Assembly: GCF_020509005.1 (NCBI RefSeq)
Contig: NC_063023.1
Span: 1,550,001 to 1,614,000 of the forward strand
From: Fulvia fulva
Lineage: Eukaryota; Ascomycota; Dothideomycetes; Mycosphaerellales; Mycosphaerellaceae
Direction: 5' to 3'
Length of the DNA: 64,000 nucleotides
Numbering within the stretch: the stretch's first letter is position 1; every line of letters begins with the position of its first letter. Below are positions 1 through 64,000 of this stretch, piece by piece. Below the pieces are notes generated by a model. It did no database searches and had not been told where the DNA came from. It saw nothing but the letters and a program-made list of their open reading frames with translations. Made by a program: the position numbers and the translations under genes.

Positions 1-360
1 ACCCTTTCCCGTCTGATTTACACGGCTTTGCCTCGTTGCACGGTAGATGGTCGCTTCCCTGTGAATAACAGCACCCAAAACTTGCATCCTCGACACAGGT
101 CTGCGAAGATGTCAGTTAGCACTTGGAGGAAAGGAAATGGGGAGATATGTCTGAACCAGTAAGCCGGAATTGCAAGAGCAGACGCCGCAAGCGCGAGAAC
201 AGTGGCGCAGATGCTGAGCTTCTTGATGGTTAGATGTCTTGGGCGAAGACTCTGGAGTTGAGACTGGATTAGGAATGCGTGCAGTGGGGCTATATCGTTG
301 TTCTAGTAGGTTGCGTACCAAGACTACGATATCGCAGCCCGACAAGAAGCCATGGCCTGC

Positions 361-1025
361 CTATTCGTAGCACAATCCTGCGAAGATCTGTAACAGCCAG
401 ATGAAACCGTGGTCGGCAGCCTGGTACCCGTGATGAGGTCGTGATAAGATAGGTGGCGGGCTGGACTCGGTATGGCGGATGTTCTGCGGCGTTGTCGGTC
501 CATGGCCTTCACTAAGCGGTTTCCGGATCGTGCAATCGTTGACTATGCTTGGCATAAGGGATAGTGCTTCTGTCGTGCGAGCTACTCTGGGTGTAGTCTG
601 GGACTTAGGTGTTTCTCGCTTTCTGGCGCTTCGCATAAGTTCGTATTGTGACTCCATCCTCGTCTGGCGAGACTCATAAAGCGCCGATCTTTTGGTCTGG
701 GCCTGCAGTCAGGCATCCGGTCTCTCGAAAGAGAGCAACGTGTGATTAAGCGTTCTATACATTGCAGCCACCTTACCTTCACCTGTAAGCAGAGACGGTC
801 ATGTAAAGCGCCTCTCACGTCTTGCCAGCTTCGTCCACGTCGTCCGCGGCGGCGAGCCTCGAGAGTATCTGACAAAGAATGTTAGCACGCCCTTGAACAT
901 AGTTGCTGTCTACCTTGGGGAGTATAGCCAGCGCCTTGCGCATGGACTGCATAATGATGGAGACGGTCCTCCGAGGTGGTGGAGAGGCATTGAATGTCAT
1001 AGAGTAAAGTCATCCTATTTCGCAT
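361..1025 (-). CDS. Hypothetical coding segment just downstream of the PTH11-like gene
   Basis: No family recognised. Read on the minus strand as three exons, 1025-914, 868-819 and 702-361, it gives an open frame of 167 residues starting at an ATG (1025) that overlaps the last bases of the PTH11-like gene in another frame. The first intron (869-913, 45 bp) has a clear GCTAAC branch site and ends TTTGTCAG; the second (703-818) ends CTGACTGCAG. The protein is basic and rich in Ser, Pro and Thr in its second half, with no membrane segment. It may be a separate small gene, or the original C-terminal tail of the PTH11-like gene now out of frame. The exon model is inference; only the open frames and splice signals are seen. 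Confidence 0.3.
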
Positions 1026-2139
1026 GGTACCAATGTGGCTCGAAATTGTCTAATGCCACCTCATCAATCGTGGAACCCAAACTTTTCGACCGTAACGACG
1101 TATGAAGGTCTTGAACCAGGGGTCGCAGCACCGGCACGCATTGGACGATAACGGTGCCAGTAACCTCTGAGCTGTACCATATGTTGCTCATAGCGTTGCG
1201 CCAGAAGTACCCTGAATGGTCAGCGCGAGTGTAGCAGACCATGGTGAAGTTTGCTTACATTCATCCTTCTTGTTTCCATCGAACTTCCATTCTGTTCGGA
1301 TAGCTGATTCGATGGCGACGACCATACCCTGGGAAGGACGTTAGTCGCGATCTCATCGGATATATCTCGTGATTGGCTCACCAGACTCATGGTTAGACAA
1401 AGCGCTATCTTCTCTTTCCTCTTCATGTCCAAGCCGTAGGTGACAACCCAGGGAAATGCGGCAAACACGAAGTCCATAACGACATTGTAATCTGTGCATG
1501 ATCAGTAACGTTTCCTCGCAAAGTCGATCAGCGACGACATACAGTTGCCGCCCTCCTTGAACCTGTTTCGAGAATGCTTGCTCAAGCAAAAGTCTAGCCG
1601 ATACCACACTTGGTAGCTGGGAGAATCGCAGATTCTTCCCCACTCCACGACACACTGCTGCTTGGTCAGTACGGCCGTGTTGACTCGTAGTGAATGCTGT
1701 TCCGGCGCACCTTGGCAATGTTCTAAGACATCATCGTGACTATGCAGAACCACAACACACCGTGACAGATCTTCCAGTGGGAGAAACCTCTCGTCAACTT
1801 CAGCAATGTGACTGCAAATGCGGACTTTGTCAAGGATTGACCCAGGAGATTGCCGCACGAAGTGATGTTGATCAATATATGCATTCGATCATCCCATTCA
1901 GGGCTGACATAGCCAGTCGCATACTCGATCGCTATGATAGTGTCCGTTATCGTGAGGATGCACCAAGCGAAGAGCAAAATGTAGTCATCCCACCACAGTC
2001 CATGCCGGCGGGTGACCTTAGACCCAACGCGCGCGGCGAGGAATCCTGTCGCACCCGCATACAGCGTCCAGATGCCAACATTGAGCTCCTTCTGAGGATC
2101 GGCGTAGTGAATATCCGGGTTCCTACGAAGGAGGTCCAT
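1015..2139 (-). pseudogene. PTH11-like fungal rhodopsin-domain membrane protein with an in-frame TAG
   Basis: Five exons can be traced: 2139-1711, 1654-1543, 1491-1382, 1328-1259, 1211-1015, with introns of 51-56 bp (47 bp for the last) and consistent phases over 306 codons. The translation matches the fungal rhodopsin-domain (Fung_rhodopsin, PTH11-type) family: WTLYAGATGFLAARVGSK near the start, the WWDDY motif, a YRLDFC motif, YNVVMDFVFAAFPW, the LCLTMSLGMVVAIESA segment, and a C-terminal TGTVIVQCVPVLRP helix. Such proteins are seven-helix plasma-membrane proteins, some acting as receptors. A TAG at 1725-1723 lies in frame in exon 1 inside a membrane helix, exactly where the family has a hydrophobic residue, and no plausible intron removes it. 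The product would stop after 138 residues, so the gene is called broken unless the base is an error or the stop is read through. Confidence 0.7.
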
Positions 2140-3808
2140 TCATGCCGGGCGAAGCGAAACAACCCTGGAGGGAAAATCGTAGTCCACGGCCGGCGCTTGG
2201 CGAGAAGTGTGAATATGTTCAATGTGTCAGACCTGCTGGTACAGTAGGTGAAATAGAGCAAAGTAGTATCTAGAGTCAAAGGTCGAAGCGAAGAAGGAAC
2301 GTCGAAGAAAACAATAGGCATGGGGTAAGCAGTCCGACGAGCCTTTGCTATATGATCTGGACCAGACTCGGACGCGAAAGCTCTGCTTATGGCAATGGCT
2401 CCAGAGGGGTTGCATCATGTCGCACCGGCTGCAGGCTTCGTAGCGATGCCGGTATATGGAACGCTACACCGGCGCGAGCTCTAGATGCCTTCTAGCCTGC
2501 ACAGTAACAGTCGCTCTGCCCCAGATCAGCGTTGACTGCCGGGCCTCACCTCTTGCAGGATGGCTTTCCTGCCTCGAAGATCTCTCTTACGGCCATTTTG
2601 GCACTGTGTCTTGCCTTGCTAACATTGTAGAAGCTGATTGATCGTTCCCGACGGGGCGATGCGGCCAATATATTGCAATACAAGGGGAGTGTGCGATCGC
2701 TGGGACCGGAGGCGATGTTTCTCTTCACAGATGTTGGGCCGTGTCATATAGATTGCGATCCATGCAGTTCTTCTAAGCGATCGTGGAAGGTCCCGCTCCA
2801 CGTGGCATTGGCAGTTTGTCCCACTGTAATGGGATTGATCACGGTATCATGCATCAAGCACGGTTCGGCGGGAGTGAGGTCGTCGTGTCTGTGTGTTACG
2901 TGAAAGTACGAAAGAGGACGTTGTGCTTCATGCTGATGAGTTGTCCTGGAAGAAGAGCAGGGGGCAGGTTGTCTCGGAAGTCACGATCCGAAACCCTAAG
3001 GCTTAGCCTGGCGGTGTTCGACACGAGCTGGCACGAGGTTCAGTGATCGCTCCTTCCATGCCATACAGTCAGAGCGCGACATCTTTCACATGCACATGTT
3101 ACTGACGTCTCATCCCCTGGGCGTATCTCCTGTGGTTCCGAAAAGATATAGAAATGACCGTGATCGGCGTTCTTCCATGGCACCTGCTGGCGTGCGAGGC
3201 GATCTGGAACGAACCTTTCATCGCGTCGTGCACAAGATGAGCTTCCAAGCAGTGGTCATCATGAAAGCCTGGTGGTACAGTCGTGCTTAGCGCAGCCCGC
3301 ATGGTCATTCAGAGTTGAGGCGCTATTGTGTAGCTTTCAGAAATCATGGCAGAAGGAAACACACGTCCACAAGAGACGGCGGTCAATGTGCTTCCTTGAC
3401 AAGTCATAGACATTGCTGTGTCGAAGCTAGGCCAGAGCGTGGATCTCGCGACTATGGCCCTGCATAGGTGAGTGAATGTTAAGCAGCACTGGGCGACCTC
3501 TCAACGGCGAGATGGCGAACAGGTATGTGGCCACCTTGCAAGATCACCTCGAGGCGCAAATACAGGGTCTTGGAGCCAGTGATACATCGAATATCCTCGC
3601 ATATAACCATGCCGATGCAGGAAGATTCCGTGTCTGCTGCCCTCACTATGACTGACGCGTGAAAACAAATTCTCCTCGCAGTGACACTCACTGCGTCTTC
3701 GCCACGTGCCTCCGCCAAGCAGAAGAAGAGGCATACCTCTGCGCTCCACGTCGGTACCTACGCACGTTCAGCCCGAGTCGTAGCTGCTTGTGATGAGGCG
3801 CGCTGTAC
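2140..3808. other. Intergenic stretch without a supported gene
   Basis: Open frames here are short, have no family resemblance and do not join across convincing splice sites. It lies between the 5' end of the PTH11-like gene and the 3' end of the 2EXR-like gene. Confidence 0.6.
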
Positions 3809-4586
3809 TCAATCATCCTTCCACTTGCGATCTCTACTAACAAGAGCTGATCGCCAACCCACCAGAACTTTCTCGACCTTCTCCCAGGGCTCATCGTCCA
3901 TCGCATCTACCATGCCAGACATCCCGCCAACCACGTGCTCCACCAGTCTTCCTCTACCGAGTTGCGCCTCTAGTATCTCTTTCGGTGTGTCGGGCGAGCC
4001 GAAGACTTCGCCTGCATGCCAACGACGTAGCCAGACCATGAGGTTCGGCCAGGAGGCCTGTGTGAAGTCGACATCACTAGACTGACCGATGCTAATGTTG
4101 TCATCGCCGAGACTCGCTGTTATGCGCTCAAGTTGCTGCTCCCAGCGGATGATGTGATTCGTGTCGAAGTTATGAACCGTCGTGATAAAGTCGTTTTCGT
4201 GGTAGAAAATCTTCAGGGTTTCGGCACGGATAGCCTTGCACGTGTTGAGCAGTGCTGGGCGATCATACCCAGAAGCGCTGTACTGAACTTCCAGTTAGCA
4301 TGTTTCAGTGAAAAGACAATGCTTGCCGGTTTACCTTGATCCTTCGATTCCAGCCCTTTCTCACGAGTACCAATCGGTAGATCTCGTTGCGTAGCTCACC
4401 AGGCAGAGCAAAAAATGGACTCTGCTCTTGTTCATGGTGGCACGATTGCTTGGCGGCCGATCCTGGCTGTACGAGGGAGATTTGATGGCTGATGTGTGGA
4501 TGTGCCCACTTGCGGCGCGAAAGTGGGAGTAGTATCGCACCGAAGATGAAGCCCGCACCCGCCAGCACGATGCTATTCGGAATCAT
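3809..4586 (-). CDS. 2EXR/DUF7730-like fungal protein
   Basis: Two exons, 4586-4335 and 4282-3809, joined in phase 0 over a 52-bp intron (GTAAAC donor, TGCTAAC branch site, TTCAG acceptor), encode 241 residues. The N-terminus has a hydrophobic stretch (about residues 5-20). Next comes the family signature FFALPGELRNEIYRLVLV (about residues 58-75), then ALLNTCKAIRAETLKIFY and a downstream ENDF. This leucine-rich entry motif plus the LL.TCK.I..E....FY motif is typical of the large fungal 2EXR/DUF7730 group, whose molecular function is unknown; some are described as F-box-like, which is not proven. It is the intact reference for the frameshifted copy at 12471-13497. Confidence 0.75.
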
Positions 4587-5829
4587 GGTGGATGGTGTGC
4601 AGTGGTGTATTGTTGCAGGTCAGGTAGAAAGTGCCGCGAAGATGTTTATTTGCGTCGCGCCGTGACACGTCTGGAGATGTCGTAATAGCAAGGCGTTCAC
4701 TACGACCGTCAACTCAGACCTAAAGCCGGAGAGCACGTGAGGAAGGCGCGCGGCTAGCACGAGTGGTGCAAAAGCCCAGACACTGCCACAGTCGTCAGCA
4801 TTCAATCCGAGTTCTTTCTCTGACGAGATAGTCTCTGAGGAGATAACAGCGGGACATCCAACACTGGATTGCCGGTCGGCCGCCATGATCCATTCCCTAA
4901 ACTCCACGCGGCACCACCGTATCCCGCCGATCCTGCATTGCCACTACACGCGCGAATCTCACATACACACACTCGAGCGCCGCCACTACTATGTGTACTT
5001 CGGACACTGTGACGGAGGCTAATTACACGATCAATCCGCCGACCCCGAGTAGTAAGACCGCTGATGGAAGGATAAGCCAGTGTAAGCATCCAGGCCTCGA
5101 CGATGCTGACAACAGGTTGAGGAAAGTGCAGTACTGTGCGAAGTCTTGACCGAGCGCAGCACTACAAGACAGATGGGTATGCCTATCGTAACATGACGAT
5201 CGAGCATGGCGGTATTGGGAAGCCAGAGGAGGATGAGATGTTCTTCAGGAAAGTGGATGCCTTCGCGGTGGAGGACGGCACCGTGCTCGAGCGATGCGCC
5301 ACAAAGACGTATACCAGACAAACATCTTCCTCTTGGGCAGTCTACATCTTCAGACCGGCTTCTCTGTGCTGTCGCCTGAGCTCGATAGTGGCATTAGCTG
5401 AGTCATGTTGGCAGATATGGGCACACGCCATGTCTGTGGTAGATGTCATCAGAGCCGGTGACCAGACAGTGGACTGATGTATAGAACTCGACTTCTTCAA
5501 CATAGATGCCATCGACGAGGAAGGGCGTGTCGGCAACTGCATGTGTGGGCGTCGAGAGGTGAAGTCGGCAGGTGCAAGCTTTCACAACAATGCTTGTCGT
5601 CTCGGCTGGTCACATGACCGACGGTCCTTGCAGACGCGTAAACTCCCAACGTGAAGATGACTTCACACTGCAAACACATCATGTGGTAATCCTCATGCCG
5701 CAGCACCCGCGTGTTGCCGTCATGTCTTTCAAGCAGTGGGCGATAAGTATACAGTGGCTGTCCCTTCCCTATTGTCTCTGCACTGTCTTGCACACCTGAA
5801 GCTATAGCACTGACAACAGATTCACTAAT
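4587..5829. other. Intergenic stretch without a supported gene
   Basis: Between divergent genes. A plus-strand stretch near 5150-5300 translates into plausible protein (around DGYAYRNMTIEHGG), and another frame does so near 5310-5430, but no start, splice pattern or family could be established. It may be a gene relic. Confidence 0.5.
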
Positions 5830-7090
5830 ATGGACACCAGGAACGCCAACAAGAAGTACAGGACGACGCCCGAGTTCGCAGAATACCAGGCCGAGAACTT
5901 CTGGAAAAGCAACGAAGGCGAAGTGCCGCCCTTCAACACAGACCCCAGCAAACTCGAAGAATTGGCTCAGAGGAAGCTGTCAGAAGGCGGTTGGTACTAT
6001 GCCTCCTCGAACGCCGGCCAAGCTCTTAGCCATCTTGCGAATCGACAAGCCTTCTACCGACACAAGATCATCCCGCGCATGCTCGTAGACACCAACAAGC
6101 GCGATATAGCGTGGGAGATCTGGGGACACAAAGTTGCTGCACCGATCGGGTTCGCGCCAGTGGGCATCAACAAGATCTACAACGCAGCAGGAGAGCTCCC
6201 TGTGGCCAAGGTAGCAGGCGAACTGAACCTCTCATACTGCCTCAGCACAGCAGGCTCGCAGCCAATCGAAGACGTGGGCAAAGCAAACGGTAACGGCCCA
6301 CGCTTTTTCCAGCTACACATGCCCCACGACGACGAGCTCACCATCTCCCTCCTTCAGCGCGCGCACGACTCCGGCTTCACAGCCTGTATTCTGACCGTCG
6401 ACACCTGGCAGCTCGGCTGGCGCCACGACGACATCAACACGAGCAACTACGCCTTCTACCACGGCATCGGCGCTTGATCCCAAGATACAGCCAAACGAGG
6501 CGGGTAGGAAGTCGATTGACAATGTCTGGCATGGAAGAGCACACGATTGGAGCAAGATGCCGTGGTTGATCAAGACCTGGAAGGAGACTAGTGGAGGAAA
6601 GCCATTTGCTATCAAGGGTATCCAGAGTGTGCAGGATGCGAAGAAGTGTGTCGAAGTGGGATGCGATGGCGTTGTGGTGTCGAATCACGCGGGTCGACAA
6701 GTCCATGGCGCTATCGGAAGTCTTGACGCGTTGGATAATATCGTCAATGGTGAGCTGACTGCTTCCCCTCGTCATTCAGCGCAGTGCTGACATATCGTAG
6801 CTGTCGGCGACAAGACCTACATCATGTTCGACTCTGGCATCCGCGGCGCGACGGACATCGTCAAGGCTCTGTCACTCGGCGCAAAGTTCGTCTTCGTCGG
6901 ACGACTCTGGATCTGGGGTCTGTCCATCATGGGCGAGCCTGGCGTTCGCCACGTCATGAAGTCCCTCCTCGCCGATCTAGATATCATGATGAACGTGGCG
7001 GGGATCCAAAGTATCGATCAGCTTGATCGGACCTGGCTGGAGAGTCAGCCAAAGAGCGATTCGCTGATCCAGGAGAGGGCGAAGCTTTGA
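5830..7090 (+). pseudogene. FMN-dependent alpha-hydroxy-acid oxidase (lactate 2-monooxygenase-like), frame broken by a deletion
   Basis: The ATG at 5830 opens a 215-codon frame of the FMN_dh family (lactate oxidases/monooxygenases, glycolate oxidase). Recognisable are the N-terminal GGWYYASSNAG, PIGFAPVGINKIY and LSTAGSQPIED (flavin-binding strands), FFQLHMPHDDEL and the strand 4 region TVDTWQLGWRHDD. The frame stops at TGA 6475-6477. Coding resumes in the next frame at about 6473 with LDPKIQPNEAG and carries the catalytic end: FAIKGIQ (flavin Lys), SNHAGRQVHGA (active-site His and Arg), FDSGIRGATDIVKAL and FVGRLW. An intron at 6750-6800 is spliced in phase. Compared with the family, roughly 18-20 residues after HGIGA are missing, in the loop that closes over the active site. 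Because the lost length is not a multiple of three, the gene as written cannot make the full enzyme. Confidence 0.8.
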
Positions 7091-7633
7091 TGAATACATG
7101 ACTACAAGTGTTAATCCTTCAGGCATCCCATTGGCCCTCAGCGGTATTTGATCACAGGCCATGGCGCCAGTGAAGCATCATCGTGCAAGCTCTCAAGGTT
7201 GTCTTGATTCTCCTCCACGTTGTATGACGGAAGACAAGGCACCGAGGGCCCCTGACAGAAGAGCTGGCCGTCACACTCTAAAAGTAACAAGCACTGTGAA
7301 CTGCACGCGATCCTCCGGGCACCCTGGACAACGCAGATTTCGTCGAAGCGCTGCGTGTGCTCGACGCTTCTAGATCACAAGCCGTTGCCACGCTGCGACA
7401 ACACACTCCAACTTTCATGCGGCTGGCCAACTTTGTCGAAGGCGCTTGCAACATTACCACATGGTGTAGCCTTCGTTAACCATACGTTACGTACTCTACG
7501 TAGTATAGAGCTGGGTGCAAGTATATCGCATCCCCTACGAAGTAGACGAGGCCATGCCACCCAGTCCGCAACGCAACAAGCACGGATCATATCATTGATG
7601 AAGCTATCTTTGTCTTCCTCATCTGATTGTATG
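7091..7633. other. Convergent intergenic region
   Basis: Lies between the 3' ends of the FMN oxidase and ELP1 and should hold both 3' untranslated regions. No gene, repeat or strong secondary structure was seen. Confidence 0.6.
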
Positions 7634-10600
7634 TCACGACTTCTCTAGCAAGCTCAACCTTTCGAACGCTTTCAGTAGAGGCGCCTCCTTCTTCTGATGC
7701 GAAGCCGACAGTGCATCAAATAACACACCCTGCCCACCCCAAGGACGATGCGGCTCCTCCGCACTCTCTTGTGTGCCAGTATGCGCAGGCTGGGCGGCAT
7801 GTGTCATGAATACCTCGTCCATGCAAGCTCCGCAAGACTCCACCACGTCCTGGAAAGCCTTATCGACAGCCAGAGCTCTCTCCCTCATTGTTCTTCGCAT
7901 TAGACCTTCCACCAGCCTTGAGGTATCATCCCCAGTGGCATTGAGTCGCTCGATGAGGCGAGCAATTGAGTTGACAAGGTACTCCTCTTCATAGACGGTT
8001 CCCTTCTTGCCACGAGCACGCTTGCGCTCTTCTCTTCGGCGATTCTTGGAGGTCTTGCGTGTGACGTCTGTCGCCAACGTACCCATAGAACGATTCGTGT
8101 ACCTCGTCATGAACGTACCGGCGGTAGTGGTGTTGGTTGGAGCCAGCGAGATGTCATCAGGCATGTTGTCATCGTCGCCACCGCCATCTAAGAACGCCAT
8201 TGGGTTCTCTGCCTTCTTTTGCCGAAGCTCGCGGAGGCGCGGAACTTGGTTTTGGAGTTGTGTTTTCATCTCTGCGAGCATCTCGGTCATGATAGCGGAC
8301 GCTTCGATCAGGCCTGGATCGACGAGGTCTTTGAGGAGCTCGGGTCGTCTTTGCAGAGAGATGTGGCGGATTGCATCTGCGAATTGATAGCCGCGGCAAA
8401 GAAGGCGGACTGCAGTGTCTAGATCGTGGAGGTGGTCGAGGTATATCGTTGCTGCTGAGACGTAGTCTTTGGCTTCTTCTAAGCTTTCTGCAAGATCAGA
8501 GGCGAGGCCTGACATTTTCTCATCGGACATGTCCGTTAAGCCAGCACAGGCTAGACACTCGCGCCACATACTGCAGGCACGGTATGCTTCGTATGCTAGC
8601 CCATAGTCTTGTATGTATTCAAAGGCAATACCGGCTTCCTTGTACCGGTTTCTGGCGTCGAGATAGTTGCCGTACAACCTCATCAGCTCCGTCAATCGTG
8701 TATTATCGTAGCGATACAATTCGATTGCAGCGCTGTAAAGATCATGCTTCGCAGCATAGGCTTTGACTTCCTCAAACTCGTTCAATTCGTGTAGATGCTT
8801 CAGCGCTTTTGAATATCGCTTGAGATCGTTGTCGATGGCGTGTCTCTGCCTGAGAGGCTCCATGTCTTGAAGTTGCTGCAGATAAGGAAGGTATTCCCGT
8901 GGGTCTTTCTGGGACTGCTGTGCAACGAGGAGGGTCACATCGAGATCATAAATGCCTAGCGCAGTGTTGTAGAGCTGATTCACATCTGCAAGGAAGCAGA
9001 TGTGCTCTACAGCTTGTTCAGGCTGCTCCTGCTTGCCCTGCTTCCGCAGCTGCGCTACGAGTGACAGGCCAGCTTCCAGATCTGGTGGATTCTTGGAGAC
9101 ATGTGCCGTCACAATGCATTGCAAGTAGGTGCTCTCATGACCAGATAGTACTTCCAAGAAAGCATCGCAGATCTTGTTCATCTTTGGCGGATTGGACAGC
9201 GCGAGTACAGGCGCATCGCCGTTAGTCGCACCATTCATAGCGATACCGCTATCATCATCGGCGACGGGCATTGTCTCCTTGTAAATTGTTTGCGTTACGT
9301 CCTCGTCGGAGAGTGAGCTCAAGAAGAGGTCGATGTACTCAATCTTCTTGACCTGCTTGATGAAAAGTGGTATGTCGTTCATGAACTGCTGAGGGGTGTA
9401 GTCATGGAGGATGTTCATGTCAACACGCTGCGTCCTGCAAATGGAGAAGGCTCTCTTGTAGTCTCGGTTGCCAATCGCATGACGGATACCGGCAAGGACG
9501 AGCGCTCGGGGGTATATGGTCTCCAAATTGCCACGAGGCATTTGCAAGACAAGGGAGTACGCGCTAGGCATGACCGTGATCAGCTTGGCACCTCGCTCGA
9601 TGTTGCGACATCGCTCATCCTTTTCCGGCTCATCTGGTGGCACCTCAAGCTGCCCTCCATGAAGATGTATGAACTTCAAGAGGTGCTGGCTGGTGGTGTA
9701 GACAAGATGCGAGGCTGTCGCCACGAACGATGTGCAGCCTGGAATCTTCAATGCATGTGCCTCACTTTGCACATGCAGCATTCCGCCGGCGGTCAGACCG
9801 AAGACGATGTCAACACCTTCATGCGTCCAAACTTCGACTGATGTGCACACCGTCGGTAGCTTGCCCACCGAGCGGCCAGGTGCGACACTCAGGTCTGTTA
9901 CAGCACCGCTCGCATCTTGTGCTATCGTCCGGTCGTGATCAGTGCATGGACAAAGCAGTGTGGTCGTCTCCACGTCATCAACCGAACGGCCACGACTCCC
10001 ACTCAGGCGGGTCAGTCGTGCGCCAGAAGCGTTGACCGAGGCTGAGACTACAGTAATGTCATCTTCTTCGCCAAACGCTATTTGTCGATGCACCACCCTC
10101 TCCATATTAAGCTCGGTGGACGATGTGAGAGTGGTTCCGGCACGTTTGACGGGCTTCGATGCATAGTCGCAGCTCCAGAGGGTGACTTGATTGTTGTGTA
10201 GGACGGCAATCTTTGTACCTGTCTTATTGATAGCAACATCAATAGCTTCGGAGACAAGGTCTATCTCATCAAGGGCCATTGGCGGCGGTACATTGGCAGT
10301 CCTGAGAGGAGTGACTTTCAGCTTCCGTCCATCGATTACTGCGACAATACCAAGGTCGTATGGAGGGACTACAGAGCCTCGTGCAACCTCGAAGGTATAG
10401 TCCAGCATGCGCAAGCTTAAGTCAGCGAAGCAAGCTAGGCGCAATGGCTTTTCTGAGTGCCATGTTGTGTTCACTGCTCCGTGCAGTGCAGTGTCGAGCT
10501 GGATCTCCTGCTTGAGGTAGTAGTGATAGTTTCCCATTATCCATAGCTGGACACGATCCTTTAATGAGACCGCCAGGACAGAAGAGTCGTTGTTCCAGTC

Positions 10601-11539
10601 GAGGGCCACGGAGCCGCCGATCGTGTCGATCTCGTCTTTGCTCAACCTGAGAGAGAACTCACCATGCTGAAGGCCGTTCCTCTCGAAGAACACGACCTCA
10701 ATTTTGTCCTCCTTCCTCTGGATGCCGGCTAAGAGTTGGCCGCTTGGCTTCCAGCTCAGGGCACCTTCGAGGCCATCAACCGGTTCGCTGACGCTGTCCA
10801 GCTCACCTTCTCGAGAGTACACTCGGATCACTCTGCGAGCGTTGTCCAGTATGCTGTTCACAGCGACGTACTGGCCATCGCCTCTCCAGCTGATAGTGGT
10901 TCTCCCGTCCTCGAAGGTGCTTAGCTTACCTTCATCAACGTGTTCAGGTACTGTAGGATCTCGAAGAGCTTTCGCACCGCGTCCTTGGAATTGCGTCTCC
11001 CGCTTACCCCAGCCCACTGAGACATGATTCGAAACCTTGAGATCATCGCTCGAGAACGTGATGTTTGCGATTCCTTCGAAATCCCTAGTCATGAACAGGA
11101 GTGTGTCGGCCTTGGTGGCAATAGAAAGTAGCTCCTCGTCAGGACTCCATGACGCCGCCGCAATACCAGCATCCACCGAACCAACAATCTCAATCTGATC
11201 TTCACCGTCTTGAGCGTCTTCGCGCACGATGATGATGTCTCCTCCTTCCAGGACCAGACATATCATGCCGCTTTCCTGTAGGCAATGTATGTTTAGAATG
11301 CGGTCCACTGCGAGATCCGGGTTCGGAGATGGTGCGTCCCAAGAAGTGATGTTGTAAGCTTGGTCCGGACTGTACGCATCGTTGGGGAGTCGTTTGAGTG
11401 TGATGGCCGGGTCTGACTCTGATGGACCAAAAGCACATATGAGTCCTGTGCCGCCCCATGCTGTTGCCGTGGGTAGGGCACCTGCGCCATCCTGACCAAA
11501 GCTGATGGCCGCGTGCTTGAGATTCCGAAGATTGCGCAT
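7634..11539 (-). CDS. ELP1: Elongator complex subunit 1 (IKI3 family)
   Basis: A single uninterrupted exon of 1,301 codons, close to the usual 1,300-1,350 residues of the family. Elp1 is the scaffold of the Elongator complex, which modifies wobble uridines of tRNAs (mcm5/ncm5) in the cytoplasm. The N-terminal half looks like the two WD40 propellers of IKI3 proteins (for example SFGQDGAGALPTATAW, ISWRGDGQYVAVNSI, LSWKPSGQLLAGIQR). The C-terminal half is an alpha-solenoid (NRDYKRAFSICRTQRVDMN, YLDARNRYKEAGIAFEY). Around residues 1160-1195 lies the very basic NRRREERKRARGKKGT stretch followed by YEEEYLV, the conserved tRNA-binding and dimerisation region. The ATG at 11539 is the first in frame and precedes MRNLRNLKHAAI, the usual family start. 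Function is by family, not tested. Confidence 0.95.
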   Translation of the reverse strand: MRNLRNLKHAAISFGQDGAGALPTATAWGGTGLICAFGPSESDPAITLKRLPNDAYSPDQAYNITSWDAPSPNPDLAVDRILNIHCLQESGMICLVLEGGDIIIVREDAQDGEDQIEIVGSVDAGIAAASWSPDEELLSIATKADTLLFMTRDFEGIANITFSSDDLKVSNHVSVGWGKRETQFQGRGAKALRDPTVPEHVDEGKLSTFEDGRTTISWRGDGQYVAVNSILDNARRVIRVYSREGELDSVSEPVDGLEGALSWKPSGQLLAGIQRKEDKIEVVFFERNGLQHGEFSLRLSKDEIDTIGGSVALDWNNDSSVLAVSLKDRVQLWIMGNYHYYLKQEIQLDTALHGAVNTTWHSEKPLRLACFADLSLRMLDYTFEVARGSVVPPYDLGIVAVIDGRKLKVTPLRTANVPPPMALDEIDLVSEAIDVAINKTGTKIAVLHNNQVTLWSCDYASKPVKRAGTTLTSSTELNMERVVHRQIAFGEEDDITVVSASVNASGARLTRLSGSRGRSVDDVETTTLLCPCTDHDRTIAQDASGAVTDLSVAPGRSVGKLPTVCTSVEVWTHEGVDIVFGLTAGGMLHVQSEAHALKIPGCTSFVATASHLVYTTSQHLLKFIHLHGGQLEVPPDEPEKDERCRNIERGAKLITVMPSAYSLVLQMPRGNLETIYPRALVLAGIRHAIGNRDYKRAFSICRTQRVDMNILHDYTPQQFMNDIPLFIKQVKKIEYIDLFLSSLSDEDVTQTIYKETMPVADDDSGIAMNGATNGDAPVLALSNPPKMNKICDAFLEVLSGHESTYLQCIVTAHVSKNPPDLEAGLSLVAQLRKQGKQEQPEQAVEHICFLADVNQLYNTALGIYDLDVTLLVAQQSQKDPREYLPYLQQLQDMEPLRQRHAIDNDLKRYSKALKHLHELNEFEEVKAYAAKHDLYSAAIELYRYDNTRLTELMRLYGNYLDARNRYKEAGIAFEYIQDYGLAYEAYRACSMWRECLACAGLTDMSDEKMSGLASDLAESLEEAKDYVSAATIYLDHLHDLDTAVRLLCRGYQFADAIRHISLQRRPELLKDLVDPGLIEASAIMTEMLAEMKTQLQNQVPRLRELRQKKAENPMAFLDGGGDDDNMPDDISLAPTNTTTAGTFMTRYTNRSMGTLATDVTRKTSKNRRREERKRARGKKGTVYEEEYLVNSIARLIERLNATGDDTSRLVEGLMRRTMRERALAVDKAFQDVVESCGACMDEVFMTHAAQPAHTGTQESAEEPHRPWGGQGVLFDALSASHQKKEAPLLKAFERLSLLEKS

Positions 11540-12037
11540 GATGAAGGCTCAGCGGTCACATGCACTCAGACTGCAGCACTTAGGAGGAAATGTCTCTCGA
11601 GTTGGACGGCATTTAATGCTAGCGAGTCATGGATGGCAGTGCGGCAGAATAGTAGGCGCGAATCCCTATCGAGCTACCGTATATCAGGCTCAACCACTTG
11701 CGAGCAGGAGATGGTGATACATGTGTAGCTGTGTTTGCACAAGACAATACTTGAGTCGTTCTTGAAGTCTATGAGGTTCACGGTTTTTATGTACAGTTTC
11801 TCGCTAAGCGGCTTTGACTCCGATCGATTTGCGCCAATCAGAGCGTGCACAGGTCATGGAGTGCATGGCTTTGGAGCATTGTAGCAGTACTCTGCTGTAG
11901 TGAAGGACTCATGCATTGTTACAACATATGAAACGAGCTCTCCCATACTCTGTCTATGCCATCGCTCTATGCTCGTGCCCTGCTGTGTCACCCATAGTCT
12001 TGTGATGTCTCAGGGCCTCCTTCCCTGCTCACGCCAT
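11540..12037. other. Intergenic region upstream of ELP1
   Basis: Should contain the ELP1 promoter and the COX8 3' end, both genes reading leftwards. No coding signal or repeat was seen. Confidence 0.6.
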
Positions 12038-12387
12038 CTATTGGTTCTTCATTGTTTGCCAGACTGCATCTTGTATCAGCTCCGAGTTCTTCTGATGTCA
12101 AATATAACACCCTTCGCTTACCTGCAATGCCAAATGGCGCAGAGAAACCAACGACTGTGTCCAGGTTAGTGCCCAACCTCTTGCCTGTTTCTCGGTCTAT
12201 GTGTATACGCACGCATGAAGCCCCAGTATCTCAGGTAAAAGAATCGCGTGAGTGGGTTGAATGGAATGTTGCTTCGTGGACCTTCTGGGTAGTGGTATGG
12301 TGATCCGAGCTGCTGGCGGGTGGTAGAGAAGCCGCGGCGAGCGATGGCCTGGGTTGGGAAGCGGGCGGCGGCGGTTCGGGCGAACAT
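12038..12387 (-). CDS. COX8: Cytochrome c oxidase subunit 8 (COX7C family), mitochondrial
   Basis: Three small exons, 12387-12213, 12154-12122 and 12063-12038, join in phase to 77 residues. The middle exon is only 33 bp and the last 26 bp, so open-frame searches miss the C-terminus. The protein has a mitochondrial presequence (MFARTAAARFPTQAIARRGF), the family motif SPYHYPEGPRSNIPFNPLTR, one membrane helix (FMLVGFSAPFGIAVW) and the short tail QTMKNQ. Yeast Cox8/mammalian COX7C is a single-span accessory subunit of complex IV in the inner mitochondrial membrane. Introns are 58 bp (12155-12212, with a CTAAC branch site) and 57 bp (12065-12121 or one base off). An upstream in-frame ATG at 12516 exists, but the presequence starts at 12387. 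Confidence 0.9.
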
Positions 12388-12470
12388 CTTGATCGTGTCA
12401 GTGGTGATATAGAGAGCGTAGTCGGTCGTTCGTACTTTGATGTGTGGCTCGGAGAAGGGACTGAGGTGCA

Positions 12471-13497
12471 ATGGGACTCTGTACAACTCAGGATGATGCT
12501 GTCGCGAGAGGTTCAAGCTCGCGGAAGCTGCCGGTGCTTGGCCAGATCGGCAAGAGTCGCGAGCGCGACTTCCTCAACGTTGCTCTTCTACATCACAGCA
12601 CTGAAGTTCGAAACATCACTGCCTCTGTCTGCACATGTTGCACATTGACATCATCAGACGAAAATGGGTATAGAGACCGTCACAAGTTCAAACGTGACAA
12701 GTTCAAAAGTGGTCAGCTCCATGACATCTGCATCAGTAAGATTCGCGCATTGACAGACTCTAGTTCAAAGAATAGCAACTTCACATACTCCAATACCTTC
12801 TTCAACAAATTCAACATCGGAGAGACTGAGCCACCGAGATCATGCGTCCCCGTAGAAGTGAGCCCGCTTCTCTGGTGGCACTTCCCATGGGGGTGAAGCG
12901 TCCTCGCCCATAGAAGATTCCTGTTCTGGAGAACCCCAGCAACCAAACTGCTTCACGGCTTCTCTCTCTTACGCCCGAGCTCCGTAACAATATCTACGAG
13001 CTCTGTTTCGACGAGATTCGCAACATACCACCCAATCACAAAGTCAACACGAAGAGGCTGATTCCGGCACCGGGTCTCTTGCTGGTCTGCAAACAAATCT
13101 ATGCGGAAGCACTCAAGATTTTTACTACAATAAGACCGAGTTTCATTGCGCCACCGCGAATCAGATCGTCCAGTTCATCCGCAAAGTCGGCATTACAGGT
13201 GAACATGGCGGCGACCTGACTTGCGTTGCACTATCGCGTTCCACATTCGTGAGCCACTCACCAAGCATGGGTATCATGAGGTCCACCCCTAAGCAGAGGG
13301 CGAACATAGAGTTCAGGAAGCTGATTACAATGCTCGGCAAGGACAATATCGTGGAGAGAGCCAGTCTAAAGCCTGGGACTGTAGTCCTGAAGTATCGAGA
13401 GGGCTATGCGGAAGACTACCAAAGCTGGGATACTCTGCCATCGTTCGAGACCAGAACATTGGAAGAAGTAGCAGAGGGGCCAGCAGATGAGTATTGA
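12471..13497 (+). pseudogene. 2EXR/DUF7730-like protein with a 1-nt frameshift
   Basis: An open frame from ATG 12471 ends at a GTGAGC donor (after 12843-12857, intron to the CCATAG acceptor at 12913) and continues with KIPVLENPSNQTASRLLSLT, then the family signature TPELRNNIYELCFDEI and LLLVCKQIYAEALKIF. At the T5 run 13119-13123 the frame fails. In the next frame the expected YYNKTEFHCATANQIVQFI follows at once and stays open to the stop at 13497 (ending EEVAEGPADEY). One missing T explains this exactly; compare LKIFYHENDF in the intact relative at 3809-4586. The start is uncertain because the N-terminal part has no family match. Function of the family is unknown. It is either a decayed gene or a homopolymer sequencing error. 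Confidence 0.7.
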
Positions 13498-13953
13498 AGA
13501 CCAAGACAATGTGCTTCGCATTTGATGTCGCCTGCTGAGACAACGGAGATGCTGGGCGCGAGTTGCTCTTCGATGATGAGCTTTAGCCAGGGCATTGGGG
13601 AGCATGGCTTCAAGATCCGACGGAAGCAGGTCGGATTGGTTCATATGGCAGGCTGCCAGTGTAGCAACATCAAGGAATTGAAGCGACATCGGCTTTCATG
13701 CGAGAACTCGATGATTTCTTCACTACATCATGCCAAAGTCGCTTGCTCGCTCGCTTGCTCACTTGCTCATCAGAGGCCGTTGATTGCTAACCATACCATC
13801 GGGAAAAGTCTGAGCACTTCAGACCTCCATCCCCTCCCAAAACGCCGCTTGCCTCAATGCAAGTCTTATACTGCAGTATCATCACAGCGTAGCGCACAGC
13901 GCGAGGTGTAAAGTAATATTATACAACTCACTGGCGCCAGCGCCAAAGTGAGC
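13498..13953. other. Convergent intergenic region with a hairpin
   Basis: Between the 3' ends of two convergent genes. Imperfect GCTC/GCTT repeats lie at about 13740-13768. At about 13929-13953 CTCACT GGCGC is followed by GCGCC and AGTGAG, a stem of about 11 bp just beyond the 13954 gene's stop codon. Confidence 0.5.
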
Positions 13954-14625
13954 TCAGGCCGTGCCAACCTTCTTCAAACCCATCATATCATCAACCATGT
14001 CTCCCCAAATCTGCTTCATCATGCTGGCCTGCTGCTCCACTGGGATCGACATCCTGCGCAGATTGGCGGCTACCTTATCGGCCATTGCGTGGAAGTCGAT
14101 GTTCATGGCGTGGCCGTCGTGAGATTCGGCCATGGGGAGGTAGACGGCGTCTGCGGACATGACGCTGATTTCGGGTTTCATTACGACCTTGAAGATGTGA
14201 GTGGGGTGTAGGAGGGTGACTTTGGTGGATCTTGTACTTACAGTCTCTTCTGGCTCAGCATAGCTAATAGCCTGAGCACTCACCGTCGGGAGAATCGGGA
14301 CGCGGACATGGGCGTAGATGTCGATGTTCTCCGGCGCCATGATGTCTGGGAGGTAGGCAAAGTCCATCGTGCTCGTGTCGTGGTTGGCCTTCATCTCGCG
14401 GGAAGTGTTGAAGTGCCTGACCTTGGAAGTTTCCTTCAGCTGCTCAACGACGGGACGCTTTTCAGCGGTCTCTGTGCGAAGGCTGGTCATGTCGCGAGGG
14501 AGCTCTCGGCTCAAGATCGGGGAGGCATAGGTAGCTGGGCCAGTCATGGAGAGGTGTCGAACTTGGCGGCTGCCGCGGGCCAGGTTTCGGAGGGCGAAGA
14601 GTTGGGTAGCTCTAGGTGCTGCCAT
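13954..14625 (-). CDS. Conserved hypothetical protein, probably mitochondrial
   Basis: The frame is open from 14844, but the ATG at 14625 (MAAPRATQLFALRNLARGSR) gives a typical Arg-rich, acid-free mitochondrial presequence and is the chosen start. The middle contains DFAYLPDIMAPENIDIYAHV and RVPILP, a motif I associate with uncharacterised fungal proteins; the C-terminus is MMKQIWGDMVDDMMGLKKVG. A stretch of 54 bp in the middle (about 14191-14244) starts GTAAGT and ends TTCAAG. It is a multiple of three without a stop, so it could be a phase-0 intron joining EPEET to VVMKPEIS; both readings are open. No known domain; function unknown. Confidence 0.6.
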   Translation of the reverse strand: MAAPRATQLFALRNLARGSRQVRHLSMTGPATYASPILSRELPRDMTSLRTETAEKRPVVEQLKETSKVRHFNTSREMKANHDTSTMDFAYLPDIMAPENIDIYAHVRVPILPTVSAQAISYAEPEETVSTRSTKVTLLHPTHIFKVVMKPEISVMSADAVYLPMAESHDGHAMNIDFHAMADKVAANLRRMSIPVEQQASMMKQIWGDMVDDMMGLKKVGTA

Positions 14626-17219
14626 TCTTTGATAGGTTGTTTCGTAGGTATTGCCGGACCAAGGCAACAGGTAGCACTCGTGTGCTTCGGGAGGTTCTTG
14701 TTGAGCGGGTGAAGTGCGAAGAGGAAGTGACGACTTGCAGCGACGGTAGGTAGGAAGTGACAGTGAGGTGAGATGAGGTGAGTTGAGCTTCGCGGACGCA
14801 AGGACGGGAGCAGCCAGGACAGCTGCTGTACTTATCTGAGCCATGCGGTACTTGGAGCGACACGCACACGGGTGCTACCAATCAGCTGCAGTGAGGCTGA
14901 TTCATTCCCTATCTGCCCCGATGTGGTACAGCGAACCCTGTGCAGCTTCAATGCACCGTTGGACCGCTCAACGCACCCTGTGCACCATCACGCACACCAC
15001 CACTCGGCGGTTGAGCCGGCGTGGACGACGTTGCGCGCCGCTCGTTCCCCGACAGCATTGGACAGGGCACCACTTCACCGCTGTTGTTCCAGAAGGAATG
15101 CAATACGCGTGTCTCATGCCATGTAATCGTAAGATGATACTCGAGCTCTGCCTTCTTTCCCCCGCAATCTTCACTTCACGATCGGCGGCTTCAACTGCGA
15201 TGCTTGTTTTTGCCTCGATGCCAGCTTCTACACTTCATCGATGCAGCCTATAAAGACACCTCGTGATACAATACGTTCGTAGCCATCACTGAGATCTAGC
15301 GACGATGACATTCGGAGTCCGTAGTCTGCAGACGTCAATCAAAGCCACAGCAGTGGGAAATGCTATGTTTGTCCGAGACCCGATAAGCACGTTCGTGGTC
15401 CGTTCTCCCGGCGTTGGCATCGTTCTCGTTTTCGAGTTCGAAGAGGCCACATTTTCAAAAGACCGTGACGAGAGATATCGCGACAATGTGGAACGATGAG
15501 ATGATTGCGACGCTGTTGACAGTGGATCTGCGGCACGATAAAGCGGCAGACGAAACATCAAAGCACGTTGTTCGCACGGGCAAACACCTCACCCAAAGCT
15601 TGGCCTGCAGGTGAGCAGGAACGCGTCTTGGGAGGGCATTCGGCGAATCAGGTATATCATGATCACCGCGCCTACTGCACAATGTTCATGACCGCTGCGA
15701 GACGCCGTGCGAGAGGAACGTGGGTGCAGTGACCAGCATGCACTCCTGGCCTTTCGTGGCTTTGAAGATCGAAAGACACACGATTATCAGCAGCAAGCCA
15801 CCACCGATGTCCTTCGCGAGGAAAGTTTCAATGCTGCAGAAGGACGCTGCGGCTGACCTACCGAGAAGTTGCATGCCATCGGGTTGCCTCCCGCTGCGAT
15901 GGACGACGAAGGCAGCCTTCCCATACCGACTCCATGACGAGCGGATATTGCGGATCTGGCCCTCGACAGCCGATGCTGACTTCACTCGCAGTCGCGCTAT
16001 GTTCGTGATGGGCCAGTGGCTTTGGTATCGCGATGAGAGCATAATTGACGTCGAACACCCACATGTGCTCCCAGCTTTACCCAAGACACCGTGGCGTATG
16101 GATCTTTAGACCTCAGAAAAGTTAAAGGGTCCAGATTCCGTTCAGCAAGTCTACCACGAGATTGCGGACATTGTAGAATTCCTCTGCGCCTTCGCAACTG
16201 TTGATGTGGGCATGCTGCCGGCATATTTCTTGCACGAAGTGTAAGTATCGTGAGACAGAGTAACCGCTGACATGACCACCGCTGCACGCAGATAGCAAGA
16301 AGTATTCCGGGCTCTCAGTCTGAGATAGGTGTGGCTGACACGAAATGAGTTTCGTCACATGGAAGAGAGACAGGAGACAGGATCGCTCTGATCAACGCGC
16401 GCAACAGCAAAGGTGTTGATGATATGAGCGGCCGCGCAACAACCCTAGCGCTCTGCACGTTCACTTTGTAGCATTCCTCCTCCTTCGTAACCTGGTTTGA
16501 AAGGCATTGTTCTCCAGGGAGGTGGCGGACGGTACTGATAAAGCTGATAACACTGTGCGGATCTCAACAATGTGCGGACCAAGTCGCAGCGCAGGTATTG
16601 AGCTTCAGCTTCGCATTGGCTTTCGAGACATCGTCAGAACATTCGATGGGACCAGATGACCAGTCATTGGCAGGCACTACACCAATTACAGATGCCTTGA
16701 TGAATGAAGAACATCAATCCGTACAACCCACATTGCAAATGGAGCTTTCCAGGACCCCAAGGTGGGACGATCAGCACCAGGGCACTATGCCACATCGAAG
16801 TGAGCTTGCAGATGGGAGCAAAGCTGATCACATGCAAGACGCAGTCAAGGGCCTCTCCCCGACTGAACACGAGGGTCGACGTTGGGCTTCATTCCGACTT
16901 CACTCAGATCGAGGATCGGGGAAGTAGGGGCAGCTCGTGGAACGAATGTGCAGATGGAAAGTCTGCATGCAAACGCTGCACCGGGAAAGGCCGTCATGAC
17001 CGTGCTTCAGGACAAACACTGCACGCCGGATTTCTTTGTGGTTCCTGGATCTTCCGCCGTGCAGTTTTTGCAACACCTCAAACCGACAGACTCAAGTCCG
17101 CTCTCAAGCACTTCATTGCACGTCGAGCCACCCACCCACAAGCGTGTGTCATAAAATTGCAGTGCTTCCACGACACGAGTAAGAGCAGTGAAAAGCAGGA
17201 ACACGACAGCGGCTTCAAG
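14626..17219. other. Long intergenic stretch without a supported gene
   Basis: About 2.6 kb between divergent genes. Minus-strand frames at 15686-16358 and plus-strand frames at 15305-15614 and 16598-17160 are short, lack family resemblance and do not join well. The region should hold the promoter of the dynamin-like gene. No repeat was seen. Confidence 0.5.
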
Positions 17220-19549
17220 ATGGCGGACGGTGATATTACTGACGGAGCAGCTGTGGTCGACGGTGTCGAGACCGTGACTGAAGCTCTAGCTACCGCATCT
17301 CTTGATGACCTTCAGAGCCAAGAGTATCGCTAGGTTCTGGATGTCGTCGACCGCCTGCGCATGGGCGGCCTCGGTTCCATACTTCCACTTCCTCAGCTCG
17401 TGGTCTGCAGCAACCAGTCTTCCGGTAAATCCTCAGTACTCGAAGCCATCACAGAGGTTCCCTTCCCGCGCAAGGAGAATCTATGCACACGCTTCGCCAC
17501 CGAGATCATCCTGCGTCGTGATCAGTCGGAGACGATCCAGACGAAGATCATCCCAGACGAGTCACGCCCAGAACATGAGAAGAACAAGCTCAAGGCGTTC
17601 CAGGAGTCCATCTCTGACTTTGAGGAGCTTCCAACGCTCATTGAGAAGGCCACAATACTCATGGGTCTTGATGCCGCTCCCGGTTGGGGAGGAGATGCGG
17701 TGCCGCGTGCTTTTTCTAGAGACGTTCTCAGCGTGGAAATCACAGGACCAAGCCGCCCACAGCTCACTCTGGTCGATCTCCCAGGCTTAATTCAATCGGC
17801 AAACGAGATGCAGTCAGATGCGGACATTGATCTTATCCACTCTCTGGTCAGTGATTACTTGGATGAGCCCCGTACTATCATGCTCGCTGTCATCTCGGCA
17901 AAGGACGACTATGCCAACCAAGCCATTCTTGCCAAGTGCAGAAAGGTAGACCCAGATGGTCACCGCACCCTCGGCATCGTGACAAAGCCAGACTACCTGA
18001 GAGCTGGTTCCGCGAACCAAGAGAACTGGATCACTCTTGCAAAGAACAAGGACATCTACTTCGAGCTGGGCGGGCACATGCTGAAGAATCGGTAAGTCTG
18101 CATCGCGCCACAAGATGTCCCCATCACTGACTATGTTGTAGTGGTGAGGATGAAGGCGCAGACAGCTTCGCCAAGCGCAATGCAGCAGAGACGGAATTTT
18201 TCAACCAGGGCAAATCCAGAGAGATTCCTGCTTCTGACAAGTGCATCTCGTCTCTTCGCACGAAGCTCGCAAAGCTTCTCTTCAGACACTTGAAGAAGGA
18301 GATCCCCAACCTCCAAGCTGATCTCAATGCGAAACACGCTGCAACCATCGCTCAGCTTGAGGCACTCGGCGAGAAGCGTGGCACCACTTCTAAGCAGAAG
18401 CGCTTCCTCATGAACATCGCGAGCTCATACCAGAACGTCGTGACCTCTGCTGTCGACGGCCACTATGAGCATGCCTTCTTCGGACCTATCCAGCCCGACA
18501 AGCTGTTCGAAGACATCAGCAACATGAAGCATCTTCGTGCCGCTATCCAGCATCTCAACTTGCAGTTCGCCAGCCAGATGCGTCAGTACGGACACAAGTT
18601 CAGAATCTGGGCAGGCGATGATGCTGCAGGCACGAACTCGAAGAAGGACCTACCGGAGCCTGAACTGATGGAGCCATACGATGAGGCCAAGTCTCTGCAG
18701 AAGGTACTCAAGCGTCAAGATGCTGTGCAGTGGGTCAAGGACATCCTCGTCCGCACTCGTGGACGTGAGCTTCCTGGAAACTTCAACCCGCTGCTCATGA
18801 GCCAGCTGTTCTGGGAGCAGTCTGAGCACTGGAATCTCCTGGCAGCGAAGCACATCGATCAAGTCAGTGATCTCTGCAGCGCTTTCGTCCGTGCTGCGAT
18901 CGAGTCTGCTCCCTTCCCAGATGTCGCGGCCCGTCTGCTCGCTCTCAAGATCAACGAGGCTCTCGACGTTCGTCGTCAACATGCTATCTTGGAGCTGCAC
19001 AAGCTCATCGAGGACAAGCAGCGACCACCAATCACGTACGACCCATCCTACACCGCCAACATTCAGGAGTCTCGCAGCCGCAAGACTGCTGCCAAGTTCG
19101 AAAAGATGATGCGTGAAGCCTCTGTCACCACTGAAGATGGCAATACCATGCTCAATCCTGAGATCATGAAGAACCAGATGAAGGAGCTGGAGAATCCCGA
19201 TATGGACCAGGTCTCCGCCGAGGACGCCTTGGACAGTCAGCTGGCGTACTACGAGGTATGCTCCCATTGCCGTCAATCCTCTTAGCTCGACACTAACAAT
19301 GTACAGGACCGAGTCAAGTACTTCATCGCAGCCGTCACCGACCAAGTCATCGAGCGTAACCTGCTCCACAACCTTGCCACCGACACTTTCTCGCCCTTGG
19401 TCGTCAACGACATGGCTGATGGCGAGATCGGATACGTTGCCGCCGAGGCTGACGAGGTTACTCATAAGCGTGACTTCCTCGAGGGCCACAAGGCAATTCT
19501 CGAGACGGGTCAAAAGGCTTTCCGGGAGGCTGTTGGATCTTACAAGTAG
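17220..19549 (+). CDS. Dynamin-like (Mx/Vps1-type) GTPase
   Basis: Exons 17220-18091, 18142-19255 and 19307-19549 give 742 codons in one frame. Dynamins are large GTPases that polymerise on membranes and remodel them. Seen are the P-loop NQSSGKSSVLEAIT (usual form GDQSSGKS; here SNQSSGKS), the FPRKENLCTRFATEIILRR segment, switch 2 LTLVDLPGLI, the TKPD motif in LGIVTKPDYL, the middle/stalk region and a short GED-like C-terminus. There is no pleckstrin or proline-rich domain, as in Mx-like proteins. A TAG at 17331-17333 lies in frame between SLDDLQSQEYR and VLDVVDRLR. It may be a nonsense change of a Gln codon, or the 3' end of a 60-bp intron starting at GTGACT (17274). Translation from the ATG at 17361 would also keep the whole G domain. 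Confidence 0.85.
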
Positions 19550-19892
19550 AGCTGCCGGGGCATGACGGGGTGTGTGATATACGATGTGTGTTGGCATACA
19601 TGCTCTTGAAGGTCTGGTTGGCTGGTAGAAGTACTGTTCAGAGTTGGTGCACAGATCTTGGTATGCCGGCACGACGTACCATCGAATAGCGTAGCTTCGG
19701 TGCGAAGAATCAAGTATGAAAACATGACGTCTTGAATATCCTCTCGCTATCCTGTCTTCGGTTATCGCACATCCACATCGTCTCGCCATTTCGTGGTATC
19801 ATCTGAGCCATCAATCCCATGGATCCCATATTCCATATTTCTACCTCCTACACCACCGTTGCTCCTTGTTCCTCCCCTCCCATCAATCGCTC
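19550..19892. other. Convergent 3' region
   Basis: Between the stop codons of the dynamin-like gene and the low-complexity protein gene. Pyrimidine-rich; no gene seen. Confidence 0.6.
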
Positions 19893-20888
19893 TCAACTCA
19901 CATACGCATTCCCCGTCAAACTCCCCAACCCCCCAAACTTCTTCCCACCCCTCGCCGCCTTCATCTCAAGATACAGCGCCGGATTTATGCCCTTCTTCTC
20001 CAACTTCTTCAGCTCTTTCTCACTGAGCTGACTGGTATCAAAATTGCTACTCGTCCACTTCCCACTACTATCCACACTCCCATTTCTCGACGTGCTGTTT
20101 TCCGATACCGTATGATGGCTGTTCCCATCCTCGCCTAATTCGGAGTTCGCGACCTCGCTGTACTGCTCTACGGTGGTGTGTTTGAGGATGGACTTTAAGG
20201 GTGTGGCCGAGGAAGAGCTGGAGGGTGGAGAGATTGTGTCTGTCGATGTAGAAGTATTGGTGCGGGTTGGTGTTTTGCGGAGGATGGATTTAAGAGGTTG
20301 TGTGGGGGCTGGTTTGGGCTGCGATGGCTTGGATGGATTGGAAGTGGGTGTTGGTTGCCGGTCTTCCCAACGGAATTGTGTTTCAGCGGAGCTGATTGTG
20401 CTGGGAGAGGGGTCCGGGAGCTCGACGATGGAGCCGGTCTCGATGCGGGTGCCTTTCGAGGTGTCGGGGAGCTCTGCTATGTGCTTTTCCGAGGCAGGAG
20501 AGTCGTCCGCGAAGAAGAGAGGCTCGTTGGGGAGGACTTCGCTGTCGGGTCTGGAGGTGTCCTGAAGTTCTGCTACGGAAGCAATCGTGCTGAGAGTATC
20601 TGTCGAGAAGCGAGGTTCGTCGGGCAGAGCTTTGCCCTCATTCGACTTGTAGAAGGTCTGTATGGCGTGGACATTGCGGTCATCGTTGTACGCCGCTTGA
20701 ATGAGCTCTTCCAAGTCTGGTCGCTTCAGATCCGATGGCCTCGCACTGTCCTTCCTCTCCTCTTGCACCACCTCCTTCTCCTCGCTTGCACCATGATTAC
20801 TGCCAATGTCCCGCCTCAGCCGGGAGAAATTCACCACCGGCTTCTTCGCTCCAGCATCTTCCTCTCTTCTCGGCGCTGTCGTCGCCAT
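19893..20888 (-). CDS. Hypothetical low-complexity fungal protein with conserved C-terminus
   Basis: Single exon; the frame is open from 21068, but the ATG at 20888 (MATTAPRREEDAGAKKP) is the better start because upstream residues look untranslated. 331 residues. The N-terminal part has RPDLEELIQAAYNDDRN followed by acidic, Ser/Pro-rich sequence with repeated ELPD/ELQD motifs. The middle carries two near-identical motifs, PLKSILRKTP and PLKSILKHTT. The last 45 residues (FDTSQLSEKELKKLEKKGIN, PALYLEMKAAR, GGLGSLTGNAYV) are the most conserved-looking part and resemble uncharacterised ascomycete proteins. Mostly disordered apart from that tail; function unknown. Confidence 0.7.
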   Translation of the reverse strand: MATTAPRREEDAGAKKPVVNFSRLRRDIGSNHGASEEKEVVQEERKDSARPSDLKRPDLEELIQAAYNDDRNVHAIQTFYKSNEGKALPDEPRFSTDTLSTIASVAELQDTSRPDSEVLPNEPLFFADDSPASEKHIAELPDTSKGTRIETGSIVELPDPSPSTISSAETQFRWEDRQPTPTSNPSKPSQPKPAPTQPLKSILRKTPTRTNTSTSTDTISPPSSSSSATPLKSILKHTTVEQYSEVANSELGEDGNSHHTVSENSTSRNGSVDSSGKWTSSNFDTSQLSEKELKKLEKKGINPALYLEMKAARGGKKFGGLGSLTGNAYVS

Positions 20889-22844
20889 TGCTACTGAAAA
20901 TGCGCCAGATATGCCTCTCAGCCAGGATCCAAACCTCGACACAACCCAAAGTCCGACATGAAGTTCAAGACACAGCTCTCGCGCCCTCGCGACATCTCGA
21001 GGGAACAGCAGCAGAGCAGATGTCGTCGGCACTCCTCCCACTCCCACTATCGAATGGCACGCAGACACGCCAGACTCTGGTTCCTGCAGATCACCTCCAA
21101 CGTCATGCTCATTACCCGAACGAATGATCGTCCTCCGCGTCTAGCGGATGCGAACCTTAATGACGCTTCCATATGGACCATACCAGCAACAACACCTGCG
21201 ATCGCTAGGGATATGTTTCGATATCGTCCTTTCGGATCGTTGTTGGGGGGAGTTGGATGGGGCGTGGAGCTCGCTTCGTCCTTCGGAGCTTGCCTGAGGT
21301 GGTACCTTAGAAGCCTTCCCCACCTGGCGCACAGTCCCACCTGGCGCACAGCTTAACCAAAGCCGACTGTTGTCCAGGTGACGCCAGTCAAGTTTTGATG
21401 CGGATTATCTAACCTTAGTGAGAGTGTGGTGTCAGGTGGGATCGTGCAGCACATGGGGAAGACTTCTACCTCACCACCAACACCTCTTCCGCTTCCTGCC
21501 TCAACACCAAGCCTCTGCGGAAGCACATACTTCCCAATGCCTGCACGAATCTCCAAGTCGATCTCGGAGCTGCATCATGTAACATACTTCGTGCACATGT
21601 ACAGCATCGCCACATCACGCCAGCTCGAAAGAATGCCGCATGTTGTGCATGATCAGATAATTCCCACCGAACCTTCATGTTCCTGACCTACAGCACCTGA
21701 GCACCGCCGTCCCTCAAAACGTCGCCACGCCGAAGGTATACAAGTATCTCGACTGCAATCTCCATCCGCGATAACAAAGGCATCACTTCGTCGCGACATT
21801 CAGGCAGGCCAAATAAGAACTCTCACCCACCGGAGCGCAACAGCACCCTCTCCTCTGCCCAGGGATATGCCCAACATCCGACTCCGTACTATGCCTCTCA
21901 AGATCCGACTCCGCGCCAAGAGGACATGTATTCGTTCTGTGTCCCACGTAACCTCGAGGATCTTCATGACCGCAGTCCTACCACCGCGACGAGGGAAGGC
22001 GTTGCTGATTCCCAGCCACGGTAAGGCCAGACTGCACTTCACAATTGCGGTGCGAATACCCGAGGCCAAACCTTCTCGGACCACGACCCGCTCTGCTGAC
22101 AGCCTGACTCGAAACTCACACACGGCTCGCAGGTCCTGAGTCGGGAGGACATGGCCGTGCCTGCTGCATGGGGGTGGCGTGATGTTGGACAGGCCAGACC
22201 ACGTGTTTACACTCCACCCGGTCGGAATCGACGAACGGGTCGGATAGAGCACCAGCAGGCGTGACAGATTCGGATCTGGAAGTATTGCGCTACTGCACAT
22301 GCTGGAGTGAAGGTGAGCTGAGGTGAGGTGAGCAGCCGATGGGCAAGAACTGGAACAGGACAACGGACTCTGACGTGAGGGTATCTCATTCTTCGTTTCG
22401 TTTCGCTTCGCTTGCAGACGTTCTATGTCCGCCTTCCACATCGTGTTCCATGCTATATGTACACAAATCTTTGAATCGAAAAAGCCTTCAAATCATCTGT
22501 CATCATCCTCATCAGATTGAGGCTCTCGGTCATTATAGGTAGACAGTAGCCCATCGTGGTGGCGTTGGCCACCTTTCCCTGATGTTGTTGCTCCGTCAAA
22601 ACGCCACAGATCTATTCTGCCACAAAAGGGCCAGAACCATAAACAGCACGCTAAGCACTGAAAACTCCCAAGTGCAGCTCGCCAGCCGCTGCTGATGATG
22701 GCGGCATTCTCTCGCCGGACCTTCCCATACGCCGGGCAAATGTATGGTCAAGCAAGAACTTTGTGTCGGTCCGTCCTAAAGTCGGGCAGAAACCAGGTAA
22801 AGATGCAGTGCATCGTAGTAATGCCGTCACTCAACTCATCACTA
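20889..22844. other. Intergenic stretch without a supported gene
   Basis: About 2 kb between the start of one gene and the end of the RGS gene. It contains a tandem 17-bp duplication (21318-21334 and 21335-21351, core CACCTGGCGCACAG) and a short GAGGTGAGGTGAG run near 22320. A 213-codon minus-strand frame at 21800-22441 looks like chance. Confidence 0.5.
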
Positions 22845-24068
22845 TCACAAGCTCCGCTGAGTTGAGTGGCTTGACACCGCGCTCGGAAGAGCGCCTTGGC
22901 TCTTCTTCTTCCCGACCTTCATCCCGCTCAGCCTCCCGAGCTTCTTCCACATGCCGGAATCACGCTTGGGACTTTGCACGTCGCTTCCAGGCGGACTCAT
23001 CGGCGGCGTCATTGGGCCTTCATTCGTAGGGCTGCTAGTACTTCCGCTATCGTCCGTTGTCATCCCAGCGCCACCAGATCCGGACCCGGATAGTGTGGCA
23101 TCGGGTCCTGTTGCGACCGTTTCGTCAATGGTCGAGGCGGACAGGGGTGCCGCCGGCGAAGAGGTCGATGGTGTCAGCCTCACACTAAAGCGCGACTTTT
23201 GTGGCGGAGCTGTGAGAGGTAGAGGGGCTGATTGTCGGTATCGCGAGGGCGATGAGTAGGAGTATGCGTGAGGCTCGACCGCTGTTTGTGGCGGCGGCGA
23301 GCTGCGTCCATATCTCGATCGTCGGCCATACATACTGTGGCGGTCGTCGTGTGTACGCGATGTGGTGGGAATGTTGTCGTCGGAAGTATCATATGCACCC
23401 ATCGGGCAGGAAGATGTTGTCGTTGGGTGGGCGGTCTGCGGGTAGACGCTGTTCAGGAATGGGACCAGCACTGACTCCTCCATGAGTTCGTAGATTTTGG
23501 CGACGGCAGGATCGAGCTTTTCAGGCGCAGGAGGTAGCTCGCCAGGCTTGAGGTTTATGATCGGATCTCGCACGTCAGAGGGCAGGTTGACCTCTCTCGA
23601 CCCATTGGGCTGTATGTAAGCCTCCACCAGCCGCTGCCATAGTGCTTGGACATACTCCCTGTCCTTCACCGGCGGCATTGCACCTTCTTGTGCCCGGGAT
23701 AGCATCTTCGCGTAATGTTTCTTGTATCGTCCGGCATCCATGGTGAACTCCAGTGTTTCTAAGCAGTGGTTATTTGACAGATAGGCCATGAAGGCCGCTA
23801 GTGTCCATGGCGGCGGCGATGTGTTGGCCAGTATTTCTCGTAAATTCGGGCGCCGTGGGCAGTGTGGCCCATGTGCCCCCACGGACGGTATTGCGACAGA
23901 CAATGGCCGCGAGGGCGCAAAGTCGTCTGCGGACATGGCGTCCTCCTCGTCGTCGGCGCTGTATATTTCGTCGCCAAACGCAGAAGGCGGTTTGAGAGAC
24001 GATGCCGTGCTGGCAGATGAAGTGGAGGAGTGGGTAAAGTCTGAGGAAGCGCGCTTCCGCACCACCAT
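22845..24068 (-). CDS. RGS-domain regulator of G-protein signalling
   Basis: RGS proteins speed up GTP hydrolysis by heterotrimeric G-alpha subunits at the plasma membrane. From the ATG at 24068 (MVVRKRASSDF) the single exon gives 407 residues; the frame is open up to an ATG at 24314, so a longer N-terminus is possible. The RGS domain begins with RPNLREILANTSPPPWTLAA and FMAYLSNNHCLETLEFTMD (about residues 67-110), continues with REYVQALWQRLVEAYIQ and ends with VAKIYELMEESVLVPFLNSV (about 215). Unlike animal RGS proteins it has linkers between the helical blocks. The C-terminal half is Ser/Pro/Thr-rich and ends with a basic MWKKLGRLSGMKVGKKKS segment. It resembles fungal RgsB-type proteins, but that subfamily call is not certain. 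Confidence 0.8.
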   Translation of the reverse strand: MVVRKRASSDFTHSSTSSASTASSLKPPSAFGDEIYSADDEEDAMSADDFAPSRPLSVAIPSVGAHGPHCPRRPNLREILANTSPPPWTLAAFMAYLSNNHCLETLEFTMDAGRYKKHYAKMLSRAQEGAMPPVKDREYVQALWQRLVEAYIQPNGSREVNLPSDVRDPIINLKPGELPPAPEKLDPAVAKIYELMEESVLVPFLNSVYPQTAHPTTTSSCPMGAYDTSDDNIPTTSRTHDDRHSMYGRRSRYGRSSPPPQTAVEPHAYSYSSPSRYRQSAPLPLTAPPQKSRFSVRLTPSTSSPAAPLSASTIDETVATGPDATLSGSGSGGAGMTTDDSGSTSSPTNEGPMTPPMSPPGSDVQSPKRDSGMWKKLGRLSGMKVGKKKSQGALPSAVSSHSTQRSL

Positions 24069-27000
24069 AACTCTGCGAAAGAAGCCCCTCCTCTTGGTTT
24101 CAGTGTAGGCTGGATAGCTCAGACACAGTTCTTGCCTTGACGGCCGCTGTATCGACGCCAGTTTGCAGTGTGAGACTGTGCAGTCTCGGGGGTGTTGCTG
24201 TGTGTCTCGCTGGTATGTACTGCTGGGACGCTGTCGTTGTCGTGTGCGCTGGGGCCGTTGGAGGGCAAGGTATGTGAAACTTGAAATGCAGGCACGCAGG
24301 GCCACTAGGTGCAATCGGAGGCGGTTTTGTTGATGAGTCGCACAGCAGCGGGAAGGTGCTATGTAGTACAGTGGTCGTGCTCTGCAGACGGCCGCTCTCT
24401 CGCTTTGCAGGACACAGTCTGGACGATGGTTGGCGCGTGCACCAGGCGAAACGAAGCGTTGCGGCAGGGCTCCTGGTTATGCGCACGCTGGGGGCCACGG
24501 ATCCTGGAGTCGTTGAGTGGGAGAGAGGCGCTGCGATTCCCGGCGGATGATTATGATTACGTTCTCGTGCTGCTGAATCGATCGTCGCTGTGATGTCGTC
24601 GGAGAGATGTCGAAATGGCAGTGGTCTGCAGGCAAAGTGCGTGTGTGGTCGGCGTGCTTCTGCGCACGGAATGTACTGTAGGCTGGTGCTTCTTCGGGGA
24701 CACTAGAGGCTAGAGCAGCACCGTTGCAGCGGATCTGACTGAGCGGCGATGGGCTGTCAGACTGCTGGAGGAGTCACGTCCAGTGTCAGGGATGTTCCGC
24801 AATGCTGAGGCTCATGCTCGTAGTAAGTCGTAGCTATCTCGCAGCATGTCCGAGGGTTCGATTCGTGCTACGCGCAGCTGCACTGATCCAGCAACCACTA
24901 CAAACACGGCACAGTGTACACCGCAGAGGTCGAAGGGGAGGAGGAGGACATCACCGCAGAGCAGCGCCGAGCCCGCCCTTCTGCAGTATTCCTTTGGCGT
25001 CGCACTAGCTGCCATCGAAGACACTAAGAACAAAGCCAGGCCACAAGCAGTTTAAAAGACCAGCATATGCACGCCAGCGTGGCCAGCAAGGACATCATCT
25101 GGTTACTTGCCGCTTCCACGAAAAGCCACGGCGCCCCACCACGCCGGCTGCTACTGGCCACAGCACACCTCAAGCTGTGCCTTCCCTGCGCTTCGCAAGC
25201 TACGACCCTTCCACACATTCCTTCTCGAACAATTTCTTGTCCTCTGCCTTACCGCTACGAGTCTCACCCTGCCCGCACATGCCCAGCCGCAATCAGCACC
25301 ACCCATCACACATCATGTCTCCCGGACGCGCCTCCGCCTTTGATCGGGCCGGGTTCCTTTGTCGGCCCAGCCGGTAAGCCGATTGCATGCAACCGCCTGA
25401 CATGTCGCATCGTCGATCGCCCGTCATCGGGTGCGGTCGAACGTCGACGAGACAGGTAGCGTGAGAAGAGGGGACAGAGCGACGAAGCCATGGCCCGTAG
25501 CTTCCCGCCGTCTTCCCAGCTAGCGTGCATTAGGACCAGCAACAAGCTCAAGCTTCCAAGTTGCATCCTGTTGCGCAACAAGGCTGCTTCTGCTGCTGTA
25601 GCACCGAATCACCATAGAAGCTTTGGAAGCATTCCTGTACGAGCCTCCTGACGTATCGCCCCAGATGTCATCACAACCCTCACAAACATTGGAGTGTGCA
25701 GATACCGCGCCGCCGGATCGGCTCTGTCTCAGGAATGCAAGAGGAATGTTCCAAAGCACGTGCAGCAGAAGCGATGACAACAAACAGAGATGTCGCATCC
25801 GCCAAACCCAACGCAACCCAGGCATCCAGTCCTCGAAACAGGCGAACAGGTTCCCGTCAGCTTAGGCTGCTTAGCACGCTCACACGGCACACGAAGTGGA
25901 TACCACCATCTCGCAAGATCTCACGCTGCTTACATCACCAACGCGCACTTTCTGTGGCACCGTCGCAGTTGACGTGCTCATGCATGCACAGAAGAGTTCT
26001 CGAAGCCTTCCCTTTCCGGCATTAGTAACACACCACGAAGAACTTCCACAATGCGTGACCACGCTAACAATTGAGACATCACCAAGGGCACGTAATGTCA
26101 ACAAGCATTTCTCGGTCTGAGAAGAAACATTGACCGAAAGACTTGCCCAAACCAGAAACTTGCCGAGAAGGTTACGCAGATCCGCTCACCGTGGTGTCCG
26201 GCGCGGACCAGTGATTCATTCTCCCGAAGCTACTGCAACTTCCAACGACCTTCCCGAAGAAGAAGAACTTCATCAAATTCTCTTCACCCAAGCATCGCAC
26301 GTGTGTGCATAGGGAAGAGATTTTCCGGCGGGCAGTTCACCGCCACTGTTGAGACCGGCTTGGCGTCCCGTGTTTCGATCTCGGAGCTTTTATCGGCAGC
26401 ATCCAGGTGCGCGAGGCACGTCAATAGATCAGGCGATAGTATGTTTCTTAGGCAAGAGTTCACTTTTGGTGTCGGGCCTCCCTCCGGCTGCGAGGCGAGC
26501 AAGGTCGATGCCATTGAGTAAAGTCAAAGCCCGGTTTAGACAAACTCTGCTATGCCCCATGCACCCGCGAAGACCAGTATTGTACCTCCATTGACTCAGT
26601 ATGTGACTCGTTCGTAACGCGGTCGCGGCACTGCAAGGGATAAACACTTCCGGGTGTTTTCTGTATAACTCTTGAATTGGATCGTGTTGAAGGAAGGTGG
26701 AGGTTGGAGCCTGAGCTCGAATCGAAGCTTCGTAGTCGTTGCGCTCGCGCTGTCTCTTCATCAATTTGCCTGTCATGTTCTTCGGTCCAACCGCTAGCCA
26801 ACAGCATTCCATACAAGCATGCCCAGCTCATACCCTCTTAACCTCTCAACCTGTTCACTCCGACCCTACGCTTCACTACATCCGCATAACAGATGCACTT
26901 CCTTGACGGACTGTCGTCTGATACTCTTATGTCTTATGGCGCCGCCTCTTATTCTCCAATCGTGAACACTTTTGGAGCTTTGCAATTCGCCAACGCCTCC

Positions 27001-27073
27001 GTTGTGCTCATTGACCCATAGCCTCCTAGCATTCCGCCTTTCGGCGTTCGTGTCCGAATGAGAAGCAGCAGCA

Positions 27074-27220
27074 GAAGAAGAAGAAGAAGAAGAAGAAGAA
27101 GAAGAAGAAGAAGAAGAAGAAGAAGAAGAAGAAGAAGAAGAAGAAGAAGAAGAAGAAGAAGAAGAAGAAGAAGAAGAAGAAGAAGAAGAAGAAGAAGAAG
27201 AAGAAGAAGAAGAAGAAGAA
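27074..27220 (+). repeat. GAA trinucleotide microsatellite, 49 perfect units
   Basis: 147 bp of uninterrupted GAA, preceded by three GCA units (about 27065-27073). All purines sit on one strand, a sequence type able to form triplex (H-) DNA. Its reverse complement reads as a run of leucines, which is why a spurious poly-Leu frame appears on the minus strand. Confidence 0.98.
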
Positions 27221-27371
27221 GCAAAAGCTGATCCAGACTCATGACTGTTGACAGTGAACGCTCGAGTGACGGCTTATGAACTTGTGCTACCTAGCGTAGT
27301 CCTTCGCCTATGGCACGTCCAAGCTGCCATCAATCAAAGACCAGAGCTGGTACCTGTAGCGATAGCTTCAT

Positions 27372-27731
27372 TCATCGAGCACTCCGCGGGAATAGGACAA
27401 GGGCCAGCCGCCAGCTTAGGATTGCAACACCGACGTAAGCGAAAACGGTCTTCATTGACTGTACCAACAACGAGTTGTGGGCCTCGACCGTCGCTAGAGA
27501 ACGACTCGCTAACCAGGCCATGTAAGTGCGTGCGACCAGATGTGCTCCATGGCGATAGGTGTAGAGGCATATGAGGACGAATGTAAACATTCGTCGGTGC
27601 AATGGTGCAAGCTCTCTGAGGTTTTCCGGAGAGTGACGAGAGTCAGGGCGTGGGCGGCGAGGAGCCAGATGCGGAGTAGGTTCCCGATGCCCTTCGTGGT
27701 CCTTCTCAGCGATGGGCGGTTTGGATGTCAT
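27372..27731 (-). CDS. Small hypothetical protein, possibly membrane-bound
   Basis: A 119-codon frame starting at ATG 27731. The first third is basic and Pro-rich; two hydrophobic stretches follow (MFTFVLICLY and FAYVGVAILSWRLALVLF). No family recognised and no splice pattern extends it. It may be chance. Confidence 0.25.
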   Translation of the reverse strand: MTSKPPIAEKDHEGHREPTPHLAPRRPRPDSRHSPENLRELAPLHRRMFTFVLICLYTYRHGAHLVARTYMAWLASRSLATVEAHNSLLVQSMKTVFAYVGVAILSWRLALVLFPRSAR

Positions 27732-28210
27732 AGCTGGCGAGCAATGGTGGGGGAAGATGAAGTGTGAAGTGACAGTCGTGATGATTGTTCGCGATCAGAC
27801 GAGCATGGTTCAATACGCAGGCACTAGTTCCTTCGTGACCAAGGTAGAGCTGAGTTACATAAACAGCTGTTCATCGACGAAAGTGATGACTGGTAAACAA
27901 GCCTCACGTCGAGGAAAGCTTGGCATTTCTTTGAGTTCCGCCCGCGATCCAATCATTGCCGTTGGGTATTAGACTTGGCGGCATCGGGCCGGGCGGTCGG
28001 CTTGTCTGCTTCAATAGCATATGGCATGTGCACCTGGGCCACTGACCCTGCATTGCAAACAGTTTGCTTCACTGGAACTGTGGGTGCACTCTGGCTAGAG
28101 GGACCATTGTATCTGAACGACCCGGAACGTACGCTGTGGTATGGCTCGTTCCAGTCGTGAAGCTTTTCTCGTTCGTGGGTATCTTCCTATCCGATATCAT
28201 CAACACGCGC

Positions 28211-30717
28211 TCAGTCCCACGCCGATCCCCACTCGTCGTCTTCTTCTTCCGCGGGAGCTGCTGCTGGTTTTGGGGCTGCTGGCTTTGGTGCTGTCTTCGT
28301 TGCGGTTGTGAGGGGTGCTGACTTTGTTGATGTTGCGCGAGGTTGACCTGGTCTTGTGGGTGGAGTGCTTGTCTTCTTCGCGAGGCCCTTCGGTAACGGC
28401 TTCTTGCTGCCGGCTTTGGCTTGTGCTTGAGCATTGAGCCAGCCTTCAAAGTCTGGTTCACCGCCGTCGTCATAAGAAGCGCTGGATGTGCTAGGCTTGG
28501 ATGAGTGTTGCGGTGACGATGCCGATTCGGCGCCCCATGTGGCGGCAAGTTCGGGGTCGTCATCAAGGTCGCCCCATCCGTCGCCAAAGTCTTCGTCTGG
28601 AATATCTTGCTCGATAGGCTGCACAGGAGCGACAGCATTGGTACGTAGCCCTGAAGACACTTTGGGCACCGATGATACCGAAGCCGAATGCGGGCCGGGA
28701 CTCGGTCTTGGAGACACTCCATTTGACGGTGTTGACGTGACAGGCAGCCCGCCAGTACCATTTGTTTGTATCTCTCCAGTGGCGGAACCTATTTTGTTGG
28801 TGAACGAGGATATTGCCCATCCCATCCATTGACTACTAGGCTGAGGCTGCGGTGTGCTGACTCTGGTACCACCCGCGGATGCTGTTTCTGGCGGCGGCAA
28901 CGCCGTGTCAGGGAGCGTCGCGCTGTATTTGCGTACTCTGTCGAGGTATATGTTGAGGGTCTTGTTCGCTTGTTCTCGTATCATCTTCTCTTTGTCCACT
29001 AACGATGGGCAGAGAGCCGGAAGCATTTTCGTGGCGCAGTCTTCTTCGCTAAACACGTCTGCTGTCGCTGCCAGGGCCATCAAAGCGGCGTTCCTCGCAT
29101 GTACAAATGGGTCGCGTAACGCACGCGAGAATGCTGCGCTCAGAACCTTAGCTCGGGAGCTGGCACCAAGATTGCGCGCGATTTTGCCAAGGCAGATGGT
29201 CGTGTTCGTCCGAATGCCGGGTTGCTCATCGTTGGCAGTCTTTGCAAGGTGGCGCAGCAGCTCTCCGTTGATCACACGGTCGGACAGCTTCGACACCACG
29301 ACGAGGACTGCCTTAACAGTCTGTTCTCTGATCACAGGAGCCAGGTCGCCAAACCCAGTCACCATCTGCGGGAAGATTTTGTCTGTCACAAGCTTCTGGC
29401 TCAAGTGATCGATCATTAGGGGCAAGTTGTCCAGTAAGCACACTCGCATTGCTCGGTCCGGACTCATGAACAGGCGTACCACAACCGGCGTGATCTGTGT
29501 ACCATACTCGTCCTCGGGCAGCGTCTGTGCTATTCGCATCACCAGCGAAAAGGCTTTTGGTCCAGCTCCACCAAATTCAACTGCTTTGAGTAATTCTGGC
29601 AATACTTTGACCTTGAAGAAGTCTTCTGGGAATTCTTTGGCCTCGACAATGGTTTCAAGCTCACTGGAAGTCATGTTAGTGCACCGTGGTGTTGTGATTG
29701 GTGCTGGCCTTACCTCAAGAACGCCTCTTTCTCATCGGGGCTTTTCAGGCCAATGTTGTCAATGCCGTCTGCGAGCTCGATGAGCGGCGTATCGAAGAAG
29801 CTGCCACTTCGGGTGCCTTGCTCCAGGAAATGTCCCACGCTAAGCCGCATCTTGGGCGCTGCGTGTGTCAGGCGCTTATAGCTGTTCTGCATGTTCAGTG
29901 GAATGTTCTTCGTTGACCCGATCTGGTCAGAAGCGGAGAAGCCCCCGTTGAACACTTCGGTCACCAGGATACCATAGTTGTAGGCATCAACCGCGTGTAT
30001 AGGACCTCCTCGCACACCACCCCAGCCATTCTTTGCAACTTCCGGAGGAGAGTATCGCCCTATATCTGGCAGCAGACTGCCCTGTGTGAAGATGACCGCA
30101 TCGTCCTCTTTCATGGAGCTGAGTATATCCAGCCCACCTAGCTTCCACTCTCCGCTCTCGCTCGTGAAGATGGAAGATGCCCGGATGTTGCCGTGTACTG
30201 AAGCTGCCTCGTCGTTGATGAACTTCAGAGTCTTCGCAACGTTGTGTAGTCCCCATTTCAGGCTCTCTTCTGCCAATGCTTTCCGTCTCGTGGACCAGTT
30301 CAAAGGTGTAATTCGTTCAGTGGCAATGTAGATCAGTGTGTCTGTCTAGCTTGGTGTTCGGTAAGCATGTACTCCTTCTCTGGCGGGGGGACGATGACGC
30401 ACCTCAATGGTGTCTAGCACTTTGACAATTCCAGGATGTCGCAACGTCTTGAACTTTCTCAGCGCATTTCTCGCTAGCGGTAATCGTGATCGGTTCGCGG
30501 CGATGTCGAAGGAGAAGATGCTGCATTTCGAGCCGTCTTCCTTGGGCTAGTCAGCGATGATGTATACGCGCGTGGAAGCAGCGCAGTCGCATACCCGTTT
30601 GGTGCCATTGTGCAGCGTCCAGATGGATTGGTCGACATCCACGCGATCTGCAAAGGAGTATCCGAATGCTGGACCACCTTTGGCGATGGAAGCAACAGCC
30701 GACTTGAGGAAGTCCAT
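28211..30717 (-). CDS. SCY1-like pseudokinase with HEAT repeats (CEX1/SCYL1 family)
   Basis: Four exons, 30717-30595, 30540-30403, 30345-29714 and 29663-28211, with introns of 53, 57 and 50 bp, give 781 residues. Yeast Cex1 and human SCYL1 act at the nuclear pore in tRNA export and in Golgi-ER traffic. The N-terminus MDFLKSAVASIAKGGPAFGY and WTLHNGTKREDGSKCSIF opens a degenerate kinase domain; the catalytic HRD is replaced (VHGNIRASSIF) and DFG is LGG, as expected for a pseudokinase. HEAT-like helices follow (VIREQTVKAVLVVVSKL, GIRTNTTICLGKIARNL, HARNAALMALAATADV). The tail is disordered and ends EEDDEWGSAWD, a typical acidic-Trp end of the family. Strong family match; which of the two roles applies is not known. 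Confidence 0.92.
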
Positions 30718-31170
30718 ATCTCAGGGTTGAAGGAGACGATGGCTATGGAACACGCTCCCGGCGCAGTGCAAATGTACAGGTGTGGTAGGTAGCAGGCAGG
30801 CTGTTCTCACCCAAAAGACAGCATTCCCCGCGGTTCAAAACGGCGGCGGCATCTCCGCTGCACCCCTGTCGGACAGAATGACAAGGATCGACCAGACCAT
30901 CACATCTTCATGTTCTGCTCTTTGTGATCAACACGACAACATGTCATAATTCAATTGCTGCATTGCCGGCGACACACTCGCCGTAGACTGCGCCGCACAT
31001 ACACATGCGCTCGCGTTGCCACGACCAAGGTGAGGAGCCTGCAGAACCGCCATTCCTCCCGCGTTTGTCCCTCAACCTGCAGGTGCAGTCACAATACTGT
31101 ACGCGCTGCCTCGGACCTGCCCAGCAGCGACATGTGCCTTCTCGACATACACTAATCCAACATCCACATC
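30718..31170. other. Divergent promoter region of the SCY1-like and PHD-finger genes
   Basis: 453 bp between two start codons pointing away from each other; it must hold both promoters. No known motif or open frame could be supported. Confidence 0.5.
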
Positions 31171-34100
31171 ATGGACCGCGACAATGATAGAGGCTTCCAA
31201 GTCCGGGGAGCTGCAAACAGGGGTGGCAACGCCAGTCGCCCTGAGCAGCGCTCGGGCGTTGAGCGAGGCACTGTTGACACGGTGAGTCGTGTTCCTTCTG
31301 ATCCCATCACCCACACCCGCCCGAATGATGATCAAATGGTAAAAGGTCCGACACGTCTTTTGATGGTTGCGGCATGCATCCATGTACGCAGCCTCAGAGA
31401 TCCCTGGGGTCGTACTTCTAAAACTGAAAAGATCTGACAAGGACGCACCCATCGACCGTCTGAAGCACACTGATCCGACATCCGGTGCCTAACACGACAC
31501 AGAACCATAGGGCTTGGAAAGAAGACTACAACGATGCTATGCTGTCACGACGATCACGTGTAGACGACTTGCCACGATCTGATCCACGGCGGCGATCGGA
31601 GACCCATCGCAGTGACGATGCCTTGAGCCCCAGATATGAACGCGAGCCTGCTCGAATGTTTGGAGATAGGTATAGACCCTCGCCGCGGTCACCCATCTGG
31701 ACACGCTCGCCTCCGGGCATGCGGCACTCCTTCAGGCCTGAGAGACCCGAGGCCAGTACGTCTTATGACAGCTATAGACCGCCACGTGGTCCATTGAGAA
31801 CAGACTCTTTCGACCATCACAAGGAGCCCCCGAAAGAGCCATCCCCAGCTCACCGCTCTTCCCGAATCAGCCAAGGACAGCGGTCTTCCGTCACGACCAT
31901 GGGCTCTCCCGAAATCGAGTCCAATGACCCGCGCGGACGACCGCTCTACGTGAACCCAACGTGGACTAAGCCTACTGCATCTTCGACAACTATAATCCGT
32001 GCTAGAAACGAGGTCAATGGAGTCAAAGATGTTCCAAGCGGTCCTGCCGGGCCCGACGTGCAAACTGCCGAGACTGGCCACGGACCTCTCCCGGAACACG
32101 TCAGGCGCAGCCCACACATCTACATTTCATCGCAGCATCTCCCGGCAAAGGCCAAGACGATAACACACTTGAAGAATTACTTGAGGCAACATCAGCCCGA
32201 GTTGGTGTCCATGGACGACTCGGGTTATTATCTCAAGTTTCCCGATTCCGAAAAGGGTAGATCCAGGCTTGAGATGTGTAGGAAGCTGTACGATGGCAAA
32301 GTACTGTTCAGCTCGTATACGCTAGTCATGGAGACCTTCGTAGATGGCCAGCGAAACGAGCAGCCAATACTGGACAACGCCTTGCCGAAGCATCCTCTCT
32401 TACCACCCCCAGAACAGGATCAGCAGCACGATCGCGGCGTGATGCTGCCGATCGAAGGTAGTCAGACACTGCCCAACGCTCGGACAATAAAAGCGAAAGA
32501 TCGTCTAGAGAGCAGATCTCCTACCACTCATGAACTACAAATAATTGATCCCCGACTGCGGAGTTGTGCCAACCTGGTCTCCATGCCAGATCCTGCTCAA
32601 CCAGAACCACCCTTCGTGGCTCTTGAAGATGTCGCACTCACGTCTACCTCGCGCTCATCTCCACACCGCGGCCTTGCGAAATCATCTCACGATGACGGTG
32701 CTTCTTCAGTGAGTGGGCGGGCCTCAGAGGCCTCAGCATCGGGAAAGAGATGTCACGTGTGTAGAAAGAAAAGCGAGCTCGATACACTGGTGGGTTGCTC
32801 AACTTGCACACGGCGCTATCACCGATATTGCCATTTAACGACCACTATTCCTGGAGTCCCCGGTCCTGCTTGGCAATGTCAGCGGTGCTGCAGGAGGAAG
32901 ATTCCACCAAAGCGAGTCTTGGACGATGTTGTGGACGAGGGTGTTGCAGAATCATCAATCGAACCTGGTCTCCCACCAGCGAAGAAGGTCAAAATCACGA
33001 CTGTCGAGCCCGTGTCAACAGTCGATCACAACGCCACTTCCCTCAGCGCCGATACACCAGCCAGTGGCCCATGCCACGACAGTTCTACTGAGGAGCAAAC
33101 ACCTCTGGACAAGATCGACGAAAATCGCTTTCATGAGACGCTCTTGACAACAATTCGCTCAAACATTGGCAAAGACGGCTTCATCATCCCGCAAGACAAG
33201 TCAGTAGAGGCATTGAGCTCTGAGCATTCCAAGCAGATAGTCAAAGCTCTCAATGCGCATCCGAGCCTGGATGGTCCGCTGCGTCGCAAGACCTCCAATA
33301 TGATCGACCGGCGTCTTGCAACAAACACAATAACACTGAAGGAGCTGCTCCGTGGCGGATCCACCGTCGACATGCTTATCACCTCAAGTTCCAGGGCGGT
33401 GGAGGGCAAGTACCTGCCAGAATTCCCTCGTACCACCGTCAGGGCAGATGGAGGTGACGCCACCGATACTGTTGGTGCTAACATCGAAGAGCAACCAAAG
33501 ACAGGGGCAAGCAACACAGTGGCGGTGCCTGCTCCAGATCAACGACAGACTCCGACTGATCAAGTACCTGCAGTAGCACCGCTCGCGGCACCGACTTCCG
33601 AGGCTGATGATTTGGTGGAACAGAGTTTCGCAACCAGTACTGGCCAAGAGAAGGCGGCTCCCTCCGACATGTCAAAGACGGCTCCCAAGCTTAGCCTGGT
33701 ACGCAGAAAGGCAAGACCGGAAGCCCTCGACTCTTGTTCGGCTCCCGTCAATCGCGAGGTACCAGATGAAACTGCCGGAGGCGATACCACCACACATGAT
33801 CACGCTGCGTCTGCGACTGCGACTAGTGCAAGTGCGCCACGACTATCGGAGGTGCCAATAGGTAGCAAAGAGCGGCGAAGCCAGGACTCACTCATACCGA
33901 TCAATGAGCAAGTAAGTCTCGAGACAACGATTGTGCCGCAGATGATCACAGGAGTCAAAAATGGTCACGGTAAACGCGATAGCACTGCCTCTATATCATC
34001 GACTTCTGGACTTCCGAAACGCATCAAACCTCAGCCCACCAAGCTTGTCCGTGTCGACTGCGCCGGGTGCGGGAGAGTCAAGGTACCACGCCATCCCTCG

Positions 34101-36059
34101 GGCAGAATGTTATGCGTGCAGTGTATGCAAGACAAGGCATCAGTAGCGCCCGCTGATCCTAGTGTCGGTGGCCCCGAGTTGACCAGTAGACCAGTAGAGA
34201 AGACTCCGGAAAACACATTGAAGGAGGCACAAGTCAATGTCTCCAGTAATACCGTAATGCCAGTGGACATGACGGCAGGGCATACTACCGTAGAGACTGA
34301 AGCTGCGGAGATTGAACCGCGTCACGATGGTCAATTGGTCTCGGAGGCTACATGTGCGGATTGCAAGAGACGTCACAGACGGTGCGATCATCGTAAGAGG
34401 CCGCAGGTGAGCACGACATGCGAGGACTGTCGCAAGCGCCACAACCGTTGCGAACATGGTACCAGCAACAACGAGGACGACGATCTGGACTTCTGGTCTT
34501 CCAAAACCACATCGACATGTGAGCGGTGTGGTGCTGCTCACGATCCGACCGACTGTCCTGTGCAGAGCGTTCCGGTTGCAGAGACCTTGTCGGCATCAGA
34601 CCAACTCTTCGCGGTCATAGAAAGCTCGCAAGAGAAGGGGCTTTGGGCCAAGGGCACCAAGTCGGACCGCACTGAGGTCAATACGCATGCAGAGGAGGGT
34701 CATGCTGCTGAAAACAATACTCAACCTACAAGTCGCAAGGATACCGCCCAGGTAGAGGTCGAACCCATTCCGTCTCCTTCAGAGTCTCGACGAGCAGGCC
34801 TCAAGCGTAAGAGCCAACATCGCGCTGCTGTCGATGCGAATGACCTAGGTGACTTGAAGTCGAGACCTAACGGTACTTTCTGCCGCTTGATTGGAATGGC
34901 GCTTCTCGAAGCCCCTGGTAATCGACTCGATCCTGCCGGTGTTGCGAGTTGGGTGGCTGAGAACATTCCTGGATACAGCAAACGGGTAGGCAGGTGGGAG
35001 AACGGGATCAAGGCCACGATGATCATGAACGCTAAGACCCAGAACTCTTCATCACGTGCAGAGAGATTAGAAGTTGACGGTCGAACCTGGTACCAGATGC
35101 TCCCACATTTGATCGACACTCACGAGAGGTGGAATCGCGAGCTACAAAGACCTGTGAAGCCTAACGGCGTGCGCCAAACTTCGCAGCTCAGCGCCAAAGG
35201 TATGATGGATGTTGAAGAGAGCGACCTCGAAGAAGCGCCGACGCTACCGAGACCACCACGCAAATCGTTGCAGGCGAAGACCACCATGCGGGCTGGCGCA
35301 CGCCAATCGCGCAACAGTCAGTCCGTCACTGAAGGCGCAACGGACGTGGATCCGGATGAGCAGACCATCCCGAAGATTGTAAAGATCGGCCTGCCGCACG
35401 ACAGCTCAGAAGACGAGCCACTAGCGGCCCAGCAGAAAGTTGCATGCACTGCTGCGAAGGCGCCCATGGCCTCCTTCGAGTCTTCACTGGCCCTCGACGC
35501 CACCGGGATCGCACGGCTTGATGGAATGCCTCTCGAGTCCTTCGATAACACACTAGGCATGCAACCTGGCGGGGTTCAAGCCGTGGGACGTGCATTTCTA
35601 CCCAAACAATCTCACGCGGGTCACCTGCCAGATGAGCTACTGCTTCGTGCTCTGATTTACGAGGAGCTTGAAACTCGAGACTATTCTGTAAGATCTCTGG
35701 AGGATGACTGGCCTGAGCTTCATCCGGACTTTCAGTTCGACAAGAACGCCAAAACGGCGGAGATCAAAACCCGTCCACGACGAAAGCAACTGATCGGTAA
35801 GCCACCTATGGATGGCACTGTGAACGACCTCAACGCCTGGCAAAGCTACAGGCGTGAACCTTTCACGGTATTGCGCCATGATCCCTTCCCAAGTGCAGTC
35901 AATGATGAAGAGGAGGACGGCACGCGATCGAAGCGCTGCAGGACTCTGGAGGACTTCCTTGCCGTTCCGGATGATTTGGAGCCGCATATCCTGGACGAAC
36001 AGCTGGTATACAGACATCGCAATAGTCGTGTTCGTACGGTGTACAAGACTGGCATATGA
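31171..36059 (+). CDS. Large PHD-finger chromatin protein with RRM-like and forkhead-like segments
   Basis: Exon 1 (31171-31281, MDRDNDRGFQVRG) joins exon 2 (31503-36059) in phase 0 over a 221-bp intron with a CCTAAC branch site, giving 1,555 residues. Around residues 240-320 HIYISSQHLPAKAKTITHL and DGKVLFSSYTLVME look like an RRM-type fold. A PHD finger spans about 454-500 (CHVCRKKSELDTLVGC, CTRRYHRYCHL, WQCQRC: Cys4-His-Cys3 pattern). Further Cys pairs follow: CAGCGRVKVPRHPSGRMLC (about 889) and two matched motifs CADCKRRHRRCDH and CEDCRKRHNRCEH (about 986-1020), then CERCGAAHDPTDC. About residues 1159-1245 (FCRLIGMALLEAPGNRL, VASWVAENIPGYSKR, GRWENGIKATMIMNA) resemble a divergent forkhead winged helix. 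The rest is disordered. PHD fingers usually read histone H3 tails; a nuclear chromatin role is inferred. No orthologue name is given. Confidence 0.8.
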
Positions 36060-36335
36060 CGATCGCACGGCATTATGCATTGATCGGGCCGGTCTGTCGC
36101 AATTTCCAAGTACAGTAGCATAGCACCTGCATGAATACACGAGTTGTCAGTGAACAGCACTACTTGAAAGTATCTTTGCAGTTGCCCCTACGGTGTGGCT
36201 GTGGGTGCGCAGTCAGACATTCGTACACATGTCCTCCACATAACATAGCTATCCCTCGGCCGTTCCGTCAAGTCCCTCCAGCTCCGTGTTCATACTCGTT
36301 ACTAGCTGTAAAAGCTTCTGCCAGGTCGATGCCCT

Positions 36336-37722
36336 CTACGGCCTCTCCAGCGGCTGCGCAACCGGCACAAGATTCTCCGAACTACTCCCCAGTCTCCTCT
36401 CAACCTGCTCCACCGTCGTCACAACTTCAATCTCCCCTTTCCAATAACCCTTCCCCTCTTTGCTACCCCAACTCCCTTCCTCAACCTCACTATCAATATC
36501 CACCCTCTCCTTCCTGCCCCCAAACACCGAACTCCCCCGTCCGCTAAATCTAAACTTCCCCTTACTCCAATCCCTCCTACTCCCCGTCTCGCTCGCCTGC
36601 ACAGTAACACTATGCTGACTCTTTCCCTGACCAGTAAGTTCCAGGTCCGTAGAGCTTGACATCCCGCAGGACGGGTCGGAGCGGGACATGAACATCATGG
36701 GCAAGTAGCTGGTCAACAGGCCTTTGAGGGTGGGAAGACAGGAGAGGAAGATTGCCAGTGAGACTTCGAGGTTCGAGTAGATTGCGCCGGCGGCGATTTC
36801 GTGCACTGGATCCGTGGCGCCGACGAGGACGTAGAGGGAGTAGAGGCGGATTATGGTGATGACGCAGACTATGCCGCCGAGGCAGAGGACAGCCATCAGG
36901 GCGCGTTTCTCGCGTTTGGGCATTTGCAGGCTGGGTGAGACAGTCAGTGACCAGCGGGAGAAGTGGAGCGTTGGGTGTCGATGAGCTTACTCTTTGATCA
37001 TAGGTATCGGGAGAATGACAGTGGCGATATCGGTGAGGATGTTGAAGCCGGAGATGAAGAACCTGATGTTCATGTTAGAAAAGGCACTCGACTCGCACGC
37101 TGGTGGACCTTACCATAGCTCGACTCTGGGCAGGCACTTCCCACCTTCGATGGTCTTATCCCAAAAGTACTCGACTGGATAGCACAGGAATATCGACTGG
37201 ATGCCAGTCCATAGCGTGAAGAGCTGCAACGCTAAAGTCAGCATTTCATACGTTGCCACCAAGCCATGCCCACGACTTACAGTCTGAATACTCAGCAATG
37301 CCCAAGCCCACCTCCTAAACTTAGGAACGTGTGCAAAAATCCTCAAGCACTGCAAGATAATCGACAACTTCGCAAAGCCCAAACCAAAGAAATAGTTCCA
37401 CGCCGCAACCCAGTGTGATTTCTCCAGATTGCTGAGCCCTGCATCGCTCAGAGTGTCGGTATGCTGGCCCATGCCATATCGTACTGCTCGCACGTCAGCG
37501 TTACACATCAGAGGTGTTTGGAGACTGACTCTTGAACACTTGAGCCCCTGCATCGACTATCGTGAACGTCATTGCGATTGAGACACACAGATCGTCCCAT
37601 CCTGGCTGTCGCACGAGGAAGAGGCGTGAGTACATGCGCAGAACGCAAGAGATGAAGGCGATGCTGGTGAAGGTGAAGCAGAGTCCGAGGACTGCCTCGG
37701 GAGAGGCGTAGCCGCTCACCAT
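36336..37722 (-). CDS. PTH11-like fungal rhodopsin-domain membrane protein
   Basis: Five exons, 37722-37530, 37483-37281, 37223-37114, 37062-36991 and 36930-36336, join in phase to 390 residues. Introns are 46-60 bp. The protein has the layout of fungal rhodopsin-domain proteins: VLGLCFTFTSIAFISCVLRM (helix 1), QPGWDDLCVSIAM, VFKIRYGMGQHTD, SHWVAAWNYFFGLGFAKLSI, the CYPVEYFWDK motif, NILTDIATVILPIPMI, KRALMAVLCLGGIVCVITII and a final EVSLAIFLSCLPTL helix. A hydrophilic tail of about 120 residues rich in Ser, Gly and acidic residues follows. Some relatives are receptors (PTH11) and others sit in secondary-metabolite clusters; no such cluster is seen here. Unlike the copy at 1015-2139 it has no internal stop. 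Confidence 0.85.
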
Positions 37723-38214
37723 TGTGGTAGCGTGTCAAGCGGTGGAGTCGTGGTGTTAGTCCTTCGACATTTGGAGTTCGATCGATAGGCCTTCGCTCTC
37801 GTAATGTCGAGTAGGCAAGATCGATGCTGTGCTATGATTCAGTCTGGGGATATCGCAATAGAGATGGTGGAAGAAGACGGTAACGAGTGGTCAGTGATCG
37901 CCAGGTCGCAGCCCGCGCTGGTGGTGATAGTGTTTTCATCTCGCCAGGTGATATCCCCTGACAAGTCTCCTCTGTCCGCGGTGCATTTACCGATAAGAAG
38001 CCTCATTGCACCATGTTCAGTGTGCCTACGAATCTGGGCAAATACTATTCCGCTCGTACAGGTCTGCTATTTAGCTCGTACAGCACTTGCTTGAATCTGG
38101 CTGAAGTGACCAACTTCATAGCTAATTCTCTTAATGACGGAGCACCCAAAATGAGCTCAGATTTGAGGGATACAGACTGAATTGCAAAACCTCGTACCCG
38201 ATGCTTTTTTAAGT

Positions 38215-38238
38215 CCCCCTTAGGGGGTTGGGGGGGGG
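38215..38238. repeat. G/C homopolymer tract with palindrome
   Basis: CCCCCTTAGGGGG is followed by TT and a run of nine G. It could fold as a hairpin or take part in a G-quadruplex. It is preceded by a short T run. Confidence 0.6.
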
Positions 38239-39040
38239 CAATATAAGTCGTTGTCCTCGAAGCAATTTAGATTAAACTTCGAAGAGTGATGCTCTTACGA
38301 CCATGTCGGATCTTGGTGCCTTAAGTGGCTCAAAATTGCCCGATTCGGCGAATCTACATGCGAAATAGCAGATGCGTACGTGCGAAATAGTATTTGCCAC
38401 GAATCTGGTCCATTACAGCGTATCGTCCCTGTCATGGCCAGTACTTCTGCCAGGGCAGGTAAAGGACCCTCGAAGCTTCTGATGGAGTCAGCTAATGTTC
38501 CGGGTTCTGGCCATGGTGTTATGCTGGCTGAGTGATCGTGAGATTCGTGTGTTACAGAACTCTCACGATTCACAGCAAGCTGTCAATATTGAGGTCTTGG
38601 ATGGCGAGTATAAGGACGACGCTGCCACGACAGCTACCTCTGCGGCCGACATTCGCCAGTCTGCAGCCTCAGTACACCGCGACACCTCGACAGCTCAACA
38701 ATGCAGCAGCAGTTCCTGAACGACACATCTCCTTCCCAAGTCATCTCCTCAGACTTGGGTGAGCACCAGGCTGTGGCTGACCTCTCCACCACGCCATCCC
38801 TGCCTGTCAAACTTAGTCACATCTCCGGACTTCTGTCTTGAGGCCTGGTCCTGTCCACCGGCTCCTACCGAGCCATTCACAGGCCTTTGTAGTCGATAAA
38901 GCTGGAGCCAACACGAGTGAGGTCGGCAGTTGACTGAGCTTGCCTGCGAACGCCTGTGCTTGATCGTGACAAACATTGCTGAGGGCTTCGACCGTGACTA
39001 GCGAGCGACGTGACATGTCTCGAGTGTTCTATTTCCACTA

Positions 39041-39187
39041 ACATCTCCAGGGGTCATTTCGGATTCTCAGCATCTCGGAAGCGTGTCGAAAAGTACGCCG
39101 TTTGGTCAGCGAATGCATCCTTGTCGTGAGAGGATATACCCGGGCGCTATCGAAATACTGAGAATCCGATATGAACCCTGGAGATGT
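39041..39187. mobile_element. MITE with about 37-bp terminal inverted repeats and TA target duplication
   Basis: The left end (39041 onward, ACATCTCCAGGGGTCATTTC) and the reverse complement of the right end (ACATCTCCAGGGTTCATATC) match over about 37 bp with four mismatches, through GGATTCTCAG on both sides. TA dinucleotides flank both ends (39039-39040 and 39188-39189), the target-site pattern of Tc1/mariner transposons. The 147-bp element has no coding capacity, so it would depend on a transposase from elsewhere. No second copy was seen in this window. Confidence 0.8.
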
Positions 39188-39633
39188 TAACCGTTGAGAC
39201 AGTCGAAACGGTTGTCGTAACGTTGACGGCGGACATACAGGTGAACGACGACTTCCTATGGATCTCCGGTCGTGCATTGTTTCCCATGAGCATTCTGGCC
39301 ACGAGCTCTGTACGAGAGCGAATATCCCGGACTGTCTCCCATCCGTCAGCCACTTCAGGCAGGACATCTGGAAAGAGCAACAAGGTCGCAAGTGCTCTCG
39401 CGGGCCAGGCCCTTACCAGTAACAAGTCATTCTTTCAATCTAGTAACATACTTCAGTGCGATACTCATGTACAGTACACATGCCCACGATTAGTGGCAGC
39501 GCATCAATCAAAACAAACGCATCCCAAGCCCCTGTCCACATCATGAGCCTGTCCAGTATCTCCAAACGCCATCCCTATGCACCTAAAGCCAACCCGGTCG
39601 TAACATAACATCAACATGACAGTCGCACAACAT

Positions 39634-42563
39634 CTAAGCGCTGCACATCAAACACGACTCAGGGTTCTCTATGCTGCAGGCGAGGACAGCCTCAGCGTAG
39701 ATGTCGCCTTCGCGGTCTTTGCTCACCTCCTCGCTGTCTTCCTCCTGGCCAGCCTTCTTCTCGATGCTGACGGCTGGTTCGGGAAGAGCTTCCTCCTTAG
39801 GGATGGCGTTGACGCCGTCAGCGGCGAGGACATCTGGGCTTTCGCCCTCGTCCTGGTCGGCTGGGAAAGGTGGGTTGACAACTGCGGACGAAGTGCGGCC
39901 GAAAGTGCGCTTCTTCTGCTCCGGTGGTGGTGTTGCTGCTGGCGTAACCACATCCTTGGGCGGCTCCAAGGCCGCTGGAGATGGCTGCTTGTTCTCGTAC
40001 AGTGGCTTTGGTGCAGCGACCGGCTTAGGAGAGCTGACGGCATTGTACGCGCCCGAGATGTTTCGTCTCTTGGCAGCACCAGACTTTCCGACATTGGTGT
40101 CTGCGACCTTGAGCATCTCCTGATCGACAGTGAACTGGATCGGAGCCGATGCAGCTTGTGTTCGGAGGTAGTACATGCCAGTCTTGAGGCCGAGCTTCCA
40201 GCCAGCGAAGTGCATGCTGGTGATCTTGCCCATGGTTGGCTCCTTCATGTGGATGTTCAAGCTCTGGGACTGATCGATGAAGGCTCCACGATCAGCAGCC
40301 ATCTGCACGATGTTGCGCTGGCTGATCTCCCACACAGTCTTGTAAAGCGCCTTGAGGTCATCAGGGATGTTGGGAATGCGCTGGATGGAACCATTGTCGG
40401 CGATGATGCGGTTCTTCATGTTCTCTGACCACAGACCACGGTCGACAAGGTCCTTCAACAACCAAGGATTGACGACCTGGAACTCGCCAGCCAACACACG
40501 ACGAGAGTAGATGTTGCTGGTGTATGGCTCGAAGCACTCGTTGAAGCCCATGATTTGCGAGGTCGATGCAGTGGGCATTGGAGCGACAAGGAGCGAGTTG
40601 CGGACACCATGCTGCGCGATCTTGGTCTTGAGTGCCGCCCAGTCCCAAAGGTCGGTAGGAGTCTTGCCCCACATGTCGTACTGAAGCTCACCTTGTGACA
40701 CCGGGGAGCCCTGGTATGTCTCGTACGGGCCAAGCTTCTCAGCCAGCTCGCACGAAGCCTCAAGAGCAGCGTGGTAGATGGTCTCGAAGATCTGAATGTT
40801 GAGCTCCTTCGCCTCTGGCGAATCGAATGGCATGCGCAGAGCCAAGAACGCGTCAGCAAGACCATTGACACCAAGTCCGATAGGTCGGTGGCGGAAATTG
40901 CTCTTGCGTGCCTCTGGCACAGGGTAGTAGTTGATCTCGATGGTCTTGTTGAGGTTGCGAGTGACAACTTTGGTGACTTCGTGAAGCTTCTTGAAGTCAA
41001 AGACCTCGTTCTCGATGTCAACGTACGTTGGCAGCGCAAGCGATGCCAAATTGCAGACTGCGACCTCATCCGGCGCGGAGTACTCCATGATCTCAGTGCA
41101 CAGGTTCGAGCTCTTGATGGTGCCGAGATTCTTCTGGTTGCTCTTGCGGTTTGCGGCATCCTTGTACAAGATGAAAGGTGTGCCGGTCTCGGTCTGTGCC
41201 TCGAGGATGGCATACCAGATCTTCTGTGCACGAACGGTCTCACGGCCCTTGCCTTCTCTCTCGTAACGCTCGTAGAGCTCCTTGAACTCATCGCCGTAAA
41301 CGTCAGACAAGCCAGGGCACTCGTTGGGGCACATCAGAGTCCATGTTCTATTCTGCTCGACACGCTCCATGAAGAGATCTGGAATCCAGAGGGCGTAGAA
41401 GAGATCACGAGCACGGACCTCTTCCTTGCCGTGGTTCTTGCGGAGGTCCATGAACTGGAAAACATCCGCGTGCCATGGCTCGAGGTAGATGGCAAAAGCA
41501 CCTGGACGCTTGTTGCCACCTTGGTCGACGTAGCGAGCCGTATTGTTGTACACTCGCAGCATTGGTACAAGACCATTGGATGTGCCGTTGGTGCCACCGA
41601 TGTATGAGCCAGTAGCACGGATGTTGTGCACATGAAGTCCAATACCGCCAGCGTTCTTGGAGATCATGGCACAAGTCTTGAGAGTGTCGTAGATACCGTC
41701 AATGCTGTCATCCTTCATGGCCACCAAGAAGCAGGACGCCAGCTGCGCTTGTGGTGTACCAGCACTGAAGAGAGTGGGCGAGGCGTGTGTGAAGTACTTC
41801 AGCGACATGTAGTTGTATGTCTCGATCGCGGCCTCAATGTCTTCTCCATGGATACCAACAGCCACACGCATGATCATCTGCTGCGGTCTCTCAGCGACCT
41901 TGCCATCTATTCTGAGGAGGTATGATCGCTCCAGGGTCTTGAAGCCAAAGTATTGGTAGTTAAAGTCACGGTCGTAGACAATGGCCGAGTTGAGCTCATC
42001 GGAGTGCTTCATCACTGTTGCGTACGTCTCCTCTGAGATCATGGGAGCCTTCTTGCCCGTCTTGGGGTTGATGTATGCATACAGATCTTGAACCACAGCG
42101 GAGAACTGCTTCTTGGTCTGCTTGTGGAGGTTGGATACTGCAATACGTGCAGCAAGGATCGCGTAGTCTGGGTGAGTGACGGTCATGTATGCGGCGGTCT
42201 CGGCTGCCTGTGGTATTCTGTCAGTATAGAGACCACTTTACGCGTCTGACACGCGACTTACCAGATCATCGAGCTGGATCGTGGTGACACCGTGGTATAC
42301 ACCAGCAATGACCTTCATGGTGATTGCTGCGGCATCCACGTGCTCTGGGTCGAGGCCATAACAGAGCCTCGACACGCGAGCTGTGATCTTGTCGAACTGA
42401 ACGCGCTCCTTGCGGCCATCTGCATGTGTGTCAGCTATGTGCTCTTGGTCGCCATCAACTCGTCTTTGTCCTCGCTGGTGGCAAGCCTTTGCTGTGGTAT
42501 CCCATCTCTTTCTATGCTGCCATAAAATACTGGGTACGACATACCGCGTTTGTAGACGAACAT
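39634..42563 (-). CDS. RNR1: Ribonucleoside-diphosphate reductase large subunit
   Basis: Three exons, 42563-42545 (19 bp), 42419-42262 and 42207-39634, join in phase to 916 residues. The enzyme reduces ribonucleotides to deoxyribonucleotides in the cytosol, with the R2 subunit supplying the radical. The tiny first exon encodes MFVYKR, and the spliced N-terminus [18 protein letters not shown] is the ATP-cone that senses dATP/ATP. Catalytic landmarks are present: [13 protein letters not shown] (redox Cys), [23 protein letters not shown] (Asn, Cys and Glu of the active site) and [20 protein letters not shown]. The C-terminus ends with the shuttle cysteines SCLMCSA. Between the catalytic core and this tail lies a disordered Pro/Ala/Glu-rich linker of about 130 residues. 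Confidence 0.96.
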
Positions 42564-43504
42564 CTTGGGCCAATGGCAGTGAGGTCGTCCTCACGGTGCG
42601 GGCAGTGTGCTGTCGGTATCGATCAACCTCTTGCTGTTGAACACGGTTGACGTGGTGCGTGATCTGCTCAAGGCTTGCAGTGAAGAAGCCTGAGGATTGG
42701 TTGAAAGGTGTAGAAGATGTTGTTGTAAGGAAGAGGACGATGTCGGGGCAGATATGCAAGTACACGAGGCAGGCAGGATGTTTTGTGGCCAGGAAGTCGC
42801 GTCCGTCAGTCAGACGCGCCTTCCTGGCGTTCTCGTGATGCCATTAAGCCTATCTGAGACTAGCGCATGGTGCGTGCATTTCTCGCTTAAAAATCATTCT
42901 CTGCATGAGACCTTCATCTTACCACTTCAACCTCATCCTTCAAGATCATACCACGATCAGCATTTGGCAGCGTACGATGCACTCTGTCTATGCTAGGCTG
43001 CGTAGGATCTCCTCATGCTGCGCAATCGCTCTGGTGTTCGGCTTCACACATAATGAAAGGACAACACCTTGTAGAAAACACTCCCTTGGCTCTTTCGAAG
43101 ACTTGTCGACCTCGACTTACATACAGTCGCGAGTTCAATTTGTAGCCTAGACCGAACCAACCGGTCTGCCAAGACCATCTCACTCGTGTTGCAGTGTCCG
43201 AGCCTGGCTCTGAGGACTTTGCGTCTATTTGTGAGATACATCTGTCCATGTGAAGGTTCCGCCACATTCAGTGCCGCAGAAGCAACCGTTTCGGTTGGGG
43301 ATGATCCGTAGGGAGACGAAGATACGTTTTGCACTCTCGACGCAGATGGAATATCTAACGTCCACCTTGATGGCTGAAGTTGTACCTTACATCAGATATG
43401 TACCCGCACAACTGCAGAAAGCTCTCTTGCTAGCGACGACGCTGCTTCCGCCGCGTAGCGACCGCTATAAACGTAGAAGCTGAAGCATTGCATGATGCCC
43501 CCTC
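42564..43504. other. Intergenic region upstream of RNR1
   Basis: Contains the RNR1 promoter and the 3' end of the KHDC4-like gene. It also holds one copy of a 39-bp dispersed repeat (43360-43398). No gene was seen. Confidence 0.55.
43360..43398 (+). repeat. Copy 1 of a 39-bp dispersed repeat
   Basis: Core CCTTGATGGCTGAAG followed by GTACCTTACATCAGATA. It matches 50491-50529 in the same orientation with two mismatches over 39 bp. Both copies are intergenic. Confidence 0.85.
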
Positions 43505-45572
43505 TCACATGCCCGGCGATGCACCCTGCATGTAGTGGGCCATGACTGCGGCATAGCCTCCGTACGCGGCGTAGGGGTCTGCAGATGGATTTGCAGCGTA
43601 GTAGGCCGCCCATGCCTCATACTGTCTCTGTTGTTCAGCCGGATCTGTAGCTGCTGGCTCTGCTGCGACAGTTTGGGTCGGGGATTGAGCGCCACCTACA
43701 AAGAGAAGGGTGTTAGCCATACTCCAGAACCACGTGGTAGTGTATTGGATTATGGTGGACCGCGTGAGATACGTGCTGCACGACGCGCTCCACACCATAA
43801 TCTGACACTGCTCGATGCCTGGTGCCCTTCAGAAACGTACCGTAGCCTGCGACAGCTGCTGGCTGCTGGGCGCCGTATCCTGCTCCGTATCCGCCATAGC
43901 TGCTGCCACCTCCATTGCCGTAAGCACTGCCACCACCGTAAGAGCCGGAGTTCTGTCTGTCGCCTCCACGATATCCTCCGCCTCCGCCTCCACGACGATC
44001 ATCGTCCCCACCGTAGCCTTGGCCGCCGCCGTGACCACCATATCCACCGCCGCCGCCGCCCCGGTTTGGAGGACCTCGCTCTTTGAATGCGTCGTATGCC
44101 TCTTTGACTGCATCCAGGAGCGACATACACTGCGATTCTGCCTCGTCTACCATCTGTTGCTCGGGCCCGCTGTGATCAGTCAGCCGTGCACTTCTCATCT
44201 GGCTTACCTTTACTTGACATACGCGACATGCAAATACATCTGCTCATCACTTTCTCGACCAGTGTCGTGCTCCATGAAGCCACTTCCACGACCCTTGATC
44301 TGGACTCGACACCTCGTCTCTTGCTGAATGTGCTTCACGTAACTGCCGCCATGACCGACTACTTGGGCGCGCAGGTTGAAGCCGGGAATGGGTTCGAGAT
44401 CGATTGGTATGCGCTTCTCTGGCCACTTTCGACGACCAAGGGCATCGCGTTCGGGTTCGGGGCGGTCTTCGCGGCGGCGGAATCGGCGTTCGTCGATGAG
44501 GTTCGGTAACTCCTGCTGCATGAGCTCGTTGATCTTCTGCACGGCTTTCTCGAGGCCATCCTTGGTGGTGCTGGTGACGTGGAGGTAGAGTGGTGGGTTC
44601 TTTGCAATGTTAGTACCGCGAATGATGCTTGGATGTGTTCGTGTCACTCACGGCAGCGGTCGCCAAGCTCTTGTCCGGATAGTAGTTTCCGCGGGTAGTG
44701 ACATCTTTAGACATGTAAGCGACTCGACTCGGACCTAAAACAGTAAATGTTGGTGTGCAAGTGGGAGCGTACCGGCGCCAGTCTCTTCTTTGATCTAGAT
44801 GTCACAGGCAGGTCAGCTAATGCAAATGGGGTGGTGGGCTGCCGTCGGCTAAGCACACTAAGTGTAAGTCAAGTATGTTCTCCTCTAATAATGTTCATGA
44901 CAAACCCAATGCTGTTGATCTAGGGTGTGGTGAGAGTTACGAGGACATGCCATGGAATGGCTCTGGGAGTATCAGTGGGCAAAAGTGACGAGGTGAATAT
45001 TTACCATCTTCTGGGTGCTGCCCTTGGTCAGGGTGTAGCGGTTGCGCAGGTCGTTGACCTCGATGTCCTTGATGAAGTCGCCGTCCTGTTGGTAGATTTC
45101 TGCGTTCAGCGTGCCGCCCGAGGCTGGAGTTTCGGAGGGAGATTTGGCAGCGCCGGGTTGGGTGGAGGGGCTCTGTGGATGCTGTTTAGTGCATGTACTT
45201 ACAAAGTGGCGGTCCATTTCCTCGCGCGAGCGGGTGACGACAGTGTCTGGATGTGTCAGCGTGTCATTGGAGACTTACAGATCGAATGGGCGGTACGTCG
45301 ACGTGCTGTATACCTTTCGACTTTTGGAGCGAAGCGTTGATGCGCGCTGCCGCTTCTGCTGCCTTTGCGGCTGCATCCTGTGCTGCAGCGGACTTGTCGC
45401 CATTCGCGGGACTGTCTTCTGTACTCTTGATGGGACTGCGTTCACGCGTCTCGGAGTCCTTCTTGTCATCGGCGGCGGGTGAGCGCGAACGTCGATCGAA
45501 GCGAGACTTGCGTGCTGGCTCTGGCTCGGTCTGGTCGAAGCGCGATCGCTTGCGGGTCGTCTCCTCGGACAT
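43505..45572 (-). CDS. KH-domain RNA-binding protein, KHDC4 (Blom7)-like
   Basis: Seven exons, 45572-45279, 45172-45005, 44794-44773, 44704-44652, 44599-44223, 44169-43841 and 43695-43505, join in phase to 477 residues. Exon 3 is only 22 bp. The N-terminus is an Arg/Ser-rich segment (MSEETTRKRSRFDQTEPEP) ending GIQHVDVPPIRS. Then comes the family core: IEVNDLRNRYTLTKGSTQKM joined to IKEETGADVTTRGNYYPDKS and NPPLYLHVTSTTKDGLEKAV, and a second KH-like part with GFNLRAQVVGHGGSYVKHI (GxxG loop) and TRCRVQIKGRGSGFME. A Gly/Tyr-rich region and a Tyr/Ala-rich tail (YEAWAAYYAANPSADPY) follow. Human KHDC4 takes part in pre-mRNA splicing; a nuclear RNA role here is inferred. Intron 1 (45173-45278) contains a second GTAAGT and could hide an optional exon. 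The last intron is described separately. Confidence 0.87.
43696..43840 (-). mobile_element. Candidate introner-like intron, copy 1 (last intron of the KHDC4-like gene)
   Basis: A 145-bp intron, about three times the length of most introns here. It starts GTACGT and ends ATGGCTAACACCC TTCTCTTTGTAG. Its 3' 25 bases match the PTC5-like intron at 62204-62338 with one mismatch, and an internal ATTATGGTGT matches that intron's ACTATGGTGC. It can fold: GATTATGGTG (43748-43757) pairs with CACCATAATC (43793-43802), enclosing further CGCGT/ACGCG and CGTGC/GCACG pairs. Confidence 0.65.
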
Positions 45573-45905
45573 GACGGCGGTGCTGGCGAAGTGGCGCTAT
45601 CGGTGGCGGTTGTAGAGAGCAAAGGCGACCACCAAGCCACAGACTCGAGGAAGTGTCGAGGTCCTGTGTGTTTGTTGTTGTCCACGGGTGTCAGGATTCG
45701 CTTGCAGAGTGAACTGGAAGGATGAAGGTGAAGGTGGGCGCAAGCTTTCTGCAGCACGAGCGAGCAATCGCGGGCCGAGAGAATGCCGGCGCCGACGAGC
45801 GACTCACAGAACAGAGTCACCTTGACCGAACACCGAACACCTCCAGGGCACATGCAAGCTTGAGACAGCCATTGGATATTCACTTACACATCCACTACTA
45901 CTACA
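45573..45905. promoter_or_regulatory. Divergent promoter of the KHDC4-like gene and ILV6
   Basis: 333 bp separate the two start codons. Near 45798-45822 there are two half-matches to the TGASTCA site bound by the amino-acid starvation regulator Gcn4/CpcA: CGACTCA, and TGACTCT on the other strand. Control of ILV6 by this regulator is known in other fungi; here it is inference. Confidence 0.4.
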
Positions 45906-46960
45906 ATGGCTTCGAAACGCGCAATCAGAGCACTGCAATCGCAGCTGCCGACCTCTTCCTCCCTCACTCGAGCTCAGATCACCGCCCAGCATGCGAGCAA
46001 ATCCCTCTCACGAGCGCAGTCCAGCGCGACCAATGCGACAGCCTACAAACAGCTCCATCGACGGATCCAGCCATTGCCTGCCGTACAACAGTCTGGCAAC
46101 GTCTCACCCGCTGCAGCTGTGTCTTCCATCCTCTACGAGACGCCCATCCCCTCCACCGCACCACCAAAGAAGCACGTGCTCAACTGTCTTGTGCAGAACG
46201 AGCCCGGTGTGCTTTCGCGAGTATCTGGTATCCTGGCTGCAAGAGGCTTCAACATCGACTCGCTCGTTGTGTGCTCGACTGAGGTGGCCGATCTGTCTCG
46301 CATGACAATCGTGCTCCAAGGTCAAGATGGCGTGGTAGAACAAGCAAGGAGACAACTCGAGGATCTGGTGCCAGTATGGGCTGTGCTCGACTACACTGCG
46401 GCACCACTTGTGCAGAGAGAACTCCTTCTCGCCAAGATCAGCATTCTCGGACCAGAGTACTTCGAGGAGCTGCTTGCACATCACAGAGAGATGACTGGTG
46501 ACCTAGAGCCAACCATGATTGCAGAAGAGCCAGCGTTGGACGAGGATGGACAGCCCATCCCTACACCAGGTGCAGAGGAGATTGGCGATGTCGACTTCCA
46601 CCCACGGAACCTGCCTCCATCTGAAGCACTACGACTCAAACACCAGCACTTGGAGACCATCACATATCTGACTCATCAATTCGGCGGCAAGGTCTTGGAC
46701 ATCAGCACAAACAACTGTATCGTTGAGCTTTCGGCCAAGCCAAACAGGATCGACAGCTTCATGAAGTTGATCTCGCCTTTCGGTATCCTGGAGTCAGCAC
46801 GAACAGGTAAGTTCTGCCGGCCAGCCACATAGTCACAGCACGTCTAACATAGATTTCAGGTCTCATGGCCCTCCCACGCTCCCCACTCCATGGCGCGGAG
46901 GTCGAGCAAACCGTAGAGGTCGAAGAAGTCATGGACGCAGCCTCCCTCCCACCATCATAG
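45906..46960 (+). CDS. ILV6: Acetolactate synthase regulatory (small) subunit, mitochondrial
   Basis: Exons 45906-46806 and 46860-46960 (53-bp intron) join in phase 1 to 333 residues. The subunit binds valine and controls acetohydroxyacid synthase (Ilv2), the first common step of branched-chain amino-acid synthesis in mitochondria. The N-terminus MASKRAIRALQSQLP is a mitochondrial presequence. The ACT domain starts at HVLNCLVQNEPGVLSRVSGI (about residues 88-107) and continues ARGFNIDSLVVCSTEVADLS. The second half has HLETITYLTHQFGGKVLDIS and SFMKLISPFGILESARTG, then exon 2 adds LMALPRSPLHG. There is an insert between the two halves, as usual in fungal Ilv6. Confidence 0.95.
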
Positions 46961-47373
46961 TCGATGATTGCCTCGGGCTTGTTATGTCGTTTTAGCATAT
47001 GGCCTGGAGGAGTATTGGTATTTCCACGCAATGTGTACCTTACTACGGCTTTCGCGCTCGCCGGTGATCTACTGTACTGTGTATGTGGGGCGGCATGGTC
47101 TTGGGTACAGAACCATCATTTCTTGCTATCGCCCGTATATCCCCCCTTACCAGCCCCTTTCATCCCTCTTCTCATCTCGAGCACGATGCAGTGCTTTCGT
47201 CTCTCGTCTCTCGACCCTTCTCTCAGTTCGTTGCTCTACGCCTGCACTCCTTGCCATGCGGATAAGAGTCTTGAACCACTTGCTGAGCTTCTCGATTATC
47301 CGGCGAAGCAGAACTCTGAGCCTTCTAGTCGTGACCACCGCCTTTTTGTAGCCATGCAGTAAGTCTGTAGATA
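46961..47373. other. Convergent 3' region
   Basis: Between the ends of ILV6 and the first 2EXR-like gene of the cluster; pyrimidine-rich on the plus strand. No gene supported. Confidence 0.6.
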
Positions 47374-48273
47374 TCAAACCAACAGGCGGGCGATCTGCTC
47401 TTTCATCACAGGCACAGCTTTAGCTGCGTCCAGATCTGCGAACACACCCTTCTTCAACTCGTCCTTGCTCCCATCACCGTCCACCCACCTTTCGTTCAAG
47501 CCTAGCGCTCCTGATGTCTCTGGAACCAGGATTTGGACAATGTTGACATCGTTCAAGGCATCGTGACTCTGCCATCCACCTCGCGCATCGAGGAGTTCAT
47601 AGATTTCGACATCGCGATCTCGGTTCTTGCCTTCGAAGTCACCCCGGCGATGGACGGTGACGCGACAGAAGCGTTGTAGATCGCGGTCACGAAGGTGCGA
47701 CATCTGCTGAAGGAAAGTGTTGTATGCTTTCGTGTGCTCCGCGTCCAGATACCAGTCGTCGTTCTCCGGGACTAGATAGGTCATCGTAAAGTGGGTGGAC
47801 GTCCAGTAGTTGCGGTATGCGCTGCCATGCATAGCATGAGCTTCCGAGTAGATCTGACGTGAGGCGAGGATGAGCGATTTGCTTGGTGGTTGAGCATCGA
47901 GGAGGTCGACCTGCTCTTCTTCGCTGTTAGGAGTCAAGACAAGTTCGTAGATCTGGTTGCGCAGCTCGGCAGGTAACTCGAGAAGCCGACAGCGAGTGCT
48001 ATCATGGCTGTTCGCAGTGTCGCGATGCGGTGCTGTGTGTGCAACGTTGTTGTAGTTGTTTTGAGACGTGCCGACGGTCGCGAATCTCGAGTCTAGTTCG
48101 AAACTTTGTGCTCTGAGTAGGAGAGTGGTCTCACTTTCTATTTGTATCAGGTGTGAGTGTTGTGTGGGGAAGAAAAGAGAGTTGCAACAAAGTTGAAGAA
48201 ACGTATGGACTAGCGGATAGATATGCCAAGCTTCATATGAGTGCGCGCTCACTTGCGATGAACCAATGATCAT
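47374..48273 (-). CDS. 2EXR/DUF7730-like protein, cluster copy 1
   Basis: Open frame of 299 residues from ATG 48273; the first 95 residues have no family match, so the true start may lie further in or follow an upstream exon. The family signature LLELPAELRNQIYELVLTP is at about residues 97-115, followed by LLDAQPPSKSLILASRQIYS, EAHAMHGSAYRNYWTSTHF and YELLDARGGWQSHDALNDV. It is the longest and best preserved of the three neighbours (see 48752-49335 and 49485-50070). The order of motifs, PPELRNxIYEL then QPPxKxxLLxxRQ then YWxxTxF, is shared by all three. Molecular function unknown. Confidence 0.75.
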   Translation of the reverse strand: MIIGSSQVSAHSYEAWHIYPLVHTFLQLCCNSLFFPTQHSHLIQIESETTLLLRAQSFELDSRFATVGTSQNNYNNVAHTAPHRDTANSHDSTRCRLLELPAELRNQIYELVLTPNSEEEQVDLLDAQPPSKSLILASRQIYSEAHAMHGSAYRNYWTSTHFTMTYLVPENDDWYLDAEHTKAYNTFLQQMSHLRDRDLQRFCRVTVHRRGDFEGKNRDRDVEIYELLDARGGWQSHDALNDVNIVQILVPETSGALGLNERWVDGDGSKDELKKGVFADLDAAKAVPVMKEQIARLLV

Positions 48274-48751
48274 TCACTCAGTACCGAGCATGACTACACA
48301 CATGAACCAAGTCATGTTCAATCTAGTGCATATCATCGTCCCTATCCACCTTCGTCTGTATGTACAGTGAGAGATGGGCCATGATGCGTTGTGTTAATCT
48401 CCGATGCTATCAGGACACGCGGTCTTGGACTTGAACGGTTCCAACGCTTGCGGCTTGAGTACTGCGAAGGCACTTCAACTGATGCACACCCACTCCGCCA
48501 CCTAACCTTGCTCCCGCTTCGACATGATGTGGATGCTGCAATGGCATGCGCGTGGCGTGGGCACATCAATGCGTAGTCTATGCCAGCAATATCGATATTT
48601 GTACTTTGAGCGGCATCACTGCGTCCATATCCCGCGACACCCCCCTCAATCTCTCCCTCGCTGCCGACTCATCGCGAACACCGGTACTGTCGAAGCCCAT
48701 GTTGCCAGGCATCGAGACCAAACGTCCAGACTCCACGATCGCCATCATCAA
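48274..48751. other. Intergenic region
   Basis: Separates the first two 2EXR-like copies, which read in the same direction; it should contain the promoter of the first. No gene supported. Confidence 0.6.
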
Positions 48752-49335
48752 CTATTTATGACTTCTGCACGTGCACTCTTTATACCAGAAGCCACGGGTG
48801 TCGAGCAGAGTGTACTTCGTGATATCGTGCTCTATGTTCCTGGTCAAGTCGAGGCGACAGATGTGCTGTAGGGCTCGCTCCGAGACTTGGTTCATGCTGC
48901 TGAGGATGGAATCGATGCGATATTGGCGGTCAATGCTCCACGTCGTTAGCGAACAAGTGTGCTCCATGGTGAAATGTGTTGTGCTCCAGTACCTGCCCAA
49001 CGCCTCCTTGTAGATGCCGCCCGACTCGTTGTACACCTGGCGACATGTGAGAATGAGCGACTTATCGGGCGGTTTGGCATGCAAGAGCTTGACAGCTTTG
49101 CATTGTTGTCGGAGGGAAAGGCGAGCTCGTAGATCGAATTGCGCAGCTCAGGTGGTAGCTTGTCGAGGAAGTAGCATGGGGTGCTCGAGATGCTGTCAGT
49201 CGTGTCGGGAAGCAATAGTGAGGATGTCGTGGGCTTCATGTCGAGTGCTACCGGTTTAACATCAGTCGTCGTGGTATGGATATAGTGTATGCTAATGCAC
49301 TTACCAGACTGCGAGACTGAAGAAGGCACCTCCAT
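48752..49335 (-). pseudogene. 2EXR/DUF7730-like protein, cluster copy 2, with a 1-nt frameshift
   Basis: Starts at ATG 49335 (MEVPSSVSQS; an ATG at 49422 is also in frame). A 57-bp intron (49248-49304, GTAAGT donor) joins to ALDMKPTTSSLLLPDTT. The signature YFLDKLPPELRNSIYELAF follows, but after SDNNAK the frame turns to unrelated residues. From 49092 the next frame supplies VKLLHAKPPDKSLILTCRQV, the exact family continuation, then YNESGGIYKEALGRYWSTTH and YTLLDTRGFWY up to the stop at 48752. One base is missing near 49092-49094. It is also shorter at the C-terminus than copy 1. Confidence 0.72.
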
Positions 49336-49484
49336 GTCGATGTTGTGTACAGAGTTGTGAGTGCTGAAGCTTGCGGATTGAAAGGTTCTTGGTAAGCTCG
49401 AATCCAAAATAATTCGCTGCACGTAGTCTTTACTAGCCGCTAGCGTTCACCATCTCTTTTGCCTTTCATGTGACTTAGCCACGC

Positions 49485-50070
49485 ATGTACAAAAGTCCTA
49501 CTTTTGAATCATCAATTCGGCAGCTTCATTCTTATCATCGGTCAAGACACCGCGCAATCAACTTCGAAGACCTAAGTCAAGGTAAGTCCCATACCAATTG
49601 GACAGACCACACGGCACTAATACTCAAAGTCAGGTCTCACCGCAACCATGACCTGCCTCTTCTTCGAGAAGCTCCCGGGCGAGCTGCGCAACAACGTCTA
49701 CGAGCTCGTCTTCGCCCTAGACAACACACATCCCGTCGATATCCTCAACGCGCAGCCACCGAGGAAAGACTTCCTGCTCACATGCCGACAAGCCAACGCC
49801 GAGGGTGGTGGTAACTACCAAGCGGCGTATCGTCAATCCTGGGCCGGTACAGATTTCGTCCTACAGATACCATCTTACGGGGACGACACAACGCAGCACA
49901 TCAATGCAGTGCAGAATCTCCGACATGACGATATGATACACATCACGAGCCTGGCGTGCAAGCCACGGGAACCGTCAAGTCAATGGTATACCATTGAGCT
50001 GGTAGACACTCGCGGTGGCTGGCTCCACACGTGTCAACACTCTGCGAGCAACGAGTCGTCTCATCGATAG
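49485..50070 (+). CDS. 2EXR/DUF7730-like protein, cluster copy 3
   Basis: Exon 1 (49485-49581, MYKSPTFESSIRQLHSYHRS) joins exon 2 (49634-50070) over a 52-bp intron in phase 1; 177 residues. The family part is LFFEKLPGELRNNVYELVFA, ILNAQPPRKDFLLTCRQANA, NYQAAYRQSWAGTDFVL and ELVDTRGGWLHTC. It ends soon after the RGGW motif, so it is shorter than copy 1. It is divergent from copy 2, whose outermost possible start lies only 62 bp away, so the two would share a very small promoter. Function unknown. Confidence 0.7.
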
Positions 50071-50621
50071 CTACACTTCGCTCCTAGCGCAACACACCAG
50101 GAAATTCAGATCAAAAGCCAGTTCAATAATAAGAACCAGATGTTGCAGAGTCTGTCCAGCTCTGCGCACTGCTCGATGACGGAGCAGCTACTGAGGATGC
50201 TCTGGACCTGAGATCTTTAGCGCTCCTGTAAAGTTACTGGTTACAGTAAGGGCTGCAGTGGGTATTGGCTGGTATCTGGGTAGTGTTTGCAGACTTGCAT
50301 GAGGCTCGTTGAACGCGGCTTCTCAAATTTGTCACGGAATCATGACGGATATGCTCTACCAGCATAGAGGGTGTACAGCACGAAGAGGGAGGGCAGATCA
50401 TGACGCGAAGCCAAAGTGGATCAGCTCTTTGTCCGCTAGAACCGCGGACGCCAAGAAGTCAAGTACCGTGATGGACTCGATGGTATAATGGTCGACCTTG
50501 ATGGCTGAAGCTGTACCTTACATCAGATACCGATCATAGCCCTCGTGATTATGTCTTCCGAGTACTCACATTTGCAGCTTGTCTTCCTCCAAGAATCCAT
50601 AAACATAATCGTCAACCAGCA
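50071..50621. other. Intergenic region
   Basis: Contains the second copy of the 39-bp dispersed repeat (50491-50529), about 90 bp upstream of the monooxygenase-like start. No gene supported. Confidence 0.55.
50491..50529 (+). repeat. Copy 2 of a 39-bp dispersed repeat
   Basis: Same orientation and 37 of 39 bases identical to 43360-43398, 7.1 kb away. Confidence 0.85.
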
Positions 50622-52349
50622 ATGCCTACATCAAGAGCAGACTCGCTTTCACCCACTCGCGAAGATACCTTGCCTTTCGTATACGACGTTCTGATCGTTG
50701 GTGCTGGACCTTGCGGCTTAGCAGTTGCTGCTAGACTACGAGAGCAGACGCCGTCAGCACTGTTCACGGATGAGGAACATCATCGATATCATTGGATTAA
50801 TAAGCATGGTGGCCATGCATCGATCAAGAACCGAAAGACGGGGCGGACGAGACAGCTCGAGCCAGGGTCCAAGGCGCCGTTGTCGAAGCAGATAGGCCAA
50901 GTACAAGAGACGAGACCCGAAACTCCAAGTCGTCGAAGCGCATCAGAACCGTCGATGCTCGTGCTGGATAGCTCAGGCGATAGTTGGATGGCGAAATGGA
51001 AGCGCCTCTTCTCGCAGCTGGAAATCTCCCACCTTCGATCGCCAATGTTCTTTCACCCTGATCCGCACGACCGCGATGGACTGCTGGCATATGCACACTC
51101 CCAAGGTCGAGAGTGTGAATGTCTTGAGATCGCGGGCTGTGTAGGGAAAGAGCTGAGCAAGCATCAGATGAAGAAGAAGCGGAATAGCCGGAAGAATGGC
51201 GAGCAGGCAAGACCTTCGATCACAATCGACGAAAGAGATCGGAAGGACTACTTCACACCACCTAGCGACTTGTTCCAGAGCTACTGTGACTTCATCGCAA
51301 AGCGATACGACCTGCTGGACACAGACTTGATTCGCAAAGCGGCTGTGGATGAGATCGACTATGATTTCATACCACAGCTGTCGGCTGATGATAAGCTGTT
51401 CACAATCCGGGCCGGGAAGGATACTTACTTTGCGAAAAGTGTGGTCTTGGCCGTCGGTGCTGGGAACGCACCTTCAATACCGAAACCATTTCCGCAGAGT
51501 GGCTGTCCCTGCGCATGCCATGCTTTCACAGGTCAGGACGAGGCACTGGCAGCCAGGGTGAGAGCCAAGCGACCGACAAATGTGCTCGTCATTGGTGGTG
51601 GATTGACCAGTGCTCAGATAGCGGATCAAGCTATCCGGCGTGGGGCGACCAAGGTGTTCCATGTAATGCGAGGGCCGATGAAGATAAAGCCGTTCGATGT
51701 CGACCTCAGCTGGATGGGCAAGTTCCGAAACCACGAGAAAGCCACATTCTGGTCAGCAGACACGGATGAGGAGCGCTCAGATCTGGTGAAGTCGGCCAGA
51801 GGCGGTGGTAGCATTACGCCACGCTTCGTTAAGATCTCCGAGCAGCATGTCCGTTCAGGCAAGCTGTCAATACATACCCATACGACGGTAGAGCAGACCA
51901 ATTACGACCCGTTGGAGCAGACATGGTCGATCAAGACTTCGCCTCCAATTGCAGATCTGCCGGCGATACACTTTGTGTACTTCGCCACGGGTGTGCAGAG
52001 CAACGTTGAGAGGTTGCCATATTTGCAGAGGATCGTGGAGAAGTATCCAGTGGAGTGCTTCGATGGAATGCCAGCCTTGACAGACGATCTCATGTGGAAG
52101 CCTGACGTTCCTTTGTTCATGACTGGCCGATTCGCAGCGCTCAGAGTCGGACCAGGAGCAGCTAATCTTGAGGGCGCTAGACTAGGAGCTGAGAGAATCG
52201 TCTGGGGTCTGCAAGACGTCCTTGGTGACGAAGGATCTGGAGGATCTGCTGACGAGGGACTGTCGCCGGAAGCATCTCAAGGCCAAAGCGAGTACAGATT
52301 TGCGGCCGGCATAGGTAGTCGATATGAGAGCCTGGAAGTGGAGGAGTGA
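50622..52349 (+). CDS. FAD/NADPH-dependent monooxygenase-like protein (ornithine/lysine N-hydroxylase or OSGIN type)
   Basis: Single exon, 575 residues. A Rossmann FAD-binding motif VLIVGAGPCGLAVAARL sits at about residues 23-39. A second dinucleotide motif NVLVIGGGLTSAQIAD is at about 321-336 and the ATG-like FATGVQSN at about 453-460. The C-terminal MTGRFAALRVGPGAANLEGA is the usual FAD-contacting end of these enzymes. Between them are HLRSPMFFHPDPHDRDGLLA and YFTPPSDLFQSYCDFIAKRY, which I associate with the SidA/lysine-hydroxylase-like and OSGIN-like oxidoreductases. There is a basic linker (KKKRNSRKNGEQ). The substrate cannot be told; no siderophore synthetase or other biosynthetic gene lies nearby, so siderophore synthesis is not indicated. 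Confidence 0.8.
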   Translation: MPTSRADSLSPTREDTLPFVYDVLIVGAGPCGLAVAARLREQTPSALFTDEEHHRYHWINKHGGHASIKNRKTGRTRQLEPGSKAPLSKQIGQVQETRPETPSRRSASEPSMLVLDSSGDSWMAKWKRLFSQLEISHLRSPMFFHPDPHDRDGLLAYAHSQGRECECLEIAGCVGKELSKHQMKKKRNSRKNGEQARPSITIDERDRKDYFTPPSDLFQSYCDFIAKRYDLLDTDLIRKAAVDEIDYDFIPQLSADDKLFTIRAGKDTYFAKSVVLAVGAGNAPSIPKPFPQSGCPCACHAFTGQDEALAARVRAKRPTNVLVIGGGLTSAQIADQAIRRGATKVFHVMRGPMKIKPFDVDLSWMGKFRNHEKATFWSADTDEERSDLVKSARGGGSITPRFVKISEQHVRSGKLSIHTHTTVEQTNYDPLEQTWSIKTSPPIADLPAIHFVYFATGVQSNVERLPYLQRIVEKYPVECFDGMPALTDDLMWKPDVPLFMTGRFAALRVGPGAANLEGARLGAERIVWGLQDVLGDEGSGGSADEGLSPEASQGQSEYRFAAGIGSRYESLEVEE

Positions 52350-53217
52350 ATTTGGCCCGATGTTGTTCACAGTACATAATGATGACTGCTCATGGTAGAC
52401 CTGAATAGTGATTCTCGTCCGCACCACACAACGAACGCTTGGCCTTTTCCTTGGGTGGATCTTGCGTTGAGCTTTGTTGCAACGTCACCTGCTCAATGTG
52501 TACGCCGTACGTTGGTAGGACGGTACCTCCTGTCTCCAGTTGTCATGGACGTTTCATGATTTCGCATACTCTGTGCCACAGCGCCATTAGTGAGTATGCA
52601 GCTGCACAATTCTGATCGCTGTCGTGACGCTATCGGGAAATGTTCGCTGTTGGGGCTGGGAATGATGTTACCAAGAGGTGTACAGTATCGTGAGTATCTG
52701 CGGAGCTGATGTGGAAGGAAGCCACGGGTGACCACCACTTATGGCAGGCTTGCTTGGCTCTTTCCGTCAGCCGAATAAGCGAGTGGCAAGTACGCCGGCC
52801 CTCAGCAAGGCGTGCTCCCTCGGAGGTCTAGCCTGCTTGTTGGTGACACGAGCAATGATTCTATATGCAGTTGATAGCAGCTCCAGACAGAACGCGTGTT
52901 TCCGCTGCACAACAACAGGGCTATGCCAACCACTCACGAGTCAGCAGAGACGCGTCTCGCTTCGCCCGGCGGCACGGCACCACATCCCTGGTTGGTGTCC
53001 TTGCTCGCCAAGGCACCTTGCTTCGCATCACCGCATGCTTGGCTCTGCATCCACGTTTGACCTTTAACACCACTCGGGTCAGCCGTTCACTCACCCGTTC
53101 CGTTCTTCTTCCTCTCAAACAGCACTATCTCGAAGAGACGAGGTTGACTTCACAAACACCGACATCACCCTCTTTTCTGGTCACATGAAGACCTTGCGCG
53201 CAGGTCACGCATAGCCG
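52350..53217. other. Intergenic region
   Basis: 868 bp upstream of the first glycosyltransferase gene. A perfect 12-bp palindrome GAGACGCGTCTC lies near 52948. No gene supported. Confidence 0.55.
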
Positions 53218-54915
53218 ATGCTGGCGTTCAAACACCTACGAACACCCTCTGGGAGTCACAGTACAGAACCAGCCGGGTTCGCACGGCTGCTCACTACAAA
53301 ACTTGCCAAGGTCATCGCGACTGCCGTCCTTGCGATATGCTTCGGACTGCTCTACCTGCAATGGGCCAATAACAACTCCTCCGCCAGGGTGGAAGGACCT
53401 GTTCCAGAGATCATCGAGGACCTCAAGGCCACCACAGCAGTGCCGCAGAGACAAGGACGCTTACATTTACTCATCCCCGCGACTAGCAGTAATTCAGACT
53501 TATGTAAGCTGTTGCTATCTGCACAGATCCTCGGATGGCCGACTCCAGTACTCATCAACTACGGCGATGTCGAGAACGCGGATGCTTACGTTCAGCATCT
53601 CGCCAAAGTGGAGGGTATCCTGCGCTATCTGGACCGCCTTGAAGCTTCGGAAGAGTACGAAGAAGATCTGGTGCTGATCGTGGATGGCTATGATATATGG
53701 TTTCAACTACGGCCCGACGTTTTGATCAAGAGATTCTACGAGACTAACTCTGCTGCAAACGCTCATGCAGTGGAGGTCTACGGCCAGGACCTGGTTGATC
53801 AGTACGACATTAAGCAGACCATCATCTTCGGGCCAGACAAGCTGTGCTGGCCGGTAGATTTCAGTAGGCCTGCTTGTTGGGCAGTGCCAATGAGTCCTTT
53901 GCCTGAGGCCGCTTTTGGAGTCACTGCCGGCGCCTACACTAATCGCGACAACAACCAAGCACGGTGGCTGAACAGTGGCACTGTGATGGGCATGGCTTCA
54001 GATCTTACAGAGGTCTTTCGCACCACGCTGGACGAAATTCACACCAACCATACCACAGACTCGGATCAGTTCTATTTCTCGAACGTTTTTGGGCTGCAAG
54101 AGTACGCTCGACTCTCACTCAAACCCGAGCTACTCGCCTCCGCAAAGGAAGTGGCGTACGACGATGTCGAGGATCCAAGTGAAGGTCACCGGTACGAGCC
54201 CGAGATCCAAGGAATAAAGACCGAATATCACATCGGCATCGACTATGCCTCGACAATGTTCCAGACGCTCGCCTTCTGGAAGCCGCATCTCTCATGGTCC
54301 CGTGTGATCGACGCTTGGACGACGTCAGACAAAGCCAAGAGCGTTGTCAACCCATTCCAGATGGAACTGCCAGATGACATCAAGCAGTCGGCAGCACCAT
54401 ACGAAGCTCTTAAATATGGTCTGGACCGAGAAGGACATCCTGGCTGGGACAGCATACAGCTGGTATACAATGTCATCACAAGGCAAATTCCCGTACTGTT
54501 ACATGTCACAGGCAACCCACAGGAAAAGGAGTACCGCGCAAAGTGGTGGCCAAAGCTATGGTTTCAGGCCAGTGCAGAACAGCTTCGCCTTGCCAGCAAC
54601 AAGCTCGAAAGCCGCGAAATATCTCCAGAGCCGATCGCAGGCATACACTGGTTTAACGCTGAGCCTGAAGATGCCGAAGAGATTGTCGGTGCTGGCAAAG
54701 GCGGTGCTTGGAATGATCGAGGTGGCTGGATGAGCTGGAAACAACTGTGCAAGAACGTGGAGGAGGACCTTTACGCGGTATACGGCGACGATTTCTGGCA
54801 TCCACGGCCGAAGAATGAAACTGCAGACGCAGAAGCAGAAGCAGAGTCACAAGTACTAACAACCCCAGATGGCGATGCACCAGCAGAGGCTGAGATGGAG
54901 CCAGCAACGCGATAG
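53218..54915 (+). CDS. Type II membrane glycosyltransferase, PLOD-GT-like, copy 1
   Basis: Single exon, 565 residues. A membrane anchor VIATAVLAICFGLLYLQW (about 32-49) follows a short basic cytosolic tail, so the catalytic part should face the Golgi/ER lumen. The globular part begins GRLHLLIPATSSNSDLCKLL. VLIVDGYDIWFQLRP (about 150-164) supplies a DxxD metal/nucleotide-sugar motif like the DxYD of the lysyl-hydroxylase (PLOD) glycosyltransferase domain. IIFGPDKLCWPV, ARWLNSGTVMGMA and DSDQFYFSNVFGLQEYARL match that family's downstream motifs (CWP, LNSG, DDQ). The C-terminus is an acidic Glu/Ala-rich tail. The donor and acceptor are unknown. It is the first of three paralogues here, about 40% alike by eye over the core motifs. 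Confidence 0.82.
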   Translation: MLAFKHLRTPSGSHSTEPAGFARLLTTKLAKVIATAVLAICFGLLYLQWANNNSSARVEGPVPEIIEDLKATTAVPQRQGRLHLLIPATSSNSDLCKLLLSAQILGWPTPVLINYGDVENADAYVQHLAKVEGILRYLDRLEASEEYEEDLVLIVDGYDIWFQLRPDVLIKRFYETNSAANAHAVEVYGQDLVDQYDIKQTIIFGPDKLCWPVDFSRPACWAVPMSPLPEAAFGVTAGAYTNRDNNQARWLNSGTVMGMASDLTEVFRTTLDEIHTNHTTDSDQFYFSNVFGLQEYARLSLKPELLASAKEVAYDDVEDPSEGHRYEPEIQGIKTEYHIGIDYASTMFQTLAFWKPHLSWSRVIDAWTTSDKAKSVVNPFQMELPDDIKQSAAPYEALKYGLDREGHPGWDSIQLVYNVITRQIPVLLHVTGNPQEKEYRAKWWPKLWFQASAEQLRLASNKLESREISPEPIAGIHWFNAEPEDAEEIVGAGKGGAWNDRGGWMSWKQLCKNVEEDLYAVYGDDFWHPRPKNETADAEAEAESQVLTTPDGDAPAEAEMEPATR

Positions 54916-55857
54916 CACGTGTTGCGGGTCATGCTGCAGGGACAACGGTACAAGCGTGTTTCTATCGTGATAGCGTTTAGCGAGCATCTGGTCGATAGTT
55001 TACGACAAGCCTTGTGTGTGCTTGGCTGCAATCAACGTCTCTCGGAACAATGCGCCATGCTGAAGCCGACGTACTTCCGTATCACAACTCCGATCATTTT
55101 GACGTATATGTACGACTCCGACATCTGGTGTCGCGATCCGAGCGTGCACATGGGCAACATCCCATCATCAAAACTTGAGGCCACGTACGCCAAGAATCAG
55201 GTGACTGATTAGTCACCTGCAGCCTCTTCAAGAGCAACACTTGTCTATTCTAGATAGACACATGCAATACACAACCTGCTTTTGAAACACCCTATATGAG
55301 CCCGTACAATAACTTCCCACACTTCTAACGTGATATCTGGAAGTGCTGACTTACCTCTCGGGCGTTGGCTCAGCCATCCACCACGCGTTGACACAAGGCT
55401 CGGTAGTGCTCCGGGAGCCAAGCGCCACAGCCGCCGCTCTTGCCCGCGGAGACCAAAATCTAAACCACATTCAACCAATCTCACGCATCCGCTTCATCCG
55501 CCATCATTTGATACCGACCCGTATATGTCGTGGCTCGCCTCGGCAAGACAGACCCGAGCAGCAGACCCTCCCGTCTCCTGCGGTCCACAGATCTAGGCTG
55601 CATCTCTTCCATCATGTGGCGGCTGAAAAGCCACGATGCTGATACCTCATCTCCAGAAGTCCATTTTGTGAGGGGCCAGGGGTAGCCCTACAGCACTAGG
55701 CCTATTGCTGGGTATCAGACTTCCAAGATTCGTTGCACCACCCAAGATAGGCTTTGTCTGAGGTCTCCTCGCCGAGCGAAACCCTGCGGGCGTTTCGACC
55801 GCGAACTTCACTTCTTCCGCACCGCCTGAAGACTTTGGGATCTCTGTATGTTATGAC
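54916..55857. other. Intergenic region with a palindrome cluster
   Basis: 942 bp between two glycosyltransferase paralogues. It carries three inverted repeats in a row at 55198-55260. No gene supported. Confidence 0.6.
55198..55260. repeat. Three adjacent perfect inverted repeats
   Basis: CAGGTGACT-GATT-AGTCACCTG (55198-55219), CTCTT-C-AAGAG (55224-55234) and TGTCTAT-TCTAG-ATAGACA (55242-55260). Each can form a small hairpin, or could serve as a dimeric protein-binding site. The first contains two facing TGACT half-sites. Confidence 0.8.
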
Positions 55858-57613
55858 ATGCACGTGAGGCAACGATCTTGGAGTACTGCTGAGGCAGCAA
55901 AAGATGTTGAGGCCAAGGATGTGAAGTGGTTTGGCCAGGGCCATGATGTGCCGAAGACGGGGTGGAAGGCGGTGGTGAAGCACCAGGGCAACACGTTTTT
56001 CTTGTTGCTCTTCGCGTGGGTTGTGCTGATCTACTATATAAGACGGGTGAGTACGACATGTGCAGCGACTCATACGCCAGAAGAGTGGGTTACTGAACGG
56101 GAGACAGGCACCAGTAGCAGAACGAGAATTTGCGTCTGTTGCTCCGAAGTTGGCCGCAGCGACATTAGGGAACACCACTGCGCCTCCAGCAAATCTCCAT
56201 CTACTCGTACCAGCATCGAAGGGAGATCCGAATCTATGCAAAGTGCTGGTGAGCGCGGGCATTCTTGGATATCCATCGCCTGTGATAATAAACTGGAACC
56301 AGACTTTCAATGAGAACTTGGTCGAAGGCGGCTCGCATCTGGCAAAGATCAGTGGCATTCACGACCACTTGAACAAATTCGAGGCGAGACAGGATGACGA
56401 TCTCGTCTTGATGGTTGATGGATATGATATCTGGTTCCAGCTGCGACCGCAGACATTGATAGATCGTTACTTTGCCATCAACCGGAGAGCTGACGAGCGA
56501 ACGAACGAGCGACTAAAGGAAGCTGCTTCTCGACACAACATCCGCCAAGAGATTGTCTTTGGATGCCAGAAGCGCTGCTGGCCGTGGTCTGAGAATGACC
56601 CGCCTTGCTATGCTGTACCGCAATCAGATCTCCCATCAGATGTCTACGGGCCACAGACTGACACAGATATTGGCAACGAGGAAAATCCATACATCAAGTT
56701 CCGACCGCGCTTCCTCAATTCTGGAGTGGCTATAGGCACTGTTAGAGCCATGAGGAAGCTTTTCGCACAGGCGCTGAAGAACATGGAGAATGAGAAGAAC
56801 TTCGGAAGCGACCAGTTCATCTTCAGTCATATCTTCGGCGATCAAGAAGTGTGGCGTGAAGCAATCCGACAAGACTCCCTTTCAGGACCAAAGAAGGTGG
56901 CTGAGAAAGTCATCGACCGCAACCAAAAAGTCAAATGGAACCCCGACCACATCGAAGAAGTCCGCAAAAAGGCCGCCCAAACCACCGACGGCACCTACGA
57001 ATTCGGCATCGGCGTCGACTTCCGCAGCGAGATAGGCCTCAACACCGTCTTCGCCGAAGACGACACAGCCTGGCTAACCTGGAGCAACCACGACGAAGTC
57101 CTCGAGGCCAAGCAAGCCCTCGAGATCTCCGCCGAAGACCCCCGCCTCCAAAACCTCTCCACCGACATCGCCACCACAATTCCCCCCTTCTGGACCTTTA
57201 ACCACGAACCCTCCCTCCCCCGCTGGACAAACTGGTCCTCCATCCCCCTCTTCACCAACATCTGGCACGACAACGTCCCCGCCGTGATCCACCACAACGC
57301 ACACCGCGATGGCCGCAAAGCACTACGAATGGAATGGTGGGATAAGATTTGGTTCTTCAGGTATATGAGGACGATGTATGATGCGAGTATTTACGAGCCG
57401 ATTGTGCCGATAGCGTATAGCGGGTACGATGAGGAGAGCCAGCGGGTGTGGTGGCCGGGGGAGAGGTGGAAGGGAGGAGGGAGGAATGGGCCGAAGATTG
57501 ATAGTGAGATTTTCGATGAGCAGTGGGTTGGGTTTGAGGAGATGTGTTATGAGTTTCATGAGGAGGTTTTTAGGGATGGGAAGGGGCCTTGGACTTTGCC
57601 GGAGGCGCATTGA
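55858..57613 (+). CDS. Type II membrane glycosyltransferase, PLOD-GT-like, copy 2
   Basis: Exon 1 (55858-56046) encodes a cytosolic tail and the anchor TFFLLLFAWVVLIYYIRR. Exon 2 (56108-57613) starts APVAEREFASV; the 61-bp intron has a TACTGAAC branch site and ends AGACAG. An acceptor 27 bp earlier is possible but would leave a 34-bp intron. 564 residues. Core motifs are NLHLLVPASKGDPNLCKVLV, LVLMVDGYDIWFQLRP (DxxD), VFGCQKRCWPW, RFLNSGVAIGTVRAMR and SDQFIFSHIFGDQEVWREA. They match copy 1 and copy 3 in order and spacing. It reads in the same direction as copy 1 and towards copy 3. From 56930 on, C is favoured at third positions more than in the first half. Substrates are unknown. Confidence 0.82.
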
Positions 57614-57736
57614 AGAGAATTTTGGGTAGGATCAGGGAATAGATGTGAATGTAGATGGTTGGTCAAGATATACAAAGCTTGTATTGTTATATCATTTTTA
57701 TCGTGTTCTACACCAGATCTCGAGGCGGAGTTGTCC

Positions 57737-59468
57737 TCAAGGCCATCCCTCAGGCTTCGGCACGTCTCTGAACAGAGTCCATTCATACTCAGCAGGACAC
57801 AGCTGATCCCAGCTCAATCGCCCTCCATCTGGCAGATGTGCTCCTCCCGTCGCTACCTCCAACCCATCTACAGTTGTGCTGCTGCCATCACTCTGCCGCC
57901 TCACAGCCTCCATCATTTCCCTCGCATGCGGCTGTATCCACAGATCCGTCCACTGCCAATGCCTCGCGTCCTTATTACCGTTGTGATGGATCATCACAGG
58001 TACCGTGTTCAAACAAAGATTCGAGAACAAAGAGACACCGTTCCAGCTTGACTGCTGGTCTAAAGCAGTGAGTGGTGGCCTGCTATTAAGAACGTCTTGA
58101 GGCAAATCCCCATCCACGCGATTCTTGCAGTCGAAAAAGTCGTTCCGGTCCTTGGCTCGGTCTTTTAACTGCTCGTTGATATCTTGGTTATACGTCAAGT
58201 AATGAGTATCCTCATCAGTATTGATCGTCTGCTGACCCAGGTCGGAAAAGTAATCCAACCCGATGCCGAACTCGTCAGGCTTCCCCTCTTTCGCAACACC
58301 CGGCTCGTGGGTGAATGATGGGCTCAGTGGATCGGTGATCAATGTTCCTTCGAGATATGTTGCCTTCGACTTTGCACGGCCTTGCGCTTTGTCGCTCAAG
58401 GACAAGTGTCGGCGCCGCATGACTTCTCGCTGGTACTCCTGCTCGCCGAAGATGGTGTTGAAGATGGATTGGTCGCTGCCGTGGTACATGAAATCAGATC
58501 CGTGGCTGCCGTTGTCCCAGTCGTCGTGGTCTTTCACGGCTTGGGCTTTCTCCCAGGCGCGCTCGAATAAGCGTCGCATCTCTGCGGCTGGGCCGATGAT
58601 GTAGCTTTAGTGGTCAGTGAGAAATATTGTTCAAGAAAGGGGTTGATGCATACCCAGAATTCAAATACCGCTGCTTCAAGCTGGTGTACTTGTTCCTGCC
58701 CATGACGGTGTCTGTGTTGCTACCGTAAAGATCGTCTGGAAGAGGCGAATTGGGGATAGGATAGCAAGCGATGGTGTGCATCTGATTGGGAGCACATCGT
58801 TTGCCAGCGCCGAAGATGATCTTCTGTTCAATGCCTTCGGCGCTCTTTGCTTGGCCGAGACTGGTTGTTAACCTTCGGTTGGCATGAGCGTTGATCGTGT
58901 GATACCTATCGATCAGGACCTCGGGCCTCAGCTGGAACCAGATATCTAATTAAAAGGTGAGTAAGCGGTCGTGTATTCACGACTCCAGAACAAGTTGACT
59001 GACCGTATGCATCCATCATCATGACAAGATCGTTGTCGTCTGCACGATCCATGGATTCCAGGTAATCCAGCACCCCTGAGATCTTGGCCACATGGCTACC
59101 GCCGCCCAATAGCTTGCCATCGTCATGAGTCTTGTTCCATGCTATCAGAGTCGGAATCGGATAGCCAAGGACCGCTCCAGTCAGAAGCGTCTTGCAGAGA
59201 TCTGATCCACCTTCAGAAGCTGGCAAGAGAAGATGTAGCTTCTGAGGCGAGACTGGCGTCTTCAATGTGGTCTGTTCGTGATGAACTCTGGAGGTCATCG
59301 AGAGCGCATTCTGCTTGATATCTTCGTGCTGCCATATTATAAGTCTTGAGATTGTTGATCGTCACCGCGCTGTCTTACAAATGTGCTTCCCAGCAGGATG
59401 AGTAACAGTATGAAAGTCGCTCCTGCAATCGCAACTGGCCTGGATGGCCAGGCGGATGCTCGGATCAT
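57737..59468 (-). CDS. Type II membrane glycosyltransferase, PLOD-GT-like, copy 3
   Basis: Four exons, 59468-59379, 59328-59004, 58945-58654 and 58604-57737, join in phase to 524 residues with introns of 49-58 bp. Exon 1 (MIRASAWPSRPVAIAGATFI) holds the membrane anchor, with LLLILLGSTF completing it. Then QKLHLLLPASEGGSDLCKTL, MMMDAYDIWFQLRP (DxxD split by intron 2), IFGAGKRCAPN (the CWP of the others is changed to CAP), RYLNSGYIIGPAAEMRRLFE and GSDQSIFNTIFGEQEYQRE. It is convergent with copy 2, 123 bp between stops. Its intron pattern differs from copy 1 (none) and copy 2 (one), so the three are not a very recent duplication. Confidence 0.82.
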
Positions 59469-60681
59469 GATCTAACGCAGGACACTACGTGTGTTAGAGT
59501 GCTCGAAGGTGATGAGGGTAAATCAAGGGTAGGTGGAAGCATGCTTGAAAGTATCAAAATGGTTCGCAGAGAGCATGGCCATAGCTCATCATTGGAGATT
59601 AAAGCGTTGCTGGTGCTGCAGCGGTCCGTAGACCGAAAATCCACTCCGCTCTTCCCAGAATTGAAGCGTTCGCCACACAAGGTTACCCACAAAATGATAG
59701 ACTTCGAATAAGCTTCTACAGATACCGTTTATCCACATAGCACTAGTGCAGTGCAGGTCCTTTTTGCGGCTGTGCGCTACGCGTCTTGCATGAATGTTGC
59801 AGTCTGCGAAGAGCTGAGATCAAGGCACATACATCCTCATTAGGTTGATGTGCTCGCCGCAGGCATTGGAACCCATGTAAGAGCGGGTTCGAAGGTGGCT
59901 ATGCGCTGCCGGGACGGCTTGGAGACTGATGCTTGCGGGCCGCGGTAGATGCAGCGACTGCTGCTCATGACCAATATCATTAATCAATGTTGCTATATCG
60001 TCTTGATGGGCGCCTCGCCCGGTGGCTCAGTGAAGCGGCACGGAGTGCGCTTGTGGCGAGGAAGATGTCACTGCTGAATGGAAAAGCCGGATGCCAAGAT
60101 CCACGAATTTTGGCCATCGACGTATCACATATCAATGCGATCGCTCACTGTGGCTGCAGCTTTTCGGACGAGGCTCCGTCTATACATTTGGCATCGCATA
60201 ACGAGTTTCAAACACTGCCAGCTGCTGCGTCTTCAGCGGGCAAGAATCTTGGTCTTCGGACAGGCCGACCATCTTCGCCGGGGTCGAAGTGCATCAGGCG
60301 ATCTTATATGCAACCCGCAATTTCAGGAGCATTATCGACAACCAGTCGTTGCAGCGGACACGGGCGGTGTACGACTTGGCATGTCCAGCGAACGTCGAAT
60401 TGAGTTACCTGCAGGAGAGCAGGTATTACGACAGTCGATGGCACTCGTTTTTCGTCCACGGATGTTCAGGGACAGGGCCTGCCATCAACAATCACCACCA
60501 GATAAGTGCAAAGCCTTGCGGCTGCCAAAGAAAGATCACCTCAATTGATACTCTTACATGACACCTGCTCTAAGCATGTCTGCCGTAGGGTAGCGTAGTC
60601 CTCTATCGCTCCGTGGTCTGTATGAACGCCTTTCTCCATCGCTATGCAACAACACAAATCGCTTCGATTGCCATGATGCCA
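59469..60681. other. Intergenic region without a supported gene
   Basis: About 1.2 kb between the start of glycosyltransferase copy 3 and the end of the PTC5-like gene. Plus-strand frames at 60078-60548 and 60289-60561 have no family match or splice support. Confidence 0.5.
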
Positions 60682-62649
60682 TCAGAGCTTCGGCTTGCCA
60701 TTTGCACCGTTGCCATTAGCAGTAGCACTGGCCTCTTTGTTCAGCTCGACTTGGCCATTACCTTGCCCTTCACCGAAGAAGATGACTTGCACTGTCAGAT
60801 CGTCTCTGTATCTCCGGCTGTAAGGCGAGGGCAGAGTCAGAAGTGCACTGAGCATATCCCTGTCCTTCCCACCTAGCGCATTACGCACAAGATGTGTCGC
60901 GGCGTTCTTGTCCTCGACTACGAAGCGCTGATCACCGCCGGCTACGCCCCATTGCTGTTGACGGACTGGCGCGCGGTGTCCTTCGCTGCCACCTTGATCG
61001 TGGTGCTCGATGGGCAGGTTCGATGCTTTTTGGCTGCTGAACCATGATGACAGCCATCCGCTGCTTGCGTTCTTGGCGGTTGTCGTTGTCGCGGCTTGTG
61101 TCTCCAGCCACTGCCCGACCAGACCAACGACTTCCTCATTTGTCAACATCTCCCAGAGACCGTCAGTGGCCATGACCACGAAGTCGCCGTTGCCAGGCTC
61201 AATCTTTGTCCTCGTGACGACAGGCTCTGCGGTGACATATGGCGGCGTTTCCAGGTATTTGGAGGCAGTACGTCCAAAGAAGTTCCTCTTCATCTTATCT
61301 TGCGTCTCTTTTGACCACTTATAGATCGCATCTCCAAACGCCCGACTGGGCTCCAGTCCACCCAGGATTCTCCCATTCATGGTCACATATGGTTCATTGG
61401 GGTGTTCGGCTCGCAATCGCGCATCTTCCGAGGGTGTACCGCCAGTCTGGTCGACGCTCAGCGCTGTTGCGGTCCACTTTCCGGTATTTCCTCTTCGTCC
61501 AAGCACAGCGCGGCTGTCACCCGTGCATGCTACGCGAAGCTCTTTCGATCGACTGTCGTAGAAAGACAGAAGTGCGCAAGAGCCGGAGAGTGCTGGTGCA
61601 AGGATCTCGGCAGCCACGACTTTCGATTGTGCCTTGAGCACTTTCGTGACTGAGTCGTTCACGATCTCGTTGTCCAGCTTGACGAAGCCCTTCTTGATGG
61701 CTGCGTCCACGGAGTCGGGGTCCGGCAATGTGAGCTTTGGGTCCTGCAGCGCGCTCTTGTACGTCGCGTTCAACTCTCGGGCGACATACGAGACAAGGGT
61801 CTGCCTCAGCTTGGCAGAGGTGGTCCAGCCGGAATGACCATCAAACACTCCCCAAAACATCCAGTCCTGGCTAGCCTTGCCATCTGCCGCCGCAGCGGTG
61901 GTGTTTGGCACTTCCACGATCTTCTCCACATGATCATCCTCGATCGGGTCGTTGCTGGGTATCTGCACCACGTCGTATCTCACCACACCCTCTCCTCTGC
62001 CTACCAGATAGCTCTCCTCGTTTGTTCTTAATTTCGCACTTGCTTGCTCCGGACTTAGCATCTCAAGCACCTTGCGTCCAGAGTTGTCGGTCTCTTTGCT
62101 GATGACTTGATCTGCAGGTATTTGTGCTGTGAAAAGCTGTCCTTGGTCTACAATCAGAGCTTTCCGTACAGCCTCTGGTACTGCTTCAGGGTCGATCGAT
62201 GTACTACAAACAGAAGGGTGTTAGCCATGGTCGTGGAACATGCATCAGTCGATCGTTGCGCAAAGCGCGTCGTGCATCACATGTCTCGAGAGTTGCACCA
62301 TAGTCTCAGGGGCAGACCGACGGCTCTGGACTACGTACCCGGCTGGTGGTGTGGAAGGCGAATGTGTTTGCGCGGTTGCGGCGGTGAAATAGCTCAGCGC
62401 GCTCGATACGGGCGAAACATCTGCTGCTGGAGCCACTGATTGTGCTCTTTGTTGTGTATAGCCGTAGTACAGCGCTGAGGCTCCCACACCGAGCGCGACT
62501 GGGACTGATATGCGTCGCGACAGACGCATGGACGAATGTAGTGGTTGGAATGACCGACTCGCTATCGATCGCTGGAGGGCATTGTGCGCTTTGCGTGGAG
62601 TCGCTGCTCTCCGAGACGTACGCAGGTTCTGGATCACTGCGCGACGCAT
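60682..62649 (-). CDS. PTC5: Mitochondrial PP2C protein phosphatase (PTC5/pyruvate dehydrogenase phosphatase-like)
   Basis: Exons 62649-62339 and 62203-60682 join in phase to 610 residues. The N-terminus MRRAVIQNLRTSRRAATPRK is an Arg-rich presequence followed by a short hydrophobic stretch (VPVALGVGASALYYGY), which fits import into mitochondria. PP2C motifs are SYLVGRGEGVVRYDVVQIPS, MFWGVFDGHSGW (metal-binding Asp in FDGHSG), LSGSCALLSFYD, VACTGDSRAVLG, RILGGLEPSRAFGD and FVVMATDGLWEML; the final metal Asp is in RYRDDLTVQVIFFG. Yeast Ptc5 dephosphorylates and activates the pyruvate dehydrogenase E1 subunit; the same role is likely but not shown. The intron carries a candidate introner-like element. 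RPL31 is divergent from it. Confidence 0.9.
62204..62338 (-). mobile_element. Candidate introner-like intron, copy 2 (intron 1 of the PTC5-like gene)
   Basis: A 135-bp intron that starts GTACGT and ends ATGGCTAACACCC TTCTGTTTGTAG. The last 25 bases differ at one position from the last intron of the KHDC4-like gene (43696-43840). A central stretch resembles the reverse complement of that intron's centre (AGCGCGTCGTGCATCACA on the plus strand here, AGCGCGTCGTGCAGCACG on the minus strand there). Such strand symmetry is expected of elements with inverted repeats. Confidence 0.65.
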
Positions 62650-62929
62650 CGGGACCGTGGAGCTGTCATGCGGATGGGAGTGAAAGGTGAGAAGGTGTAC
62701 ATGTAGACGATGGCAAGCATGTCAACATGTGACGGCTGAACGCGGATCAAGCTCCAGACCCAGCCGAGGATGACCCATCTGGTCTAGCACGAATCCAAGC
62801 GAGAAACGCACACGAACTTGGACGATTTTGCTCTATTTCTCTTTCGAGATTCAGCGACGACGTCCACCAGCCAATCCACCACCCAACGACCTCCCACCGA
62901 TACCCTCCACCCCTCCCGTCACCGCCGCA
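62650..62929. promoter_or_regulatory. Divergent promoter of the PTC5-like gene and RPL31
   Basis: 280 bp between two start codons pointing apart. The RPL31 side is pyrimidine-rich just before the ATG, as is common for ribosomal protein genes of filamentous fungi. No specific factor site was identified. Confidence 0.45.
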
Positions 62930-63516
62930 ATGTCGACCAAGACGCAGACCAAGAAGCAGTCCGGCAAGACTGGCCGCAGCGCCATCGAGGATGTCGTTGC
63001 CCGCGAATACACCATCCACCTCCACAAGAGGGTACGTTCAGTTTGATGAAGTCCACGGATGGCGCAGCACATGGCATGTCCACGGCTGCGCATCGGACGG
63101 AAGACTGAGACAAGAGCAACAAGACATCTGACATAATGGACAACAGGTCCACGGTGTGAGCTTCAAGAAGAGGGCTCCTCGTGCCATCAAGGAGATTCGT
63201 GGCTTCGCTGAGAAGGCAATGGTATGTACAGACATCTTGTACTCAATCTCATCCCATCATCTTCACGTGTGTACAAATACTGACTCTTGATCTATAGGGC
63301 ACCACCGACGTCCGCCTCGACCCACAGTTGAACAAGAAGGTCTGGGAGTCCGGCATCAAGGGCGTCCCCTTCCGTCTCCGTGTGCGCATCAGCCGTAAGC
63401 GTAACGACGAGGAGGGCGCCAAGGAGAAGCTTTACTCCTACGTCCAGGCCGTCAACGTCAAGAACCCCAAGGGTCTGCAGACAGTGCTTGTCGAGGATGA
63501 GGCCGACAGCAAATAG
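62930..63516 (+). CDS. RPL31: 60S ribosomal protein L31 (eL31)
   Basis: Exons 62930-63031, 63147-63221 and 63298-63516, with introns of 115 and 76 bp, join in phase to 131 residues. eL31 sits at the exit of the large-subunit tunnel. The sequence is unmistakable: [17 protein letters not shown] joined to [25 protein letters not shown] joined to [20 protein letters not shown], then [20 protein letters not shown] and [20 protein letters not shown]. The N-terminal [17 protein letters not shown] is a basic extension typical of fungi. Intron 1 holds a stable-looking hairpin at 63058-63094. Confidence 0.97.
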
Positions 63517-63919
63517 ATCAATGCACGACATATGACTTTGAGGGACAGCATGGCGTTCAGGTGGTGGTCCTCCAGCCAGAGATGCGCCAGCGATGCGCCC
63601 GGCTTAGCTTTTTACGACAGAAAAGTATCTTCGTACGTCACTGCGACAAATTGCACACCCTCACTGTCAATGTTCTCAGTCTCTACTGTCGTGTTTCTGC
63701 TTTCTCCAGCTCGCCTTACACGACACCTCTCGCTTACAGAACACCGCTACAGCTTGGACTCTAATGCCCAGACTGAACACGCACCTACATGTACCATGCG
63801 CGTCTATATCAAGTAATACCGAGGTTGCGACGCAGATTATCCGACAACGACGTTCGAGCTTCAACCTGCGACCACACCTTCTCACGTTCCCGACATGGCA
63901 TCTGCTACCTCGCGGAGCG
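63517..63919. other. Intergenic region downstream of RPL31
   Basis: RPL31 3' region and possibly the promoter of the gene starting near the window edge. Nothing else was seen. Confidence 0.5.
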
Positions 63920-64000
63920 ATGGCTTCGCAGCCCAGTATCTCACCAGATGCCTGCAGCGACGCGACTGCAACACCAGAATCTACTTCAGAATCATCGCAT
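63920..64000 (+). CDS. Possible 5' end of a gene cut by the window edge
   Basis: From ATG 63920 the frame reads MASQPSISPDACSDATATPE and stays open to the edge. This Ser/Pro/Thr-rich start resembles many fungal regulators, but 27 codons are too few to identify anything. An ATG at 63897 in another frame is also open. Confidence 0.3.
   Translation, partial: MASQPSISPDACSDATATPESTSESSH

Follow-up and report, generated by a model that had tools for sequence, protein, structure and literature searches.

Fulvia fulva, also named Cladosporium fulvum, is the fungus of tomato leaf mould. Introner-like elements (ILEs) of this species and of Dothistroma septosporum have been published, with families such as cf01, cf02, cf08 and ds01 (Collemare 2015, PMC4457414). 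D. septosporum is closely related to C. fulvum (PMC3510045), and the mean intron length in F. fulva is given as 79 bp (PMC10823647). The symmetry of ILEs is already known, as PMC8469720 quotes from Torriani and van der Burgt, and the same paper attributes to van der Burgt 2012 a preference for AG/GY sites. Ascomycete introner families are described as outliers without TIRs or TSDs (PMC9860276), and for fungal introners others have argued for an RNA-linked route of multiplication (PMC9860276, PMC8469720). One of the papers on stwintrons (PMC8469720, PMC12403724) states that these have no sequence similarity to the ILE families of Dothideomycetes.

The window analysed here is a stretch of 64,000 nucleotides of F. 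fulva (assembly GCF_020509005.1, contig NC_063023.1, positions 1,550,001 to 1,614,000). Two of its introns are, in an explanation that we hold with high confidence, copies of one ILE family of this fungus, in which the subfamily F arose from the subfamily R1 by inversion of an inner stem-loop.

Two ILE Copies of the Window and Their Host Genes

The first-pass annotation had read two long introns in unrelated genes of the window as candidate ILEs. It had put ordinary introns at about 45-60 bp, as against the published mean of 79 bp for the species. Both introns were found where it had placed them (Table 1), on the minus strand, and both have the form GTACGT...TAG. As it had also described, their last 25 bases are nearly the same (24 of 25 identical; blastn within the window, E 4e-6), and their centres match in opposite orientation at 33 of 42 bases (blastn, E 2e-4). 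The ILE reading of both introns is supported by dozens of relatives across the genome, which lie within genes and in coding orientation.

Copy 1 has the stem arms reported for it (Table 1) and folds at -48.2 kcal/mol (z -2.9, 30 shuffles). Its identity to the F consensus (151 positions) is 89%, and its local alignment score is 236 against this consensus versus 168.5 against R1. The motif CTAAC within its conserved 3' end is presumably the branch site. Copy 2 has local scores of 108.5 against R1, 86 against the further group R2 and 67.5 against F, while 500 shuffles gave at most 40.5. We consider it a degenerate member of the family because it resembles R1 poorly in the 5' part and in the right arm of the stem; its folding is no better than that of shuffled sequences (z +1.2, 30 shuffles).

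The opposite orientation of the two centres had been regarded as what is expected when each copy is an inverted repeat. The likeness is real, but it is not merely a by-product of this symmetry: the family includes two subfamilies with identical ends and an inverted inner stem-loop. Copy 1 belongs to F and copy 2 is a worn R1-like element, and therefore the centres match in opposite orientation.

The names proposed for the host genes are borne out by their domains. A KHDC4/BBP-type KH domain (PF22675, 8.2e-30) is encoded upstream of the copy 1 intron, and the PTC5-like product carries a PP2C domain (PF00481; Pfam, 8.5e-37). When copy 1 is spliced, all three joined frames cross the junction for some length and two are open over 120+120 nt; without splicing no frame is open over 60+60 nt. 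The exon flanks of the KHDC4-like gene contain few stops, which leaves several joined frames open and makes the frame test weak at this site. Removal of copy 2 gives a PP2C protein of 610 residues, and the unspliced frame stops inside the intron. The nearest sequence to the spliced protein is a D. septosporum protein (95% identity over 93% of the query). In an alignment of 10 sequences, made at the protein level and so blind to introns, there is no gap at the junction relative to the D. septosporum protein, and in more distant relatives the junction stretch is poorly conserved and partly gapped.

Another gene start in the window (62931-63200), which by eye reads like ribosomal protein eL31, has an intron that begins with GTACGTT and does not carry the 3' block of the family.

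Table 1. Position of the two ILE copies, their parts and the neighbouring exons within the window.
Feature	Position	Strand	Remarks
ILE copy 1, whole intron, F subfamily, KHDC4-like gene	43696..43840	-	GT...AG, 145 nt
Copy 1, conserved 5' end with donor site, 35 nt	43806..43840	-	5' pattern match with 1 mismatch
Copy 1, inner stem-loop in F orientation, 63 nt	43743..43805	-	core score F 62, R 15; stem GATTATGGTG/CACCATAATC
Copy 1, conserved 3' end, 47 nt	43696..43742	-	last 25 bases (43696-43720) are the block common with copy 2
ILE copy 2, whole intron, degenerate, R1-like, PTC5-like gene	62204..62338	-	135 nt
Copy 2, left stem arm and loop, R orientation	62264..62309	-	core score R 36, F 14; matches the opposite strand of copy 1
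Copy 2, 25-base 3' block	62204..62228	-	0 mismatches to the family consensus
KHDC4-like gene, last coding exon	43505..43695	-	end read by eye from the open frame
PTC5-like gene, exon 1, coding part	62339..62649	-	610-aa frame once the intron is removed
PTC5-like gene, exon 2 to stop codon	60682..62203	-	PF00481; end computed from the 610-aa frame

Distribution of the Family in the Genome

The prediction that the genome holds dozens of further copies was confirmed. In the assembly of 67,169,167 bases (14 contigs) the 25-base 3' block has 90 matches with up to 3 mismatches, and the reversed-pattern control has none. Patterns for the core and for the 5' end gave 23 and 27 matches (controls 0 in both cases), and the 3' arm pattern gave 100 (control 1). 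Two full-length DNA queries gave at least 49 and at least 43 matches, with 40 candidates scored for each, including some second, opposite-strand matches to the same copy. Joined by position, all pattern and full-length matches fall into about 145 places, a figure that includes many individually unread matches as well as shorter related introns, and to which the 3' arm pattern with its one control match also contributed.

Full-length elements were parsed from 74 of the 90 matches to the 3' block. The other 16 were dropped, since they gave no intron that was 120-180 nt long and had a recognisable 5' end (4 of them have no GT near it); 3 parsed rows not ending in AG were dropped as well, leaving the 71 copies that do. 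The GT start is partly a matter of construction, because the intron start was set to the GT nearest to the predicted 5' end, and copy 2, whose 5' end was not recognised, was retained with a manually set length. Most members are 145-160 nt long, with a 5' end of 35 nt, a hairpin core of about 63-80 nt and a 3' end of 47 nt. The closest pairs in different places are 92% (F) and 94% (R2) identical, and group means are 0.74-0.79.

The claim that such copies lie in genes in the coding orientation also stood. Over 120+120 nt a frame is open at 56 of the 71 sites after splicing in sense, versus 21 after splicing in antisense and 4 in sense without splicing. Fifteen sites thus have no open joined frame of this length, and 48 stay open with longer spliced flanks that approach the total length of the unspliced test. 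Where exactly one frame is open (45 sites), intron phases 0, 1 and 2 occur 13, 17 and 15 times. Pfam was consulted for 18 joined translations, all from outside the window. They had been chosen by eye among the 24 printed out of 44 that were eligible (6 were skipped, partly for low complexity), and in 9 of the 18 a domain spans the junction: AMP-binding, MoCF_biosynth, Cation_efflux, adh_short, Glyco_hydro_35, DEDDh_C, Tubulin_C, DUF5127 and EI24, of which EI24 reaches only six residues past the junction and MoCF_biosynth eight. These results show the family, its exact GT-AG boundaries and the restoration of frames by in silico splicing; its members are predicted ready-made spliceosomal introns.

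The copies sit at G|G sites. The exon base at position -1 is G in 67 of the 71 copies. G also stands at +1 in 57, and the base that follows is T in 34. Across the 71 sites no target-site duplication longer than 1 base was detected, pairing of left and right flanks at the tested offsets being not above permutation; a 1-base duplication of G would look the same as a GG target.

Two copies, at C3:2673545 (L092) and C3:2748097 (L093), lie in a duplicated segment; both are AT-enriched, as after repeat-induced point mutation, we assume, and both places are occupied. The duplicated AT-rich segment was also tried as a source of an empty site: the joined flanks were searched for, and both places found carry a copy. 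No empty site was seen.

Several unusual relatives were seen elsewhere. At C13:333808-335760 (L059) about 11 ILE units form a head-to-tail array, 3 of F type followed by 8 of an R-type variant. Its units abut without exons, several junctions read TAG|GT, neighbouring units have common tandem duplications of 81 and 195 bases, and one open run of 234 codons is present. Four copies of only 64-104 nt (C1:10470537-10470604, C3:3664646, C5:1426319 and C12:1720604) keep both ends and have lost the hairpin wholly or partly; three of them end in AG. Such copies are a possible route from an ILE to an intron of ordinary length. Four other related introns (L103-L106), roughly 110-125 nt long, have similar ends and a reduced core, and the variant of their 3' arm occurs also in a number of other matches to the 3' arm pattern.

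Inversion of the Inner Stem-Loop

Core direction was scored for 89 copies, a set that includes 15 added copies, some of them incomplete: 34 are F, 54 are R and 1 is unclear. From these, consensus groups of 25 F, 17 R1 and 31 R2 copies were chosen by core length; the copies at C13:1029644, C13:333930 and C3:2748097 were excluded from the F consensus. The ends of the F and R1 consensus sequences are identical at all 82 positions (35 of 35 at the 5' end and 47 of 47 at the 3' end). Their inner cores agree in 63 of 69 columns (91%) when one is taken as reverse complement, versus 52 of 78 (67%) in direct comparison, and of 425 F x R1 pairs 391 agree better as reverse complement. An inverted match of 81 nt at 91% identity is found at C1:7738682-7738762. 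These comparisons establish that the inner stem-loop reads as an inverted segment between F and R1. The diagnostic stem bases accompany the loop, which suggests that the stem was turned along with it, and the breakpoints seem to lie in the short outer inverted repeat GCAGTG / CACTGC.

If the two cores are opposite, then we can ask: Which direction is the older one? The inner cores of R1 and R2 agree in 60 of 76 columns directly and 48 of 80 reversed. Because the more distant R2 has the R direction, R is taken as ancestral and F as derived, and F probably originated by an inversion between the stem arms and multiplied afterwards.

Trees were built with 10 of the 89 copies omitted. In the tree of the ends only 1 of 76 inner branches carries a starred value, and F and R are not separated; on this tree (82 columns) orientation needs at least 18 changes versus a shuffled mean of 23.7. 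On the core tree, made with R cores turned, there are 4 changes and 2 starred branches. Counting inversions by tree gave no firm number, 82 end columns being too few.

One excluded copy, C13:1029644, combines features of both subfamilies. Its left arm agrees with R1 at 16 of 16 positions versus 13 of 16 with F, its right arm has 14 matches with each, and its loop, in F orientation, has 30 matches in 37 columns with inverted R1 versus 28 of 37 with F. This is only suggestive of a second inversion; nearly the same pattern would be expected if an F loop had recombined into an R1 element. A wider scheme, in which the core flips repeatedly in the copying cycle, a palindromic double-stranded or hairpin DNA stage allows the loop to be copied either way, and C13:1029644 is an independent flip with different breakpoints, seems to us doubtful.

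The hairpin itself appears in several measures. End-to-end folds are predicted for both consensus sequences (-61.7 and -61.6 kcal/mol). The mean fold z across the 71 copies is -1.85 versus -0.06 for adjacent exon of equal length, and z lies below -2 in 32 copies versus 3 of the 71 exon stretches. The symmetry of the outer ends is weak when taken alone, since 61, 54 and 40 of 2000 shuffles were as good for F, R1 and R2. In the stem pairs of the 25 F sequences, 19 cells are changed on both sides versus 8.3 (sd 2.6) in shuffles (0 of 500 as high), 11 pairs are changed on both sides versus 7.0 (31 of 500), and the covariation score is 0.125 versus 0.113 (7 of 500). In the same sequences, paired cells are only slightly above shuffles (25 of 500) and pair types are not above them (224 of 500). 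It thus seems that the spreading lineages retained the stem; arm-to-arm copying within the palindrome could produce the same pattern.

Possible Mechanism of Spread and Its Alternatives

We propose that the stem-loop of an R1-type element would have been inverted between its own inverted-repeat arms, giving F, which would then have multiplied. A route through RNA alone is not expected to invert an internal segment, so this inversion would need a step in double-stranded DNA. Quite probably it took place at the DNA level, by template switching or by recombination between the palindrome arms, and the simplest such step would be a template switch within the palindrome of a copy already in place. 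For the multiplication itself we lean slightly towards an RNA-linked route, through reverse splicing or the capture of spliced-intron RNA at breaks, rather than a DNA transposase. Mobility exactly from GT to AG, insertion in sense, G|G targets and the lack of longer duplications all fit such a route. Since F multiplied after its inversion, the direction of the loop may be dispensable, and we consider it likely that spread is a matter of the ends and the hairpin rather than of loop sequence and loop direction.

The similarity of two ordinary introns could in principle come from chance and common splicing signals only, because the 25-base block is located at the 3' splice site and all introns have signals of this kind in common there. 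With 90 matches for this block and none for its reversed form, and with dozens of copies similar over their full length, the probability of this is negligible. A different origin of the opposite cores would be a swap of modules, the same ends having captured different hairpin cores whose reverse-complement likeness comes from a palindromic core. The core is indeed partly palindromic, so that direct identity is also high, and L103-L106 show the same ends with a reduced core; a swap is nevertheless highly improbable in view of the 91% agreement as reverse complement over 69 columns, loop included, and of the long inverted match on C1.

More weight belongs to a reading of the elements as miniature inverted-repeat DNA transposons that end in splice sites by coincidence and are moved by a transposase in trans, as proposed for many introners of algae. 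The inner stem and the end-to-end fold of both consensus sequences would agree with it, as would the inversion, which is an event at the DNA level. However, no target-site duplication longer than 1 base was found at the 71 sites, the copies end exactly at GT and AG, insertions are biased to the sense direction, and the outer symmetry of the ends is weak. We therefore consider a transposon origin unlikely and prefer inversion in DNA combined with RNA-linked copying.

F and R1, with identical consensus ends, opposite cores and amplification of both, form a natural experiment on how fungal introners multiply. The pair suggests that neither sequence nor direction of the loop is needed for spread, and points to the ends and the hairpin.

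Comparison with Known Systems

The ILE as a kind of element is known, and an inverted core with both orientations amplified looks new. No report of core inversion in ILEs was found in the literature searched; the founding 2012 paper may contain one.

The published ILEs of F. fulva are the closest system. Like the present family, they are near-identical introns in unrelated genes with stable folds, in the same species. The available sections of that work (PMC4457414) mention no inverted core, whereas the present family has one, and our groups F, R1 and R2 are not matched to the published cf family names.

The symmetrical sister stwintrons and cropped introns of Hypoxylaceae and Xylariaceae also resemble the present family in their inverted-repeat symmetry, their lack of target-site duplications, their multiplication in genes and their being functional on the coding strand only (PMC8469720, PMC12403724). 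They differ in being mostly twin introns with random insertion sites, and the accessible text of these papers describes no core inversion. The DNA-transposon introners of algae and other organisms (PMC9860276) are likewise multiplying introns, many of their families having inverted repeats, and differ from the present family in that the latter shows no duplications.

For the inversion, the chloroplast trnH-psbA spacer is comparable, since there too a segment associated with palindromic sequence inverts (PMC2903610). The spacer locus stays put, however, whereas the flipped form of the ILE has itself multiplied.
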